Of a DNA stretch of 64,000 bases, positions 1 to 64,000 are shown piece after piece (the stretch's first letter is position 1; each line of letters begins with the position of its first letter). The notes beneath the pieces are model-generated. The model did no database searches. It worked only from the letters and a program-made list of their open reading frames with translations, and was not told the DNA's origin. The DNA is taken from the NCBI GenBank assembly GCA_947629005.1, contig CANRCD010000009.1:1-64000 (forward strand). Reading direction: 5' to 3'. The position numbers were made by a program, and so were the translations under genes. The stretch is from an uncultured Clostridia bacterium. GTDB lineage: Bacteria > Bacillota > Clostridia > UMGS1883.

Positions 1-72
1 TCCTCAAGTTGGACTCGAACCAACGACCCTGCGGTTAACAGCCGCATGCTCTACCGACTGAGCTATTGAGGA
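1..72 (-). tRNA. tRNA-Asn (anticodon GTT)
   Basis: On the minus strand the sequence folds as a cloverleaf. The 7-bp acceptor stem is TCCTCAA/TTGAGGA, the anticodon stem-loop is GCGGCTGTTAACCGC with anticodon GTT, and the T-loop is GGTTCGAGTCC. Only the discriminator base and 3' tail fall outside the window. It is of interest here because the window also encodes GatCAB and two AspRS enzymes, which can make Asn-tRNA(Asn) by transamidation. Confidence 0.95.
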
Positions 73-93
73 ATATCTGTGGTTGACTTAGCT

Positions 94-122
94 ATTATAC
101 TATATAACCCTTGATTTGTCAA
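94..122 (-). promoter_or_regulatory. Sigma-A promoter of tRNA-Asn
   Basis: On the minus strand a perfect TTGACA (117..122) is followed after 17 bp by a perfect TATAAT (94..99), about 20 bp before the tRNA 5' end. Confidence 0.85.
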
Positions 123-141
123 TACCCTTTTTTGAAATTTT

Positions 142-1083
142 TTAAGCCTTTGTGAGGTACTCGCCAAGCTTCTGCCCGAAAATGCGGGCCGCGGCAAGCG
201 CCTCGTCGAGGGTGTTGGCGTCGGTACCGACTTCAAGAATGAGGCTGCCCGTTGAAAGTTGCTGGTTAAAGCGGTTTTTGCGCAGGTTTACGGCGCGGAA
301 AAGCTCGGGTTCACTTTGACTGATACTCCGCTGGAGTTTTAGGGCAAAGGCCAGATTCTGCCGCCAAAGCGGGTGGCTGAGGCCGCTTTTATCGGTGCCC
401 ACTACGAACATCAGTTTTGCCACTCCATTGCGCGCCAGCACTTTTACAGCCTGCCCGTCCTCATCCTCAATGCTGTCGCGGTGAACATCCAAAATAATCT
501 TTATGTCCGGATTTTCATTCAGGTATTTTTTCGCAATCGCCATTGACTTGCTGTAGCTGGCGTTATACGAGGGCTGGTCGCAAAGCGTTTTGTCGTGGAT
601 AACTGAAACGCCCTTTTCGGTCAGGGCGCGCTCGATTTCGTCCCCCACGCGCACCACATTGAAGTCTGTGTCCTCTGTGCGGATATCTTCCTCCGGCTTA
701 TAATCGTACTTTGCCGACGGGGCGTAGGACTCGCTGCCGTGGGTATGAAGGATAAGCACAGTGCCGCCGCGCTGCTCATCGGGCATGGAGAGCAGCTCAG
801 CCGGGGAAAAATCCGCGTCGGCAAGGTTTGATACGGGAATCTCGGTTTCGGCCGCCGCCGTGGCGGCAATCCTTTGGTATGTCGGCGCCGCTGCGGGAGC
901 GGGTTCGGTTACAGGCTCAGCTGAAGTTTCGGCAGCGGCGGGCTCTGCGGGGCGCAGTCCGCCATTCATCGCCAAAGCCGCCCTGACCGCGGCCGGATTC
1001 CCCAACGCGGCGACGGGTCCCCGCGCCGCCGCAGCCATGCACAGGGCAAGCGATATCGCGGGTAAAATATATATTTTTTTCAT
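142..1083 (-). CDS. spoIIP: Stage II sporulation protein P (SpoIIP), cell-wall amidase/endopeptidase
   Basis: 313 residues from the ATG at 1083. A longer open frame exists upstream, but MKKIY begins a clear signal/anchor segment and an AAAGGG-type ribosome site lies just before it. After an Ala/Pro/Glu-rich linker (about 35-95) comes the SpoIIP domain: LILHTHGSESY, VVRVGDEIE, a LDVHRDS metal-site motif, FVVGTDKSG, HPLWRQNLAFALKL and the C-terminal LILEVGTDANTLDEA. In the known family SpoIIP works with SpoIID and SpoIIM to degrade septal peptidoglycan during engulfment. This is the main evidence that the organism sporulates. It is shorter than Bacillus SpoIIP, as many clostridial forms are. 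Confidence 0.93.
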   Translation of the reverse strand: MKKIYILPAISLALCMAAAARGPVAALGNPAAVRAALAMNGGLRPAEPAAAETSAEPVTEPAPAAAPTYQRIAATAAAETEIPVSNLADADFSPAELLSMPDEQRGGTVLILHTHGSESYAPSAKYDYKPEEDIRTEDTDFNVVRVGDEIERALTEKGVSVIHDKTLCDQPSYNASYSKSMAIAKKYLNENPDIKIILDVHRDSIEDEDGQAVKVLARNGVAKLMFVVGTDKSGLSHPLWRQNLAFALKLQRSISQSEPELFRAVNLRKNRFNQQLSTGSLILEVGTDANTLDEALAAARIFGQKLGEYLTKA

Positions 1084-1143
1084 TACAGCACCCTTTTCAC
1101 AAAAAATATTTGCCAAAAATTTTCTGTTTGTGAAATATATATA

Positions 1144-1172
1144 TTGATTTTTCAGAAAAAATATGTCATAAT
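1144..1172 (+). promoter_or_regulatory. Promoter of fba
   Basis: TTGATT (1144..1149), 17 bp, CATAAT (1167..1172). A strong AGGAGG ribosome site follows at 1197..1202, 8 bp before the ATG. Confidence 0.7.
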
Positions 1173-1210
1173 AGAGTTTGTGAAAGTTCAAAAAACAGGA
1201 GGTATCAGTT

Positions 1211-2074
1211 ATGTTGGTTTCGGCAAAGGAAATGCTTGAAAAAGCCCGCGACGGTCACTATGCCGTGGGGCAGTTCAACATCAACAACCTTGAGTGGACC
1301 AAGGCCATACTTATGACGGCTGAGGAGCTCAAATCGCCCGTCATTCTCGGCGTAAGCGAGGGCGCGGGTAAGTACATGACCGGTTATAAGACAGTCGTAG
1401 GCATGGTAAACGGTATGCTTGAGGAGCTTAAGATCACCGTCCCCGTAGCGCTGCACTTGGATCACGGCAGCTACGAGGGCGCGCTCAAGTGCATTGAGGC
1501 GGGCTTCTCGTCCGTAATGTTCGACGGCTCGCACTACCCCATTGACGAAAACGTGGAAAAAACTACCGAACTGGTTAAGCTCTGCGCCGAAAAGGGCCTG
1601 TCGCTCGAGGCCGAGGTGGGTTCCATCGGCGGCGAAGAGGACGGCGTGGTAGGCATGGGCGAGGTAGCCGACCCCGCCGAGTGCAAGCGCATTGCCGACC
1701 TTGGCGTGACCATGCTTGCCGCCGGTATCGGCAACATTCACGGCAAGTATCCCGAAAACTGGCCCGGCCTGCGCTTTGACGCCCTTGAGGCTATTAAGGC
1801 CCTGACCGGCAGTATGCCGCTGGTTCTCCACGGAGGCACCGGCATTCCCGAGGATATGATAAAGAAGGCCATCAGCCTAGGCGTTGCGAAAATCAACGTG
1901 AACACCGAGTGCCAGTTATCCTTCGCCGCGGCAACCCGCGAGTACATTGAGGCCGGCAAGGATTTGCAGGGCAAGGGCTTCGACCCCAGAAAGCTGCTGG
2001 CTCCCGGCACGGAGGCAATCAAGGCCACCGTCAAGGAAAAGATGGAACTGTTCGGCAGTATCGGCAAGGCATAA
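1211..2074 (+). CDS. fba: Class II fructose-bisphosphate aldolase
   Basis: 287 residues. It cleaves fructose-1,6-bisphosphate into DHAP and glyceraldehyde-3-phosphate in glycolysis and does the reverse in gluconeogenesis. Zn-aldolase motifs are in order: NINNLEW near the start, HLDHGSYEGA (catalytic Asp and zinc His), SVMFDGSHYP, EAEVGSIGGEEDGV, the zinc histidine in GIGNIHGKYP, LVLHGGTGIP and the phosphate-binding INVNTECQ. The length is normal for the class IIA/B short form. It has its own promoter and a terminator directly downstream, so it is monocistronic. Confidence 0.97.
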   Translation: MLVSAKEMLEKARDGHYAVGQFNINNLEWTKAILMTAEELKSPVILGVSEGAGKYMTGYKTVVGMVNGMLEELKITVPVALHLDHGSYEGALKCIEAGFSSVMFDGSHYPIDENVEKTTELVKLCAEKGLSLEAEVGSIGGEEDGVVGMGEVADPAECKRIADLGVTMLAAGIGNIHGKYPENWPGLRFDALEAIKALTGSMPLVLHGGTGIPEDMIKKAISLGVAKINVNTECQLSFAAATREYIEAGKDLQGKGFDPRKLLAPGTEAIKATVKEKMELFGSIGKA

Positions 2075-2088
2075 AAGGCATAAAGGGG

Positions 2089-2112
2089 CCGTAAAAAAAT
2101 ACGCGCAGAGCG
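2089..2112 (+). repeat. 24-nt motif shared with 21497..21520
   Basis: The core GTAAAAAAATACGCGCAGA lies just after the fba stop and recurs, with A6 instead of A7, just after the gatB stop. In both places a terminator hairpin and then the branched repeat follow. Confidence 0.7.
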
Positions 2113-2186
2113 TTCAAGGGCTTAATAAATAGATTAATTCTACTTTGAGCATTATATGTTTGCTAAAAGGCTATGAATTAATGTGG

Positions 2187-2220
2187 AAAACCCGCTCGTA
2201 AGAGCGGGTTTTCTTATTTT
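2187..2220 (+). terminator. Rho-independent terminator of fba
   Basis: An 11-bp stem AAAACCCGCTC (2187..2197) / GAGCGGGTTTT (2202..2212) with a GTAA loop, followed by a T-rich tract. Confidence 0.92.
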
Positions 2221-2225
2221 TTTAG

Positions 2226-2340
2226 CCCTTGAACTATGAACGAAAATCACCCTCGGCGTACCTATGTACGCCGTCGGGAGTGCTTGCTCGTCGGCTAAAG
2301 CCTCCTGCGCGAGCTGATTTTCGCTCATTCTGCACGATTT
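2226..2340 (+). repeat. Branched hairpin intergenic repeat, copy A
   Basis: About 115 bp with nested inverted repeats: outer arms CGAAAATCA/TGATTTTCG, an inner hairpin GGCGTAC-ctat-GTACGCC, and a second inner hairpin GCTCG..GGCTaaAGCC..CGAGC. A homologous copy lies at 21697..21812. No coding potential is seen. It sits in the 350-bp non-coding gap between fba and the next gene. It could be a MITE/REP-like element or a structured RNA. Confidence 0.75.
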
Positions 2341-2424
2341 TTTCGACCGGCCCCCGTGCGCGTCAGTTTACAGTGTGAGTTTTTTATCGCGAGTCAGGCA
2401 TTTCTCTTTTATTCGCTGGCTTGC

Positions 2425-2956
2425 TCACGCCATAACAAATAATCCGGTTTCGTCATCGACCGCACAGGCGGCTTTGAAGGCTGAGTCAACAGAGGCCTTG
2501 TTTTGCAACAGTTCATAGAAAAATCGAAGGACGAACATTAATGCGGAATTGCCTTCCACATAGTCGGACGGCGCAATATAAGTACATCCCGCTTTGCGAA
2601 AAACGTCCGACATGGCGCCGCCGCCGGTCGCACAGCAAGGTAGAGGGAACGACGCCTTTTATCATCAGGTGTTTTTTCACCTCTTCCGGTGTGAAATTAC
2701 CCCTAGGCTCATCGGGCTCATACACATTTTCCCCAAGTTTACTCATTAAAAAACCATCTTCGTCCCCGTGACCGGAAATTACCACATAGTCCGGCGCGAT
2801 TGGCAGCTTGCCATTGAGTACGTCCATAAAATCCCTTGGGCGGCCGATCCATTTTACCGCGACAAAGGCGCCGAAATATTCCAAAGCCGAGCGCAGCGCC
2901 ACCGCCTCCGCAGTGGCTCCCTCTAAGGCCGCGATAAGAATAACAGGCTGTTTCAT
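2425..2956 (-). pseudogene. Frameshifted CHAT-like hypothetical protein
   Basis: Two minus-strand frames together make one protein of about 176 residues. The first (from ATG 2956) gives MKQPVILIAALEGATAEAV, a stretch on YFGAFVAVKWIGRP, YVVISGHGDEDGF and YEPDEPRGNF. It should then continue in the other frame as CTGGGAMSDVFRKAGCTYIA, then DYVEGNSALMFVLRFFYEL and DDETGLF. The shift is an extra base near 2629. The SGHG..D and C-T-G-G layout resembles the His/Cys dyad of CHAT/caspase-like folds (inference). Family members are often labelled hypothetical. The break may be a real pseudogene or a sequencing error. Confidence 0.65.
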
Positions 2957-2976
2957 AGATTTATATAATAAAAATT

Positions 2977-3990
2977 TTAATCCAGACCCTTGGGGTTATT
3001 CTTCTGCCAGTTCCACGAATCGCGGCACATATCCTCGATACCCTTTTCGGCCACCCAGCCGAGAAGCTCGCGGGCCTTTGACGGGTCGGCGTAGCACTCG
3101 GGCACGTCGCCGTCGCGGCGGCCCTGTATCTCATAGGGAAGGTCGATGTCATTTACCTTCATGAAGCTGTTTACGATGTCGAGCACGCTGTAGCCGATGC
3201 CGGTGCCAAGGTTGATAGCCTCCGCGCCCTTATGTGCGGCGGCGTATTCGATGGCCTTGGCGTGGCCCTTGGCGAGATCCACAACGTGAATATAGTCGCG
3301 GACGCAGGTGCCGTCGGGCGTGGGATAGTCGTTGCCGAAAACGCCCAGCTTGGGCAGTTTGCCGATAGCCACCTGAGAGATGTAGGGCATAAGGTTGTTG
3401 GGTATGCCGTTGGGATCCTCGCCTATGCGGCCGCTCTCGTGAGCGCCGATGGGGTTGAAGTAGCGCAGCAGCACCACGCTGAGATTGGGGTTGGCGGCGC
3501 AGGCGTCGCGGAAGATCTGCTCGCTCATTATCTTCGTCCAGCCGTAGGGGCTGCTCGTTTTGTAAGCGGGCATATCCTCGGTCAGGGGAACGCGCTCCGG
3601 CACGCCGTAGACCGTGGCGGATGAGCTGAACACGATGTTGTTCACGCCGTGCTTTTCCATCGCCTCGAGAAGGGTGATGGTGGAATCCAGATTGTTGCGG
3701 TAGTAGCGCAGCGGAATGTGGCAGCTTTCGCCGACGGCCTTAAGCCCCGCGAAGTGGATTATACAGTCGATTTCGTTTTCGGCAAAAATCCTGTCCATGG
3801 CCTCGGGGTCAGCCGCGTCGGCCTCGTAAAACTTGAAATCCCGACCGCTTATTTCGCGTATGCGGTTAAGAGCCTCGGGCTTGGAGTTGGAAAAGTTATC
3901 AACGATGATAACGTCGTGGCCGAGGGCCAGCAGCTCGATACACGTGTGCGAGCCGATATAGCCGGCGCCGCCGGTAAGCAGTACCTTCAT
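2977..3990 (-). CDS. galE: UDP-glucose 4-epimerase
   Basis: 337 residues. It interconverts UDP-glucose and UDP-galactose (Leloir pathway, precursors for surface glycans). It is an extended SDR with the N-terminal NAD motif LLTGGAGYIGSH, FAGLKAVGES, the catalytic SSSATVYG and YGWTK (YxxxK), LRYFNPIGAHESGRIGEDP, the DGTCVRDYIHVVDLA signature and GRRDGDVPECYADP near the C-terminus. All are typical of GalE at normal length. It has its own promoter and lies divergent from hisS. Confidence 0.96.
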   Translation of the reverse strand: MKVLLTGGAGYIGSHTCIELLALGHDVIIVDNFSNSKPEALNRIREISGRDFKFYEADAADPEAMDRIFAENEIDCIIHFAGLKAVGESCHIPLRYYRNNLDSTITLLEAMEKHGVNNIVFSSSATVYGVPERVPLTEDMPAYKTSSPYGWTKIMSEQIFRDACAANPNLSVVLLRYFNPIGAHESGRIGEDPNGIPNNLMPYISQVAIGKLPKLGVFGNDYPTPDGTCVRDYIHVVDLAKGHAKAIEYAAAHKGAEAINLGTGIGYSVLDIVNSFMKVNDIDLPYEIQGRRDGDVPECYADPSKARELLGWVAEKGIEDMCRDSWNWQKNNPKGLD

Positions 3991-4022
3991 GAAAAACAGT
4001 CCTTTCCTCTATTTATATGAAT

Positions 4023-4051
4023 ATTATACAACCTTCCGGCTGATTTGTAAA
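4023..4051 (-). promoter_or_regulatory. Promoter of galE
   Basis: Minus strand: TTTACA (4046..4051), 17 bp, TATAAT (4023..4028). The galE ATG is 33 bp downstream. Confidence 0.8.
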
Positions 4052-4099
4052 GCATTTTTTGGAATTTTTGGCGTTAAAAATCCTTTTACAAAATTAATG

Positions 4100-4129
4100 T
4101 TGACAATATAGGAGCATAAGTAGTATAAT
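4100..4129 (+). promoter_or_regulatory. Promoter of hisS-aspS
   Basis: TTGACA (4100..4105), 18 bp, TATAAT (4124..4129). It lies back to back with the galE promoter. Confidence 0.8.
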
Positions 4130-4179
4130 AAAATAATAATATTCCTATCTATTCGGCCATTTGAAAGGATTTGAAAAAA

Positions 4180-5421
4180 ATGCGCATTGTCGCTCCTCCG
4201 GGAACAGTTGACGCCCTTCCCGAAGAAGTCCGCACGAACCGCTTTGTCGAGGCGGTTTTCATGGATAAATGCCGGCTTTTCGGGTACAGCGAGATACACA
4301 CCCCGGTGTTCGAGTACGGCGGCCTGTTTGAAAAGGGCGTAGGCAAGGTCACGGATATAATTGAAAAAGAACTTTACAGCTTCACCGACAAAAGCGGCGC
4401 GCGTCTGGCGCTGAGGCCCGAGGGAACCACAAGCGTGACGAGGGCCGTGCTTCAGCACGGGCTGAACAGGGAACTGCCGGCAAAGCTTTGCTACAAGATA
4501 ACCTGCTACCGGCAGGAAAACCCCGAGGAGGGGCGGTTAAGGGAGTTTCACCAAATCGGGGCGGAGTGCTACGGCAGCGAGGATCCGCGCTCCGACGCGG
4601 AGGTCATATCCCTCGCCTTTGAGGCGCTTAGGGCGATGTCGGTGGAAAACTTAACGCTGAACATAAACTCGGTGGGCTGCCCGCGCTGCCGCGTGAGCTT
4701 TGAAAACGAGCTGGCGCGCTATCTGCTGCCCTTTGCGAACAGGGGCGAGCTCTGCCCCACCTGTGCGGAGCGGCTGGGCAAAAACCCCGTCCGCGTGCTG
4801 GACTGCAAGGAGGCCGGCTGCCGCGCCGTAAAGGCGGGCGCGCCGAAGGTGGTGGATTACCTCTGCCCCGACTGCCTTGAGCATTACGAAAGAGTGAAAG
4901 CCTGCCTCAGGGCGATGAATATACCCTTTGATGAAAAGCCCGGTCTTATCAGGGGGCTGGATTACTATAACCGTACCGTGTTCGAGTTCAAGGGCGGGGG
5001 CGGCGGGGCCAACGGCACCGTCGGCGGCGGAGGACGCTTCGACGCGCTGAGCAGACGCATAGGCGGAGAGGCCGACCTGCCCGCCGTGGGCTTCGCCATA
5101 GGTGAGGAAAGAGTGGTTCTGGCGATGTCGGACGGGGGCTCCGGCGCGGCTGCGCCGGAAAAGCCGGCCGCGTGGGTCGTGGCGGAGGACGCGGGGGCCG
5201 CGGCGGGGTGCCTGCTTGCCCTGCGCTCCGCGGGGGTCCGCGCCGAGGGCGACGTTATGGGCCTCTCCGTAGAGGAGCAGCTCGCCCGCGCCGCCGAGAG
5301 CGGGGCGCGGTGGGCCGTGTTCCCCGAAAAGGGCGGCCTTAGGATTAAGAACCTCGCCACCGGCGAGGAAAGGCCCGCCTCGGACGCGGCGGAGGCCGTG
5401 AGGATAATAAACAAAGGCTGA
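4180..5421 (+). CDS. hisS: Histidyl-tRNA synthetase
   Basis: 413 residues from the ATG at 4180, chosen because AAAGGA ends 10 bp upstream; an in-frame TTG at 4171 is too close to that site. It charges tRNA-His. Class II motifs are visible: PEGTTSVTRAV (motif 2 region), YRQENPEEGRLREFHQIGAE, the histidine-specific LIRGLDYYNRTVFEF and a GxGRFD-type motif 3. The insert carries four Cys pairs or singles (CPRC, CPTC, LDCK, CPDC), which may form a zinc site, a pattern known from clostridial HisRS. aspS follows after 24 bp. Confidence 0.96.
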   Translation: MRIVAPPGTVDALPEEVRTNRFVEAVFMDKCRLFGYSEIHTPVFEYGGLFEKGVGKVTDIIEKELYSFTDKSGARLALRPEGTTSVTRAVLQHGLNRELPAKLCYKITCYRQENPEEGRLREFHQIGAECYGSEDPRSDAEVISLAFEALRAMSVENLTLNINSVGCPRCRVSFENELARYLLPFANRGELCPTCAERLGKNPVRVLDCKEAGCRAVKAGAPKVVDYLCPDCLEHYERVKACLRAMNIPFDEKPGLIRGLDYYNRTVFEFKGGGGGANGTVGGGGRFDALSRRIGGEADLPAVGFAIGEERVVLAMSDGGSGAAAPEKPAAWVVAEDAGAAAGCLLALRSAGVRAEGDVMGLSVEEQLARAAESGARWAVFPEKGGLRIKNLATGEERPASDAAEAVRIINKG

Positions 5422-5445
5422 TAATATAAAATTGGAGGAAACACA

Positions 5446-7221
<1,776 letters not shown>

Positions 7222-7254
7222 CAAGCGCAAAATCACGATTTGGGAGTGATCGTT

Positions 7255-8229
7255 TTGATAGAAGTTAAAAACCTCACCAAGCGCTTTGGCAAAAAGGTGG
7301 CCGTGGACAATCTCAGCTTTAACGTAAAAAGCGGCGAGATACTGGGCTTTCTTGGCCCCAACGGGGCCGGCAAAAGCACCACGATGAACATCATAACCGG
7401 CTATATCGGCGCAACCGACGGCACAGTTACCGTGGGCGGGCGCGACATACTGGACGAGCCCTACGCCGTGAAAAAAAGCATAGGCTACCTGCCCGAGCAG
7501 CCTCCGCTGTACCTTGACATGACGGTCGATGAGTACCTCGGCTTCGTTTATGACTTAAAGGGCGTAAAGCTGAACAAAAAATATCATCTTAACGAAATAA
7601 AGAACGTCGTCGGCATATCGGACGTGGGCGGCCGGCGCATAGGCAACCTCAGCAAGGGCTACCGCCAGAGGGTGGGGCTGGCTCAAGCGCTGGTGGGCGG
7701 CCCCGACGTGCTGATTTTGGACGAGCCCACCGTCGGACTTGACCCGAACCAGATAATCGAGGTGCGCGGCGTTATAAAGGAGCTCGCTAAAAACCACACC
7801 GTCATTCTGAGCAGCCACATTCTGCCCGAGGTCAGCGCGGTGTGCGACAGGGTGCTGATAATCGACGGCGGCAAAATAGTCGCCGAGGACAGCCCCGAAA
7901 ACCTCTCGCACAGGCTCGGCGGCAGCGGCAGCATAATCGCCGAGATAGAGGGCGACCGCGACGCCGTGACCGCCGCCATATCCGCCGTGGAGGGCGTAAG
8001 CGGCGTGGAGTTTACGGACGGCAAATACAGGATAAGCGCCCCGGCGGAACTGCGGCGGGAGATCTCGCTGGCGGTGGCCGGCGCGGGCGGCACGATAATT
8101 GAAATGCGCGCCGACGAAATGAGCCTCGAGGAGGTATTCATCCGCCTGACAGGCGGCAATGCCGCCGAGGCCGAAGAAATCACCGATGAAAAGGGGGAAG
8201 CGGAAAGTGAAAGCGATATTCAAGCGTGA
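7255..8229 (+). CDS. ABC-2 transporter ATP-binding protein (GldA/NatA type)
   Basis: 324 residues from TTG 7255, which gives the usual MIEVKNLTKRFG start 5-8 bp after a GGGAGTGA site; an in-frame TTG at 7240 has no ribosome site. It has Walker A GPNGAGKSTT, the Q-loop region YLPEQPPLY, signature LSKGYRQRVGLA, Walker B VLILDEPTVGLDP and the H-loop ILSSHIL. The C-terminal region after about 220 is an ACT-like accessory domain common in this class. It forms an operon with the permease and the GldG-like and DUF4340 proteins. The substrate is unknown. Confidence 0.92.
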   Translation: MIEVKNLTKRFGKKVAVDNLSFNVKSGEILGFLGPNGAGKSTTMNIITGYIGATDGTVTVGGRDILDEPYAVKKSIGYLPEQPPLYLDMTVDEYLGFVYDLKGVKLNKKYHLNEIKNVVGISDVGGRRIGNLSKGYRQRVGLAQALVGGPDVLILDEPTVGLDPNQIIEVRGVIKELAKNHTVILSSHILPEVSAVCDRVLIIDGGKIVAEDSPENLSHRLGGSGSIIAEIEGDRDAVTAAISAVEGVSGVEFTDGKYRISAPAELRREISLAVAGAGGTIIEMRADEMSLEEVFIRLTGGNAAEAEEITDEKGEAESESDIQA

Positions 8230-8908
8230 GCTCAGGGCCTACTTCACCTCGCCCATAGGCTATGTTTTCATCGGCGTTTTCGCCTTTATCTACGGCTTTT
8301 ACTTCAACACCTACGTCATAGAGGGCGGCATGGGCGACATTTCAAACCCCCTCGGCAGCGGGCTTTTGATACTTGTGCTGCTGACGCCTGTGCTTACCAT
8401 GCGCCTCATCGCCGAGGAGCGCGGCGGCAAGACAGACCAACTCCTGCTGACGGCCCCCGTCAGTGTGTGGGGCATAGTTCTCGGCAAGCTGTTCGCCGCC
8501 ATGTGCGTGTTCCTGTGCGCGATGGCGACCACTCTGCCATACCTCGCCATAGTGGCCGTTCACGGCGCTCCGCTGTGGGGCAAGATACTCGGCACATATC
8601 TGGGCTTTTTCCTGCTCGGGACGTGCTTTATATCCATAGGTATGTTCTTTTCGTCAATAACGGAGAGCCAGATTATCGCGCTGGTGGTTTCGCTGGGAGT
8701 TCTGCTTATGCTGTTCCTTATGGCGAACCTGCCCTCCGTGGGCGTCGGCCTTATCGACAAGGCCATATCCCTTGTTTCCGTAACGGAGCGGTTTGAGGAC
8801 TTCATAATAGGCGTGCTGAAGCTTGAGAGCATATTCTACTATCTGAGCTTTTCGGCGCTGTTCGTCTTTCTCACGGTGCGCAGCGTTGAAAAACGCCGCT
8901 GGAGTTAA
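8207..8908 (+). CDS. ABC-2 permease (GldF type)
   Basis: 233 residues from GTG 8207, which follows an AAGGGGGA site inside the end of the ATPase gene (23-bp overlap). It begins VKAIFKRELRAYFTSPIGYV, the typical start of GldF-type permeases, followed by six hydrophobic segments. The LTMRLIAEERGGKTDQLLLTAPVS loop is characteristic of ABC-2 subfamily permeases paired with GldA-like ATPases. It acts in the membrane with the upstream ATPase. Confidence 0.9.
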   Translation: MKAIFKRELRAYFTSPIGYVFIGVFAFIYGFYFNTYVIEGGMGDISNPLGSGLLILVLLTPVLTMRLIAEERGGKTDQLLLTAPVSVWGIVLGKLFAAMCVFLCAMATTLPYLAIVAVHGAPLWGKILGTYLGFFLLGTCFISIGMFFSSITESQIIALVVSLGVLLMLFLMANLPSVGVGLIDKAISLVSVTERFEDFIIGVLKLESIFYYLSFSALFVFLTVRSVEKRRWS

Positions 8909-8920
8909 GGAGGGCCGGAA

Positions 8921-10381
8921 ATGAAAAAGCTTAACACCCGCCGCCTTCGCTACGGCGCAAACAATACGGTTCTCGTGGCCGGAGCGGTGATAATCTTTGT
9001 GCTGCTGAACCTCGCGGCCTCGGCCCTTTCGGAAAAATTTCCCGCAACGCGCATCGATATGACCGAAAACGGTATGTTCAAAATCGGCGCGGCCACCAAG
9101 GGCGTGCTGGCCGACCTTGACGAGAGCGGCGACGACGTGACGGTCTACTACATGAAAAACCAAAACGACGAATTTACCGAGGTTAAGGAGCTCGTTCTGA
9201 AATATCTGGCGGCAAGCAAAAACCTCAAATACAAGGCCGTCAACTATATCCGCGACCCCAAGTTCACCGAACGCTTCGAGGAGGCGGCCGAGCTTAGCGA
9301 GGGCAGCCTCATTGTTGAGGATACCACGACTAACCGCAGCCGCGTTATCCGTATGGAGGACATGGTGGACTACACTACCGGCAGCTACGGCCAAAGCCGC
9401 ACCCCCTCGACGCTTATGCTCGAAAGCCGCCTGACGAACGCGCTGGCCTACTGCATAGGCCGCTCCGAGGCGCTGGCCTGCTTCTCCGTCGGGCATCAGG
9501 AGGCGAATCCCAACTCTATGGCCGAGGTGCTTGCCGAGGAGAACATTACCCCCATGCAGATAGATTTGACAAGCCCCGTGCCCGAAAATTGCGGCCTGCT
9601 GCTGATAATCTCTCCCACGCAGGACTTCACCGCACAGGAAATTGAAAATCTCGACGCCTACTTTGACCGCGGCGGCAGCGTACAGCTTGCCGTGGAGCCC
9701 ACGATTTCTCTGCCGAGGCTTGAAAGCTATCTGGCCGAGTGGGGCGTTACTCTCAACAACGACTACGTGCTTGAGGGCGACGCCCGCTACGGCGGCGCAC
9801 AGTACGGCGTTGACCTGATGTATCCGCAGATATCCTCCGAAGCCGGAGACATCATCGACACAAAAAGCCGCGTCATAGGCACGCTCTGCCGCAGCGTCAG
9901 CGTTTCGGACGATCCGACCGGCGTTGTGTCGCACAGCGTGGTGTTCTACACAACCAAGAGCGGTATCGCCTACGACGTTATGGACGACCAAGACGAGGGC
10001 TCCGAGGGCGTTTACAACCTCTGCGTCACCCTTGAAAAGACCGTCGGCGAAAACTACGACAAAACCGCCCGCTTTATGGTTTCGGGAAGCTCGTCCTTCT
10101 GGGGCATAAGCAACTATCAGGAAACCAACGACAACCTTCTGGGCCGTGTGTTCTCCGAGGAAAGCTTCGGCAATAAGAGCTTCTTCGTGGGCTCGGTATA
10201 CAGCATGATGGGGCTTAGCGGCACAAAGCTGACCATCGCCGGCAAGTCGCTGCGCAGCGCGAACCTCGTTGTGCTGACCGACTCGCAGAAAAAGCTGTAC
10301 CGCGCGCTGTTCTGCTACGCTCTGCCGGCCGCCGTTGTGCTTTTGGGCCTCGCCGTGTGGCTCAGAAGAAGACATCTGTAA
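8921..10381 (+). CDS. GldG-like ABC transporter auxiliary protein
   Basis: 486 residues. One N-terminal membrane segment (about 20-42) is followed by a large extracytoplasmic domain and a C-terminal membrane helix (about 462-482) ending in LRRRHL. The region after the first helix (RIDMTENGMFKIGAATKGVL, VTVYYMK, VNYIRDPKF) matches the start of the GldG/DUF7088-type ABC auxiliary domain. It starts 12 bp after the permease with a GGAGGG site. In Bacteroidetes GldFG are linked to gliding and secretion. In Clostridia the role is unknown, and gliding should not be inferred. Confidence 0.85.
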   Translation: MKKLNTRRLRYGANNTVLVAGAVIIFVLLNLAASALSEKFPATRIDMTENGMFKIGAATKGVLADLDESGDDVTVYYMKNQNDEFTEVKELVLKYLAASKNLKYKAVNYIRDPKFTERFEEAAELSEGSLIVEDTTTNRSRVIRMEDMVDYTTGSYGQSRTPSTLMLESRLTNALAYCIGRSEALACFSVGHQEANPNSMAEVLAEENITPMQIDLTSPVPENCGLLLIISPTQDFTAQEIENLDAYFDRGGSVQLAVEPTISLPRLESYLAEWGVTLNNDYVLEGDARYGGAQYGVDLMYPQISSEAGDIIDTKSRVIGTLCRSVSVSDDPTGVVSHSVVFYTTKSGIAYDVMDDQDEGSEGVYNLCVTLEKTVGENYDKTARFMVSGSSSFWGISNYQETNDNLLGRVFSEESFGNKSFFVGSVYSMMGLSGTKLTIAGKSLRSANLVVLTDSQKKLYRALFCYALPAAVVLLGLAVWLRRRHL

Positions 10382-10397
10382 AAGTGAGGGACGCGCC

Positions 10398-11753
10398 ATG
10401 TCCGCAAACAAGCGTTTCATTTTAAATATAATTATAGTGTTGCTCGTCATCGGCGCTCTTGCCGCGGCGCTCTACGCGCTGACGCGCCCCGAGGACGAGC
10501 CCCCCGCGCCCGAGGAGTACTCAAGCGGCATAGAGGTCTTTTCCGTAGAGCCCGAGGCCATGACCTACGCGAGGGTGAGCAACAAAAACGGCAGCTACTA
10601 CCTTTACAAATACAACGGCTCGTGGCGGCTGGAGGGCTTTGACGGCGTCACGCTGGATTCAAATATGCTCGACGCGCTTACAAATACTTTTTCCGACGTG
10701 ACAAGCCCGCAGCTTGTGGACGAGGCCGGCGAAAACGCCGCGGCCTTCGGCCTTGATAAGCCCGAGACAACGATCACCGTCGGCGCTGACAGCGGCGAGC
10801 GCAGCTTCTATATCGGCAGCGAAACGCCCGACGGCAGCGGTTACTACTTTTCCACAGACGCGGGCCCCGAGGTCTATGTTATGGAAAGCTATGTTGCCGA
10901 CGTTGCCTTCCTGACGGCTCGTGACTACGTGAGCCTCGGCACGGCCTTTACCGCCGAGGAAATAACCGAAATGCGCGTCGAGCCGAGGGGCGGTTCGACG
11001 CTCCACGTGGTGATGAACCCCGACGGCGCGGCCGACCAATACGGACTTTTGAGCTATTGGACGATAACCGAGCCGGAGGAGCGCAGCGCCTCAAACTCCG
11101 ACGTGACGACGGTATTGCTCACTCCGGCTTCGGAGATGGAAAGCACGGCCTCGGGCATATACGAGGATAACGCCGAAAACCGCGCTATGCTGGGCCTCGA
11201 CTCACCGGAGTTCAGCCTTGAGGTGACCCTCGAGGGCGGCGAGGCAAGCTATCTGATAAGCCCCGCCGCGGGCGAATACCGCTATATAATCCGCGAGGGC
11301 ACGGGCTACATTCTGCGTGTGGACGACGCGGGCTGCGCCTTCCTTTACTCCACGATGGAGCAGGTGGCCGAAAAGTACCTCGCCATGATAGATGTGGCCG
11401 ACCTCAGCGGCATAGAAATGGCCGCGAACGGCGAAACGAAAACCTTCACCGTGCTTGACGGCGCGGGCGATAACGCCTCCTTCTACGTGGACGGCAGGGA
11501 GCTGGGCGAGGACGAGTTCCGCGGCTTCTACCAGCAGATAGTGGCCCTGCTCGTCAGCGGCGTGCTGGAGGACGCGCCCATGGGCGATACCATTGGCAGC
11601 ATAACCTACATTCTCAATTCCGGCGAAAAATTAAAGCTTGATTTCACGCCCTACGACGAACGAAACTGCGGCGTATATATAAACGGCAAACGGCAGTATA
11701 CGATGCTGCGCAAGAACGTGGAGAAAATTTTTGATTTAATGAACAATATATGA
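10398..11753 (+). CDS. DUF4340 domain protein, lipid- or wall-facing
   Basis: 451 residues from ATG 10398 (GAGGG site 8 bp before). A single N-terminal anchor (about 9-28) precedes a long extracellular region with the DUF4340 pattern: WRLEGFDGVTLDSNMLDAL, FGLDKPETTITV, FYIGSETPDGSGYY and YVMESYVADV, with a second repeat of the domain further on (LGLDSPEFSLEV). DUF4340 proteins regularly sit behind GldA/F/G-like ABC genes, as here, so it is probably a partner of that transporter. The molecular function is unknown. Confidence 0.85.
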   Translation: MSANKRFILNIIIVLLVIGALAAALYALTRPEDEPPAPEEYSSGIEVFSVEPEAMTYARVSNKNGSYYLYKYNGSWRLEGFDGVTLDSNMLDALTNTFSDVTSPQLVDEAGENAAAFGLDKPETTITVGADSGERSFYIGSETPDGSGYYFSTDAGPEVYVMESYVADVAFLTARDYVSLGTAFTAEEITEMRVEPRGGSTLHVVMNPDGAADQYGLLSYWTITEPEERSASNSDVTTVLLTPASEMESTASGIYEDNAENRAMLGLDSPEFSLEVTLEGGEASYLISPAAGEYRYIIREGTGYILRVDDAGCAFLYSTMEQVAEKYLAMIDVADLSGIEMAANGETKTFTVLDGAGDNASFYVDGRELGEDEFRGFYQQIVALLVSGVLEDAPMGDTIGSITYILNSGEKLKLDFTPYDERNCGVYINGKRQYTMLRKNVEKIFDLMNNI

Positions 11754-11767
11754 TAGGAGCGAGGTAC

Positions 11768-13081
11768 GTGGCGGCAAAAATCAAAACTGTATACGAAAAT
11801 TCAATAGCCGCCGCCCTCGGCCTTGAGACGGGAGATGAGCTTCTCGCCGTGAACGGCGAAGAGGTGCGCGACGTTCTTGATTACCGCTACCTGATGAACG
11901 ACGAATATCTGACACTTACCGTGCGTACAAGGCAGGGCACGATTGAGGAGGTCGAGCTCGAAAAAGACGCCTACGACGACCTCGGCGTCGAGTTTGAGAG
12001 CGGCCTGATGGATACCGCCCGCCGCTGCGCCAACGCCTGCGTGTTCTGCTTCATCGATCAGCTCCCCGAGGGTATGCGCAAAAGTCTCTACTTCAAAGAC
12101 GACGACACCCGCCTTTCGTTTTTTCAGGGCAACTACGTTACGCTGACGAACCTCGGCGAGGACGAAATAGACCGCCTTATCCGTATGAGGGTAAGCCCCA
12201 TAAACATATCCGTCCACACGATGAACCCCGAATTAAGGGTGAAAATGCTGAAAAATCCCCGCGCGGCGAAGCTGCCCGAGATTATGGCCCGCTTTGCCGA
12301 GCACGGTATGCTGATGAACTGCCAGATAGTGCTCTGCCCCGGCTATAATGACGGCGCGGCGCTGGACTATACGCTTGAAAAGCTATATGCCTTAAGCGGC
12401 ACGGTCATCAGCGTATCGGTGGTGCCTGTGGGGCTGACGGCTCACCGCAGGGGTCTCGCCCCTATGAAGCCCGTCTCGCCCGATGAGGCCCGCAGGGTGA
12501 TAGCTCAGGTCGAGACGCTGCAAAAAGCCGCCCGCCGCGAGATAGGGCGGGGCTTCGTTTACGCCGCGGATGAGCTATACCTCCGCGCGGGGCTGCCAAT
12601 ACCCGACGGCGAAAGCTACGACGGCTTCCCGCAGCTCGAAAACGGCGTGGGGCTGATAGCTTCTCTTAAGGAGGAATTTGCCGCCGCGCTGAAAATGGCC
12701 CCCGAAAGCGTGCCTCACGCACGCGTGACGATAGCCACAGGGGTGGCGGCGGCTCCGCTGATGAGCGAATTTGCGAAAATGACGGCCGAAAAATATCCGT
12801 GCCTGACCGTGGACGTCAAGGCCGTTATCAACAACTTTTTCGGCCCCGAGATAACGGTCGCCGGCCTTTTGTGCGGCCGCGACATAATAGAGCAGCTCGG
12901 CGGGAGCGACCTTGGCGACAGGGTAATAATCTCCGCCGATATGCTGCGCGACGGCGACGACGTCCTGCTGGACGATGTGACGGTGCCGGAGCTCAGCAAG
13001 GCTCTGGGCGCGCCGGTCATCGCGGCGGAAAACGACGGCTTCAGCCTGCTTGAAGCCATACTGGGAGTTGAAATAGCATGA
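11768..13081 (+). CDS. DUF512 family radical SAM protein with PDZ domain
   Basis: 437 residues from GTG 11768, 8 bp after AGGAG; an in-frame ATG at 11750 overlaps the previous stop but lacks spacing. The N-terminal PDZ-like part (ENSIAAALGLETGDELLAVNG) is followed by the radical SAM cluster RRCANACVFCFIDQLPEGMR (CxxxCxxC), the core with NYVTLTN and ISVHTMN, and a C-terminal DUF512 domain. The family is conserved in Firmicutes and Cyanobacteria, with no firmly established reaction. It is followed at a 4-bp overlap by the MBL hydrolase. Confidence 0.9.
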   Translation: MAAKIKTVYENSIAAALGLETGDELLAVNGEEVRDVLDYRYLMNDEYLTLTVRTRQGTIEEVELEKDAYDDLGVEFESGLMDTARRCANACVFCFIDQLPEGMRKSLYFKDDDTRLSFFQGNYVTLTNLGEDEIDRLIRMRVSPINISVHTMNPELRVKMLKNPRAAKLPEIMARFAEHGMLMNCQIVLCPGYNDGAALDYTLEKLYALSGTVISVSVVPVGLTAHRRGLAPMKPVSPDEARRVIAQVETLQKAARREIGRGFVYAADELYLRAGLPIPDGESYDGFPQLENGVGLIASLKEEFAAALKMAPESVPHARVTIATGVAAAPLMSEFAKMTAEKYPCLTVDVKAVINNFFGPEITVAGLLCGRDIIEQLGGSDLGDRVIISADMLRDGDDVLLDDVTVPELSKALGAPVIAAENDGFSLLEAILGVEIA

Positions 13082-13689
13082 TACAGGCCGAAAGACTCAC
13101 CGTGGGCCCCCTTGCTACTAACTGCTACCTCGTCGGCGGGGAGGAATGCTGCGTTGCGATAGACGCCGGCGCGGACGCCGGCAGAATCGAAGAAAAAATC
13201 AAGTCCCTCGGCGCTCCTCTCCGCGCCGTGCTGCTCACGCACGGCCATTACGACCACGTGGGCGCGGCGGCGGAGCTGAAGGCGAAATACGGGGCCAAAA
13301 TATATATGCACCGCGCGGACGCCGACATGATAGGCAGCCGCGAGCGGAGCCTCGCGTTCCTGACGGACGCCGAGCCCGTGCCCTTCGAGCCCGACGTGTT
13401 TGTGGAGGACGGCGACGTCCTATCCTTCGGCGAGCTGAGCTTTTCCGTCATGCACACGCCGGGCCATAGTTCCGGAGGCGTGTGCTACGCGCTTGGGGCG
13501 GCTGTTTTCTGCGGCGACCTTATTTTCCGCGAAAGCATAGGCCGCTTCGACTTCGGCAGCTTTGAGGACGAAATGGCCTCCATACGCCGCCTGCTTGCGG
13601 CTTACCCCGACGAAACGGCCCTGCTGCCCGGACACGGCGAAGGCACCACAGTCGGTCACGAAAGAGCCTATAATCCGTATATAAGGTGA
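13078..13689 (+). CDS. MBL-fold metallo-hydrolase (glyoxalase II-like)
   Basis: 203 residues. It has complete zinc-binding motifs: THGHYDHVGAA (HxHxDH), HTPGHSSGG, FCGDLIF (bridging Asp) and the final LPGHG. The size and ACQ-type start (LATNCYLVGGEECCVAIDAG) match the YcbL/glyoxalase II-like single-domain group that hydrolyses thioesters. The exact substrate is not predictable. It overlaps the DUF512 gene by 4 bp and the hemZ region follows at once, so it is operonic. Confidence 0.92.
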   Translation: MIQAERLTVGPLATNCYLVGGEECCVAIDAGADAGRIEEKIKSLGAPLRAVLLTHGHYDHVGAAAELKAKYGAKIYMHRADADMIGSRERSLAFLTDAEPVPFEPDVFVEDGDVLSFGELSFSVMHTPGHSSGGVCYALGAAVFCGDLIFRESIGRFDFGSFEDEMASIRRLLAAYPDETALLPGHGEGTTVGHERAYNPYIR

Positions 13690-13694
13690 TGAAA

Positions 13695-15092
13695 ATGATT
13701 ACCACCGTCGGCCATGACCGCAAAACCGAGGCTGAGCAAACCGTTCAGCTTTTTTTCGATTTACATTCCGACATATCCGCTGTCAGCGTCTACGAGAACG
13801 GTATGCTCCGCTCCGAGGTTACCCGAGGCGGAAAAACCGCCCGCGCCGAGTATCCCGCGGCGGAAAACGCGGGCAAGAAGGCCTTCGCCGACAGCGTGAA
13901 AAAGTCGATGTTTTTGGCCTGCCGAAAGCTTTCCGATATGCCGGCCCCGTGGGGCATATCCACCGGCATACGACCGGCGAAAATCGTCCGCGCCATGCTG
14001 GACGGCGGCAAAACCGAGGCCGAGGCCCTGTGCTTTATGACAGAGGAGTACTGGGTGGAGCCCGACCGCGCCGCTCTCAGCCTCGCAGTGGCGAAGCGCG
14101 AGCGCAAGCTGCTCTCGGGGCTTAGCCCAAGAGCCGTCAGCCTCTATGTGGGAGTGCCCTTCTGTCCCACTCGCTGCGCCTACTGTTCCTTCGTATCTCA
14201 GGCGCTGACGCACAACAATAAATTTATGCTCCCCTATGTGGACGCCTGCGAAAGGGAAATTTTCCACACCGCCGCGCTGCTTGAAAAAAGCGGCAGAAAG
14301 CCGGTTTCGGTCTACTTTGGCGGGGGAACGCCCACGGCTCTGCCTCCAAAGCAGTTCCGCCGCCTGATAGAGGACGTGAAATCGGCGTTCGATATGTCCG
14401 CCGTAACGGAGTTCACCGTGGAGGCCGGCCGGCCCGACTCGTTCTCGCGCGAGATGTGCGATATGCTGGCGGAATGCGGCGTCACGCGGATAAGCGTGAA
14501 CCCCCAAACCATGCACCAGGCTACCTTGGACGCCATCGGCCGCCGCCACAGCCCCGAGGACGTTATCCGCGCGTTTGAGCTGGCGCGCTCGAGCGGCCTT
14601 AACTGTATCAACGCCGACATCATTGTCGGCCTCCCCGACGAGACGCCCCAAATGGTGGGCGAAACCCTTGACCGCCTGCTGCCGCTCGGCCCCGAGGCCG
14701 TCACCGTGCACACTATGTACCTCAAGCGGGCGGCGCGCATGATAGGCGACTTTGAAAAATACCGCTTCGCGAAAAACGTCAACGAAATGATGGCCCTGTG
14801 CCGCGCCCGCCTCGCGGATTACGGCGCAGAGCCCTACTATATGTACAAGCAGAAAAACACCCTCGGCAACCTTGAAAACGTAGGCTTTTCCCTGCCCGGC
14901 AGGGAGTGCCTTTACAACATATACATCATGGAGGAGATACACACCGTCGTAGCCATGGGGGCGGGCGCGTCCTCCAAGGCGGTCGTGGGCGACCGCATTG
15001 AACGCATATTCAACCCCAAGGAAGCGGGGGATTATGTAAACCGTATCGACGAGGTGCTGCGCCGCAAGGACGCGCTCGCCGAGCTGCTTTGA
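13695..15092 (+). CDS. hemZ: Coproporphyrinogen dehydrogenase-like radical SAM protein HemZ
   Basis: 465 residues from ATG 13695 (AAGG 8 bp upstream); in-frame GTG 13686 and ATG 13689 are alternatives that overlap the previous stop. The radical SAM cluster motif is CPTRCAYCSF (CxxxCxxC) around residue 160, followed by YFGGGTPTAL, the HemN-like VEAGRPDSF, VNPQTMHQATLDAIGRRH and ADIIVGLPDE. The family is annotated in Firmicutes as an oxygen-independent coproporphyrinogen III oxidase paralogue. Other haem genes are not in the window, so the true substrate is open. Confidence 0.9.
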   Translation: MITTVGHDRKTEAEQTVQLFFDLHSDISAVSVYENGMLRSEVTRGGKTARAEYPAAENAGKKAFADSVKKSMFLACRKLSDMPAPWGISTGIRPAKIVRAMLDGGKTEAEALCFMTEEYWVEPDRAALSLAVAKRERKLLSGLSPRAVSLYVGVPFCPTRCAYCSFVSQALTHNNKFMLPYVDACEREIFHTAALLEKSGRKPVSVYFGGGTPTALPPKQFRRLIEDVKSAFDMSAVTEFTVEAGRPDSFSREMCDMLAECGVTRISVNPQTMHQATLDAIGRRHSPEDVIRAFELARSSGLNCINADIIVGLPDETPQMVGETLDRLLPLGPEAVTVHTMYLKRAARMIGDFEKYRFAKNVNEMMALCRARLADYGAEPYYMYKQKNTLGNLENVGFSLPGRECLYNIYIMEEIHTVVAMGAGASSKAVVGDRIERIFNPKEAGDYVNRIDEVLRRKDALAELL

Positions 15093-15123
15093 CCCCCCCC
15101 CAAAAAAAAGAAAGGATACCGTT

Positions 15124-16395
15124 ATGAAAAAATTTATCTCAGCTATTTTAACGGCGCTCATGCTGCCGCTTGCCCCCGCGCTGGCCGAAGGCGGCGAGGG
15201 CGTGAGCGTGCTGCTGAACGGCGCCCCTATGACTTTTGCGGACGCCGAGCCGAAAATCGTGGACGGGCGAGTCATGCTGCCGTTCCGCTCCGTGCTGGAG
15301 CGTCTCGGCGCGGACATAGGCTATAACAACGCCTCCCGCGAGGTAACGGCCGTACTTCGCGGGCACACTCTGAGCTTTTCGCTCGACGCGCCGCAGATCT
15401 ACGCCGACGGCTCGAAAACGCCGGCGTATGTGATGGACGTGCCGCCGCTGGTAGAGGACGGCCGCACCCTTGTGCCGCTTCGGGCGCTGGGCGAGGCCGC
15501 CGGCCTCACCGTAGGTTGGGACAATAACCGCCGCGCGGCGCTCCTCACCGACAAGGCTGCCGCCCGCACCGAGATAGAGCGGGCCTGCCCCGCTCTTAAC
15601 GACCTGCTCACTCTGCTTCGCACCTCCGTCGGGGTGTATTCTCACGACGAAACGCTCCGCGTGGAGGCCGCCGGCCTCACGATAACCGCCGAGGGCTCAG
15701 TGGACGCAGACGGCGAGACCCGCCGCGCCGAGGCCGCAGTAACGGTTGAGGGCGCGGGCCGTGCGGAAAGCGGCTCGGCGGAGGTCATCGTTACGCGTGA
15801 AAGCCTGTATTTCAAAACCGATATTTTCCCGAGGCTCGCGGGCATTGCGCCCGCCGCGTGGGTGAGCGGCGTTGCCGCCGATACGTGGTACAGGGCCGAC
15901 TGGGGCGAGCTTGAGGAGATGCTCTCCGGCGCGGACGGCGGGACGCTCCGCGCCGCCGCGATAGACCTTATCGACGGCGGAGACGACCTCGCTTCCCTCG
16001 AGGGGCTGCTCTCGGGCCTCTTTGACGGGCTCGATACCGACAGCGCCGCCTCGGCTGAGGAGCTTGCCAGAGGCATTGCCGCGGCAAAGCAGGCCTTCGG
16101 CCCCGACGCGCTGGGCGTTTCGCACAGGCCCGACGGCTCCGACGAGGTCTGGCTCAACGCCGACGGCGACGTCATATCCTACCTTACCGAGGGCCGTTGG
16201 ACGTCGCTCAGCTACGGAGCCACCTATTCCGGCGGGGCCGCCGTTACCGGAAGGATCGCGATAAAAACGGCGGACGCGGCCATAAGCTCGGAAATAAGAC
16301 AGGGCAGGGCGCTTTTTGCCGAAAAGACTCTCTTGCCCGATGAAGCGGTAAACTTTGTGGACACGCTCTATACGATATTGCACTCCGGCGAATGA
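15124..16395 (+). CDS. Secreted copper-amine-oxidase-N-terminal (stalk) domain protein
   Basis: 423 residues with a signal peptide ending ALA near residue 21. Residues about 28-140 contain two copper-amine-oxidase-N repeats (VLLNGAPMTFADAEPKIVDG then VMLPFRSVLERLG; a second with LVPLRALGEAAGLTVGWD), a surface stalk domain widespread in Clostridia. The remainder, about 270 residues, is acidic and Ala-rich and not recognised. An AGAAAGGA site precedes the ATG, and a C9A8 homopolymer lies just upstream. It is probably wall-associated. Confidence 0.85.
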   Translation: MKKFISAILTALMLPLAPALAEGGEGVSVLLNGAPMTFADAEPKIVDGRVMLPFRSVLERLGADIGYNNASREVTAVLRGHTLSFSLDAPQIYADGSKTPAYVMDVPPLVEDGRTLVPLRALGEAAGLTVGWDNNRRAALLTDKAAARTEIERACPALNDLLTLLRTSVGVYSHDETLRVEAAGLTITAEGSVDADGETRRAEAAVTVEGAGRAESGSAEVIVTRESLYFKTDIFPRLAGIAPAAWVSGVAADTWYRADWGELEEMLSGADGGTLRAAAIDLIDGGDDLASLEGLLSGLFDGLDTDSAASAEELARGIAAAKQAFGPDALGVSHRPDGSDEVWLNADGDVISYLTEGRWTSLSYGATYSGGAAVTGRIAIKTADAAISSEIRQGRALFAEKTLLPDEAVNFVDTLYTILHSGE

Positions 16396-16424
16396 TAAAA
16401 AAGGGATTTTATTCAAATTTCCTA

Positions 16425-16454
16425 TTGACAATAAGCCCGTTTTTGAGGTATTAT
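16425..16454 (+). promoter_or_regulatory. Promoter of the aspS2::gatC-gatA-gatB operon
   Basis: TTGACA (16425..16430), 18 bp, TATTAT (16449..16454). A GGAG site at 16481..16484 leads to the ATG at 16494. Confidence 0.7.
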
Positions 16455-16493
16455 ATAGGATATATTATAGTGCCTTTATAGGAGTTGTTCATC

Positions 16494-18572
16494 ATGGACC
16501 GAACATTTTACTGCGGCCTGCTCACCGAGGAGCAGATCGACACCCGCCAGACTGTGTGCGGCTGGGTGCAGACCAAGCGCGACATGGGCGGCGTTATCTT
16601 TATAGACCTGCGTGACCGCGAGGGCACGCTTCAGGTCGTTTTTAACCAGCAAAACCTTTCCGCCGCGGACTTTGCGGCAGCCGAAGGGCTTAAGAACCAG
16701 AGCGTTATCAAAGCCTCGGGCATTATGCGTCTGCGCGACGAGGAGACCTATAATCCCAAGCTTAAAACCGGCACCATCGAGCTGATGGCCGACAGCCTTG
16801 AGGTGCTTTCCGTATCGGCCGCGCTGCCGTTCTCTCCCGACGACGACAGCCCTGTCCGCGAGGACTTGCGCCTTAAATACCGCTTCATAGACCTGCGCCG
16901 TCCGCAGATGGTAAAAAACCTGCGCTTCCGCCATGCCGTGCAGAAGGCCGCCGAGGCTTTCCTCGACGAAAACGGCTTCATACAGGTGGAAACGCCCATG
17001 CTCTGCAAGTCCACGCCCGAGGGCGCGAGGGATTACCTCGTTCCCAGCCGAGTGCATACCGGCGCGTTTTACGCTCTGCCGCAGTCGCCGCAGATTTTTA
17101 AGCAGCTTCTGATGGTTGGCGGTATCGACAAATACTATCAGGTGGCCCGCTGCTTCCGCGACGAGGATTTGCGCGCAGACCGCCAGCCCGAGTTTACTCA
17201 GGTTGATATGGAGATGTCCTTCGTCAATCAGGAGGATATACTCATCCACCTTGAAAAGCTGTTCCGCCACATTTTCCGCACCGTAATGGGCCGCGAGGCC
17301 GGCGACTTCCCGCGCCTGACGTGGCAGGAGTGCATGGACCGCTTCGGCAGCGACAAGCCCGACCTGCGCTTCGGGCTGGAGATAGTGGACCTCAGCGATA
17401 TAATGAAAACAAGCAGCTTCACCGTTTTCCGCAGCGTGGTTGACAAGGGCGGTATCGTCCGCGCCATCAACGTCAAGGGCTGCGCCGATTTCAGCCGCAG
17501 CGTTATCGAGGGGCTTACCGAAAAAGCTCAGAGCTGCGGGGCCAAGGGCATGGCGTGGATAGCTGTGCGCGAAAACGGAGAGATATATTCCATACTTACA
17601 AAGTACTTTTCCAAGGAGGATTTGGACGCCATTATCGCCCGCATGGGCGCGAAGCCCGGCGACTTCATCCTTTTCTGCGCCGACAAGCCGCAAATCGTCT
17701 ACCGCACGCTCGGTACGCTGCGCCTTGAGCTCGGAGATATGCTCGGCCTCAGAAGCAAGGACGAGTTCCGCTTCCTCATTGTTACCGATTTCCCGCAGTT
17801 TGAGTGGAGCGATGAGGAGAACCGCTTTATGGCCATGCACCACCCCTTTACCATGCCTTACCCCGAGGATATGGAGTTCCTGTTTTCCGATCCGGCGAAG
17901 GTGCGCGCGCAGGCCTACGACGTTGTGCTCAACGGCGTGGAGCTTGGCAGCGGCAGCATAAGAATACACCGCAGCGACATTCAGCAAAAGATGTTCGAGG
18001 CCCTCGGCTTCACCGACGCCGAAATTGAGAACCGCTTCGGCTTCATGGTAAACGCCTTCAAGTACGGCACGCCTCCTCACGGCGGCTTCGCCTTCGGCCT
18101 CGACAGGCTTGTAATGCTGCTCGTGGGGGCCGATTCCCTGCGCGAGGTAATTGCCTTCCCCAAAATGAAGGACGCCTCCTGCCCAATGACGGGCGCGCCC
18201 GACTTCGTAGACCCCAAGCAGCTTGAGATACTGCGTCTCGGGCAGGCCTTCGCCGAGGGGAGTGCCGCCATGGCCGCAAAGAAAAAAACCGGTCCCGCCA
18301 TCGACGTAGACAACGTAGCCAAGCTGGCCCGCCTCCGTCTCAACAAGGGGGAGCGCGCAGCCATGGCCGCCGATATGGAGGCCATCGTGGGCTTCGCCAA
18401 CCAGCTCTCCGGCGTGAACACCGATGGCGTGGACGTCACGGCCCATGTGGTGCCGCTGAGCAACGTATTCCGTGACGACACTCCCCACAGCGGAGTTGAC
18501 CGCGATCTTATGCTTGAAAACGCCCCCACAAAGGCGCAGGGGTACGTCAGCGTTCCGAGAGTGGTAGAATAG
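16494..18572 (+). CDS. aspS: Aspartyl-tRNA synthetase 2 fused to GatC
   Basis: 692 residues in one frame. Residues 1-~580 are a full bacterial AspRS: OB fold, CFRDEDLRADRQPEFTQVDM, GAD insertion, GLDRLVMLLVG. After a Lys/Ala linker, residues ~603-692 are a complete GatC (VDNVAKLARLRLNKGER, GVNTDGVDVTAHVVPLSNVF, ENAPTKAQGYVSVPRVVE). GatC is the clamp subunit of GatCAB, which amidates Asp-tRNA(Asn) and/or Glu-tRNA(Gln). gatA follows after 10 bp. The discriminating position carries Met (TKRDMGGVIF). An in-frame ATG at 18270 (M593) has AGGGGAG 7 bp upstream, so free GatC might also be made. The fusion implies direct handover of mischarged tRNA (inference). Confidence 0.95.
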   Translation: MDRTFYCGLLTEEQIDTRQTVCGWVQTKRDMGGVIFIDLRDREGTLQVVFNQQNLSAADFAAAEGLKNQSVIKASGIMRLRDEETYNPKLKTGTIELMADSLEVLSVSAALPFSPDDDSPVREDLRLKYRFIDLRRPQMVKNLRFRHAVQKAAEAFLDENGFIQVETPMLCKSTPEGARDYLVPSRVHTGAFYALPQSPQIFKQLLMVGGIDKYYQVARCFRDEDLRADRQPEFTQVDMEMSFVNQEDILIHLEKLFRHIFRTVMGREAGDFPRLTWQECMDRFGSDKPDLRFGLEIVDLSDIMKTSSFTVFRSVVDKGGIVRAINVKGCADFSRSVIEGLTEKAQSCGAKGMAWIAVRENGEIYSILTKYFSKEDLDAIIARMGAKPGDFILFCADKPQIVYRTLGTLRLELGDMLGLRSKDEFRFLIVTDFPQFEWSDEENRFMAMHHPFTMPYPEDMEFLFSDPAKVRAQAYDVVLNGVELGSGSIRIHRSDIQQKMFEALGFTDAEIENRFGFMVNAFKYGTPPHGGFAFGLDRLVMLLVGADSLREVIAFPKMKDASCPMTGAPDFVDPKQLEILRLGQAFAEGSAAMAAKKKTGPAIDVDNVAKLARLRLNKGERAAMAADMEAIVGFANQLSGVNTDGVDVTAHVVPLSNVFRDDTPHSGVDRDLMLENAPTKAQGYVSVPRVVE
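18256..18272 (+). promoter_or_regulatory. Possible internal ribosome site and start for free GatC
   Basis: AGGGGAG (18256..18262), a 7-bp spacer and ATG (18270..18272), in frame with the fusion and exactly at the linker before the GatC domain. It could be a relic of a once separate gatC start or a working second start. Confidence 0.45.
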
Positions 18573-18582
18573 GGGGTAAACT

Positions 18583-20046
18583 ATGAGTGATATAACTGCA
18601 ATGACGCTTGGCGAGCTCCGTCGGGCGCTTGACGCGGGCGAGCTCTCTTCGGCCGAGATAACCGAAAGCTACCTCGCCGCAATAGAAAAAAACGATGAAA
18701 AGGTTGGCGGCTACATAACCGTCTCGGCCGAAAAGGCCCGGGCCGCGGCAAAAAGGGCCGACGCTCTCCGCGCGGAGGGCAAGGCCGGCCCGCTCACGGG
18801 TATTCCCGCCGCGATAAAGGACAATATCTGCACAAAGGGCCTTCGGACTACCTGCGCCTCGAAAATGTTAGGGAATTTTGTTCCCCCCTACGACGCCCAT
18901 GTCATGGAGGGGCTGAACGCGCAGGCCGTACCCGTTTTGGGCAAGGTCAACATGGATGAGTTCGCTATGGGCTCCTCTACGGAAAACAGCGCTTTCATGA
19001 CGACGCACAATCCCCGCAGCCTCGACAGAGTGCCCGGCGGCAGCAGCGGCGGCAGCGCGGCCGTAGTGGCTGCGGGCGAAGCCCCCTTCGCCCTTGGCAG
19101 CGATACCGGCGGCAGCATACGCCAGCCGGCGGCCTTCTGCGGCGTTGTCGGCATGAAGCCTACCTACGGTCGGGTGTCCCGATACGGGCTGGTGGCCTTC
19201 GCCTCCTCGCTCGACCAGATAGGCCCGCTGACGAAAACCGTGGCCGACAACGCTCTGGCGCTTAATTCCATCGCCGGATACGACCGGCGCGACGCCACCA
19301 GCGTTGACCGCGAAACGCCCGACTTCACCGCCGAGATAGGCAAAGGCGTCAAAGGCATGAAAATCGCTCTGCTTAAGGAGTCTTTTGCGAAGGGAGTCAG
19401 CGGCGAGGTAAAGTCCGCCGTGATGAACGCCGCCAAGGTCTACGAGGGGCTTGGCGCGGAAATAACCGAGCTTTCCATGCCCAGCCTCGAATACGCCCTC
19501 GCGGCCTACTACGTAATAAGCTCCGCCGAGGCGTCCAGCAATTTGGCCCGCTTCGACGGCGTTCGCTACGGCTACCGCAGCGAAAACTACAGCGATATAA
19601 CCGAGCTTTACCTCAACAGCCGCAGCGAGGGCTTCGGCGCCGAGGTGAAGCGCCGCATAATGCTTGGCACTTTTGCCCTCAGCAGCGGCTACTACGACGC
19701 ATACTACAAAAAAGCGCTTCAGGTGCGCACCCTTGTGATGAACGACTACCGCAGCGTGTTTGACCGCTGCGACCTGATACTGGCCCCCGTGGCCCCTACC
19801 GTGGCGTACAAGATAGGAGAAAAAACGTCCGATCCGCTTGAGATGTACATGGGCGACGTCTGCACGGTGCCGGTGAACATCGGCGGCGTGCCCGCGCTGT
19901 CGATGTCCTGCGGCGAGAGCAGCGAGGGCCTGCCCATCGGTATGCAGCTCATCGGTCCGGCCTTCAGCGAAACGACTATCTACCGCGCCGGCGCGGCCTT
20001 CGAGGCCGCCGAGGGCGCATACGCGCTTGAAAGGGGGGCTTTCTGA
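18583..20046 (+). CDS. gatA: Aspartyl/glutamyl-tRNA amidotransferase subunit A
   Basis: 487 residues. It is the amidase-signature glutaminase of GatCAB and releases ammonia for transamidation. The catalytic triad is visible at the canonical numbers: K79 (IPAAIKDNI), S154 in [10 protein letters not shown] and S178 in TGGSIR. It is preceded by the AspRS-GatC fusion, and its TGA overlaps the gatB ATG by one base, giving the operon order (aspS2-gatC)-gatA-gatB. Confidence 0.97.
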
Positions 20047-21473
20047 TGACATACAAGGGCTACGAAATGGTTATAGGCCTCGAAACCCACGTGGAGCTCA
20101 AGACCGATACCAAGATATTTTGCTCCTGCCCCACTGCCTTCGGCGCGGAGCCCAATACTCACGTCTGTCCGGTGTGCATGGGCTACCCGGGCACGCTGCC
20201 CGTGCTTAACGGCAAGGTAGTCGAGTACGCCGTCAAGGCGGGACTCGCCACCAACTGCACCATCGCGCGTTACTCCAAGGAGGACCGCAAGAATTATTTC
20301 TACCCCGATCTCCCCAAGGCATACCAGATATCTCAGTACGACCTGCCCCTGTGCGAGCATGGCTACCTTGACATCGAAAGCGAGGAGGGCGCGAAGCGCA
20401 TTGGCATAACCCGCATACACATCGAGGAGGACGCCGGCAAGCTCGTCCACGACGACAGCGGCACACTTATTGACTGCAACCGCTGCGGCGTGCCGCTGAT
20501 AGAGATAGTTTCCGAGCCCGATATGCGCAGCGGCGAGGAGGCCGTGGCGTACCTGCGCAAGCTGCGCGCGATAATCCTTTACACCGGCGTGTCCGACTGC
20601 AAAATGCAGGAGGGGTCGCTCCGCTGCGACGTGAACCTTTCCGTTCGCAAGGTGGGTGAAAAGGAATTCGGCACAAGAACCGAAATGAAGAATCTCAACT
20701 CCTTCCAGTTTATTCTCAAGGCCATCGACTACGAATTTCACCGTCAGGTGGACGCCATTGAGCGCGGAGAGACTATCGTTCAGGAAACGCGCCGCTTTGA
20801 CAGCGTCACCGGCAAAACCTCCGCCATGCGCAGCAAGGAGGACGCCAACGATTACCGATACTTCCCCGACCCCGACCTTCCGCCAATAATAATGAGCGAG
20901 GAGCGTCTGCGCGAGCTCCAGAGCGCCATCCCCACCCTGCCCGACAAGCGCAAGCGTGACTACGTGGAGCGCTACGGTCTCAGCGCCTATAACGGCGAGC
21001 TGCTCACCAGTCAGATTGAAACGGCGGACTATTTCGAGGCTGCCGCCGCGAAAACAAAACATCCCAAGCTGCTGGGGAATCTAATCATATCCGAGGTCTT
21101 TCGCCTGCTTCCGCCCGAGGGCGGCGATATTCCGATTCCACCCGAAAGCATGGCGAAAATTGCCGATATGACGGGCGACGGAGTTATCAACAGCGGCACC
21201 GCCAAGAAGCTCGTCGGTATGCTTTGGAAGGAGGACGCCGACCCAGTTAAGCTCGTGGAGGAGCAGGGACTCGGCCAGATAAACGACCGCGCGGCCCTTG
21301 CGGAGGTAGTCGCCGCCGTCATCGCCGCCAATCCCAAGAGCGTGGCTGACTTTAAAAAGGGTAAGCTCCAGGCCGCTAAGGCCCTCATTGGTCAGGCCAT
21401 GGCAAAGACCTCTGGCCGAGGCAACCCGAATATCATTCAGGAGCTTATCGACGCCGAGCTCGCGGAGAAATAA
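20046..21473 (+). CDS. gatB: Aspartyl/glutamyl-tRNA amidotransferase subunit B
   Basis: 475 residues. It is the kinase/tRNA-binding subunit of GatCAB: it phosphorylates the misacylated Asp- or Glu-tRNA and amidates it. It shows GLETHVELKTDTKIFCSC, the zinc-site cysteines CSCP...CPVCMGYPG, EIVSEPDMR, EGSLRCDVNLSV, GTRTEMKNLNSF and a C-terminal YqeY-like tail. Full length. The TGATG overlap with gatA indicates translational coupling. Confidence 0.97.
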   Translation: MTYKGYEMVIGLETHVELKTDTKIFCSCPTAFGAEPNTHVCPVCMGYPGTLPVLNGKVVEYAVKAGLATNCTIARYSKEDRKNYFYPDLPKAYQISQYDLPLCEHGYLDIESEEGAKRIGITRIHIEEDAGKLVHDDSGTLIDCNRCGVPLIEIVSEPDMRSGEEAVAYLRKLRAIILYTGVSDCKMQEGSLRCDVNLSVRKVGEKEFGTRTEMKNLNSFQFILKAIDYEFHRQVDAIERGETIVQETRRFDSVTGKTSAMRSKEDANDYRYFPDPDLPPIIMSEERLRELQSAIPTLPDKRKRDYVERYGLSAYNGELLTSQIETADYFEAAAAKTKHPKLLGNLIISEVFRLLPPEGGDIPIPPESMAKIADMTGDGVINSGTAKKLVGMLWKEDADPVKLVEEQGLGQINDRAALAEVVAAVIAANPKSVADFKKGKLQAAKALIGQAMAKTSGRGNPNIIQELIDAELAEK

Positions 21474-21496
21474 AAAAATTCGCAATATGCCGAGAG

Positions 21497-21520
21497 GACG
21501 TAAAAAATACGCGCAGAACG
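21497..21520 (+). repeat. 24-nt motif shared with 2089..2112
   Basis: The core GTAAAAAATACGCGCAGA lies 24 bp after the gatB stop. The same motif follows fba. Confidence 0.7.
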
Positions 21521-21649
21521 ACGTCGGAACAAGTTAGGTCCCACCTCGCTGTTCCTCCTTTTTCCCCACAAATTCGACATAGCCGTCTTTGCGGGGGTCC
21601 CATGGCTTAACGCTTTGATTTAATTCTATAAAAATTACAAAATAAAATT

Positions 21650-21692
21650 AACGGAGGAAATCCGCTCATTTTGAGCGGATTTTCTCCGTTTT
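21650..21692 (+). terminator. Rho-independent terminator after gatB
   Basis: A long stem of AACGGAG plus AAATCCGCTC (21650..21667) against GAGCGGATTT plus CTCCGTT (21673..21690) with an ATTTT loop and T-rich 3' side. It closes the GatCAB operon, about 180 bp after the stop. The intervening DNA shows no gene. Confidence 0.85.
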
Positions 21693-21696
21693 ATGC

Positions 21697-21812
21697 ACTT
21701 GAACCACGAACGAAAATCACCCTCGGCGCACCTATGTATGCCGTAGGGGGCTTGCTCGGCGGCCAATGCCGCCTGCGCGGGCTGATTTTCGCCCGTTCTG
21801 ACGCGATTGCTT
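21697..21812 (+). repeat. Branched hairpin intergenic repeat, copy B
   Basis: Homologue of 2226..2340: the 24 bp from GAACGAAAATCAC into CCTCGGCG are identical. The second inner hairpin here is GGCGGCcaatGCCGCC where copy A has GGCTaaAGCC, so both arms changed and pairing is kept. It lies in the 454-bp non-coding gap before mrp. Confidence 0.75.
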
Positions 21813-21864
21813 CAGCCGACCTCGGCTTTTTTACAGCCGTTTTTGCTCATTACTCAAAAAATTG

Positions 21865-21893
21865 TTTACATTTCTTCCCCGATGTGGTAAAAT
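21865..21893 (+). promoter_or_regulatory. Promoter of mrp
   Basis: TTTACA (21865..21870), 17 bp, TAAAAT (21888..21893), then AAAAAGGAG before the ATG at 21928. Confidence 0.75.
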
Positions 21894-21927
21894 GAAATTA
21901 ACGATAAACAAAAAAGGAGTCTTAGCT

Positions 21928-22740
21928 ATGAGCGAATGCAGCCACGACTGCTCCTCCTGCGGGGAGCGCTGCGCCGAAAGGGAAAGCCTGCTTGAAAGCC
22001 CGAACGAGCTTTCCCAAATCAAAAGGGTGATAGCCGTCGTCAGCGGCAAGGGCGGCGTTGGCAAGTCGTCGGTGACGGGTATGCTGGCCTCTCTGGCCGC
22101 GAAAAAGGGCCTGCGCACCGCCGTGTTGGACGCCGACATAACCGGCCCCTCGGCGCCGAGAATGTTCGGCATAAAAACCATGGCCGAAAGCGACGGTCAG
22201 GGGATTTTCCCCGTCAAAAGCAAGGGCGGGATAAGCGTTATGAGCCTCAACCTGCTTGTTGACGACGAAACCAAGCCCGTTATTTGGCGCGGGCCGGTAA
22301 TCGCCGGAGCCGTAAAGCAGTTCTGGACGGACGTTGTCTGGGGCGATGTGGACATTATGTTCGTGGATATGCCTCCGGGAACCGGCGACGTGCCGCTGAC
22401 GGTGTTCCAGTCGGTGCCGGTGGACGGCATTGTGGTCGTCACATCGCCGCAGGAGCTGGTTTTCATGATAGTTGAAAAGGCGCTGAACATGGCAAAAATC
22501 ATGAATGTGCCCGTGCTGGGGCTGGTGGAAAACTACGCCTACTTCAAATGCCCCGACTGCGGCGGCGAGCACGCCGTTTTCGGACAAAGCCGCGCGGCGG
22601 AGGCCGCTAAGGCCCACGGCATAACCAATGTGGCCCGCCTGCCTATAGACTCCGGCTTTGCCGCGCTGTGCGACGCGGGAAGGGTGGAGGACTGCGACTG
22701 CTCTGCCCTTGAGGAATTTTTTGAAAATCTGATGAAATAA
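21928..22740 (+). CDS. mrp: Mrp/NBP35-family ATP-binding iron-sulfur carrier
   Basis: 270 residues from ATG 21928. The N-terminus is Cys-rich (CSHDCSSCGERC), then the deviant Walker A SGKGGVGKSS, LDADITGPSAPRMFG, DMPPGTGDVPLT, and a CPDC motif near 210 that can bind a shared [4Fe-4S] cluster. The family assembles or transfers Fe-S clusters as a dimer. The ribosome site AAGGAG and its own promoter support the start. lemA starts 15 bp downstream. Confidence 0.95.
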   Translation: MSECSHDCSSCGERCAERESLLESPNELSQIKRVIAVVSGKGGVGKSSVTGMLASLAAKKGLRTAVLDADITGPSAPRMFGIKTMAESDGQGIFPVKSKGGISVMSLNLLVDDETKPVIWRGPVIAGAVKQFWTDVVWGDVDIMFVDMPPGTGDVPLTVFQSVPVDGIVVVTSPQELVFMIVEKALNMAKIMNVPVLGLVENYAYFKCPDCGGEHAVFGQSRAAEAAKAHGITNVARLPIDSGFAALCDAGRVEDCDCSALEEFFENLMK

Positions 22741-22755
22741 AAGGGAGGAAGAAAA

Positions 22756-23307
22756 ATGAAAGCGCTTATCATCGTAATCGCGATAGTCGTTGTTTTGGCG
22801 GCGGCCGTGGCCGCGGCCTACAACACGCTCGCCAAACTCAGGTTAAAGGTGGAGGAGGCATTCTCCACCATGGACGTGTACTTTAAAAAACGCTACGACC
22901 TTATCCCCAACCTCGTGGAAACGGTCAAGGGCTACGCCAAGCACGAGGCCGAAACCCTTGAAAACGTTGTCAAGGCGCGTAACAGCGCCATTTCGGCTCA
23001 GGGCGGCGAAAAGCTTGAAAGCGAAAACGCCTTAAGCGGCGCTCTTGGCAGGCTGTTTGCCCTCAGCGAGGCCTATCCCGACCTCAAAGCCGACACTCAG
23101 TTTCTTAACCTCCAGACACAGCTCCAGAAAATCGAGGAGGACATTGCCAACGCCCGCAAATACTACAATGGCGCGGTTCGTCAGTACAATGAAAAATGCG
23201 TGACCGTGCCCAGCAGCATTGTCGCCGGGCTGTTCCACTTCGAGCAGAAGCCCTATTTCTCGGTTTCCAACGAGGCGGAGAGGGAAAATGTGCAGGTTAA
23301 ATTCTAA
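22756..23307 (+). CDS. lemA: LemA family protein
   Basis: 183 residues. One N-terminal membrane helix (about 3-22) and a helical-bundle domain with the family pattern VEEAFSTMDVYFKKRYDLIPNLVETVKGYAKHE, YPDLKADTQFLNLQTQLQKIE and RKYYNGAVRQYNE. The function is not established. The next gene overlaps by 20 bp and encodes a DUF2207 protein, the usual LemA partner in bacteria. Confidence 0.95.
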   Translation: MKALIIVIAIVVVLAAAVAAAYNTLAKLRLKVEEAFSTMDVYFKKRYDLIPNLVETVKGYAKHEAETLENVVKARNSAISAQGGEKLESENALSGALGRLFALSEAYPDLKADTQFLNLQTQLQKIEEDIANARKYYNGAVRQYNEKCVTVPSSIVAGLFHFEQKPYFSVSNEAERENVQVKF

Positions 23308-25147
23308 GATTCTTGCCTGTTTTGTGGCGACGCTGCTTTTCGCCGCGCCGACTCTGGCTTACGAACCCTTCAACGTGAGCGCATACGACGTGGATATATC
23401 CGTGGACGCCGACAGACGCCACCATGTCAGCGAGACTATCGCGCTGGACTTTTTCGGCCAAAGCCATGGCATATTGCGGGAAATTCCGCTGAGCAGCAGT
23501 CAAGAGCCGTATAAGATAGAAAATGTCAGCGTGGAGGGAGAGCCTTTTGCTCTGGAGAGCGGCCGCAACGTGCTCGGTATACGCATCGGCAGCCCTTACG
23601 ACTATGTTTACGGGCCGAAAACCTACCGAATAAGCTACGACCTTGTCTATGCTAAGGACGGCGACAGAGAAAATGATATTGTCTACGTTACGCCGATAGG
23701 TACCGAGTGGGACGTTCCCATTCACAACGCCTCCGTGCGGTTGACGCTGCCCACCGATAAGATAAACGGTTTCGAGGCCTACCGCGGAGCCTACGGCGGC
23801 GACGAAAGGCTTGAGGGCGTTGCCGCGGACGGAAATGTCCTATCCGTTGACGGCGTTGAGCTTGGCAGCCGCGAGGGGCTTACGCTCTATGTGAGGCTGG
23901 CCGAGGGCACCTTTGCCGCCGCGCCGAAAAGCCTCGCACCCATCGAGAGCATGATAGTTTTTGCGCTGGCGTTGGCCGCGCTGGCTCTGGCGGCCCTGAC
24001 TGCCGCGCGGTGGTTCGGCATAGGGCGCGACGACGCTATCATCCGCACAGTAGAATTTTACTCGCCCGACGACATGAATCCCGCCGAGGTTTCGTATATT
24101 GCGAACCGCGGAGTCAATAACTCCGCCGTTTCCGCCATGTTCTTCTACTGGGCGTCCAAGGGTTATATCAGGTATCGCGAGGGCGAGGGAGGCTCGTTCA
24201 CGCTGGAAAAGGCCGCCCCCATCGGCGAGGACAGGCCCGAGTACGAGCGCAGAGCTTTTGACGCGCTCTTTAAAAACGGCGACAGTATCACCGACAGCGA
24301 AATCGGCGAAATCTACTACGACGAAGCGCAATCCGTGATAATAAATGCGCAGGAAAGCTTCCGCGGCAAGCGCGCTCTCGAGCGACGCAAAAATGCCGCC
24401 GCGGCGGCATTGCAGCTTGGGTTCTGTTTGCTGCCGCCGCTGCTTTACGGTCTGCTCGCCCTGCTGCGCGAGCCCGCCGATACCGGCCTTTTCGGCTTTC
24501 TTGGCCTGCTGCCGCCGCTGATAGTCTACGCGCTGACGCTGTCCTTGGTACAGCGCTCCGTCACCGGAGGTCGCGTATTCGCGGCGATAGTCATAGCCGC
24601 CGCCGGAGGCCTTGGCTGCTTCTATGCTTCGGCTCTTATGGAGGCGCGCTTTTTCGGCAGCCGGCCGCGCTGCCTTGTCATCGTTGGCGCGGCCACGCTC
24701 GGCGCGCTGTTCGCGGCGCTCATACACCGCCGCACGGAATACGGAGCCGGTATAATAGGCCGCTGCCTCGGCTTTAAGGACTTTCTTGAAACCGCTGAAA
24801 AGGACAAGATAGAAAGTCTCGTAAACGAAAATCCGTCATACTTTTTTGACACTCTCCCCTTTGCCTTTGTGCTCGGCGTGACCGAAGCTTGGGCACGGAA
24901 GTTTGAAGGGCTCATAAGGGAGCCTCCGAGCTGGTATTATGGGTACGGCTATAACTATCCATTTACTCCAATGTATTTTGGCGGCGCGGTTGCCAGAGCC
25001 AACGGCGGACTCAGCAGGGTATTTGCCCAGCGCGCCGTGCGCAACGCCGACGGCGGTTTCGGCCGGTCCGGCGGTTTCGGCGGTGGCTTTTCCGGCGGGG
25101 GGTTCTCCGGAGGCGGCGGCGGAGGCGGCGGCGGGACCGCTTGGTGA
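23288..25147 (+). CDS. DUF2207 family membrane protein
   Basis: 619 residues from ATG 23288 (GGAGAGGG site within the end of lemA). Signal peptide (about 1-22), extracytoplasmic beta domain, one helix near 230, a cytoplasmic segment (VEFYSPDDMNPAEVSYIANRG, typical of the family), then paired helices (about 385-480) and a glycine-rich tail ending in GGGGGGGGGTAW. This tail and the LemA pairing are hallmarks of DUF2207 proteins. The function is unknown and probably linked to the cell envelope. Confidence 0.9.
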   Translation: MCRLNSKILACFVATLLFAAPTLAYEPFNVSAYDVDISVDADRRHHVSETIALDFFGQSHGILREIPLSSSQEPYKIENVSVEGEPFALESGRNVLGIRIGSPYDYVYGPKTYRISYDLVYAKDGDRENDIVYVTPIGTEWDVPIHNASVRLTLPTDKINGFEAYRGAYGGDERLEGVAADGNVLSVDGVELGSREGLTLYVRLAEGTFAAAPKSLAPIESMIVFALALAALALAALTAARWFGIGRDDAIIRTVEFYSPDDMNPAEVSYIANRGVNNSAVSAMFFYWASKGYIRYREGEGGSFTLEKAAPIGEDRPEYERRAFDALFKNGDSITDSEIGEIYYDEAQSVIINAQESFRGKRALERRKNAAAAALQLGFCLLPPLLYGLLALLREPADTGLFGFLGLLPPLIVYALTLSLVQRSVTGGRVFAAIVIAAAGGLGCFYASALMEARFFGSRPRCLVIVGAATLGALFAALIHRRTEYGAGIIGRCLGFKDFLETAEKDKIESLVNENPSYFFDTLPFAFVLGVTEAWARKFEGLIREPPSWYYGYGYNYPFTPMYFGGAVARANGGLSRVFAQRAVRNADGGFGRSGGFGGGFSGGGFSGGGGGGGGGTAW

Positions 25148-25152
25148 TCCTC

Positions 25153-27357
25153 ATGGATAAAGTTACAAAGGACAAAATAAGTATAAAAAGGCCAATGCTC
25201 GTTATATCCGCTTTCGTAACGGGAGCGGCGGCTCTTTGCGCCCTCGGCGCTCCGCTGTGGGCAACGCTCGCGGCGGCGCTCGCCACCTGCATAATTTTGG
25301 CGTTCGTTCGTAAAAGCGCGGCTGTTCCGCTGACAGCCGCGCTTCTTGCCGTGTTTACGGCGTTGAGCTATACCTCAGCGGAGAAGCGGGCGAACGCCCT
25401 CGCCGAGAGATACGACGGCGTCGAAACCGAGATAACAGGCGTGGTGCGGGACCGCCCTCAAATATATGAAAACCGCGAGGTTTGCGTAATAAAGACCAAA
25501 GACCTCGGTCTTGTGCAGCTCACCCGCTACGGCGCGAGGGCCGACACACCCTCCGCGGGCGACAGAGTGTGTCTTCGCGTTACGCTTAGCGCCCCCAAGT
25601 CTGCAAAAAACGGTTATGGCTTCGATAACCGCTCCTACCTATACAGCCGCAAAATCTACCTCGCCGCCACGGACGAGGGCCCAATGAAAATTGAGTCGGG
25701 CGGAGTCACGCCGATGTCGCTGGCGGCTCGGGCGCAAAGCGCGGCGGTGAGGACCGGTGAGCGGCTGCTGCGCGGCGACGCTTTGGGCCTATACTGCGCC
25801 GTGGTATTCGGCGACAAGCGTCATACGGACGCGGAACTGAAAACCGCCCTCACCGCCTCGGGCCTGAGCCATATTGCCTCCGTGTCGGGGCTGCACCTTT
25901 CCATAGTTTCGGTTGTGCTCCTGACGTTGCTTTCCCTGCTGTTTGGCAGGGGGCGGGCCGGTCTGGCGGCTGCGATATGCGGAGCGGTTGCCTTTACTTT
26001 AGTTACCGGCGCAAGCAGCGCCACGGTGCGCGCCTGTATTATGACGACGCTTTACCTTACTGCAAAGCTGCTCTACCGCGACAGCGACGGCCTTTCGTCG
26101 CTTGGCGCGGCTGTATCCGCTATGCTGCTGTATAATCCAATGCTGATACTTGGGGCGTCGTTTCAGCTTTCGGCTTTGGCCACGCTGGGCATACTGATGT
26201 TCGTTCCGCTCTGGCAGCCGAGGCTTGCCGCGCTGCCCATGGTGTTCCGCGCGCCGGCGGAGCTTGTGCTCGTGAGCCTTGCGGCGCAGATAGGCGCGTT
26301 TGCGGCTCTTGCGGCGCACTATAACGGCTTCGCCCTGTACTTTATCCCCGCGAACCTGATTGTTGTGCCGCCGCTGAGCATCGCCCTGCCGATGGGACTT
26401 ATGCTGCCTTTACTCGGGCGCATACCCCTGCTGGGCGGGCTTTGGGCAAGGCTTTGCGAAGCGCTTTTCGGTTTTATCGCCCTTACTGCAAAGCGGATAG
26501 CCGCGCTCCCGTTTTCAATTGTGTCGCTCGGCAGGCCCTCTGCCCCGCTCATCGTCTCCTACGCGGCCTTGGTCTTGACCCTGTACCTGATCTGTACAAA
26601 GCGGCGCGCGATGGCCGCGGCGTTCGCCGTCTGCGCCGTGCTGGCCGGAGGCGCGGGCGGACTGATGATACACGCCGAAAACAGCCGCGCCACGCTGACA
26701 TTTCTTGACGTGGGTCGCGGGGACTGCGCCGTGTTCTGCCTGCCGGGCGGCAAAACCGTGCTCATCGACGGCGGCAAGAGTGGTCACGAGATACGCGACT
26801 TTCTTGAGGGGAGGGGCGTCGCTCGCGTTGATGCTGCGGTCGTCACTTCCGCCAGCCGCGAGCATATAGGCGGAATAATAAGCCTTGCGTCGGACGGCAT
26901 GATCGAAACGCTCTGCCTGCCAAAGAGTATCGTAGCCGGACCCGAGGCCGCCGAACTGCTGGCCGAAGCGGCCGAAAACGGCGTTCGCACCGCAACCCTC
27001 GGCGACGGACTGTATGTTGCCTCGCTCCGACTACGGCCCGCGGGCGAGAACGACGGCACGGCCATAATGGCGGAGTACGGCGGCTGCAAAATACTGTTCT
27101 GCGCCGACGGCTATACCGAGTGGGAGCCCTGCGCCATTGTAAAAGCTCCCAATCACGGCGTGGGTAAATACAATTATATAAACGAGATAAACCGCTCACA
27201 TCCGTCCTTTGCCGTGATTTCCGGACTTAAGAGCGCAAGGGAGCGTTGCGCATATCTTGCTCCGCTGCTCAATTCCGGCGCGGAGGTGCGCATAACCGGC
27301 GAGGGCGGAGCCGCCGTGTTTGACTTAAGCGGGGCCGAGCCAACTATGATAAAGTAA
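25153..27357 (+). CDS. comEC: ComEC/Rec2 DNA-uptake channel protein
   Basis: 734 residues from ATG 25153. N-terminal helices, an OB-like segment, the Competence domain with LYCAVVFGDKRHTD, GLSHIASVSGLHLSI and ASSATVRACIMTTLYLTA, many helices, and a C-terminal MBL-type domain (LTFLDVGRGDCAVF, VLIDGGK). Known ComEC proteins translocate single-stranded DNA during transformation. The MBL metal motif is degenerate here: TSASREHIGG where most have THxDxDHxGG. The gene ends 9 bp before the left edge of the 10-kb island. Confidence 0.9.
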   Translation: MDKVTKDKISIKRPMLVISAFVTGAAALCALGAPLWATLAAALATCIILAFVRKSAAVPLTAALLAVFTALSYTSAEKRANALAERYDGVETEITGVVRDRPQIYENREVCVIKTKDLGLVQLTRYGARADTPSAGDRVCLRVTLSAPKSAKNGYGFDNRSYLYSRKIYLAATDEGPMKIESGGVTPMSLAARAQSAAVRTGERLLRGDALGLYCAVVFGDKRHTDAELKTALTASGLSHIASVSGLHLSIVSVVLLTLLSLLFGRGRAGLAAAICGAVAFTLVTGASSATVRACIMTTLYLTAKLLYRDSDGLSSLGAAVSAMLLYNPMLILGASFQLSALATLGILMFVPLWQPRLAALPMVFRAPAELVLVSLAAQIGAFAALAAHYNGFALYFIPANLIVVPPLSIALPMGLMLPLLGRIPLLGGLWARLCEALFGFIALTAKRIAALPFSIVSLGRPSAPLIVSYAALVLTLYLICTKRRAMAAAFAVCAVLAGGAGGLMIHAENSRATLTFLDVGRGDCAVFCLPGGKTVLIDGGKSGHEIRDFLEGRGVARVDAAVVTSASREHIGGIISLASDGMIETLCLPKSIVAGPEAAELLAEAAENGVRTATLGDGLYVASLRLRPAGENDGTAIMAEYGGCKILFCADGYTEWEPCAIVKAPNHGVGKYNYINEINRSHPSFAVISGLKSARERCAYLAPLLNSGAEVRITGEGGAAVFDLSGAEPTMIK

Positions 27358-27366
27358 AATAAAAAA

Positions 27367-27396
27367 CGCCCTTCAACGGCATGACGTAAGACAGTA
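27367..27396 (+). other. attL-like left edge of island 1
   Basis: CGCCCTTCA (27367..27375), one A, then the arm CGGCATGACGTAAGACAGTA (27377..27396). The 9-mer recurs at 37354..37362, and the arm is a 16/20 inverted match to 37336..37355. The preceding AAAAAACGCCC is the left half of a terminator whose right half is at 37363. Confidence 0.7.
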
Positions 27397-27429
27397 TAAT
27401 CAATAATGGCAGACTGTCGGACAGGATGC

Positions 27430-27470
27430 GAGAAACGGCATATCGCTTGAATTGCGATATGCCGTTTCTC
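27430..27470 (+). repeat. 17-bp perfect hairpin inside the island's left edge
   Basis: Arms GAGAAACGGCATATCGC (27430..27446) and its exact complement (27454..27470) around TTGAATT. There is no T-tract, so it is not a standard terminator. The 265-bp gap between comEC and the permease holds nothing else that looks genic. Confidence 0.7.
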
Positions 27471-27622
27471 TACATAGTATGTGTCACCGTTTAAGATATT
27501 TGGAACGCTGAAACTCGCATAAACACTTGCATTTTTTGCGGCAAAAATGCCAAAATCGGCATACCCCTTATGTTTACATTCCTACCCTCGAAATTGCGGT
27601 TAAAACTTTCTACACTCCCAAA

Positions 27623-29965
27623 TCACTCATTCGCAATCACCTCTACTACAGACATATTTTTAATTCTCCTCGAAGGGGCATATACCGCGGCAACGGAGGC
27701 GACCATTATAAACGCCACTATCACGATTACCGCCATAACCGGCGGCTCCCATGCTTCGCCGAAATACGCCGTTACAAAGCTCTCGTAAAAGCGCTTGTGG
27801 ATAGGCAGTCCCGCCGCCAAACCGCAAAGCAGCCCGCATAAAGTGTATGTTACCGCTTCGGCGCATATCATTTTTGTAAGCTGTCCCGCACTCATGCCTA
27901 CGCTGCGCATTGCACCGTACTGCTTCATGCGCGCCGATACGCTCATGGAAATGCTGTTCATTATGCTGAACACGGAAATAAGGGCAATCAGCGACAAAAA
28001 GCCGTATACCAGCAGAGTGAACGCCCAATAGGTTCCGACCACCTCGCGGTTGCTTTCGCGTCTGTCGGACAGCAAAAAGCCGTTTGCTTCAGTTTCGTCT
28101 CGAATGGCGCGTATATCGCTGTCGCTTGCGTCTTTGGCAAGCTGAATGTCAACAACGGCGTAGCCCGTTTCACCTGTCAGCCGCCTAAATATTTCTTCCG
28201 TACAGATTATTGTCGGGTTTCCGCCTCCGCCTATGGGGCTGTCGGTCAGCACGCAGGCAATTTCCCACGCTTCGCCGTTCAATATAATTTTATCGCCTTT
28301 TTCAAGCGGGTTATCCTTATTGTAGACTGTCATCACGCAGCCGTTCTCTTTATAGGCGCGCTCCAGACCGATATTATCCTCCGTCCATTTTTCCTCGTCA
28401 GCCCAGTTAAACTGCAGATCGTCGAGCGAAACAAGATCGACCGCCGTCACACCTTTATCGGATTGCGTCGGAAAATCTCCGCTGAAAGCACGCCCGAAAA
28501 CCTTCTTTACGCCTGTCATAGAACCGATTTTATCCGTCAACCCGCGCGTAATTGTGCAGGAACGGTCGTCGCTTGCTATGGACAGATCGGGCGTATGGGG
28601 CTGTAAGCCGTTCAGAGCGTGGCGCGTCCAATCGTGAATTGCGGAAAATCCCAAAAAGAGGATAATGCTGAGCGCGAATGAGCCTGTCATAAGCAGCAGA
28701 TTTTTCTTTGACGATACCGCGTGGCGAACGCCGAGCGCAATTTCAATCTTCAAGAGCTTTGTATTTGCGGCGCGGCGGCTTTTTGTTTGCACGCTGTTTG
28801 ATATCGCTTCAACGGGAGACACGCTCGCCGCGCGCTTCGCCGGCGACTGCGCCGCGATAAGAACCGTTATAATTCCGACCAAAACACCGCAGACGATACC
28901 GACCGCGCTTATCCCGAAAAGCGGCATTTCGGAAAATTCGCCGCCCACGCCGAACCGAAGCGCCGCGCACAGCACCCATGTGATTATCATTCCGAGAGCA
29001 ATGCCTGTCGGCACGGCTGTTTTGCACCAGTTCAGCGCTTCAAGGCGTACAAACCGCTTGATTTGCTTTTTGCTTGCCCCCGTGCACCGCATCATGCCGA
29101 AAAACCTTGTGCGTCCGGCAATATTGCTGTTCATACTGCTCGCAATCATCAGCACGCCGGCAATCAATATCAGCAAAAACAAAAACGCGGCGGTGGCGTA
29201 CATTCCTTGTAAGACGTTATTTTCGCTGAAGCCCGTCAAGCCTATCATCACAAGGTTTTCGCTGATATTATCATCGGCAAGATGAAATTGTTCCTTAATC
29301 TCATTTATGGTTTTGCGCACGTTAATATACTTATTGAACCGATAGTAGTACGCCGTCTCAGGCAGTTTGCCGTTCGCGGAGCGCACCCTTTCAAACGCCG
29401 TCATATTCATGCAAAGAATGACCGCATCGTATCTTGCCGAGTCGCCGTCCTGCTCAAAGCCGGACACGGTATACTCAAAATCACCCGCAGGCGTGGTCAG
29501 CTTCACAGTGTCGCCAATATGTGTGTCCCATATATCCTTTGCGTTTTCTGAAAGTACGACCTCGTTTTCGTTTTTCGGAAATTCGCCCTCCGTCATATAA
29601 TCAAATATATCGGCAAGCCACGCTTTGTCCATACCGGCAACGGCGGCTTTTTTATTACCGACATAATAGTCCTCGTTGATTTTATAATTGATTGCGTCAT
29701 ATTCAGAAAATGCCGCAATATCGGGACGCGCCGCTATTTTTTCGGCATCGCCGGCGGAGATATTACTGAGCATAATATGCCAATTCCCGTGCTTATGCTT
29801 TGCGCTTGCTTCTTCCAGACGAATACCCATATCCGCCATGGAAAACACGGCTGTTACAAGGAAAACGGCGAGGACGATACATATAATCGTCATTTTATTC
29901 TGCTTTTTCTTCACCCGCGCGGAAATGGGAATTAAATCGAGATAGCTGTTCATTTCGCGTTTCAT
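27623..29965 (-). CDS. FtsX/MacB-type ABC transporter permease
   Basis: 780 residues from ATG 29965, 8 bp after GGGAGG. An N-terminal helix (about 28-48) is followed by a large extracytoplasmic MacB-PCD-like domain, three helices (about 245-375), a second helix and extracellular domain (about 430-640) and three C-terminal helices. This duplicated FtsX layout is typical of ABC systems for antimicrobial peptides, lipids or mechanotransmission. The start overlaps the ATPase stop by 4 bp. It is probably a peptide-resistance pump. It is not BceB-like, since it has a duplicated extracellular domain. Confidence 0.88.
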   Translation of the reverse strand: MKREMNSYLDLIPISARVKKKQNKMTIICIVLAVFLVTAVFSMADMGIRLEEASAKHKHGNWHIMLSNISAGDAEKIAARPDIAAFSEYDAINYKINEDYYVGNKKAAVAGMDKAWLADIFDYMTEGEFPKNENEVVLSENAKDIWDTHIGDTVKLTTPAGDFEYTVSGFEQDGDSARYDAVILCMNMTAFERVRSANGKLPETAYYYRFNKYINVRKTINEIKEQFHLADDNISENLVMIGLTGFSENNVLQGMYATAAFLFLLILIAGVLMIASSMNSNIAGRTRFFGMMRCTGASKKQIKRFVRLEALNWCKTAVPTGIALGMIITWVLCAALRFGVGGEFSEMPLFGISAVGIVCGVLVGIITVLIAAQSPAKRAASVSPVEAISNSVQTKSRRAANTKLLKIEIALGVRHAVSSKKNLLLMTGSFALSIILFLGFSAIHDWTRHALNGLQPHTPDLSIASDDRSCTITRGLTDKIGSMTGVKKVFGRAFSGDFPTQSDKGVTAVDLVSLDDLQFNWADEEKWTEDNIGLERAYKENGCVMTVYNKDNPLEKGDKIILNGEAWEIACVLTDSPIGGGGNPTIICTEEIFRRLTGETGYAVVDIQLAKDASDSDIRAIRDETEANGFLLSDRRESNREVVGTYWAFTLLVYGFLSLIALISVFSIMNSISMSVSARMKQYGAMRSVGMSAGQLTKMICAEAVTYTLCGLLCGLAAGLPIHKRFYESFVTAYFGEAWEPPVMAVIVIVAFIMVASVAAVYAPSRRIKNMSVVEVIANE

Positions 29966-30645
29966 TCTCTGCACCTCCCGAAATCGGTCAGCACTCCGTC
30001 AGATACCTGAAGCACTCGGTCGGCGGACGCGGAGATGGCGCGGTTATGCGTAATCATTATGATCGTCTGCTCGTATTTTTTGGACGCTTCCTTTAATAGT
30101 GAAATGACCTCGCTGCTGTTTTGCGTGTCCAAATTTCCCGTCGGTTCGTCGGCGAGTATAAGTGCGGGACGCGTGATAAGTGCGCGCCCGATTGCCACAC
30201 GCTGCTGCTGTCCGCCCGATAACTGGCTCGGCAAATAATTACGGCGATCCTGCAAATTGAGCACCGTCAACAATTCCTCCAAATAACGCTTGTCCGGCTT
30301 TTGATAGTCGAGCAGGACGGGGAATATTATATTTTGCTCTACCGTGAGTTCGGGAATGAGATTAAACGACTGAAAAATAAAACCGATATTTCTGCGTCGA
30401 AAAATCGTAAGATTTTTTTCCTTCATCGCGAATGTGTCTTTTCCGTCTATGAAAACCTTGCCGCTCGTCGGAGTGTCGAGTGCGCCTATCATATTTAAGA
30501 GCGTTGATTTTCCGCTACCCGATTCGCCTACGACCGCGACAAACTCGCCCTTTGGCACGGTGAAGCTGACGTTTTTGAGCGCTTCGACCGCCGCTTCGCC
30601 GCTGCCGTAGGTTTTTGAAATGGATCGTACCTCCAATAAGTTCAT
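29962..30645 (-). CDS. ABC transporter ATPase (MacB/LolD type)
   Basis: 227 residues from ATG 30645 (AGAGG site, 8 bp). Walker A GESGSGKSTLLN, Q-loop FIFQSFNLIPELT, signature LSGGQQQRVAIGRAL, Walker B LILADEPTGNLD and switch TIIMITHN are all intact. This is the standard partner of FtsX-type permeases, here encoded 4 bp overlapped downstream. A palindrome over its promoter suggests control by one of the island's response regulators. Confidence 0.93.
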   Translation of the reverse strand: MNLLEVRSISKTYGSGEAAVEALKNVSFTVPKGEFVAVVGESGSGKSTLLNMIGALDTPTSGKVFIDGKDTFAMKEKNLTIFRRRNIGFIFQSFNLIPELTVEQNIIFPVLLDYQKPDKRYLEELLTVLNLQDRRNYLPSQLSGGQQQRVAIGRALITRPALILADEPTGNLDTQNSSEVISLLKEASKKYEQTIIMITHNRAISASADRVLQVSDGVLTDFGRCRE

Positions 30646-30658
30646 ATAAAACACCTCT

Positions 30659-30682
30659 TTCTGTTATTGTATAATAACAGAA
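30659..30682. promoter_or_regulatory. Palindromic operator/promoter of the MacB-like ABC operon
   Basis: Perfect 10-bp arms TTCTGTTATT (30659..30668) and AATAACAGAA (30673..30682) around GTAT. The centre contains -10-like TATAAT/TACAAT on both strands, 14 bp before the ATPase start. It may be a response-regulator site. Confidence 0.55.
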
Positions 30683-30717
30683 TAACACCGAAATCCTACT
30701 GAGAGATGAATTTTAGC

Positions 30718-31752
30718 CTACAATTTTGTAGGAATTAAAAAATTTATAACAAAGGCTGTTCCCTTGCCGACCTCGCTGTCGACTTCAATACTGCCGTCAT
30801 GCGCTTCGATAATCGCTTTCGCAAGCGGAAGTCCCAATCCTATTCCCTGCGTGTCCTTTGAGAAACGGCTGCGGTAGAAGCGTTTGAAAATGTGGTGTAT
30901 ATCCTCCGGATGAATGCCGCTGCCGTTATCCTTTACGGTAATTTGCAAAACGGACGGAAGGCGATTCCATTCGATATTTATTTGCCCGCCCTTTTCCGTA
31001 TGGTCGAGCGCGTTTTTTACGATATTTTCAATCGCCTGAACGAGCCAGCTTTTGTCGCATAATAACATAACCGTGTCGTTTCCCGATAAGTTGATTTGCT
31101 TTCCCTCGCGGTTAGCGCGGAACAAAAAATGATTTTTTATATCGTTCATCATCTCCGACACGTTTTCCTCTTTTTTCTCAATCCGTATCGTTCCCGCGTC
31201 GAGCTTTGTTATTTTTAAAAGATTTTGCACAAGCGTTTCAATGCGGTCAAGCTCCTGTTCGGTAAGATTTGCAAATTCCTTTATTTCGGGATTTTCCGCT
31301 TCGTCCTGCATAATACCGTTATAGATATTAAGCGCCGCGAGAGGCGTTTTCAGCTGATGCGAAATGTCGGATATGGTGTTTTTCAAAAATTCCTTTGACT
31401 TCGCCTCGTTTTCCGCGTGCGCGTTCAGAACGGAAGCAAGCGAATTGACCTTATGAAACAGCTTATTAAGCTCGCCCTCGTCATCACATTCTATACGCGC
31501 GTCTCCGTTGCCGGAGATGTACTCCGTGATTTGTTTCTCGGCGGCTTCTATGGTTTTGTTCTGATTGCGGAAATATCTGTATATGTTTATCAGCGCCGCG
31601 GCAAACGAGGCAAGAGCGGCAACAAAAATATACGCCGCCGCGTTTTTGACGTCGAAAATTATTAGAAGCGCGGAAATGAGCGCGAAGGCAAAAACGCAAA
31701 ACAATATCACGGCAAAAAGGGATTTGATTTTTTTGTTGGTAAATATTTTCAT
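30718..31752 (-). CDS. Sensor histidine kinase
   Basis: 344 residues. Two N-terminal helices (about 11-33 and 38-60) with almost no extracellular loop, a HAMP-like linker, then the H-box DISHQLKTPL with phospho-acceptor H132, N-box ENIVKNALDH, G1 DNGSGI and G2 GIGLGLPLAK. Intramembrane-sensing kinases of this size are common beside peptide-resistance ABC pumps. The regulator gene lies just upstream (2-bp gap) in the same operon. Confidence 0.93.
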   Translation of the reverse strand: MKIFTNKKIKSLFAVILFCVFAFALISALLIIFDVKNAAAYIFVAALASFAAALINIYRYFRNQNKTIEAAEKQITEYISGNGDARIECDDEGELNKLFHKVNSLASVLNAHAENEAKSKEFLKNTISDISHQLKTPLAALNIYNGIMQDEAENPEIKEFANLTEQELDRIETLVQNLLKITKLDAGTIRIEKKEENVSEMMNDIKNHFLFRANREGKQINLSGNDTVMLLCDKSWLVQAIENIVKNALDHTEKGGQINIEWNRLPSVLQITVKDNGSGIHPEDIHHIFKRFYRSRFSKDTQGIGLGLPLAKAIIEAHDGSIEVDSEVGKGTAFVINFLIPTKL

Positions 31753-31753
31753 A

Positions 31754-32431
31754 TTACACGCTCCACTTATATCCCATACCGCGAACGGTTACAATCATTT
31801 TCGGCTCGCTCGGATTATCCTCTATCTTTGTCCGCAGTCGGCGGATATACACCGTGAGCGTGTTGTTATCAACATATTTTTCGTCGCAGTCCCAGAGCCT
31901 GCCGAGTATCCTGTCGGACGAAAGAACAATATCGGGATTTTCCATAAACATACAAAGCAGCTTATATTCGCCCGCCGTCAAATCAATCCGTTCGCCGTTT
32001 TTATATACCTCGCCCTTTAGAAGCTTTACGGTTATTCCGTTTGAGTTAAGCTCTGTATCATTCTTAAAGCCGCCGCTTCTTCGCATTATCGCGTTTATCC
32101 GCGACATCAGCACCGACAGCTTAAACGGCTTTGTAATATAGTCGTCACCGCCAATATCGAGACCCATTATGACGTCCGTTTCCTCGTCTGCGGCGGTGAG
32201 AAATATGATAGGCACTTTAGCCGTTTCACGGATTTTTCTGCAAATATCAAACCCGCTGCCGTCGGGGAGCGACACGTCTAAAATGACCAAGTCATATTTC
32301 CCGTCCGCGAAAACCGCGTCCGCCTCGCGGCTCGTCCGCGCCGTATCCAAATTGTAACCCTGCTTTTTTATTGCAAACGACAGACCGTTTATAAGGCTCA
32401 AATCATCTTCAACCAATAATAATTTTTTCAT
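31754..32431 (-). CDS. OmpR/PhoB-family response regulator
   Basis: 225 residues from ATG 32431 (GGAG site). Receiver domain with acidic pair ED (9-10), phosphorylation site D52 in VILDVSLPD, TAADEE and KPF lysine; winged-helix DNA-binding domain from about 125 with TAGEYKLL and DNNTLTVYIRRLRTKIE. It is cotranscribed with the histidine kinase from a consensus promoter. Likely targets are the flanking ABC operons, which carry a palindrome at 30659 and a direct repeat at 34804. Confidence 0.94.
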   Translation of the reverse strand: MKKLLLVEDDLSLINGLSFAIKKQGYNLDTARTSREADAVFADGKYDLVILDVSLPDGSGFDICRKIRETAKVPIIFLTAADEETDVIMGLDIGGDDYITKPFKLSVLMSRINAIMRRSGGFKNDTELNSNGITVKLLKGEVYKNGERIDLTAGEYKLLCMFMENPDIVLSSDRILGRLWDCDEKYVDNNTLTVYIRRLRTKIEDNPSEPKMIVTVRGMGYKWSV

Positions 32432-32461
32432 CGTCCGTTCTCCGTATAATATATTTATTAA

Positions 32462-32490
32462 ATTATATATTCGCAAAACGGATATGTCAA
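32462..32490 (-). promoter_or_regulatory. Promoter of the response regulator-kinase operon
   Basis: Minus strand: perfect TTGACA (32485..32490), 17 bp, perfect TATAAT (32462..32467). Confidence 0.85.
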
Positions 32491-32518
32491 TGCCGCAGCG
32501 GGAAAGTTTAGAAAAATT

Positions 32519-33247
32519 TTAGATATCCCTCCTTGCCGCCGTAATCGCTCCTATTGCGGTGAAAACCGCGATATACGCGATACATAAAATAACAAACTGC
32601 GCGTAGCCGCCGCTTTCAGCGATTTTCTGCGGCGCGTTGGCGTTCATGCCGTAGGACATCAGCGAATAGGGCCATACGTGTCCCATATTTTTCGCAAGAA
32701 ATCCAAGCCCCGAAAGTCCGCCGGCGAACGATATTCCTATCGGCAGCGCAAAGCTCTTTATGTTCATCGAAATTAAAATCTGTATCGCGACCGTAACCAT
32801 TCCTCCGAGTGTGCCGAATACGCACCACTGTGCGATTGTAAGCCACGGCGGACTTGTAAGTCCCGCCATATATCCCGAAATCACAAACAGCGCACATATC
32901 CATATCATGCTGAAAAGCAGCATAATGGCGGCGGTTATAAGCTTTGCGAGAAATACCGATGAACGGCTGGCGGGCATGGCAAACACCTTATTCCAGTTAT
33001 TGTTTATATGCTCAAGCCGCATAATATACGCGCAGTAAATACCGAGCATTAACGGCAAAAAAAAGTAATCAGTAAACAGCGTGTGCTGCGTCCACAGGCT
33101 CAGCCATTCCTTTGTCAGTATGCCCTGATTGTAAATGTAATTCGCCGTTCCCAAAGCCGCCGGGATTATCGGCATAAGCAAAAACGCGAGCCAAACGGGC
33201 GAACGCTTGAGCTTCATTCGCTCCGCCTTCAATAATTTCAGTAACAT
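32519..33247 (-). CDS. Lantibiotic-immunity-type ABC permease (MutG/NisG-like)
   Basis: 242 residues with six predicted helices. It begins MLLKLLKAERMKLKRSPVW, the lysine-rich start seen in ABC-2 immunity permeases, and the second permease and ATPase lie directly upstream (3-bp gap). Such triplets (ATPase, E, G) expel lantibiotics from the membrane. No lantibiotic precursor or modification gene is nearby, so the role is probably resistance, not self-immunity. Confidence 0.85.
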   Translation of the reverse strand: MLLKLLKAERMKLKRSPVWLAFLLMPIIPAALGTANYIYNQGILTKEWLSLWTQHTLFTDYFFLPLMLGIYCAYIMRLEHINNNWNKVFAMPASRSSVFLAKLITAAIMLLFSMIWICALFVISGYMAGLTSPPWLTIAQWCVFGTLGGMVTVAIQILISMNIKSFALPIGISFAGGLSGLGFLAKNMGHVWPYSLMSYGMNANAPQKIAESGGYAQFVILCIAYIAVFTAIGAITAARRDI

Positions 33248-33250
33248 AAT

Positions 33251-34012
33251 TTACAGCTCCTTTCTCTTGAATATTTCGCGCCCGATTATGTACATCGCGG
33301 CGCATATAAAAATCAGCACGATAAAGAACGTCCAATCAATTTCCATAACGTCGAAATGCGCGAATTTATAGCGGTCCTCTTTTGTCCAGTCAAACAGCCC
33401 GACAAACATCAGCACGGCGTAATAGCCCCAAATAAGCGTTCTGCGAAGCCACAGAAGCTGCGGCAGGAACATTGAAAACGTACCGAAAAACGTGCCTATC
33501 GCTCCCGAAAAGAACGTGACCGCCTGATTTTTAAAGCAAAGCGACAGCGTGTGCTGAAAAATATACACCGCGATTGTCGGCACGGCTGTAAACAGCAGAT
33601 ACAAAAGATACAGCTTTATCGGCACATCGCCCTCAAAGCCCGCAATATAGCCGAACGAGATTGTCGCTCCCCAGCTTAACACCACGCAGAACATCATAAT
33701 CGCAAGCCCGTATAAAAGCTTCGCGTCGTAAATTCGCCCGCGTTTCTCCGTGACCGCAAGCTGCTTGAGCATGGTCCCTTTATGCTCGATATCGCACAGG
33801 CGCGACGATACGATTATTGAGAGCAGCGGCATAAAGATTGAGTTTATAAGCGGCAGCTCGTACAAATTCGCCATCCAGCCGAGCCGCAGCAGGTCAGCGC
33901 TCTGGTGACGCGGATAAATCCACGCGAGCATTGCCGCCGTTACTATAAGCGCGGTCACAAACACATAGCGGCGGCGCGTTTTCATAAACTCGCATTTGAG
34001 CAACTTAATCAT
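33251..34012 (-). CDS. Lantibiotic-immunity-type ABC permease (MutE/NisE-like)
   Basis: 253 residues with six predicted helices. It starts MIKLLKCEFMKTRRRYVF. A cytoplasmic loop, SRLCDIEHKGTMLKQLAVT, is typical of the ABC-2 bacitracin/lantibiotic group. The ATG overlaps the ATPase stop by 4 bp and the second permease follows after 3 bp. It probably forms a heterodimeric channel with that permease. Confidence 0.87.
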   Translation of the reverse strand: MIKLLKCEFMKTRRRYVFVTALIVTAAMLAWIYPRHQSADLLRLGWMANLYELPLINSIFMPLLSIIVSSRLCDIEHKGTMLKQLAVTEKRGRIYDAKLLYGLAIMMFCVVLSWGATISFGYIAGFEGDVPIKLYLLYLLFTAVPTIAVYIFQHTLSLCFKNQAVTFFSGAIGTFFGTFSMFLPQLLWLRRTLIWGYYAVLMFVGLFDWTKEDRYKFAHFDVMEIDWTFFIVLIFICAAMYIIGREIFKRKEL

Positions 34013-34740
34013 AAGCTCTGCTCCTTTCCCGTGAGGTCGAGGAATATTTCCTCGAGCGACTTCGATTTGTCAAGGTTGTGCAGATTATTGAGCGCGCCCT
34101 GATACATCATTTTGCCGTTCGCGATAATGCCGACGTCCTCCGCCATCTGGTCAATTTCCGAAAGCAAATGACTTGACACGATTACCGTCATGCCGTACTC
34201 TTTTGGCAGCGATTTAATAAGCTCGCGCATTTCCTGTATGCCCGACGGGTCAAGTCCGTTTGTCGGCTCGTCCAAAATCAGCAGTTTCGGGAACGCCAAG
34301 AGCGCGCCCGCAAGCCCGAGCCGCTGTTTCATGCCCAAGGAGTAGGCCGATACCTTTTTGCTTTGCTGTCTGTCGAGCCGCACAATGCGAAGAACCTTAT
34401 CAATATTCACCTTCGGAACTTCGAGAACGGTTTGCAGGATTTTTAGGTTTTCTTCACCCGTGAGATGGCCGTAATAGGACGGCGACTCGATAAGCGAGCC
34501 TATATCCCGCAAAATCTCAATCCTTGTTTTTGGGCTTAGTTGCCTGCCCATGATTTCAATTTCGCCATCCGTCGGGCGGATAAGGCTCAGCAGCATTTTA
34601 AGAGTCGTCGTTTTTCCCGCGCCGTTCGGACCGAGGAAGCCGTATATGCGCCCCTCCCACACGGCCATGTTAAGGCTGTCCACAGCCGCCGCGCCCTTGT
34701 AGAGCTTTGTAAGCCCTGTTGTTTTTACAATTTCGTTCAT
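34009..34740 (-). CDS. Lantibiotic-immunity-type ABC ATPase (NisF/BcrA-like)
   Basis: 243 residues from ATG 34740 (AAGGGAG site, 8 bp). Walker A GPNGAGKTTT, Q-loop SLIESPSYYGHLTGEENL with the E-loop (IES) instead of Q that marks lantibiotic-resistance ATPases (known trait of the group), signature YSLGMKQRLGLA, Walker B LLILDEPTNGLDP and switch SSHLL. It heads a three-gene operon with the two permeases. Confidence 0.92.
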   Translation of the reverse strand: MNEIVKTTGLTKLYKGAAAVDSLNMAVWEGRIYGFLGPNGAGKTTTLKMLLSLIRPTDGEIEIMGRQLSPKTRIEILRDIGSLIESPSYYGHLTGEENLKILQTVLEVPKVNIDKVLRIVRLDRQQSKKVSAYSLGMKQRLGLAGALLAFPKLLILDEPTNGLDPSGIQEMRELIKSLPKEYGMTVIVSSHLLSEIDQMAEDVGIIANGKMMYQGALNNLHNLDKSKSLEEIFLDLTGKEQSL

Positions 34741-34803
34741 AATGAATCTCCCTTCTTTTTGATAAAACAAGTGTATCACGCTTACCTTTCGTTAAAGTGA
34801 AAT

Positions 34804-34822
34804 AAACCTTACGCAAACCTTA
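34804..34822. promoter_or_regulatory. Direct-repeat site for an OmpR-family regulator
   Basis: AAACCTTA at 34804..34811 and again at 34815..34822, spaced 11 bp start to start, i.e. one helical turn. It lies between the divergent ABC operon and the second regulator gene. OmpR-type dimers bind this sort of tandem repeat. Confidence 0.55.
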
Positions 34823-34839
34823 AATATTTATAAATTTGG

Positions 34840-34868
34840 TTTCAAAAATATATTTTATATGATACAAT
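34840..34868 (+). promoter_or_regulatory. Promoter of the second two-component operon
   Basis: TTTCAA (34840..34845), 17 bp, TACAAT (34863..34868); the ATG is at 34885. The -35 is weak, consistent with activation. Confidence 0.5.
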
Positions 34869-34884
34869 AAAATCGGTGATAAAC

Positions 34885-35589
34885 ATGAACGAATTGAAAA
34901 ATAAGAAAATTCTTATCGTTGATGATGAAAAAGAGCTTTTAAAAATTTTGTCGGGAACTTTGTACAATAACGGATTTTACAACATTTACACCGCGCCCGA
35001 CTGCGAAGCCGCGCTTAAAACCGCGAATGAACAGTCGATTGCTCTTTACCTGCTTGATGTGAATCTGCCCGATGGAGATGGATTCGCGCTGTTTGAAAAG
35101 CTCCGCGAAATCTCGTCCGTTCCGGCAATTTTCCTCACGGCGCGCGGTGAGGGAAACGACCGGATAAAGGGTCTGGGCTTGGGCGCGGACGACTATATAG
35201 TAAAGCCGTTTTTGGCGGACGAACTGATTTTACGCATAAACGCGGTTTTAAAGCGCGTTTACGGAATTGCGGAAACGAAATCGGCGTTCAGTCTGTCGGG
35301 CTGCACGGTCAATTTTGAAACCGCGTCCGTCAATAAAAACGGCAAAGAAATCCCGCTCACGGCGAAGGAATACATTCTGATAAAAAAGCTGTGGGAAAAC
35401 AGGAATAAAATCGTCACGTCCGACGCGCTTTGCATGGCGGCGTGGGGCGAGGAATATTACGGGTACGAAAACACGCTGATGGTGCATATACGGCGACTGC
35501 GGCAGAAAATCGAAGCCGAGCCGTCGAAGCCGAAGCATTTGTTGACGGTCAAGGGATTGGGGTACAAGCTGGTGGTAAACGATGAATAA
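34885..35589 (+). CDS. OmpR-family response regulator (second)
   Basis: 234 residues from ATG 34885; an upstream in-frame GTG at 34876 overlaps the likely GGTG site. Receiver with DDE (13-15), D58 in LYLLDVNLPDGDG, TARGE and KPF; winged-helix domain with TAKEYILIKKL and NTLMVHIRRLRQKIE. It overlaps the histidine kinase start by 8 bp. It is read divergently from the lantibiotic ABC operon, the classic layout for a regulator of that transporter. Confidence 0.94.
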   Translation: MNELKNKKILIVDDEKELLKILSGTLYNNGFYNIYTAPDCEAALKTANEQSIALYLLDVNLPDGDGFALFEKLREISSVPAIFLTARGEGNDRIKGLGLGADDYIVKPFLADELILRINAVLKRVYGIAETKSAFSLSGCTVNFETASVNKNGKEIPLTAKEYILIKKLWENRNKIVTSDALCMAAWGEEYYGYENTLMVHIRRLRQKIEAEPSKPKHLLTVKGLGYKLVVNDE

Positions 35590-36910
35590 AACGAGTTTGA
35601 AAATTTTTATATGCTTTACGCTTACCTCCGCGGTAATCGCGGTTATTCTGCTGTGCGTGAATTTTTTCGGATACGCGTATATCGCGAGCGATCCCGACGG
35701 AGAGGGTAGTCCGAGAAAAACACTCGCGTTGATAAGCGAAAATCTGACGCGGACGGAGCGCGGCTTTGAGCTTACGGAAAACGTAATTCCCGACGATTAC
35801 TGGTGCATTTTAATCGACGAAAACGGCGATATTATATGGTCGCAAAACAAGCCCGGCGATATTCCGCCGCATTATTCCATAAATGATGTTGCAAAAATGA
35901 CGCACTGGTTTTTGAACGACTATCCCGTTTACGTCCGCACGGAGGACTTCGGGCTGCTGGTGCTCGGTATTCCGAAAAATGCAGTCGCCAAATACGAAAT
36001 GATTTATTCGATGAACTGGTTTGATACGCTGCCGCAAAGGATTTTGACGATCTTTCTCATCAATCTGTGCTTCGCCGCGCTGCTGGCGTGCATTTTCGGC
36101 TTCCGTCTTTACCGCCGCCTGCGCGCGCTCACCGACGGAATAGCCGATTTGCGGAACGAAAAGCCGGTAAAGCTGACGGAACGCGGAATTTTCAAAGAAA
36201 TTTCCATGAACATAAACCGCGCGTCGGACTCAATCGAACGCAAAAACGCCGCTCTCGCCGCCCGTGACAGTGCGCGGTCAAACTGGATCTCCGGCATTTC
36301 GCACGACATCCGCACGCCGCTTTCGGTAATAGTCGGCTACTCGGACGAGCTTGCAAAGTCAGAAAATCTCACGGAAACGGAGCGCAGAAAAGTCGAAACG
36401 ATAACCGCGCAGGGCGTGAAAATGAAGAAGCTGATCGATGATTTGAATTTAATCTCGTCGCTCGAATACGATATGCAGCCGTCAAAGAAAACGGCGGTCA
36501 AAATCTGCCCCTTGCTCCGCCGTGTTGTGTCGGATATATTAAACAGCGGTATCGTCGACAAATGCGAAATCGAGCTTGATTTGCAAAACGAAAAATCAAT
36601 TATATCGGCGGACGAAAGTTTAATCGAAAGAGCCGTATTCAATCTGATAAACAACAGTATCACGCACAACAAAAACGGCTGTAAAATCACGGTAACGCAG
36701 TATGAAGAAAAAGGGCGTGTCATCGTGGAAATCGCCGATAACGGCAAAGGCGTGCCGCAGGAAGTGATAGAAAATATCGCCAAAATACCCAAATCCGCGC
36801 ATGGGTTTGGCTTGCCTATGGCGTATAGGATTGTAAAAGCCCACGGCGGAGGGTTTGCGATATGGAACTGCGGCGGGGTAAAAATACAAATGGAATTGCC
36901 GTCGACATAA
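35582..36910 (+). CDS. Sensor histidine kinase (second, extracellular sensor)
   Basis: 442 residues. A helix (about 8-30), an extracellular domain of about 120 residues, a helix (about 153-172), a HAMP-like linker, the H-box GISHDIRTPLSVI with H241, N-box NLINNSITHN, G1 DNGKGV and G2 HGFGLPMAY. The extracellular sensing domain separates it from the first kinase, and the layout resembles lantibiotic-sensing kinases of the NisK/CprK kind. It is translationally coupled to its regulator. Confidence 0.93.
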   Translation: MNKTSLKIFICFTLTSAVIAVILLCVNFFGYAYIASDPDGEGSPRKTLALISENLTRTERGFELTENVIPDDYWCILIDENGDIIWSQNKPGDIPPHYSINDVAKMTHWFLNDYPVYVRTEDFGLLVLGIPKNAVAKYEMIYSMNWFDTLPQRILTIFLINLCFAALLACIFGFRLYRRLRALTDGIADLRNEKPVKLTERGIFKEISMNINRASDSIERKNAALAARDSARSNWISGISHDIRTPLSVIVGYSDELAKSENLTETERRKVETITAQGVKMKKLIDDLNLISSLEYDMQPSKKTAVKICPLLRRVVSDILNSGIVDKCEIELDLQNEKSIISADESLIERAVFNLINNSITHNKNGCKITVTQYEEKGRVIVEIADNGKGVPQEVIENIAKIPKSAHGFGLPMAYRIVKAHGGGFAIWNCGGVKIQMELPST

Positions 36911-36931
36911 CTGCAAAATACTCAAATAAAA

Positions 36932-36958
36932 CCGTGATACGATTTTTTCATATCACGG
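36932..36958 (+). terminator. Weak terminator after the second kinase
   Basis: CCGTGATA (36932..36939) pairs with TATCACGG (36951..36958), flanked by A/T-rich sequence. The stem is modest and the T-tract interrupted. Confidence 0.55.
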
Positions 36959-37050
36959 CTTTATCATTTAACGGTATTTTTCTCATATTTGCTCTATTCT
37001 TTTAAGACACTTCCTATTTTTTGTCCACTTTTTTAGTATACATCCATATT

Positions 37051-37308
37051 GACACTCTGACCGCCGAGGTTGATCGGCAACAGGAACAAGCGGACAATAT
37101 AGAGCGGTTCATCGGTAAGGTTCACAAATACTTTGACTTGCAGGAACTAACACCAACAATACTGAACGATATGGTTAAGCGCATTTACGTTCACGCGCCG
37201 GAGAGGATAAGCGGCAAACGGATGCAGTAAATTGATATTTACTACGACTTGATAGGCTTTCTGCCAATGTCGCTATTTCAAAACGAAGCGAGGAATGGCG
37301 CAGCCTAA
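37051..37308 (+). pseudogene. C-terminal remnant of a large serine recombinase (DUF4368 type)
   Basis: Readable as LTAEVDRQQEQADNIERFIG, then YFDLQELTPTILNDMVKRIY and VHAPERISGKR, a TAA at 37228, then in the same frame IDIYYDLIGFLP. This is the conserved C-terminal tail of large serine recombinases (AP/HAPxKxSGKRxQ...IYYDxxGF). Everything upstream is lost. It lies 45 bp inside the right edge, where an integrase gene is expected, so it may be what is left of the enzyme that integrated island 1. Confidence 0.75.
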
Positions 37309-37321
37309 GCTGCGTCATTCC
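37292..37321. repeat. Imperfect hairpin at the end of the recombinase remnant
   Basis: GGAATGGCGCAGC (37292..37304), loop CTAA, GCTGCGTCATTCC (37309..37321), one mismatch. It may be the old terminator of the recombinase gene. Confidence 0.6.
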
Positions 37322-37335
37322 CCAAAATTAAATGT

Positions 37336-37362
37336 TACTGTTTTATCTCACGCCGCCCTTCA
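37336..37362 (+). other. attR-like right edge of island 1
   Basis: Arm TACTGTTTTATCTCACGCCG (37336..37355), which is the inverted counterpart of the left arm (16/20), overlapping the repeated CGCCCTTCA (37354..37362). Confidence 0.7.
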
Positions 37363-37376
37363 GGGCGTTTTTTATT
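37354..37376 (+). terminator. Terminator hairpin at the right edge (former comEC terminator half)
   Basis: CGCCCT (37354..37359), TC, AGGGCG (37362..37367), then TTTTTT. Together with AAAAAACGCCCTTCA at 27361..27375 it rebuilds a 12-bp perfect stem. Confidence 0.75.
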
Positions 37377-37470
37377 CGTATGGGTTATCCTTGTACCCGT
37401 CCGATTTTTACACGGCTTTATACCGAAGAGCCGAAGCAGGGCCGGCCCTTCGCCGCCGTGCTTGAGCGGC

Positions 37471-37788
37471 TCAGTCCACATGAAGCATATCTCGAAAGGC
37501 GTTTATCACAATCTGCTCGCTGCTGTTGTACTCATTGTCGCACTTGGCAAGTGCCTGCAATTCCTCAAAAACGGCGGCGCGCTCCTCGCCGCTTAGCCGA
37601 CGCAGCACGGACACGGCTCCGTCAATGTCCCCTCCGTCTCCGGCGGAGTCCTCAAGCTCAAGCTCCTCGGCCTTCTCGCGCAGCCACTGCTTTTCGGCCT
37701 CCGAGATCAGGCGGTCTGTCCCCGCCACGTACCGCGCTGCCGTAAAGAAGGCCTCGCGGGCTATTTTGTCAAGATTCTTCAACGACAT
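37471..37788 (-). CDS. Small helical protein, TerB-like
   Basis: 105 residues from ATG 37788 (AAGGGG site). It is acidic, all-helical by composition, with no membrane segment. The pattern AREAFFTAARYVAGTDRLIS then EAEKQWLREKAEEL, and later LAKCDNEYNSSEQIVINAF, is reminiscent of TerB-like folds, but no metal motif can be assigned. It follows truA after 20 bp on the same strand. Function unknown. Confidence 0.7.
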   Translation of the reverse strand: MSLKNLDKIAREAFFTAARYVAGTDRLISEAEKQWLREKAEELELEDSAGDGGDIDGAVSVLRRLSGEERAAVFEELQALAKCDNEYNSSEQIVINAFRDMLHVD

Positions 37789-37808
37789 ATTTTTCGCCCC
37801 TTTTCGGT

Positions 37809-38546
37809 TTAATATTCCACGCTTATAAGCGTAAGTCCGCACGCCGGCAGCGTTGGCCCCGCGTCCGCTCTGTCGAGGGTAACGAGGGCGCGGGCCGCGC
37901 CGGCAATATCCCTTTGCCCGAGCCCCACCTCCAGAAGCGTGCCGGAGATGATACGCGCCATGTTATACAAAAAGCCGTCGCCCGTAAAGACGAGCCGCAA
38001 CTCGTCCCCCGTCTCCTCCACACTGACGCTCTCAAGGGTACGCACCGTAGATTTTTTCGTTTTTTTCAGCGACGAATAGCCGAAAAAATCATGGCGGCCG
38101 GTAAGCTCTCTCGCGGCGAGGCGCATTTTTTCGGCGTCGGGCACAGCGCCAACGCTGTAGGTGTACCTCCGCCCAAACACATCGGGCCAGTCCCTTATCC
38201 ACAGCCGGTAAACGTAGGTCTTGCGGCGGGCAAGAAGCCGCGCATGAAAGCGCTCGGGAGCCTCCTCGGCGGCGGTCACCGCGATATCCTGCGGCAGATA
38301 ACGGTTGAGGTACGCCCGTACCTCCTCGGGAGAAAGCTCCGTTTCCGCGGCGAAGCTGGCCACCTGCCCCAGCGCATGAACTCCGGCGTCAGTGCGGCCG
38401 CTGCCGTTTATCTCAATTTTGCGACCAAAAAGTTCGCCGAGCACAGCTTCGAGCTTTCCCTGAACGGTGTTCGGGGTATTGCCCTGACGCTGCCAGCCGT
38501 TGTAACGGGTACCGTCATAAGCTATAGTCAGCTTGAAATTCGTCAT
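37809..38546 (-). CDS. truA: tRNA pseudouridine(38-40) synthase TruA
   Basis: 245 residues. It makes pseudouridine at positions 38-40 of the tRNA anticodon arm. It has the N-terminal IAYDGTRYNGWQRQ, the catalytic GSGRTDAGVHALGQVASF (Asp in RTDAGVH), YVYRLW and the C-terminal FLYNMARIISGTLLEVG. Full length. The ATG overlaps the stop of the upstream hydrolase gene by 4 bp. Confidence 0.96.
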   Translation of the reverse strand: MTNFKLTIAYDGTRYNGWQRQGNTPNTVQGKLEAVLGELFGRKIEINGSGRTDAGVHALGQVASFAAETELSPEEVRAYLNRYLPQDIAVTAAEEAPERFHARLLARRKTYVYRLWIRDWPDVFGRRYTYSVGAVPDAEKMRLAARELTGRHDFFGYSSLKKTKKSTVRTLESVSVEETGDELRLVFTGDGFLYNMARIISGTLLEVGLGQRDIAGAARALVTLDRADAGPTLPACGLTLISVEY

Positions 38547-39262
38547 GACAAAAAGTCCAGTACCGCTGAAGCGGCCTCGTCGGCGGCCTTGTCAAACACA
38601 AAGTGGCCGCAGCCGGAAATTATCTTGAGCTGCGCTCCGGGTATACTGTCAGCGATAAGGCGGGTGTGTGAGTCCTTTATCATGTCGCGGCTGCCGGCCA
38701 TTACCAGTGTGGGAACGCTTATCTTTTTTAACTCCTCGGGGGAGAAGTTCGGCTCGCGCACCATCAGCGACATCACCGCCAGCCGCCTGCGGGCCGAGCT
38801 GTCCCGCTTGGCCTTGCCCGCCAAAAGCCTGAAGCCCAGCTCTATAGGCTTTTGGTAGACATCCTTCACACCGGCGGGGAAAAGGTTGCCGCCGGCCAGC
38901 ACGGCCTTCTCAATGACGCCACTGTCCTTCAGCAGCATGGCCATCGCGGCGTTGGCGCCGTCGCTGAAGCCCACCACCGAGGCTTTTTTCGCGCCGAGGG
39001 CCTCCAGCAGGGCAAAGGCGTCGTCGGCGATTTGGGCAATAGTCAGTTTTTTGCGGCCGAAGGTGGACTTGCCCTGCCCACGGCTGTCCATCGCCACAAC
39101 GGTGAAGTCGCGGCTGAAGGGCTCGATCTGCTTGGCGAAGCAACCCGCCCCGCTTTCGCCGTTCCCGTGGAGCAGCAGCAGCGTCCGCGGGGCCGTGCCG
39201 TATGTCTCGAAGTGGATTTTCGCGGTATCCAGTTGTATGTAGCTTGATTGAGCGGCTTTCAA
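38543..39262 (-). CDS. Alpha/beta hydrolase
   Basis: 239 residues from TTG 39262, which follows AGGTG by 7 bp; the longer open frame upstream is Arg-rich and lacks a ribosome site. Features: LLLLHGNGESG (oxyanion region), MDSRGQGKS, nucleophile elbow VVGFSDGANAA (GxSxG), acid in AGSRDMIK and the terminal His in GCGHFVF. The substrate is unknown. It is coupled to truA by a 4-bp overlap. Confidence 0.9.
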   Translation of the reverse strand: MKAAQSSYIQLDTAKIHFETYGTAPRTLLLLHGNGESGAGCFAKQIEPFSRDFTVVAMDSRGQGKSTFGRKKLTIAQIADDAFALLEALGAKKASVVGFSDGANAAMAMLLKDSGVIEKAVLAGGNLFPAGVKDVYQKPIELGFRLLAGKAKRDSSARRRLAVMSLMVREPNFSPEELKKISVPTLVMAGSRDMIKDSHTRLIADSIPGAQLKIISGCGHFVFDKAADEAASAVLDFLS

Positions 39263-39463
39263 AGCGTCACCTGCTTTCGGTTTTCTGATTTTTATAATTG
39301 CGCATCGACGTTTCCGAGCCCAAAGGGCGGGGAAAATTCGGCGGCGCATAAAATCGCGTATAATAAAATCTTGATTTTATTATATCGTAAATTTTTTCTT
39401 TTGTAAAGAAGAATAATTAATATATTTCCAATTTTTTTGACGTGGCGAGGTCTTAAATAAAAT

Positions 39464-39485
39464 GAAGCAGGGCAAGCCCTGCTTC
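39464..39485. terminator. Bidirectional terminator after the Nudix gene
   Basis: GAAGCAGGGC (39464..39473) pairs with GCCCTGCTTC (39476..39485); flanked by A/T-runs on both sides, so it works on either strand. The 226-bp gap to the hydrolase start holds only AT-rich DNA besides. Confidence 0.85.
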
Positions 39486-39488
39486 GTT

Positions 39489-40043
39489 TTATTTTATTTT
39501 CAGCGCGCCTCGACGGAGCAGCTCGTTCACCTTGAGAACCGCAACGCAGGTTTTCGCGTCTACAATTTCGCCGCTGAGGATTTTTTCCACAACACAATCC
39601 AGCGGAACCTGCTCAAGCTCAAGATATTCGTCCTTATCTCGGCGGAGCTTGCCCTTGTAAAGGCCGGTTGCAACGTACATATGCAATACCTCGCTGCAGA
39701 AGCCGGGAGTCGGCAGAATACTGCCAAGATAGATGAAGCTTTTAGCCTTATAGCCCGTTTCCTCCTCAAGCTCGCGCTTGCCGCAGGCGAGCGGATCCTC
39801 GCCGGCGTCGCGCTTGCCCGCCGGTATTTCATATACATTTCTGTCAAAGGGGCGGCGGTACTGCCACTCCATTATAACATTGCCTTCGTCGGTCAGCGCC
39901 ACTATCGCCACGCCGCCGGGATGTTCCACAAGCTCGCGGGTGGCCGTGTTGCCGCCGGGCGTTTCAACGGTGTCTACACGGAGCTTTATTATCTCGCCGA
40001 TGAACTTGTAGTCCGAATTGATGGTCTTCTCGGAAAAGTCCAC
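39489..40043 (-). CDS. Nudix hydrolase, ADP-ribose pyrophosphatase-like
   Basis: 184 residues from GTG 40043 (GAGAGGTG 6 bp upstream). The Nudix box is complete: GKRDAGEDPLACGKRELEEE followed by TGY (Gx5Ex7REUxEExGU). Upstream WQYRRPFDRNVYEIPAGK and downstream SILPTPGFCSEVLHMYVA are the ADP-ribose pyrophosphatase (NudF) signature. It probably hydrolyses ADP-ribose to AMP and ribose-5-phosphate. Confidence 0.93.
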   Translation of the reverse strand: MDFSEKTINSDYKFIGEIIKLRVDTVETPGGNTATRELVEHPGGVAIVALTDEGNVIMEWQYRRPFDRNVYEIPAGKRDAGEDPLACGKRELEEETGYKAKSFIYLGSILPTPGFCSEVLHMYVATGLYKGKLRRDKDEYLELEQVPLDCVVEKILSGEIVDAKTCVAVLKVNELLRRGALKIK

Positions 40044-40181
40044 AATTTACACCTCTCACGTAATTGTCGCTAATATTATATCGTTTTTTCGACGGTTTTT
40101 CTATCAATAATACTCACAAAAAAAGTTCGCCGCCACAGCCTTAAAATTGTGCATTTTAATATTTGCCATGGAAAATAGGCC

Positions 40182-41372
40182 TTATTCTGCCGCCACGGCC
40201 ATTTTTTCGTCGCGGGCGTACAGAAGCTTCAGTATGATAGGCGTCAAAATCGAGGATATGACGATGAGCAGTATTACCGCCGTGAAGTACGAAGCGTCGA
40301 GCAGGCCCACCGAAAGCCCCTTCTGCGAAACGATGAGCGCCACCTCGCCGCGCGTCATCATGCCCACGCCTACCTTGAGCGCGTCGCCGGAGCTGTAACC
40401 GAAAAGCCGCGCCATCAGGCCGCAGCCGATAATTTTTGTCACCAACGCCACTAATACGAACAGCAGCGCGAACATGAGCAGGCGGCCGTCCAACGCGGCG
40501 GGGTTAGTCTTGAGGCCGATACTGGCAAAAAACACCGGCCCGAAGATCATGTAGCTGCTGATATCCATTTTTTCGGCGATATATCCGCTGTCGCGGATGT
40601 TGCAGAGAATTATGCCCGCCACGTAAGCGCCGGTGATGTCGGCTATGCCAAAATATCGCTCGGCCACGTAGGAGAGCGCGAAGCACAGCGCCAGCCCCAT
40701 AATAGGAATACGGCGGGTGTGCTCATAGCGCTTGTCAAGCTTTTTGAACAGCTTATAGAACAAATAGCCGAACACCGCCGCGAACACAAAAAACAACGCT
40801 GTGCCGCGCAGAACGGCGGCCGGATGGGAGTCCGGACTGCGCAGGCCTATAACAAAGGTCATAACTATAACGCCGATAACGTCGTCAATTATTGCGGCGC
40901 TGAGAATCAGAGTCCCCACGCGGGTTTTAAGCTTGCCGAGCTCCATAAGGGCCTGAACGGTGATTGAAACCGAGGTGGCCGTCATGATGACGCCGACGAA
41001 AACCGCCTCGTAAAAGGCGGGGCTGCCGAGCGGAGAAAAGCCGTAAAACGCGCTGTAAAGCGCCCAACCGCCGATCAGTGGCACCAGAACTCCGGCACAG
41101 GCTGTGAGCAGCGCCGCCGGACCGGTTTTGACGAGCTCCTTTAGGTCGGTGCCGAGGCCCGCCGAAAACATCAGCAGCATTACGCCTATCTCGGCCGTCT
41201 GCAAAATGTAGTCGCTTTGCCTGACAAGGCCGAGCGCTCCCGGCCCGATAACGATGCCGGCGATTATCATACCCACGACCTGCGGAGCCTTGAGCTTTCG
41301 GGCCAGCATACCGAACAGCTTGGCCGCCAGCACAATTATCGCCAAATCGCGGAATATTTCATAGCTTTCCAT
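40182..41372 (-). CDS. Cation:proton antiporter (CPA2 family)
   Basis: 396 residues from ATG 41372 (GAAGGT site). About 12 helices, with LKAPQVVGMIIAGIVIGPGALG at the N-terminus, a SAGLGTDLKEL motif and AAIIDDVIGVIV (tandem aspartates in the ion-binding helix) typical of CPA2 Na+/H+ or K+/H+ antiporters (NapA/KefB group). It ends shortly after the last helix with no TrkA-N domain, so it resembles NapA more than Kef. Membrane protein for pH and ion homeostasis. Confidence 0.92.
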   Translation of the reverse strand: MESYEIFRDLAIIVLAAKLFGMLARKLKAPQVVGMIIAGIVIGPGALGLVRQSDYILQTAEIGVMLLMFSAGLGTDLKELVKTGPAALLTACAGVLVPLIGGWALYSAFYGFSPLGSPAFYEAVFVGVIMTATSVSITVQALMELGKLKTRVGTLILSAAIIDDVIGVIVMTFVIGLRSPDSHPAAVLRGTALFFVFAAVFGYLFYKLFKKLDKRYEHTRRIPIMGLALCFALSYVAERYFGIADITGAYVAGIILCNIRDSGYIAEKMDISSYMIFGPVFFASIGLKTNPAALDGRLLMFALLFVLVALVTKIIGCGLMARLFGYSSGDALKVGVGMMTRGEVALIVSQKGLSVGLLDASYFTAVILLIVISSILTPIILKLLYARDEKMAVAAE

Positions 41373-41402
41373 TGGAATTACCTTCTTTATTGTCACATTA
41401 TG

Positions 41403-42761
41403 TCAGTTTTTAAGGCTGTGTATCGGCGCGGGGATACGCCCTCCGCGGGCAATAAATTCGGCGCAGCTTCCGCCGTGCACGGGCATTACGGGCGCGGTAC
41501 CCAAAAGTCCGCCGAACTCCACCTCGTCGCCAACGTCCTTGCCGGGGGCGGGTATAACACGAACGGCCGTGGTTTTTGAATTTATCATGCCTATGGCCAT
41601 CTCGTCGGCGATAATGCCGCTGATGGTGGCTGCGGTGGTGCTGCCGGGCACGGCTATCATGTCCAGTCCAACGCTGCACACGCAGGTCATGGCCTCCAGC
41701 TTCTCAAGGCTCAGGCTGCCGCTCCTTGCGGCGGCTATCATGCCGGCGTCCTCACTGACGGGAATAAACGCTCCGCTCAGGCCGCCGACGTAACTGCTGG
41801 CCATCACGCCGCCCTTCTTAACGGCGTCGTTGAGCAGGGCAAGCGCGGCGGTGGTGCCGTGCGTGCCGCAGACCTCAAGGCCCATCTCCTCAAGTATGTG
41901 GGCCACGCTGTCGCCGCGGGCAGGAGTCGGCGCAAGGGAGAGATCCACAATACCGAAGGGCACGCCAAGGCGGCGGCTGGCCTCCTCGGCCACCATCTGG
42001 CCCATGCGGGTTATCTTAAACGCGGTTTTCTTAATCGTTTCGGCCACTATCCCAAAGGGCTCGCCCTTTGCCTTTTCAAGGGCGCACTTCACTACTCCGG
42101 GGCCGCTGACGCCCACGTTTATCACACATTCGGGCTCGCCCGCCCCGTGGAAGGCGCCCGCCATAAAGGGGTTGTCCTCTACGGCGTTGGCAAATACTAC
42201 CAGTTTGGCGCAGCCGAAGCCTCCTCTGTCCGCCGTGGCCTCGGCGGTGCGCTTGATTATCTCGCCGACATGGCGGACGGCGTCCATGTTTATACCGGCC
42301 TTTGTGGTAGCCACGTTCACCGACGAGCAGAGCCGCTCCGTGGTGGCGAGGGCCTCCGGTATGGTTTCGATAAACTCGCGGTCAGCCTTGGTGTAGCCCT
42401 TTGCCACAAGCGCGCTGTAGCCCCCCAGAAAGTTCACTCCCGTAGCGGAGGCGGCTTTGTCGAGGGCGCGGGCGAATTCAAGGCTGTGGCCGCAGGCCGC
42501 GCTGACAAGCGACACGGGGGTCACGGATATTCGTTTGTTTACGATTGGTATTCCGTATTCCGCCTCTATGCTTTCGCCTGTTGAGACAAGGTTTTCGGCC
42601 AGCCTTGTCACCTTGTCATAGACGCGTTTCGCTCCCTTTTTATAATCGTCGCTGACGCAGTCCAGAAGGGATATGCCCATGGTTATGGTGCGGACGTCAA
42701 GATGCTCGTCCTTTATCATGTTGAGGGTTTCTATTATTTCAACGGGGCTGATGCTAAGCAT
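41403..42761 (-). CDS. UPF0210 (PFL family) protein
   Basis: 452 residues, matching the usual length. Conserved segments include [76 protein letters not shown] and [25 protein letters not shown]. The family is related to glycyl-radical/PFL-like folds by structure but lacks an established reaction. The ACT-domain protein 34 bp upstream (UPF0237) is its constant partner in Firmicutes and probably regulates it. Confidence 0.95.
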
Positions 42762-42795
42762 GGGATTTCAGTCCTTTCTTTTGCGCTTCAGAGCG

Positions 42796-43065
42796 CTAAA
42801 TACGGTGCATGGAATTGAACAGATCCTCGTGCTGGAGCGTTATCGCGACGCCAAGCTCCGCGCCAACCCCTTCAAGGGCTGCCTTGAGCTCGGAAAAGTC
42901 AATGTTGCTGTTGGTGGTGTCGATAAGGGTTATCATCGTGAACACGTCCTGCATTATGGTCTGGGCTATGTCGAGAATATTGATGTTGTGCTCGTAAAGA
43001 AGGCCGCTGACCTTGGCGATAATGCCGGTGCGGTCCTTTCCCACAACGGTTACTACTGCTTTCAT
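42796..43065 (-). CDS. ACT domain protein (UPF0237)
   Basis: 89 residues from ATG 43065 (GGAGG site, 6-7 bp). The single ACT domain spans MKAVVTVVGKDRTGIIAKVS and LLYEHNINILDIAQTIMQDV. ACT domains bind small ligands such as amino acids. It is cotranscribed with the UPF0210 gene, a conserved pair. Confidence 0.95.
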   Translation of the reverse strand: MKAVVTVVGKDRTGIIAKVSGLLYEHNINILDIAQTIMQDVFTMITLIDTTNSNIDFSELKAALEGVGAELGVAITLQHEDLFNSMHRI

Positions 43066-43181
43066 GGCTGTTCCTCCGAATTCTGTAGCTTTATCTACTA
43101 TATAATATCCTAAAACGGCGGAATAATCAACTGCCAATTCGGCAAAATCCGCCGAAATTTTCCGTTTGTTTTTGTATATAG

Positions 43182-43964
43182 TTACACGGGCAAAACCGAA
43201 ACCTCGCCCGCCGAGAGTGCCTCGCGGGTCCCGTCCGGCTTTTCCACAATGAGAGCGCAGCGCTCGTCGATGGATATTGCCTTCGCACGGACGGTTTCGC
43301 CGCCGCGGGTGAATTCCACCTGCCTTCCCGGGACAAAGCAGCGCCGCCGGTACTCGCCGAGAAAGGCCGCGCTGCCGAGCTCCGCCGAGCGTTTTACAAG
43401 GTTCTTAATTATCTCCGCCGCGAGCGTATTCCGCTCCGCCGTCGGCTCGCCGTCAAAAACAAAGCCCATCTTGCCGCGCAGCTCCTCGGGCACATCGGCC
43501 CCATTGCCGCAGAAGTTCACCCCCACGCCTACGACTACGGCTCCTATGCCGCCGTCCGTCAGCGGAACCGCCTCGGCCAATATGCCGCAGACCTTGCGGC
43601 CTCGCAGGTAAAGGTCGTTCACCCACTTTACGGAGCAGCTTTCGCCGCACACGGACTCTATCGCGTCAGCCACGGCCACGGCGGCGGCCGCCGTCATAAG
43701 AGGCAGGCGTGAGGCTTCGGCCTCGGGACGGAGAACCACGCTCATGTAAAGCCCGCCGACGGGCGAAACAAAGCTCCGCCCCCGACGGCCCTTGCCGGCG
43801 GTCTGCCTTTCGGCCAGCACGGTGAAGCCCTCAGGCGCGCAGGCCGCCAGATCCTTTGCGGTATCATTCGTGGAGGCAAGGCTCCCGTATACACGCGCCT
43901 CCGCGCCGGAAAGCGCCGATATAACGGCTGCGTCAAGCCGCCCGCCAATGTTTTTTTCGTCCAC
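43182..43964 (-). CDS. birA: Biotin-[acetyl-CoA-carboxylase] ligase
   Basis: 260 residues from GTG 43964 (AAGGA about 9 bp upstream). Attaches biotin to carboxylase carrier proteins. Motifs: SLASTNDTAKDLA, ERQTAGKGRRGRSFVSP (biotinyl-AMP loop), VKWVNDLYLRGRKVCGIL and GVGVNFCG. No N-terminal helix-turn-helix is present, so it is a group I, non-repressor ligase. A C-terminal BPL-C-like beta domain is present. Confidence 0.95.
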   Translation of the reverse strand: MDEKNIGGRLDAAVISALSGAEARVYGSLASTNDTAKDLAACAPEGFTVLAERQTAGKGRRGRSFVSPVGGLYMSVVLRPEAEASRLPLMTAAAAVAVADAIESVCGESCSVKWVNDLYLRGRKVCGILAEAVPLTDGGIGAVVVGVGVNFCGNGADVPEELRGKMGFVFDGEPTAERNTLAAEIIKNLVKRSAELGSAAFLGEYRRRCFVPGRQVEFTRGGETVRAKAISIDERCALIVEKPDGTREALSAGEVSVLPV

Positions 43965-44083
43965 GTTATCACGTCCTTTTTTAACAATTATACAGTTCCG
44001 ACAGTCGCTTGTCAATAAATTCTTTATGAGGCAGAGCGCGGTATAAAAAATTTTTTCCTAATTGTTAATTTTGCAACTTGCTA

Positions 44084-44112
44084 TTGACGAATAAAAAACT
44101 TTGTTGTATAAT
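44084..44112 (+). promoter_or_regulatory. Promoter of the zinc-ribbon/LTA-synthase-like genes
   Basis: TTGACG (44084..44089), 17 bp, perfect TATAAT (44107..44112); a TTGGAGGTGA ribosome site follows. Confidence 0.85.
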
Positions 44113-44159
44113 AGATTAGTATTTGAGGTACAAACCACAAGATATTGGAGGTGACGCCT

Positions 44160-44399
44160 GTGTTTTGCCCTAAATGCGGAAAAATGAATCCGGACGACGG
44201 GGAGCTTTGCAGCGGCTGCGGAGCGACGCTCCACGAGAGCGAGCCCAACAAGCCGAAGAAGAAAAGCCCTACCGGAAAGATAATCGCGATTATTGCCGCC
44301 GCGGCCGTTGCTGTGGGAGGCTCCGCCGCGGCTCTAACCCAATGCGGCCATGAGGATGCTCCCGTAATAGCCGAGGCCTGCTATATAATGCTTATATAA
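44160..44399 (+). CDS. Small zinc-ribbon membrane protein
   Basis: 79 residues from GTG 44160, 5-6 bp after GGAGGTGA. An N-terminal zinc ribbon FCPKCGKMNPDDGELCSGCG (two CxxC pairs), a Lys/Pro linker and one helix (about 44-63). Such tiny zinc-ribbon anchors are frequent in Clostridia. Function unknown. The sulfatase gene follows after 59 bp. Confidence 0.85.
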   Translation: MFCPKCGKMNPDDGELCSGCGATLHESEPNKPKKKSPTGKIIAIIAAAAVAVGGSAAALTQCGHEDAPVIAEACYIMLI

Positions 44400-44458
44400 C
44401 GACTATAATAAACACTCACGGCGGCGCTGAGCCGCTTGTATTACGCGGGGTTCTGGAA

Positions 44459-46540
44459 ATGAAAAAATTTTTTTCGGCTCTATACGGCTTTATTGAAAAG
44501 CATTCCATAATATTCTGCATATTCCTCGGCATTGTCGAGAATTTCGTCATCGAGGCCCTCAGCCGCCGAAGCGTGGCGCAGGCCTTTGAGCACCTTGTTA
44601 CCAGCCCGACGGTGTTCTTTTACAATGCTCTTATCATAATTTTTACGCTGTCGCTCTGTCTGCTTTTCAGGCGGAGGGTTTTCGGCATAGTGCTGTTTTC
44701 GCTGCCGTGGCTGGTCTGCGGCCTTATCAACAACGCTGTGCTAAGCTACAGGGTGACGCCCCTCGGCGCGGTGGACTTTCAGGTCGTTAAGCTGAGCCTT
44801 ATTCTGGTTTACCTCACCAAGGCCCAGCGCATAATGCTCTACGTCGCGGCGGGTCTTTTGGTGCTGCTGGTGGCCGTGCTTTGGATAGTGGGGCCCAAGA
44901 TAAGCGGCAGGCTCAATTTCGGCCGCAGTGTGGCGACGATCGTCGGACTGCTGGCCGCGGTTTTGGTGGCGACGAACATCGGCCTCAACTTCCATACCCT
45001 GAGCAACCGCTTTGGAGACCTGGTGGGCGCGTATAAGAACTACGGCTTTGCCTACTGTTTCAGCTCCAGCGTGCTGGATACCGGCATTGACAAGCCGTCC
45101 GGATACAGCGAGGAAAAGGTCCGCGCGGTTACCGACGCTCTGCCGCCCGTAACTGTGCCCGAAGAGGGCGCCGTGCAGCCAAATATCATAATGGTTCAGC
45201 TCGAGTCCTTTTTTGACCCAAATCTGATTAACGGCGCGGTTTACAGCGAAAATCCGGTGCCTGTGTTCACGTGGCTGAAGGAGAGCTTCACCTCGGGCGA
45301 GCTGCACATGCCGTCCTACGGCGGGGGCACCGCAAACTCGGAGTTCGAGGTGCTGACAGGTATGTCTATGGAGCCGTTCGGCTCCGGCGAGTACCCGTAC
45401 AAGACAATAATGCTTGAGGTGCCCTGCGAAAGCATAGCCTTCAACCTAAAGGAGCGCGGCTACGGCTGTCACGCCATACACGACCACACCGGAAACTTCT
45501 ACGACCGCGACAAGGTCTATCCCCACTTGGGCTTCGACAGCTTTCAGTCCATTGAATACATGGACAACATTGAACGCACGGCCTTTAACTGGTGCAAGGA
45601 CAAAATCCTCACCGGCGAGATCCTTAAGGCCATAGATACCGACACCGAGCACCAGAGCAAGTTTGTGTGGGCGGTTTCGGTGCAGGGGCACGGCAAGTAC
45701 CCGGAGGAGCCCTTGGCGGACATAGAACTGCCCATACACATGGAACGCGGCGTCTTTACCGACGAGCGCACTAGCATGATAGAATACTACACTAATATGG
45801 TGAGCGAGATGGACGCCTTTGTGGGCGACCTTATATCCCAGCTTGAAGAGCGCGGCGAGCCCACGGTTCTGGTGCTTTACGGCGACCACCTGCCCAGTCT
45901 TGAATTCACAGACGACGAGGTGGCCCTCGGCGACGTTTACACCACCGAATACGTGATATGGGATAATATCGGTCTCGAAAAGCAGCCGCGCCTCAGAATG
46001 GAAGCGAATATGCTCAGCTCTTATGTTTGCGGGCTTTTAGGCATAAACAACGGCACCATAAACCGCTTTAACCAGACCTTTGGATCCGACCCTGATTACG
46101 AGCCCAAGCTGGAGCTTCTGATGTACGACGCGCTCTACGGCGAGCATTACGGCTGGCCGTCGCCGGACTATTACCGGCCCAGCGAGATGCGCATGGGCAC
46201 AATTCCCGTGACGCTGGATTACGTAACCGTCGTTGGCGACAACCTCTACGTCAACGGCAGCGGATTCACCGAAAAGAGCAAAATCTTCATTAACGGCGAC
46301 CAGAAAAAGAAGACCCAACGTCTAAGCCCTACCTGCGTTATGCTCACCGGCGCCGAGCTTGAGCCCGGAGACGTGATTTGCGTGGGGCAGGCTTCTAGCC
46401 GACGCGAGGTACTAAGCTATACCAACGAGGTCATCTATGACGGAACGCCCGAGGGCGAAACCTCTCCCGAGGACGGTATCACCTCCCTTCCCGACGGCAC
46501 GCAAATTCCCGTTGACGAGGCGGTCGGGGCGGAACAGTAG
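44459..46540 (+). CDS. LTA synthase family phosphoglycerol transferase (sulfatase fold)
   Basis: 693 residues. Five N-terminal helices (about 15-175), then an extracellular sulfatase domain with NIIMVQLESFFDP (metal E249), YGGGTANSEFEVLTG (nucleophile T291), VSVQGHG and VLYGDHLPSLEF (metal Asp/His). This is the LtaS/OpgB layout, which transfers glycerol-phosphate to build lipoteichoic acid or glycan decorations. A C-terminal region of about 130 residues (LDYVTVVGDNLYVNGSGFTE) is an Ig/IPT-like extra domain not found in LtaS itself. The ribosome site is weak. Confidence 0.9.
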   Translation: MKKFFSALYGFIEKHSIIFCIFLGIVENFVIEALSRRSVAQAFEHLVTSPTVFFYNALIIIFTLSLCLLFRRRVFGIVLFSLPWLVCGLINNAVLSYRVTPLGAVDFQVVKLSLILVYLTKAQRIMLYVAAGLLVLLVAVLWIVGPKISGRLNFGRSVATIVGLLAAVLVATNIGLNFHTLSNRFGDLVGAYKNYGFAYCFSSSVLDTGIDKPSGYSEEKVRAVTDALPPVTVPEEGAVQPNIIMVQLESFFDPNLINGAVYSENPVPVFTWLKESFTSGELHMPSYGGGTANSEFEVLTGMSMEPFGSGEYPYKTIMLEVPCESIAFNLKERGYGCHAIHDHTGNFYDRDKVYPHLGFDSFQSIEYMDNIERTAFNWCKDKILTGEILKAIDTDTEHQSKFVWAVSVQGHGKYPEEPLADIELPIHMERGVFTDERTSMIEYYTNMVSEMDAFVGDLISQLEERGEPTVLVLYGDHLPSLEFTDDEVALGDVYTTEYVIWDNIGLEKQPRLRMEANMLSSYVCGLLGINNGTINRFNQTFGSDPDYEPKLELLMYDALYGEHYGWPSPDYYRPSEMRMGTIPVTLDYVTVVGDNLYVNGSGFTEKSKIFINGDQKKKTQRLSPTCVMLTGAELEPGDVICVGQASSRREVLSYTNEVIYDGTPEGETSPEDGITSLPDGTQIPVDEAVGAEQ

Positions 46541-46562
46541 TTTGAATAATTTTGAATAATAA

Positions 46563-46593
46563 AAAAACGGACGCGCACTGCGCGTCCGTTTTT
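46563..46593. terminator. Bidirectional terminator between convergent genes
   Basis: 13-bp perfect stem AAAAACGGACGCG (46563..46575) / CGCGTCCGTTTTT (46581..46593), loop CACTG. It serves the sulfatase gene on + and kdgK on -. Confidence 0.92.
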
Positions 46594-46605
46594 CCACTTA
46601 AGGGG

Positions 46606-47631
46606 CTATCGCTGTACGCGTCCGCTGCCGTCGCCCTTCATCAAAGCTTTGACCTCGTCCAGCGTGACAAGGTTGAAATCGCCCTCGATGGTGTGCTTGA
46701 GGCACGAGGCCGCCACGGCGAATTCTATCGTATCCTGCATGGAATACCCGTTCATCAGAGCGTAGATTAGGCCGCCGCCGAAACTGTCTCCGCCGCCAAC
46801 GCGGTCGATGATAGTCATGTTGTACTTTTTGGACTTATAGAAGCTCTCGCCGTCGCAGAGCAGAGCGGCCCAGTTGTTTTCGCTGGCGCTGATGGACTCG
46901 CGCAGCGTTATGGCCACCTTCTTGAAGCCGAAGCGCTCTATAAGCTTTTTTGCGACCTCCTTATAGCCCTCGTCGCTGAGCTGGCCGCCGGTGATATTAG
47001 TTCCTGAGGCGGAAATGCCGAACACCTTTTCGGCGTCCTCCTCGTTGGCGATACACACGTCCACATACTGCATGAGGCTGCCCATGGTTTTGGCGGCCTC
47101 CTCGCTGGACCACAGCTTTTTACGGAAGTTAAGGTCGCACGAGACCTCGACTCCATTGGCCTTGGCCGCCTTTAGGGCCTCGAGAGTGATTTCGGCGGCG
47201 GCGGAGCTAAGAGCCGGAGTTATGCCTGTGAAGTGGAACCATCCTGCTCCGTCAAAAATAGCGTCCCAGTCAAAGTCGGAGGGAGAAGCCTCGGCGATAG
47301 CTGAGTGGGCCCTGTCGTAAACCACGTTCGAAGGACGTTGCGAGGCGCCCTTCTCCACATAGTATATGCCAAGGCGCTCGCCGCCGCGGGCAATGTGAGC
47401 CGTGCCCACATTGTGCTGGCGAAGCGAGGCAAGGCAGGCCTCGCCGATAGGATTTTTGGGCAGCTTGGTGACGAATTCGGCGTCCATGCCGTAATTGGCG
47501 AGCGAAACGGCCACGTTGGCCTCTCCGCCGCCGTAGGTGGCCTCAAGGCTCTGCGCCTGAATAAAGCGCTGGTGGCCAGGGGTTTGCAGGCGGAGCATTA
47601 TCTCACCGAAGGTAACGATTTTCTTTGCCAT
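46606..47631 (-). CDS. kdgK: 2-dehydro-3-deoxygluconokinase (KDG kinase)
   Basis: 341 residues. PfkB-family fold: N-terminal FGEIMLRLQTPGHQRF, the GGGEANVAVSLANYG substrate motif, and the catalytic RVGGGDSFGGGLIY (Asp base and anion hole). The FGEIMLRL...P start and length match clostridial KDG kinases, which phosphorylate 2-keto-3-deoxygluconate to KDPG in uronate and pectin breakdown. The upstream SDR and LUD genes support this. No KDPG aldolase is in the window. Confidence 0.88.
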   Translation of the reverse strand: MAKKIVTFGEIMLRLQTPGHQRFIQAQSLEATYGGGEANVAVSLANYGMDAEFVTKLPKNPIGEACLASLRQHNVGTAHIARGGERLGIYYVEKGASQRPSNVVYDRAHSAIAEASPSDFDWDAIFDGAGWFHFTGITPALSSAAAEITLEALKAAKANGVEVSCDLNFRKKLWSSEEAAKTMGSLMQYVDVCIANEEDAEKVFGISASGTNITGGQLSDEGYKEVAKKLIERFGFKKVAITLRESISASENNWAALLCDGESFYKSKKYNMTIIDRVGGGDSFGGGLIYALMNGYSMQDTIEFAVAASCLKHTIEGDFNLVTLDEVKALMKGDGSGRVQR

Positions 47632-47660
47632 AGTAAATTAGTCCTTTCTTTAACCCCGCA

Positions 47661-47690
47661 AAAGAGCGGCGCCGCGGAGCGCCGCTCTTT
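47661..47690. terminator. Hairpin between the LUD gene and kdgK
   Basis: AAAGAGCGGCG (47661..47671) / CGCCGCTCTTT (47680..47690). The T-run is better on the + strand (TTTTT). On the gene strand it may attenuate or process the mRNA. Confidence 0.6.
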
Positions 47691-47709
47691 TTACAGGTGT
47701 ATTGCTTTA

Positions 47710-48348
47710 TCAGAAGCCCAGCTCCTCGGCCACGACTATTACGGTGTAGCGGCCGGGATGCTTGCGTCCGTTATGTATGATGCTGGTGGCGTTGCACACG
47801 CTTTCGGGGTGGTCGCAGTCCACGCAGTAGCCTGTTTCCACGCAGGGGCAGTGGTGGCCGATGCGCTTGGCGTTCTGCGGGGCCACGCGGCGGATACGCT
47901 CGAAGGCGGCGTTCAGGTCGTCAACTATCTTGTTCGCGCCCACAACGATAATCACCTTTTCGGGGCCAAGGATTATCTGGCCCGCGCGGTTGCCGCTGGA
48001 ATCGGTGTTGACTATTTCGCCGTTCCTCGTTATGGCGTTGGAGCTTGTAACAAGGTAGTCCGCCAAAAACGACTGGCGGTATACCTGATAGGTCTCGGCG
48101 TAGCCGCTGGTGTTGAATCGCTCGTAGAACTTATACTTATCGCTGCGGAAAATGTCGATAAGCCCCATGTCGCCGATGGTGACGCTGCCGCCCACCGCTA
48201 TGGACGAGCCCTCGGGAATGAGGTCGAGCACCATCTGCTTGGCGTCGTCGGCGGTTTCGGCGTAAAGGGCGGTGTAGCCCTTGTCGTTAAGTATCTTCAC
48301 CGCGTCCTCGGCGGTTTTCTGCCAATACCATTTTTTAACCCAATTCAT
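47710..48348 (-). CDS. LUD domain protein (LutC-like, DUF162)
   Basis: 212 residues. Conserved segments: ADDAKQMVLDLIPEGSSIAV, GGSVTIGDMGLIDIFRS, SNAITRNGEIVNTDSSGNRA, ILGPEKVIIVVGANKIV and a Cys-bearing C-terminus (HHCPCVETGYCVDCDHPESV). Family members LutB/LutC take part in lactate oxidation, but stand-alone LUD proteins in Clostridia are of unknown role. Its place between an SDR and kdgK suggests a link to sugar-acid use. Confidence 0.9.
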   Translation of the reverse strand: MNWVKKWYWQKTAEDAVKILNDKGYTALYAETADDAKQMVLDLIPEGSSIAVGGSVTIGDMGLIDIFRSDKYKFYERFNTSGYAETYQVYRQSFLADYLVTSSNAITRNGEIVNTDSSGNRAGQIILGPEKVIIVVGANKIVDDLNAAFERIRRVAPQNAKRIGHHCPCVETGYCVDCDHPESVCNATSIIHNGRKHPGRYTVIVVAEELGF

Positions 48349-48396
48349 AATTGCCCTCCTTTTTAGTGGCCGTATCTCTATATATCCGCCCCGCGC

Positions 48397-49197
48397 TTAC
48401 GGCTGCTTGCCGATGTAGGCGAGGATTCCGCCGTCCACATAGAGTATGTGGCCGTTCACAAAATCCGACGCGTCGGAAGCGAGGAACACCGCCGGACCCA
48501 TGAGGTCCTCGGGAGAACCCCAGCGGGCCGCGGGAGTTTTGGAAACGATGAACTGGTCGAAGGGGTGGCGGCTGCCGTCAGCCTGACGCTCGCGCAGGGG
48601 AGCCGTCTGAGGAGTGGCTATGTAGCCTGGACCAATGCCGTTGCACTGAATGTTGTGCTCGCCGTACTCCGAGCATATATTCCTTGTGAGCATTTTAAGG
48701 CCGCCCTTGGCCGCGGCGTAGGCCGAAACCGTTTCGCGTCCAAGCTCGCTCATCATCGAGCATATATTGATTATCTTGCCATGCCCCTTCTTTATCATCG
48801 AGGGAATAACGGCCTTCGCAACGATGAAGGGGGCGTTGAGGTCAACGTCGATCACCTGACGGAACTCGTCGGCCGTCATTTCAAGCATGGGAATACGCTT
48901 GATAATACCGGCATTGTTGACAAGTATGTCAATAACGCCGACCTCGGCCTCAATTCTCTGAACCATGTCCTTGACCATATCCTCCTTGGTCACGTCGCAT
49001 ACGTAACCCTTGGCGTCAATTCCGTCAGCCGCGTATGAGGCGAGGCCCTTGTCCACAAATTCCTGCTTGATGTCGCAGAACACGATTTTCGCGCCTGCGG
49101 AAGCGTAGGCAGAGGCGATGGCGTAGCCAATGCCGTAAGAAGCGCCGGTGACGAGAGCGACCTTGCCCTCAAGGCTGAAATTCTTCAGAATGTCCAT
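48397..49197 (-). CDS. SDR oxidoreductase, gluconate 5-dehydrogenase / KduD-like
   Basis: 266 residues from ATG 49197 (AGGAG, 8 bp). Classical SDR: LVTGASYGIGYA nucleotide motif, CDV, LVNNAGIIKR, catalytic Ser in ICSMMS and YAAAKGG. The IQCNGIGPGYIATPQTAPLR and HILYVDGGILAYIGKQP segments are those of the gluconate 5-dehydrogenase group common in Bacteroides and Clostridia. Being first in an operon with KDG kinase, it more likely acts as a KduD-type reductase feeding KDG (inference). Confidence 0.88.
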   Translation of the reverse strand: MDILKNFSLEGKVALVTGASYGIGYAIASAYASAGAKIVFCDIKQEFVDKGLASYAADGIDAKGYVCDVTKEDMVKDMVQRIEAEVGVIDILVNNAGIIKRIPMLEMTADEFRQVIDVDLNAPFIVAKAVIPSMIKKGHGKIINICSMMSELGRETVSAYAAAKGGLKMLTRNICSEYGEHNIQCNGIGPGYIATPQTAPLRERQADGSRHPFDQFIVSKTPAARWGSPEDLMGPAVFLASDASDFVNGHILYVDGGILAYIGKQP

Positions 49198-49228
49198 AAA
49201 CACATCTCCTTATTTAGTATTTTTTATA

Positions 49229-49257
49229 ATTATATCACAAATTTTTCCTCAATGCAA
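49229..49257 (-). promoter_or_regulatory. Promoter of the SDR-LUD-kdgK operon
   Basis: Minus strand: TTGCAT (49252..49257), 17 bp, perfect TATAAT (49229..49234). It overlaps the 3' end of the DUF2752 gene. Confidence 0.8.
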
Positions 49258-49656
49258 GAGTAATTTGCGTACAATTCTCACAAAAACCGCTCCGCCGTAG
49301 AAATTCATCGGCGGGACGTCGGGGAACATAAGCGCGAGGCGAACCGCGTAAACCCCGAGAATAAGCGCGATAAGTCCCGCGAGAAGCGGCGCCGAGCTCC
49401 AAAAGCGGCGGCCGGCAGCCGTGTCCTTAAGCACGAACATCACGCACAGCGGCGGCACGATAAAGGCCAGCGGGTGCCAGCGCAGCGCGTCGGCAAAGTC
49501 CAGCCGCATTAGGGCGAGGCAGCCACGTGTCAGTCCGCAGCCGGGGCATGGCAAGCCGGTAAGCCTTTTTATCGGACAGCCTAAAAACAGCCCCCACGCG
49601 GCCAGCGCCGCCAAAAACACCAGCAGCGCCGCCGCGTTTTTCAGCGCGGCTCTCAC
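49249..49656 (-). CDS. DUF2752 membrane protein
   Basis: 135 residues with three helices. It carries the family signature GLPCPGCGLTRGCLALMRLD followed by DALRWHPLAF. Function unknown. The cysteine pair CPGC faces the membrane border. The ATG overlaps the stop of the cysteine-cluster gene by 4 bp, so it is cotranscribed with it and with metA. Confidence 0.9.
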   Translation of the reverse strand: MRAALKNAAALLVFLAALAAWGLFLGCPIKRLTGLPCPGCGLTRGCLALMRLDFADALRWHPLAFIVPPLCVMFVLKDTAAGRRFWSSAPLLAGLIALILGVYAVRLALMFPDVPPMNFYGGAVFVRIVRKLLLH

Positions 49657-50180
49657 AGCCTCAGCTCGTCGAACTGACGGCTGAGCTTTTCGATAAACAG
49701 ACGAGCCTGTTTATTTTTGAGCAGAATATTCGATGCGCGGCGCACTCCGTCCACAAAATCGGGTTCCAGATCCTCTACGGTCATAGCGCGGGCGAGCGGG
49801 CATATACCTTTGCCGCGGGGGTCGATAATAACGTCGCATGTCCCGTCCTCCCGAAGGTAGGGAGTAAGCGGGAAAATGCGGCAGGCCAGCGGACGGCGCT
49901 CCCGCTCGCAGCGGCCGTCGCAGGTGAGAAGATCGGCGTAACGGCCGTAGTCGTATTCAAAATCGGTATCGTAAAGCTTCATGTAACTTGGCAGGTCGCG
50001 CAGCATTACGTTTTCTTCGGGGAAAAGGTACATACCGGTTATCTCCTCCTCCACGCGGCAACAGGCCGCGCCGCAGAGCAGCCCGCAGTCCGCGCTTAGG
50101 GGCGTGGCGTCGCCAAGCGCGGCGTAGGCCAGCTCATATAGCCGCCTGTAGGAGAGCGGCAGCTTGACTGTTTTACTCAT
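49653..50180 (-). CDS. Cysteine-cluster (YkgJ-like) metal-binding protein
   Basis: 175 residues from ATG 50180, 8 bp after GGAGGTG. Cysteines: CGLLCGAACC near 32-41, CDGRCERERRPLACRIFPL and GICPLA. This layout resembles the YkgJ zinc- or iron-chelating domain, in which C...CC, C...C and CRxxP form the cluster site. The enzymatic role is unknown. It overlaps metA by 8 bp. Confidence 0.85.
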   Translation of the reverse strand: MSKTVKLPLSYRRLYELAYAALGDATPLSADCGLLCGAACCRVEEEITGMYLFPEENVMLRDLPSYMKLYDTDFEYDYGRYADLLTCDGRCERERRPLACRIFPLTPYLREDGTCDVIIDPRGKGICPLARAMTVEDLEPDFVDGVRRASNILLKNKQARLFIEKLSRQFDELRL

Positions 50181-51111
50181 CGGGACACACCTCCAGCCCC
50201 ACGCTCTCAATCGAGTAGGGCGTTGTCTGATAAACGAAGTAGTTGAGCCAGTTCGTGAACAGAAGATGGTTGTGGCTGCGCCACGTCATAACGGGCGGCA
50301 GAGAGGGGTCGTCGTCAGGATAGTAGTTCACAGGCAGGTCGATGTCGAGCCCCTTTTCTCTGTCGCGGCGGTACTCTCGGTCAAGGGTTTCGGCGTCGTA
50401 CTCACTGTGACCCGTCACAAAAACGCGCTTGTTGTCGCGGGATTTGGCTATGTAAACGCCTGCCTCGTCGCTGACGGCCACTATCTCGAGCTCCGGCACG
50501 GCTTCAATATCCTCGGCCCGAACCTCGGTGCGGCGGGAATGCGGCGCGAGGAAGTACTCGTCGAAGCCTCTCGTCAGGCGGCTGTGGCGGTTAAGCGTGC
50601 GGTGGCGGAAAACGCCGAACAGCTTTTTGTCGAGCAGCCTTTTCTGTATGCCGTAATGGTGGTAGAGCGCAGCCTGCGCCGCCCAGCATATATGCAGCGT
50701 GCTGGTGGCATGGGTGGTGGTCCAGTCCATGAGGGCCGTGAGCTCGTCCCAATAGTCCACCTCCTCGAAGGGGAGCAGTTCCACCGGCGCACCGGTAATA
50801 ATAACGCCGTCGTAGCGGTCGTCCCTGACCTCGGCGAAGGTCTTGTAAAAGGCGGCCAAATGCTCGGGCGGAGTGTGGCGCGACTCGTGGCTGTCCATGT
50901 GGACAAGCTCCGCGTCGATTTGCAGCGGGGTGTTGCTCAGCGCGCGCAGGAGTTGTGTCTCGGTATCTATTTTTGTGGGCATTATGTTTACTATGAGCAC
51001 CTTCAGCGGACGTATGTCCTGACTGAGAGCGCGCTTGTCGGTCATAACAAAGATGTTTTCGCCGTCGAGTATCCTCGCGGCGGGCAGGTCGTCGGGTATC
51101 TTAATGGGCAT
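50173..51111 (-). CDS. metA: Homoserine O-acetyltransferase (MetA family)
   Basis: 312 residues from ATG 51111. Catalyses the first committed step of methionine synthesis. MetA core: RPLKVLIVNIMPTKIDTETQ, the acyl-enzyme Cys C142 in LHICWAAQAALYHHYG, LFGVFRHR, VFVTGHSEYDAETL. Residue 111 is Glu (GAPVELLPFEEVDYW). In characterised MetA proteins Glu111 selects acetyl-CoA and Gly111 succinyl-CoA, so acetylation is predicted although the family name is succinyltransferase. No SAM riboswitch fits the short leader. Confidence 0.95.
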   Translation of the reverse strand: MPIKIPDDLPAARILDGENIFVMTDKRALSQDIRPLKVLIVNIMPTKIDTETQLLRALSNTPLQIDAELVHMDSHESRHTPPEHLAAFYKTFAEVRDDRYDGVIITGAPVELLPFEEVDYWDELTALMDWTTTHATSTLHICWAAQAALYHHYGIQKRLLDKKLFGVFRHRTLNRHSRLTRGFDEYFLAPHSRRTEVRAEDIEAVPELEIVAVSDEAGVYIAKSRDNKRVFVTGHSEYDAETLDREYRRDREKGLDIDLPVNYYPDDDPSLPPVMTWRSHNHLLFTNWLNYFVYQTTPYSIESVGLEVCPDE

Positions 51112-51142
51112 GAGGACGCTCCTTTCGGAAATTACTGCTATA

Positions 51143-51171
51143 ATTATAGCACGCTTTCGCCCTATATACAA
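51143..51171 (-). promoter_or_regulatory. Promoter of metA operon
   Basis: Minus strand: TTGTAT (51166..51171), 17 bp, perfect TATAAT (51143..51148), inside the palindrome GCTATAATTATAGC. Confidence 0.75.
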
Positions 51172-51175
51172 GTGC

Positions 51176-51204
51176 TTGACATAAATATTTTTTGGTGGTA
51201 AAAT
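51176..51204 (+). promoter_or_regulatory. Promoter of the glycoside-hydrolase-like gene
   Basis: Perfect TTGACA (51176..51181), 17 bp, TAAAAT (51199..51204). It is only 4 bp from the divergent metA -35 box, so both promoters compete for the same face. Confidence 0.8.
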
Positions 51205-51248
51205 TATTGGAGGAAATCTTAACCTATCCGTAAAAAGGAGTTCTTTTT

Positions 51249-52769
51249 ATGAAGCCTTTATTCTTCTGGCGCTGGGACGAGCCTCCATCCCTTCGTGAAA
51301 TTGACGCTCGCCTGCGTCTGCTGGCGGGGCGCGGGTTCGACATAGCCGTGGAACCGGAGGGCAGCTTTTTAACGCCCAAATTTTTTGAGGCTCTGCGCGG
51401 GGCCTGCCGCAGCGCGGGCCGCTATGGGGCGGAGCTTTATCTTTGCGACGACGGCTCCCCCTTTTCGGGCACGGGCGGCGGCGAGGTGACCTCCGCGCCG
51501 GAGCTCAGGGCGCGCCTGCTTATGCTGGTTCCCACGGAAAGTCTTGCCGAAGGCGAAAGGCCGCTTTATGAAAAGGACGGAAAAGCCGTGGTTATCCGCT
51601 CCGCGGGAGCAGGCGGACCCGCCGACGTCTTTAATCCACGGGCCGCGAGGGCTTTCACCGAATACGTATACCGCCGCATAGGGCGCGAGACGGCGCGGTT
51701 TTTGGGCTACGAGCTAAAGGGGCTCGTCACCCGTTCGCCCTTTGTGCGCGAAGCGGACGGCTGCCCCGCTCTGCCATGCTGCGAGGAACTGCTCAAGGCC
51801 GCCGAAAGCGAGGGTCTGACGCTAGAGGAGCTGTTTTTCGGCGGCGGCGCGGAGCGGTACATGGCTCTGGCGCGGGAGCTGGCCGCGGAAACCTTTTTGT
51901 CGGAGCTTAAGCGCTCCGCCGCGAACCTCGGCCTCAGACTTCTCGGCGAGATGTGGGGCGAAAAAATCTTCCGCGTTGACGCTCTCGAGGGGCCGAGCTT
52001 CTTTGTCGGGGCCATTCAGTCCCTGTGCCGCCGCCTCGGATACGGCCGTCCCTATGTGAGCGGCGACGTTTTCAGCGAGGAACGGCCCTGCGCCGTGGGC
52101 TACGGCCTTTGGGCCGACGCCGCGCGGACGCTGTGCGAGGCCGCCGAGGGTATGGAGCCTGCCGAGGGTATGGAGCCCGCCGAGGGCATGGAACCCGCCG
52201 AAAGCGGCGGCCTTGAGCTTCGCAGGCTGCGCCGCGAGGGGGCGGAGCTGTACCTGCTCACGAACGCCGCGAGCGAAGCCTTGAGCCTTGAGCTTACCTT
52301 GCCCGAGGGCCTTCCGGCCTATGCGCTCGACATTTACACCGGTGAGCTCGTCTATGCGGGCGAGGGCAGCCTTCGCGCCGACGTACCTGCCGGCGGAGCG
52401 GCGGCTCTGTTATGCTCCGCCGAATCCGAGACCGTGGCGGCGGGCGGCTTCCTGCCGGGCTGGGCCGTGCCTCTGCCGGAGGACGCGGAGCCGCTTCCCG
52501 CCGAGCCGTTTGAAGCGGACGGAGTGGCGAGCTCATACGAGGCGAGGCTGCCCGAGGGCGGCGGAGTCCTTGTGCTTGAAGGGGACTTCGCCTGTGCTGA
52601 GGTGCGGATTGGCCGTCGCCGCGAGACGCTTATCGCGCCGCCGTTCGCCCTTAAGCTGTATGCCGGCGACGCGGGCCGCGCCGCCGAAATAACGCTCTAT
52701 CCCGCCGAAAGCGGCGGCCGCGTCTCTCTCACGGCAGTGCGGACAACCGCGCCGAGGGAAATTTTATAA
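51249..52769 (+). CDS. Unrecognised protein, possible divergent glycoside-hydrolase TIM barrel
   Basis: 506 residues, no signal peptide, AAGGAG before the ATG. Residues about 10-80 (LREIDARLRLLAGRGFDIAV, FFEALRGACRSAGRYGAELY, LCDDGSPFSGTGGGEVT) recall the start of GH106-like barrels, where W-[IL]YDEDGWPSGxAGG is typical. Here the acidic residues are shifted, so activity is uncertain. Residues about 299-318 are three perfect EGMEPA repeats encoded by an 18-nt tandem repeat (52147..52202). The C-terminal 170 residues look beta-rich. It lies alone between metA and ppdK. Confidence 0.7.
   Translation: MKPLFFWRWDEPPSLREIDARLRLLAGRGFDIAVEPEGSFLTPKFFEALRGACRSAGRYGAELYLCDDGSPFSGTGGGEVTSAPELRARLLMLVPTESLAEGERPLYEKDGKAVVIRSAGAGGPADVFNPRAARAFTEYVYRRIGRETARFLGYELKGLVTRSPFVREADGCPALPCCEELLKAAESEGLTLEELFFGGGAERYMALARELAAETFLSELKRSAANLGLRLLGEMWGEKIFRVDALEGPSFFVGAIQSLCRRLGYGRPYVSGDVFSEERPCAVGYGLWADAARTLCEAAEGMEPAEGMEPAEGMEPAESGGLELRRLRREGAELYLLTNAASEALSLELTLPEGLPAYALDIYTGELVYAGEGSLRADVPAGGAAALLCSAESETVAAGGFLPGWAVPLPEDAEPLPAEPFEADGVASSYEARLPEGGGVLVLEGDFACAEVRIGRRRETLIAPPFALKLYAGDAGRAAEITLYPAESGGRVSLTAVRTTAPREIL
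52147..52202 (+). repeat. 18-nt tandem repeat inside the gene (x3)
   Basis: Three in-frame copies of GAGGGTATGGAGCCTGCC with minor variation, encoding EGMEPA three times. Copy number could vary by slippage. Confidence 0.85.
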
Positions 52770-52831
52770 AATTTGTGCAATATTTTTCAAAATTTTTTGA
52801 AAAAACACTGGAAATTTATGCTTGGATAGTA

Positions 52832-52837
52832 TATAAT
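52832..52837 (+). promoter_or_regulatory. -10 box of ppdK
   Basis: Perfect TATAAT (52832..52837). The hexamer 17 bp upstream, TGGAAA, is a poor -35, so an activator or an upstream AT-rich element may help. An AAGGAGG site follows before the ATG at 52870. Confidence 0.55.
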
Positions 52838-52869
52838 AGGTGTGAAACTATATAAGGAGGACGACCCCT

Positions 52870-55497
<2,628 letters not shown>

Positions 55498-55525
55498 TAA
55501 TTCCCCGAGAGCAAATGTCAAAACT

Positions 55526-55563
55526 AAAATCCCCCGCCTAAGGTGGTGTGAGATAAAACAGTA
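55526..55563 (+). other. att-like left edge of island 2
   Basis: AAAATCCCCCGCC (55526..55538) looks like the left arm of a terminator for ppdK. It is followed by TAAGG and the arm TGGTGTGAGATAAAACAGTA (55544..55563), which matches the island-1 right arm at 18/20. The matching right edge should lie beyond 64000. Confidence 0.6.
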
Positions 55564-55578
55564 TAAAATATGGTACTC

Positions 55579-55622
55579 AAAAGGGCTAAAATGTGAGCAA
55601 TCACATTATAGCCCTTTTTGTT
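55579..55622. terminator. Terminator just inside island 2
   Basis: AAAAGGGCTAAAATGTGA (55579..55596), loop GCAA, TCACATTATAGCCCTTTT (55601..55618), one mismatch, then T-rich. It insulates ppdK from the island. The 356-bp gap after ppdK otherwise contains the att-like edge and the promoter below. Confidence 0.85.
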
Positions 55623-55779
55623 TTACGCAAAAGTGAGTACACTTTTGTTATGCTTGCTAAAATTTCTAAAAGGTTATTAACCCAATATCTGAATATAAAT
55701 ATGATGTTTTCGTGAAATCCATAACATTCAAAGTAAAATGTATCAATATTAAAAAAGTTGCATTTTTTTCTTTCTCATC

Positions 55780-55808
55780 TTGACATTTTAGAGACCATCT
55801 ATTATAAT
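55780..55808 (+). promoter_or_regulatory. Promoter of the type II restriction-modification pair
   Basis: Perfect TTGACA (55780..55785), 17 bp, perfect TATAAT (55803..55808). A 7-bp inverted repeat AAGCTGT/ACAGCTT (55810..55830) sits directly after the -10 and could be an operator. AGGAG precedes the ATG. Confidence 0.85.
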
Positions 55809-55853
55809 TAAGCTGTATTTCAAACAGCTTTATGTTTTAAAGGAGACTATAAA

Positions 55854-57221
55854 ATGGTTGAGTTACCTTTCGGTTCTGAGTTTAGCCCAAATCAAATTGA
55901 TTTGCCGGAATTACTTGATATATGTAAAACAAATGAGGGAAATAAAAAATCTCTTGAAGAAGAAATATTGGAAAGATATTTTAAGCGACATGGCAATGGT
56001 AGCGAGAAAAATCGTCGAACTCTTGCAATGAATTGCCGTCTTGGTTTGAAATCTTATGGTATTATTGATGACAAATGCCGTTTTACTGAACTTGGCAAAT
56101 ATCTCTATTCCTGCAAAGATAATGAGGATGAATTGTATAGGCAATTAGCACGGCATATTTTACTAAATTTGAACGGAATGGGATTTGTGCAGTGCTTAAA
56201 AGATATGGCAGCCGCATTGGAGAAAATCACTTTACAAACTATAAGACCTGCACTCGAAATCAGGGGGATAACATATCCAAGAGGCGGAAAACATCCAAGT
56301 ATTATGAGACTTTGGCTTGAAAAGGCTGGCGTGTTAGCCAAAGATAGCTATGATGTAGATTCAGATAAGTTAAATGAAATACTTGATAACAATGATCATA
56401 TGTCTAATCTGCGAAAGCTAACAAAAGAACAGCGCTATTTCCTGTTGGCTCTTCTAAACACAGGCATACAGGATTACCAGTCATCTGCCCAAATTGCAAA
56501 ACTTGCCAGCACTACTTACGGTGTTTCATATTCCGAGAAATCTCTTCCAGAAAAAGTACTAAACGATGTTGAATCTGCTGGGTATATAGAAGTCAAAAAG
56601 TCTACTGTTGGCAGAGGTGCTAAATCTCATCTTTGTAAGCCGACAGCAAAAGCAAAGCATGACTTGGTAGAGCCACTAATTAGGCAACTGGAAACACAAA
56701 CAGATCCAAAGTTAATAGAAATGTTGACAAAAAGCTTTTCGGAAATTCTTGTAGATATCAATTCGGATGAAACGTATAAAAAGGGTCTTGCTCTAGAAGC
56801 TCTCGCGTTTAAGTTGCTCAGAATATTGGGGCTGGATTACATGGCAACAAGAGTCAGAGCAGAAGCAACCGCCGGAAATGAGGTTGATTTACTCTTTCAA
56901 AGTGATCGTCTTTTGTATTCACGATGGCAAATTCAATGTAAGAACACTAACAATGTTTCTCTTGAATATGTTGCCCGTGAAGTAGGACTAACACAAGTCT
57001 TATATTCGAATGTGATAGTTCTCATTACTACAGGAAAATTTTCAGACAAAGCAAGAAATTACGCTAATCATATTATGAAAAATTCAAACCTAAACATTGT
57101 CTTTGTAGACAAAAAAGACATCGCGGTTATTGCTGACAATCCTGTTGCTATTGTTGATGTATTTGAACGTGAAGCCAAAAGAGCAATGCAGATAAAAAAG
57201 CTTGACCTTGGGTCTTTATGA
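55854..57221 (+). CDS. Restriction endonuclease, Mrr-like catalytic domain
   Basis: 455 residues. The N-terminal half looks like winged-helix DNA-binding modules. The C-terminal nuclease domain has E315 (GLALEALAFKLL), D345 (GNEVDLLF) and Q361-x-K363 (WQIQCKN), the PD-(D/E)XK variant of Mrr-type enzymes. It is AT-rich in codon choice, unlike the core genes. A methyltransferase gene starts 12 bp downstream, so this is most likely the cutting half of a type II system. The cut site cannot be read from sequence. Confidence 0.88.
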   Translation: MVELPFGSEFSPNQIDLPELLDICKTNEGNKKSLEEEILERYFKRHGNGSEKNRRTLAMNCRLGLKSYGIIDDKCRFTELGKYLYSCKDNEDELYRQLARHILLNLNGMGFVQCLKDMAAALEKITLQTIRPALEIRGITYPRGGKHPSIMRLWLEKAGVLAKDSYDVDSDKLNEILDNNDHMSNLRKLTKEQRYFLLALLNTGIQDYQSSAQIAKLASTTYGVSYSEKSLPEKVLNDVESAGYIEVKKSTVGRGAKSHLCKPTAKAKHDLVEPLIRQLETQTDPKLIEMLTKSFSEILVDINSDETYKKGLALEALAFKLLRILGLDYMATRVRAEATAGNEVDLLFQSDRLLYSRWQIQCKNTNNVSLEYVAREVGLTQVLYSNVIVLITTGKFSDKARNYANHIMKNSNLNIVFVDKKDIAVIADNPVAIVDVFEREAKRAMQIKKLDLGSL

Positions 57222-57233
57222 GGAGCAGTTATT

Positions 57234-58226
57234 ATGAATGAAATTTATTTTCAAACTAATAAAGGTCAGATATATTGGGGAGATTGTCTTGATTATTTGA
57301 AGGATCTAAGAAGCGGTTCGGTTAATCTTGTTGTCACATCCCCGCCATATGCTCTACTCAAGAAAAAAAAGTATGGAAATGAAGAAAGCAGCAAATATTT
57401 AGATTGGTTCCGCCCTTTTGGGAAGGAAATTTATCGTGTACTTGCTGATAATGGTAGTTTTGTGTTAAATATCGGTGGTTCTTGGAACAAAGGTGAGCCT
57501 ACTAGAAATCTTTATCATTTTAAGATTTTAATAATGCTTTGTGAGGAATACGGATTTAATTTGGCGCAAGAGATGTTTTATTGGAACCCGAGTAAGTTGC
57601 CCAATCCTGCCGAGTGGTGTACTATAAGGAAAATTAGAGTGAAAGATGCGGTTGAACCTATATGGTGGCTGTCAAAGACACCATATCCGAAAGCCTCAAA
57701 TCAGAGAGTATTACAGCCATATAGCAAAAGTATGAATAATCTATTTGAGAATGGATATAAAGCAAAATTAAGACCAAGCGGACACAATATCAGCAATAAC
57801 TTTATGACAAAACATAAAGGAAGCATACCTCCAAACTTGTTTGCTTTGCCAAATACGGAGTCAAATTCTCAGTATATCAAGTATTGCATTGAACATGATT
57901 TACCTATTCATCCGGCGCGTTTTCCTAGTGCGTTGCCAGAATATTTTATAAGAATGTGTACTGATGAAAACGATTTAGTAGTTGATCCATTTGGTGGAAG
58001 TTGCGTGACTGGTGAGGTTGCAGAGAAACTGAACCGCAGATGGTGTTGTTGCGATACAGTAGAAGAATATTTACAAGGCGCTGTGGGTAGATTTATGGCA
58101 TCTTCAGATATTACGTTAGAATCTATTGAAATACCTTACTGTATTTATAAACCTGGATACTTATGGGATACCATTCCAAAGGATAAACTCAATCCAAACG
58201 GTGGAAAGAATCGCAACAACGGATAA
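57234..58226 (+). CDS. DNA methyltransferase, TSPPY (N4-cytosine type)
   Basis: 330 residues from ATG 57234 (AGGAG). Motif IV TSPPY at 35-39 after GDCLDYLKDL, and motif I DPFGGSCVTG at 251-260, i.e. beta-class order. SPPY is usual for N4-cytosine enzymes (M.PvuII-like), though some SPPY enzymes modify adenine. In motif I the usual G-T-T is replaced by C-V-T. It should protect the sites cut by the upstream nuclease. Confidence 0.9.
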   Translation: MNEIYFQTNKGQIYWGDCLDYLKDLRSGSVNLVVTSPPYALLKKKKYGNEESSKYLDWFRPFGKEIYRVLADNGSFVLNIGGSWNKGEPTRNLYHFKILIMLCEEYGFNLAQEMFYWNPSKLPNPAEWCTIRKIRVKDAVEPIWWLSKTPYPKASNQRVLQPYSKSMNNLFENGYKAKLRPSGHNISNNFMTKHKGSIPPNLFALPNTESNSQYIKYCIEHDLPIHPARFPSALPEYFIRMCTDENDLVVDPFGGSCVTGEVAEKLNRRWCCCDTVEEYLQGAVGRFMASSDITLESIEIPYCIYKPGYLWDTIPKDKLNPNGGKNRNNG

Positions 58227-58337
58227 ATAACCATTTTATAGTACTTATATATTGAAAACGTAAAAGTTTTGGTAGTGTCAAGTATTTTTCGCAAATTATC
58301 TCTGAAAGAATGAAATTCCTTGTTAGTTCAATGACGA

Positions 58338-59415
58338 TTAGGCGACATGGCAGCCGCTTTCTTCCAAATATTTCATGCAAAGATAGCGCTTACACCCCCA
58401 ATCCTTGCCAGAAATATAACGCAGTCGTGCGCATACCAACATAAGTGCTGATTTACCATCCGGAAATGCTCCCACTACACGAGTGAGTCTCCGAATCTCG
58501 CGGTTCATGCGCTCGATGACATTATTGGTTCGGATTTTCAGCCAGTGCTGAGATGGGAACTCCATATAGGTGAGAGTCTCCTCAATACCGTCCTCAACCT
58601 TTTTCGCTGCCTCTTTCAGCTTCATTGCCCGCAACTTGTTCTATGACATCTTTCGCTTTTTTTCGGGGGGCTTCCTTACTTTCCTGGGCATGTATCGCCT
58701 TGAGCATGCGTGTAACCTCGCGCAGCCGGCTGCGCGAGGTGGCAGAGAAAACATTACGATAGAAATGCACTGTGCAGCGCTGATATCTGGCTTCAGGAAA
58801 CACCTCCGCCACTGCTTCCCACATACCAAGACTTTTATCGCCGATCAGCAGACGTACGCCATTATGGCCCCGTCCTTTGAGCCAGATAAGGAAGTTTTTC
58901 CAACTCTCCCTATCTTCCTTCATCCCTTGGGCTGCACCAATGATTTCTCTATAACCGTCCTGATCCACACCTATAGCTACTAAAACACTTACGTTTTCGA
59001 ACTCACCGCCCCAATTACGCTTGAGATAAATACCGTCAACATAGACATATGGATATTTCCCGGAAAGTGGTCGATTGCACCACTCTTCAATATGTACGCA
59101 GGCTTTCTGGTTGAGTTCGCTGATGGTGGAAGCCGAGACACGGCTGCCCCAGAGCGCCTCACTGATATCCTCAACACGGCGCACTGATACGCCTGCAAGA
59201 TACATCTCGATCAGCGCTTCCTCCACCGAGCTTTCTCTGCGGCGATATCGTTCAATGATAGCAGTCTCAAAGGGAACCCCTTTGAGCTTTGGTACTTCCA
59301 GACGAACTTCTCCTGAAGTTGTGGTAAGTTTACGGTTGTAATGACCACTGCGATATCCCTGACGAGCCGCTGTGCGTCCATATTTGCCGGCTCCGGTCAG
59401 TTCATCGGCCTCTTC
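58338..59415 (-). pseudogene. IS256-family transposase, frameshifted and N-terminally truncated
   Basis: The frame from 59415 reads ADELTGAGKYGRTAARQGYR then RESSVEEALIEMYLAGVSVR, VYVDGIYLK and RCTVHFYRNVF, the IS256/mutator signature. One extra G in the GGG run at 58628..58630 breaks the frame; the C-terminus (MKLKEAAKKVEDGIEETL, RTNNVIERMNREIRRLTRVV) is in the next frame to 58338. The first 50-60 residues are missing at a junction with an IS3 fragment. A candidate left IS end, GGTAGTGTCAAGTATTTTTC, lies near 58271. Confidence 0.85.
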
Positions 59416-59717
59416 TTATTTTTCACTCGGACAGAGGCTCACAGTTTACCTCTCGTAAATTTAGGCAATTTCTTGATGAGCACAATATTGTCCAATCTTT
59501 TTCGGCCAAGGCGCATCCTTATGACAATGCTGTGATGGAGTGCTTTTTTAAGTACCTAAAAAAAGAAGAAACCGACAGGCGCTCATATCACTCTGTTCAT
59601 GAACTCCATCAAAGTCTGTTTGCTTATATTCATGGCTTTTACAACTCCGTTAGGCCTCATTCTCACAATGGTGGTTTGACGCCTAATCAAAAGGAGGCGG
59701 CTTTTATGATCCCTTAA
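59412..59717 (+). pseudogene. C-terminal fragment of IS3-family transposase OrfB
   Basis: Reads LLIFHSDRGSQFTSRKF, then HPYDNAVMECFFKYLKKEE and FYNSVRPHSHNGGLTPNQ, the last DDE Asp and Glu of an IS3/IS150-type integrase core. It is fused at its 5' end to the oppositely oriented IS256 frame near 59401-59415. Confidence 0.85.
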
Positions 59718-59739
59718 TACTTTTTTCTCTCTTTTTTGT

Positions 59740-60015
59740 CTACTTTATTGACATTGATCCAGCTTGCAATGGCTTTTTTAGTATGAGATTTTCCTCCTCA
59801 AGCTGAGCGTTACGCTTTTGCAGTTCTTTGATCTGCTGTGCCGTAATGATAGTATCATCGTCAATTTTCACCTCAGAGTATAGCTTGATCCACCGAGATA
59901 GAGCACTGGTTGATATGCCGTATTCTGTGTTGATTTGGGAATAGCTTTTTCCTGAATGATACAGATTGACAATAGTTTTCTAGAATTCTGGTGTGTATTT
60001 TTTATTTGTGGACAT
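59740..60015 (-). pseudogene. IS3-family OrfA remnant with a nonsense codon
   Basis: 92 codons from ATG 60015: MSTNKKYTPEF, TAG at 59980..59982, then KTIVNLYHSGKSYSQIN, YGISTSALSRWIKLY and QIKELQKRNAQLEEENLILK. This is the HTH plus leucine-zipper OrfA of IS3 elements. It points leftward while the OrfB fragment points rightward, so they come from different copies or from a rearrangement. Confidence 0.8.
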
Positions 60016-60250
60016 ATTACTTCTCCTTATTTCTAAACGGAAAAAACAGGGAAGATATTGCACCGGTTATTGAAGATTATAAAGCAGGTAAAATAGCCTA
60101 TTCAGAAGCGATATTTAACGCAATATTGAAAATCTATCAATTCTTCATTTGATTCAAATGTGGAGTTTGCAAAAGATCCGATATACAGAGATGTCCCGGA
60201 GGTCGATGGCAGCTTATTTATAATAGCGCGAAGGTTACTTATCAATTAAG
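60016..60250 (+). other. Degenerate non-coding stretch with short open pieces
   Basis: Two short plus-strand readable pieces (NGKNREDIAPVIEDYKAGKI then AYSEAIFNAILKIYQFFI; and FAKDPIYRDVPEVDGSLFII) end at stops. They have no start or ribosome site and are not recognised. They are probably the decayed end of a gene cut by the IS events. Confidence 0.35.
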
Positions 60251-60294
60251 CATAAACAAAACAGCTATCTTATATAAGATAGCTGTTTTGTTTA
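60251..60294. terminator. 44-nt perfect palindrome, bidirectional terminator
   Basis: ATAAACAAAACAGCTATCTTAT followed immediately by its exact complement, with A/T runs on both sides. It overlaps the stop codon of the leftward methyltransferase gene. Confidence 0.8.
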
Positions 60295-61107
60295 TTTTAG
60301 CTTACTCAATCTTTCGTTGGCTATGTCACACCAAGATTTTTCTAATTCAATACCTATCCATTTAATTTTATGCCCTTGTCGGTTTAGTTTTTCACAGCAT
60401 ACACCTAATGTACCAGAACCGAGGAAAGGGTCAAGGATAATACCATTGTAAAAACCCTCCTTGTTTTTTGGACAGTATGCTTTAATTATTTCGGTTATTA
60501 AAGATTCTGGTTTTTGCGTTGGATGTGTAGTTTTTTCATCTTTAAATAATTTACCTGCTAATGTAGGGAAAGACCATACGTCTCCACGCATTGCTCCAAG
60601 AGGATTAGGTATCCACTTAACACGTTCGCCTTTTGAGTTTTTGTAATAAACGGGATTTTTTAATCTTTCACTACTTTTATAAGGTATGCGTACATCGTCA
60701 ACATTATATACCCATTTTTGGGGTGATTTTGAAAACCATAAAAAAGGTTCGTATTGAGTTTGTGGAGATGTTGTTGAGCGGCTGAAGCCGTTTTCATAAT
60801 ACCATATATTCATTCTACGATAACTTAGTCCAACCTCATACATAATTGCTTGTATAAAACCTATATAATGATGAATCCCAAACCATATCAAGCTACCTGT
60901 CGGCTTTAATAAATCTCTACATAATTCTATTCTTTTTTTTGAAATTTTTAAAAAATCTTCCAAAGGAAATTTATCACTGTCATTACCAAAATCTTTGTTT
61001 AGATTGTATGGAGGGTCAGTTAGAACTAAATCTACTGTAATTCCATTAGAAAGCATCTCTTGTAGTAATATATCTGAGTTTCCGCAAATTACTTTATTAA
61101 ATTCCAA
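60292..61107 (-). CDS. Adenine-specific DNA methyltransferase (DPPY)
   Basis: 271 residues from TTG 61107, 6 bp after AGGTG; the gap to the previous gene is only 5 bp. Motif IV TDPPYNLNKDFG at 30-41, THPTQKP at 194-200 and motif I DPFLGSGTLG at 226-235, i.e. beta-class N6-adenine methyltransferase. It is the last gene of the leftward operon. A second methyltransferase is directly upstream, so the pair may methylate the two strands of an asymmetric site, as in type IIS systems (inference). Confidence 0.92.
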   Translation of the reverse strand: MEFNKVICGNSDILLQEMLSNGITVDLVLTDPPYNLNKDFGNDSDKFPLEDFLKISKKRIELCRDLLKPTGSLIWFGIHHYIGFIQAIMYEVGLSYRRMNIWYYENGFSRSTTSPQTQYEPFLWFSKSPQKWVYNVDDVRIPYKSSERLKNPVYYKNSKGERVKWIPNPLGAMRGDVWSFPTLAGKLFKDEKTTHPTQKPESLITEIIKAYCPKNKEGFYNGIILDPFLGSGTLGVCCEKLNRQGHKIKWIGIELEKSWCDIANERLSKLK

Positions 61108-61112
61108 TCAAA

Positions 61113-62219
61113 TCACCTATCCTTTCTAAAAATTAAAATGTATTGGTGATGTATATTTTCTACGTATGCAAAAGGATAACCGTATGGAAGTAAAGATTTA
61201 TGGTTTTGAAGGAGAACTTTAACTCCCTGTAATGTCAATTTATACCCATCCAAAGTTTTTCTATGGTTAATCGATTGGATTAAATCACTATGAAAACTTA
61301 TAAATTCTGATTTGTTTCGAAAGTCTGAAACTACTAAACACATATATTTTTTAGGTTTTAGCACTCTCCCACATTCCAAAAATATGTCATCGACTAATAT
61401 TTTTAAAAAATCTTCATACTTTTCTACATTTGCCAAATCGTATTCATCATTGTCGGAGTAGTTTGTTGCTAAGTTATTAGCTAAGCGCTCTTTTTTTACC
61501 TTATAATCTGCTTTTTTGTTGAGAATAGACCAATACGGCGGACTTGTTACTATAAAATCAAAATAAGAGGTATCTAATTTCTTTAATTCCGTTTTAGAAT
61601 CTCCGCAAATAAATGTATGTTCTTTAGAGGAATCTTTTCCTACTTCATATTCTAATCTTTCAATAGACAAATCGTACCATTTCTTTTGCAATTCAATACT
61701 GGTACAAATTCTCCCTTCTAATGCACAAGCTTTTGCTGTTGAACCCACGCCACCAAAAGGGTCTAATACATTCATCCCTCTTTTTGTAAAAAAAGTAATA
61801 AGATGAGAAATGTCTTGAAATGAATAGGGAGCAGGATGCTGTCGTTCTATTTGTGCATGGGGATGTTTAGAACCTAATCCTTTCTGATAAAAGAAACTTT
61901 TTGTTTCTGGCAACCACTGCGAACCGTTCAAATCATTTAGTGAATTTCGAGGATCAACTGGTTTATTATCAGTATGGATTTCTTCCATACATTCGTTGTC
62001 TATGTTCTCGAAATATTTATTCTTTGATGGGTTTTGTGGTGCAATTATGGCTCTACTATTTTCTTTAAAATTAGATAATTGTGTCATATCAAATCTTCTT
62101 TGCCCACCTGGAGTTTTGGTGGGAGTAAGTAATCCCTGCTCAATCATTCTATATATAGTAGAAACACTTACGCCAAGTATTTCTGCTGCTTGTTTAGTTC
62201 CTATTATTTTTTCAGACAT
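61113..62219 (-). CDS. DNA methyltransferase with N-terminal MerR/BldC-like HTH
   Basis: 368 residues. Residues 6-48 (TKQAAEILGVSVSTIYRMIE, TPTKTPGGQRRF) are an excisionase/MerR-type winged helix with the GGxRRF wing, as in BldC. After a linker of about 60 residues come motif I DPFGGVGSTAKA (153-164) and motif IV TSPPYW (225-230), i.e. alpha/gamma order, opposite to the partner at 60292. A consensus promoter with tandem 10-bp repeats lies just upstream. It probably modifies DNA and represses or times its own operon (inference). Confidence 0.9.
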   Translation of the reverse strand: MSEKIIGTKQAAEILGVSVSTIYRMIEQGLLTPTKTPGGQRRFDMTQLSNFKENSRAIIAPQNPSKNKYFENIDNECMEEIHTDNKPVDPRNSLNDLNGSQWLPETKSFFYQKGLGSKHPHAQIERQHPAPYSFQDISHLITFFTKRGMNVLDPFGGVGSTAKACALEGRICTSIELQKKWYDLSIERLEYEVGKDSSKEHTFICGDSKTELKKLDTSYFDFIVTSPPYWSILNKKADYKVKKERLANNLATNYSDNDEYDLANVEKYEDFLKILVDDIFLECGRVLKPKKYMCLVVSDFRNKSEFISFHSDLIQSINHRKTLDGYKLTLQGVKVLLQNHKSLLPYGYPFAYVENIHHQYILIFRKDR

Positions 62220-62254
62220 AAGAAAACCGCCTCTCCAATATTATACCATTAGGA

Positions 62255-62283
62255 ATTATAACATGAAAAAGCGGTTTTGTCAA
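62255..62283 (-). promoter_or_regulatory. Promoter of the HTH-methyltransferase gene
   Basis: Minus strand: perfect TTGACA (62278..62283), 17 bp, perfect TATAAT (62255..62260). Confidence 0.88.
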
Positions 62284-62305
62284 CACTATTCAACACTATT
62301 CAACA
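62281..62305. promoter_or_regulatory. Tandem 10-bp repeats over the -35 box, probable operator
   Basis: Plus strand: CAACACTATT (62281..62290), CAACACTATT (62291..62300), CAACA (62301..62305). The phase is one helical turn and the first copy overlaps TTGACA. Head-to-tail repeats suit BldC-like HTH proteins, and such an HTH is encoded by the gene this promoter drives. Confidence 0.65.
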
Positions 62306-62309
62306 TTTG

Positions 62310-63353
62310 CTATTTCTTGGGTTCTAAGATACCTAAAAATTTATCAGAGATTTCAACAGCTCTCCCGATTTGCCATGAAATAGTAGAACGTAAATTCATA
62401 TTATCATAATCAAGATAATATGTTACATCGTCTGGCAAAAGCAAACAGCCGTTCCAGTTCAATATCATCATTGCTCCTATTGTTAATGTAGAAATAAAAA
62501 TATTCTCTACATTTTTTACATCTTTAACGACCTGCCAATATCCTTGACGTGCATTTGGCAACTGCAAACATACTACCAAAGGACTATTATTATCTTTTTC
62601 AATACCATATCGAGTATGTAAAACAGCAATATCATCTAAAATGCCTCTTGATGCATCTAATGTATCTCTACCAAATTCCACCTCCACAGCACCGAAAGAA
62701 TTGTTGGCAGAAGAATAAACCGCATCCATTCGAGTATATACATCACCAATGCGTCTCATTGAGGACCTACAACCAAGTGAAATCAAAAGATTTCTAGCAA
62801 TTAAATTATGGAAAACGCTTTGAGTTTCAAAGAGTTTTTTGTAAATACTATCCAACAACTCATCAGTTTCCATAATTGGAACACCTGTTTTTTCTATATT
62901 TTCAATCAGTTTAATTTGTTCATTTTGTCGAGCAATAGAAGCGTTATCGACACCACCTCTAATTTGTTTTTCTGAAATGGTTGTATTAACTTTTATATCA
63001 CCATCAAAATAAATTGCTCCTATCGGACATCGTCTAAGGCAAATACCGCAACTAATACATTTATCAGTATTGATTCTTGGAGAATCGTTCTCTGTATCCC
63101 AACTTAAAGCTTCTACTGGGCATACTGTACGAGACTGATCATGCGGAAAATTCTCAACTTCCTCACATTCAACATCTGTATTTTCAAAATACATACATAG
63201 CGGATTTACACAACCAATACATCCAAGCGCACAACAATTACCGTCAGAGAATCGAGCAATAGACGGTGCTCCACAACCATACTCAATACTTAAAGGTGTA
63301 TCAGATAAAATAGAAATGTTCGTTCTATTCGTTGTCTCTGAGAATATATGCAT
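62310..63353 (-). CDS. Two-[4Fe-4S] ferredoxin domain fused to a PD-(D/E)XK-like domain
   Basis: 347 residues from ATG 63353 (GGAGGG, 8 bp). Residues 27-109 hold the cysteines of two clusters: C45-x2-C48-x4-C53...C78-P, and the classic C99-x2-C102-x2-C105-x3-C109-P (DKCISCGICLRRCPIGAI). Residues about 175-300 resemble a restriction-nuclease fold: a helix (HNLIARNLLISLG), D210 in RMDAVYSS and E224-V-E226 in GAVEVEFG, with Glu where Lys is usual. It overlaps the upstream nuclease by 29 bp and precedes two methyltransferases. It may be a redox-sensitive or cluster-stabilised restriction subunit. The function is unproven. Confidence 0.8.
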   Translation of the reverse strand: MHIFSETTNRTNISILSDTPLSIEYGCGAPSIARFSDGNCCALGCIGCVNPLCMYFENTDVECEEVENFPHDQSRTVCPVEALSWDTENDSPRINTDKCISCGICLRRCPIGAIYFDGDIKVNTTISEKQIRGGVDNASIARQNEQIKLIENIEKTGVPIMETDELLDSIYKKLFETQSVFHNLIARNLLISLGCRSSMRRIGDVYTRMDAVYSSANNSFGAVEVEFGRDTLDASRGILDDIAVLHTRYGIEKDNNSPLVVCLQLPNARQGYWQVVKDVKNVENIFISTLTIGAMMILNWNGCLLLPDDVTYYLDYDNMNLRSTISWQIGRAVEISDKFLGILEPKK

Positions 63354-64000
63354 TCATCATTCCCTCCAATATATATAGTTTTTCTTTATCAAAACCTTTA
63401 CCATCCACCAGTATACTCACAGCTAATGACAACAGCGAGTTTAGATCGATGACACCGATTTTATATCCATAGGTTTCTTTTATATATGAAATTAATCTAC
63501 TAACCTCTGCACGTTCATTTGGCATATAATATCCAACTGCAAGTGAAGACACTTCTGGAGTTGTAATATATGAAGCTCGTGATAATAAAATAATTTTGTT
63601 TTCTAATGCTTGTCTAATTGCTTTTATAGAAAGGTTTTGTTCTTCAGTTGGAGATTTAATCTCAATTGGAATACTTCTTTCGGGGTCGTCAATGATTGCA
63701 TCCCAACGAGCGCCATTATCACCAGGTCGTGAATACGAGCACTTAAATCCTATTATTTTAAACAATGTTGCAATTAATGGGTAAAAAGTTGTTTGAGTCG
63801 CATCCGAATAGTATTCAAATAATAATGCTACGATTTCGGGACTAGAATAACCAGATGATTTTAAATCTTTTACCCTTTGAAGAAACTCTATATCCTCAGG
63901 CTCCACAAGAAGGTCTATAGCTGCTTCTTCAGGAATATTCAATTCCCAAATTTGTGTAGTCGTTAGTTCTGTTCTTTCTGTAACAGCACTATTGAATGTT
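63325..64000 (-). CDS. PD-(D/E)XK restriction nuclease subunit (5' end outside the window)
   Basis: At least 225 codons; the frame is open to the window edge. A TTG at 63942 could start a 205-residue protein but has no ribosome site, so the real start is probably further upstream. Counting from that TTG, the nuclease motif is D81 (GARWDAIIDDPERSIP) and E94-I-K96 (IEIKSPTE), followed by a helix (IRQALENKIILLSR), a textbook PD-(D/E)XK core. It is first in the visible leftward operon and translationally coupled to the Fe-S protein. Confidence 0.82.
   Translation of the reverse strand, partial: TFNSAVTERTELTTTQIWELNIPEEAAIDLLVEPEDIEFLQRVKDLKSSGYSSPEIVALLFEYYSDATQTTFYPLIATLFKIIGFKCSYSRPGDNGARWDAIIDDPERSIPIEIKSPTEEQNLSIKAIRQALENKIILLSRASYITTPEVSSLAVGYYMPNERAEVSRLISYIKETYGYKIGVIDLNSLLSLAVSILVDGKGFDKEKLYILEGMMNAYILRDNE

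What the first reader, a model, noticed from the sequence alone, without database searches (positions are those of the whole stretch)
60292..64000. Restriction-modification-like operon containing an iron-sulfur nuclease-like subunit
One leftward operon encodes a PD-(D/E)XK nuclease (D81, E94-x-K96), a protein joining two bacterial-type [4Fe-4S] cluster motifs to a second nuclease-like domain (D210, E224-x-E226), an HTH-methyltransferase and a DPPY methyltransferase. Seen directly: the motifs, the 29-bp and 5-bp couplings, and the shared strand. Known: Fe-S clusters occur in Cas4/AddB-type nucleases, where cysteines are embedded in the nuclease domain, not as a separate 2[4Fe-4S] ferredoxin module. 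Inference: a restriction system whose cutting is tied to redox state, electron supply or cluster integrity. I do not recognise this arrangement as a described system.
Basis: partly seen in the sequence, partly recalled or inferred. Interest (0 to 1): 0.88.

Follow-up and report, generated by a model that had tools for sequence, protein, structure and literature searches.

The report
Two-part restriction enzyme with iron-sulfur subunit
This is a DNA-cutting defence system made of two related nuclease proteins and two DNA-methylating proteins, in which the smaller nuclease always carries a ferredoxin-like domain predicted to hold two iron-sulfur clusters, a part I could not find described in this class of restriction enzyme.

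Summary
They occur in three gene arrangements. All ten copies of the iron-sulfur protein (R2) keep the same eight ferredoxin cysteines (C45, C48, C53, C78, C99, C102, C105, C109) and the nuclease acids D210, E224 and E226. The first gene is cut by the window edge; the full protein (R1) has 578 residues. Its predicted structure best matches Nt.BspD6I and FokI. The nuclease domains of R1 and R2 are homologous. The best reading is a heterodimeric Type IIT/IIS restriction enzyme: R1 recognises the DNA and cuts one strand, R2 cuts the other, and two methyltransferases protect an asymmetric site. The 2[4Fe-4S] module on R2 is the new element. I think it is most likely a structural or docking module. 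Redox gating is not excluded, but nothing tested supports it, and no electron-transfer gene travels with the system. The four genes are probably two transcription units: a perfect promoter with 10-bp iterons precedes the methyltransferases. Cluster binding and cleavage are predicted, not shown.

The parts
63325..64000 (-). R1, C-terminal part (about 225 codons) of the large restriction subunit (PD-(D/E)XK domain D454...E467-I-K469); the gene continues to contig position 65061, 578 aa in all
   Evidence: homologues; AF2 model of the L011 orthologue matches Nt.BspD6I and FokI
62310..63353 (-). R2, small restriction subunit, 347 aa: N-terminal 2[4Fe-4S] ferredoxin-like module fused to a nuclease domain; start overlaps the end of R1 by 29 bp
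63027..63221 (-). Fe-S module core of R2, residues 45-109: C45-x2-C48-x4-C53-x24-C78-P and C99-x2-C102-x2-C105-x3-C109-P; all eight cysteines invariant in 10 homologues
62313..62876 (-). R2 nuclease domain, residues 160-347; homologous to the R1 nuclease domain
   Evidence: hhalign probability 97.8, E 7e-13; helix-strand-strand-strand-helix-strand order; PD-(D/E)XK structures among the leading PDB matches
62676..62726 (-). R2 presumed active-site residues D210, E224, E226 (BamHI-like E-x-E in place of E-x-K)
   Evidence: invariant in 10 of 10; alignment to R1 D454/E467/K469
62255..62283 (-). Promoter of M1-M2: TTGACA-17-TATAAT, 12 of 12 consensus positions, TG before the -10
62275..62304 (-). 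Tandem 10-bp iterons (GTTGAATAGT x2, GTTGACAAAA) overlapping the -35; putative operator for the M1 helix-turn-helix
   Evidence: present before M1 in all 5 systems whose M1 has an HTH, absent in the 5 whose M1 lacks it
61113..62219 (-). M1, DNA methyltransferase (TSPPYW, motif I before motif IV) with N-terminal excisionase/MerR-like HTH
60292..61107 (-). M2, DNA methyltransferase (DPPYN, motif IV before motif I)
60252..60295 (.). 20-bp-stem hairpin at the end of M2, terminator-like

Best explanation
A Type II restriction-modification system of the heterodimeric (Type IIT/IIS) kind. R1 (578 aa) is the large subunit: an N-terminal recognition part of about 400 residues and a C-terminal PD-(D/E)XK domain that binds an asymmetric site and nicks one strand. 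R2 (347 aa) is the second catalytic subunit, built on a homologous nuclease domain, and cuts the other strand. M1 and M2 each methylate one strand of the site in host DNA. R2 carries an N-terminal 2[4Fe-4S] ferredoxin-like module where R1 has its recognition part. The most likely role of the module is to fold R2 and dock it on R1 or DNA, so that cutting needs an intact holo-protein. In this lineage the HTH domain of M1 probably regulates its own promoter through 10-bp iterons. Shown: gene content, conservation, homology of the two nuclease domains, fold match of R1 to Nt.BspD6I/FokI, co-inheritance. Inferred: cluster binding, heterodimerisation, strand assignment, methylated site, role of the clusters, autoregulation.
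For: The same four genes were found in 10 distinct contigs with three arrangements. R1 always precedes and overlaps R2. All R2 proteins keep eight cysteines and D/E/E, and all hit Fer4. The R1 nuclease motif is invariant. R1 and R2 nuclease domains are homologous (E 1e-8 in a whole-genome search; hhalign E 5e-12 and 7e-13). The R1 model (pLDDT 74) finds Nt.BspD6I (E 1e-7, probability 1.00) and FokI (6e-7) as the only PDB matches below 1e-3. The R2 model, although poor, has the PD-(D/E)XK order of elements and matches EndoMS, EcoT38I and Nt.BspD6I. R1/R2/M1/M2 pairwise distances correlate (r 0.68-0.94; 0 of 2000 permutations reach the observed value). Two catalytic sites with, in general, two methyltransferases is how Type IIT is described (PMC4081073).
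Against: The R2 model has low confidence (pLDDT 40), so the Fe-S module and its placement are unmodelled. R2 has E-x-E rather than E-x-K; activity is assumed by analogy with BamHI-type sites (own knowledge). Whole-model TM-scores for R1 are low (0.32), consistent with flexible domain placement or only partial similarity. No sequence match of R1 or the R2 nuclease domain to any solved restriction enzyme. No biochemical or methylome evidence. Permutation of distances does not fully correct for shared phylogeny.
Confidence: 0.75

Rival explanations
1. Same system, but the clusters are a switch: oxidation, O2/NO damage or iron shortage disables R2, leaving R1 as a nickase, so restriction depends on redox or iron state.
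For: Exactly the eight ligands of a 2[4Fe-4S] ferredoxin are kept, more than a single structural cluster needs. A single-strand nicking state is available by analogy with Nt.BspD6I, which nicks alone (PMC6261011).
Against: No redox partner gene is conserved beside the module in ten loci. Many DNA enzymes hold Fe-S clusters without a demonstrated regulatory role (own knowledge).
Confidence: 0.2
2. R2 is not a catalytic subunit: its nuclease-like domain is degenerate (E-x-E) and R2 is an Fe-S specificity or activation subunit; R1 cuts both strands by transient dimerisation as FokI does.
For: K is replaced by E in all R2 proteins, while R1 keeps a canonical motif. R1 also resembles FokI.
Against: D210, E224 and E226 are invariant over proteins some of which are only 25% identical to the window's, which implies selection on the site. 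E-x-E is catalytic in BamHI (own knowledge). Two methyltransferases and two homologous nuclease proteins fit the two-active-site scheme.
Confidence: 0.17
3. The cysteines bind zinc or another metal and form a structural finger rather than Fe-S clusters.
For: Zinc modules are known in restriction enzymes (own knowledge).
Against: CxxCxxCxxxCP plus CP pairing and Fer4 hits in 10 of 10 members are the 2[4Fe-4S] signature.
Confidence: 0.05
4. A ferredoxin gene that is only a chance neighbour of, or recently fused to, a nuclease gene.
For: None found.
Against: The fused single ORF occurs in all ten loci, in at least two classes of bacteria and in contigs called viral.
Confidence: 0.01

Closest known systems
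R.BspD6I / BstNBI (heterodimeric Type IIS/IIT; large nicking subunit 604 aa plus small catalytic subunit 186 aa)
   Same: R1 model matches Nt.BspD6I along its length; large recognition-and-nicking subunit plus smaller nuclease subunit
   Different: The small subunit here is about 160 aa longer and carries an N-terminal 2[4Fe-4S] ferredoxin-like module; no detectable sequence similarity
BbvCI, Bpu10I (Type IIT, two subunits with one catalytic site each)
   Same: Two PD-(D/E)XK subunits; Type IIT systems generally have two methyltransferases
   Different: No Fe-S or zinc is mentioned in the BbvCI structure paper, and its two subunits are of similar size (PMC4081073); here the subunits are unequal and one has an Fe-S module
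FokI
   Same: R1: N-terminal recognition part plus C-terminal nuclease
   Different: FokI is one protein; here a second, different nuclease subunit is always encoded
Cas4 / AddB / Dna2 Fe-S nucleases
   Same: PD-(D/E)XK nuclease with Fe-S cluster
   Different: There one cluster is held by cysteines flanking the nuclease core (own knowledge); here eight cysteines form a separate N-terminal module and no cysteine in the nuclease domain is invariant
PAPS-reductase proteins with a ferredoxin-type region in BREX type 4 and some Ssp systems
   Same: Ferredoxin-type cysteine region in a DNA-defence protein (PMC12839542)
   Different: They belong to phosphorothioation systems and are not nucleases

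Membership tests
Type IIT restriction-modification (PMC4081073) | Two different catalytic sites, in two subunits or domains | tested here: met
   At sequence level only: R1 D454/E467/K469 and R2 D210/E224/E226 invariant; catalysis not tested
Type IIT restriction-modification (PMC4081073) | Two methyltransferases (or a fusion), one per strand | tested here: met
   M1 and M2 in all ten loci; strand specificity not tested
Type IIT restriction-modification (PMC4081073) | Asymmetric recognition site cut within or close to one side | not testable with these tools
   No methylome or cleavage data
BspD6I/FokI-like Type IIS large subunit | Fold: N-terminal recognition domains plus C-terminal PD-(D/E)XK | tested here: met
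   Foldseek of the R1 model: Nt.BspD6I 1e-7, FokI 6e-7, though TM-score is only 0.32; by sequence no hit
PD-(D/E)XK superfamily (R2) | Helix-strand-strand-strand-helix-strand core with D and (D/E)-x-K/E | tested here: met
   Order of elements in model (low confidence), homology to R1 domain, PDB matches
2[4Fe-4S] ferredoxin-like domain | Eight cysteines in two cluster motifs, each ending in CP | tested here: met
   Eight invariant cysteines; Fer4 in 10/10. First motif is CxxCxxxxC with a long insertion before CP
2[4Fe-4S] ferredoxin-like domain | Clusters present in the protein | not testable with these tools
   Needs spectroscopy
Cas4/AddB-type Fe-S nuclease | Cysteines flanking the nuclease core on both sides hold one cluster | tested here: not met
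   All invariant cysteines lie N-terminal (45-109); none is invariant in or after the nuclease domain

The most novel reading that the evidence does not exclude
The first restriction endonuclease whose double-strand cutting is switched by Fe-S cluster state: with intact clusters the heterodimer cuts both strands, with damaged or missing clusters it falls back to nicking by R1, coupling phage restriction to oxygen, NO or iron.
Probability: 0.18. Interest if true: 0.88.

Novelty: new variant of a known kind. Interest (0 to 1): 0.7.

Why it matters
I found no Type II restriction enzyme described with an Fe-S module: the 2014 review mentions no iron, and targeted searches of 5.39 million open papers found none. 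If cluster binding is confirmed, this adds Fe-S biogenesis to the requirements of a restriction system, gives a metal-dependent second-strand cutter, and makes it directly testable whether restriction can be gated by redox or iron state. It also offers a new family of nickase/cutter pairs, one of them in a named type strain (Ruminiclostridium cellobioparum DSM 1351).

Tried and rejected
Searches that gave nothing: R1 and the R2 nuclease domain have no Pfam family and no PDB sequence match; no match in plasmids or in annotated phages beyond plain ferredoxin motifs. The relatives search with whole R2 returned only ordinary ferredoxin-type domains besides the window itself, so the nuclease domain alone was used afterwards. 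The genome-contig scan found one relative only; R1 scans of IMG/VR stopped yielding new contigs at eight. The AF2 model of R2 is too poor to place the Fe-S module. Rejected: chance neighbour (10 of 10 fused), Cas4-like architecture (cysteine positions), and electron-transfer enzyme (no conserved partner gene).
Full report
The observation. The window is the first 64,000 bases of a 74,878-base contig, and the gene cut by the window edge runs on to 65061, giving a 578-residue protein, R1. R2 (62310-63353) overlaps R1 by 29 bp. M1 (61113-62219) and M2 (60292-61107) follow on the same strand. Pfam finds Fer4 in R2 (30.3 bits, cutoff 21.1) and N6_N4_Mtase in M1 and M2, and nothing in R1.

Relatives. 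A genome scan found the same four genes in the same order in Ruminiclostridium cellobioparum (R2 63% identical, R1 67%). Profile searches of whole genomes added one relative in the same class and one in another class of the same phylum. Scans of IMG/VR added six more independent contigs with the full set, plus one with R1 only at a contig end (L027). The arrangements are R1-R2-M1-M2 (window, L011), M1-M2-R1-R2 (L021), and R1-R2 facing convergent M1-M2 (L020, L024, L023, L026, L034, L035, L036). Gene arrangement changes while the gene set and the R1-R2 overlap stay. Several of the viral contigs carry phage-like genes beside the module, so the system may travel as prophage cargo; that is my reading of the ORFs, not tested.

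The iron-sulfur module. In ten R2 proteins, nine of them 25-63% identical to the window's, the cysteines at 45, 48, 53, 78, 99, 102, 105 and 109 are invariant; C41 and C63 are not. The pattern C-x2-C-x4-C ... CP ... C-x2-C-x2-C-x3-CP has the eight ligands of a 2[4Fe-4S] ferredoxin, and Fer4 matches all ten. In one member (L026) the proline after C78 is replaced. From ferredoxin pairing (own knowledge) cluster I would be C45/C48/C53/C109 and cluster II C99/C102/C105/C78. No cysteine of the nuclease domain is invariant, which separates it from Cas4/AddB.

The nucleases. D210, E224 and E226 of R2 and D454, E467 and K469 of R1 are invariant. A profile of the R2 nuclease domain found the R1 nuclease domain in the G633 genome (E 1e-8), and profile comparison aligns the two (probability 97.8, E 7e-13). 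The two subunits therefore share one ancestral nuclease domain. AF2 on the R. cellobioparum R1 (five-sequence alignment) gave pLDDT 74. Its only PDB matches below E 0.001 are seven chains of Nt.BspD6I and FokI. The R2 model is poor (pLDDT 40), but residues 182-291 show the helix-strand-strand-strand-helix-strand order, and the leading PDB matches include EndoMS, EcoT38I and Nt.BspD6I.

How it most likely works. Review literature describes Type IIT enzymes as having two catalytic sites, some with a large subunit that recognises DNA and cuts one strand and a small one that cuts the other (BsrDI, BtsI, BspD6I), generally with two methyltransferases (PMC4081073). In BspD6I the small subunit acts only with a catalytically active large subunit (PMC6261011). 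The present system has each of these parts, so I infer recognition and first-strand cutting by R1, second-strand cutting by R2, and protection by M1 and M2. Pairwise distances of the four proteins correlate (r 0.68-0.94, 0 of 2000 permutations reach the observed value), as expected for co-inherited parts. What the clusters do is open. A folding or docking role is the cautious choice; a redox or iron switch is possible, and electron transfer is unlikely because no partner gene is conserved.

Regulation, found in passing. Between R2 and M1 lies a perfect TTGACA-17-TATAAT promoter (62283-62255) overlapped by 10-bp iterons GTTGA(A/C)(A/T)AGT. The same iterons stand upstream of M1 in all five systems whose M1 has an N-terminal HTH (only one good copy in L024) and not in tandem in any of the five whose M1 lacks it. 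M1 therefore probably regulates its own promoter, and R1-R2 and M1-M2 can be expressed separately. The sample is small and the five HTH systems are related.

Literature. Searches for restriction enzymes with Fe-S returned Cas4, Dnd/BREX sulfur enzymes and a DNA2-like helicase-nuclease, no Type II enzyme. The library holds open papers only and REBASE could not be consulted, so an unpublished or subscription description is possible.

Verdict. A real, conserved, widely scattered but rare variant of heterodimeric Type II restriction-modification with a ferredoxin-like module on the second nuclease subunit. The architecture is well supported; the chemistry and role of the clusters are predictions.

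Noticed in passing
window 62255-62304: Perfect sigma-70 promoter overlapped by 10-bp tandem iterons ahead of the HTH-methyltransferase M1; iterons co-occur with the M1 HTH domain in 5 of 5 systems and are absent in tandem from the 5 without HTH.
   Followed up: partly
window 55854-58226: A second restriction-modification pair on the + strand next door: Mrr_cat-domain protein (455 aa) and an N6_N4 methyltransferase (330 aa).
   Followed up: no
window 58338-59226 and 59532-59717: Broken transposase fragments (Mutator/IS256 type by Pfam; an integrase-core-like piece by eye) between the two restriction systems, suggesting an insertion hot spot.
   Followed up: no
L002:6062-10079 (contig 66062-70079): Three genes upstream of R1: a dihydroorotate-dehydrogenase-like protein with ferredoxin-like cysteines near its C-terminus (by eye), a calcineurin-like phosphoesterase fused to a dCTP-deaminase-like domain, and an AAA_33/kinase protein with a weak phosphoribosyltransferase match; possibly a nucleotide-based defence or salvage cluster.
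   Followed up: partly
L023, L026, L027, L036: The system sits among phage-like genes in several IMG/VR contigs (by eye: integrase, terminase- or portal-like), so it may be prophage cargo.
   Followed up: no
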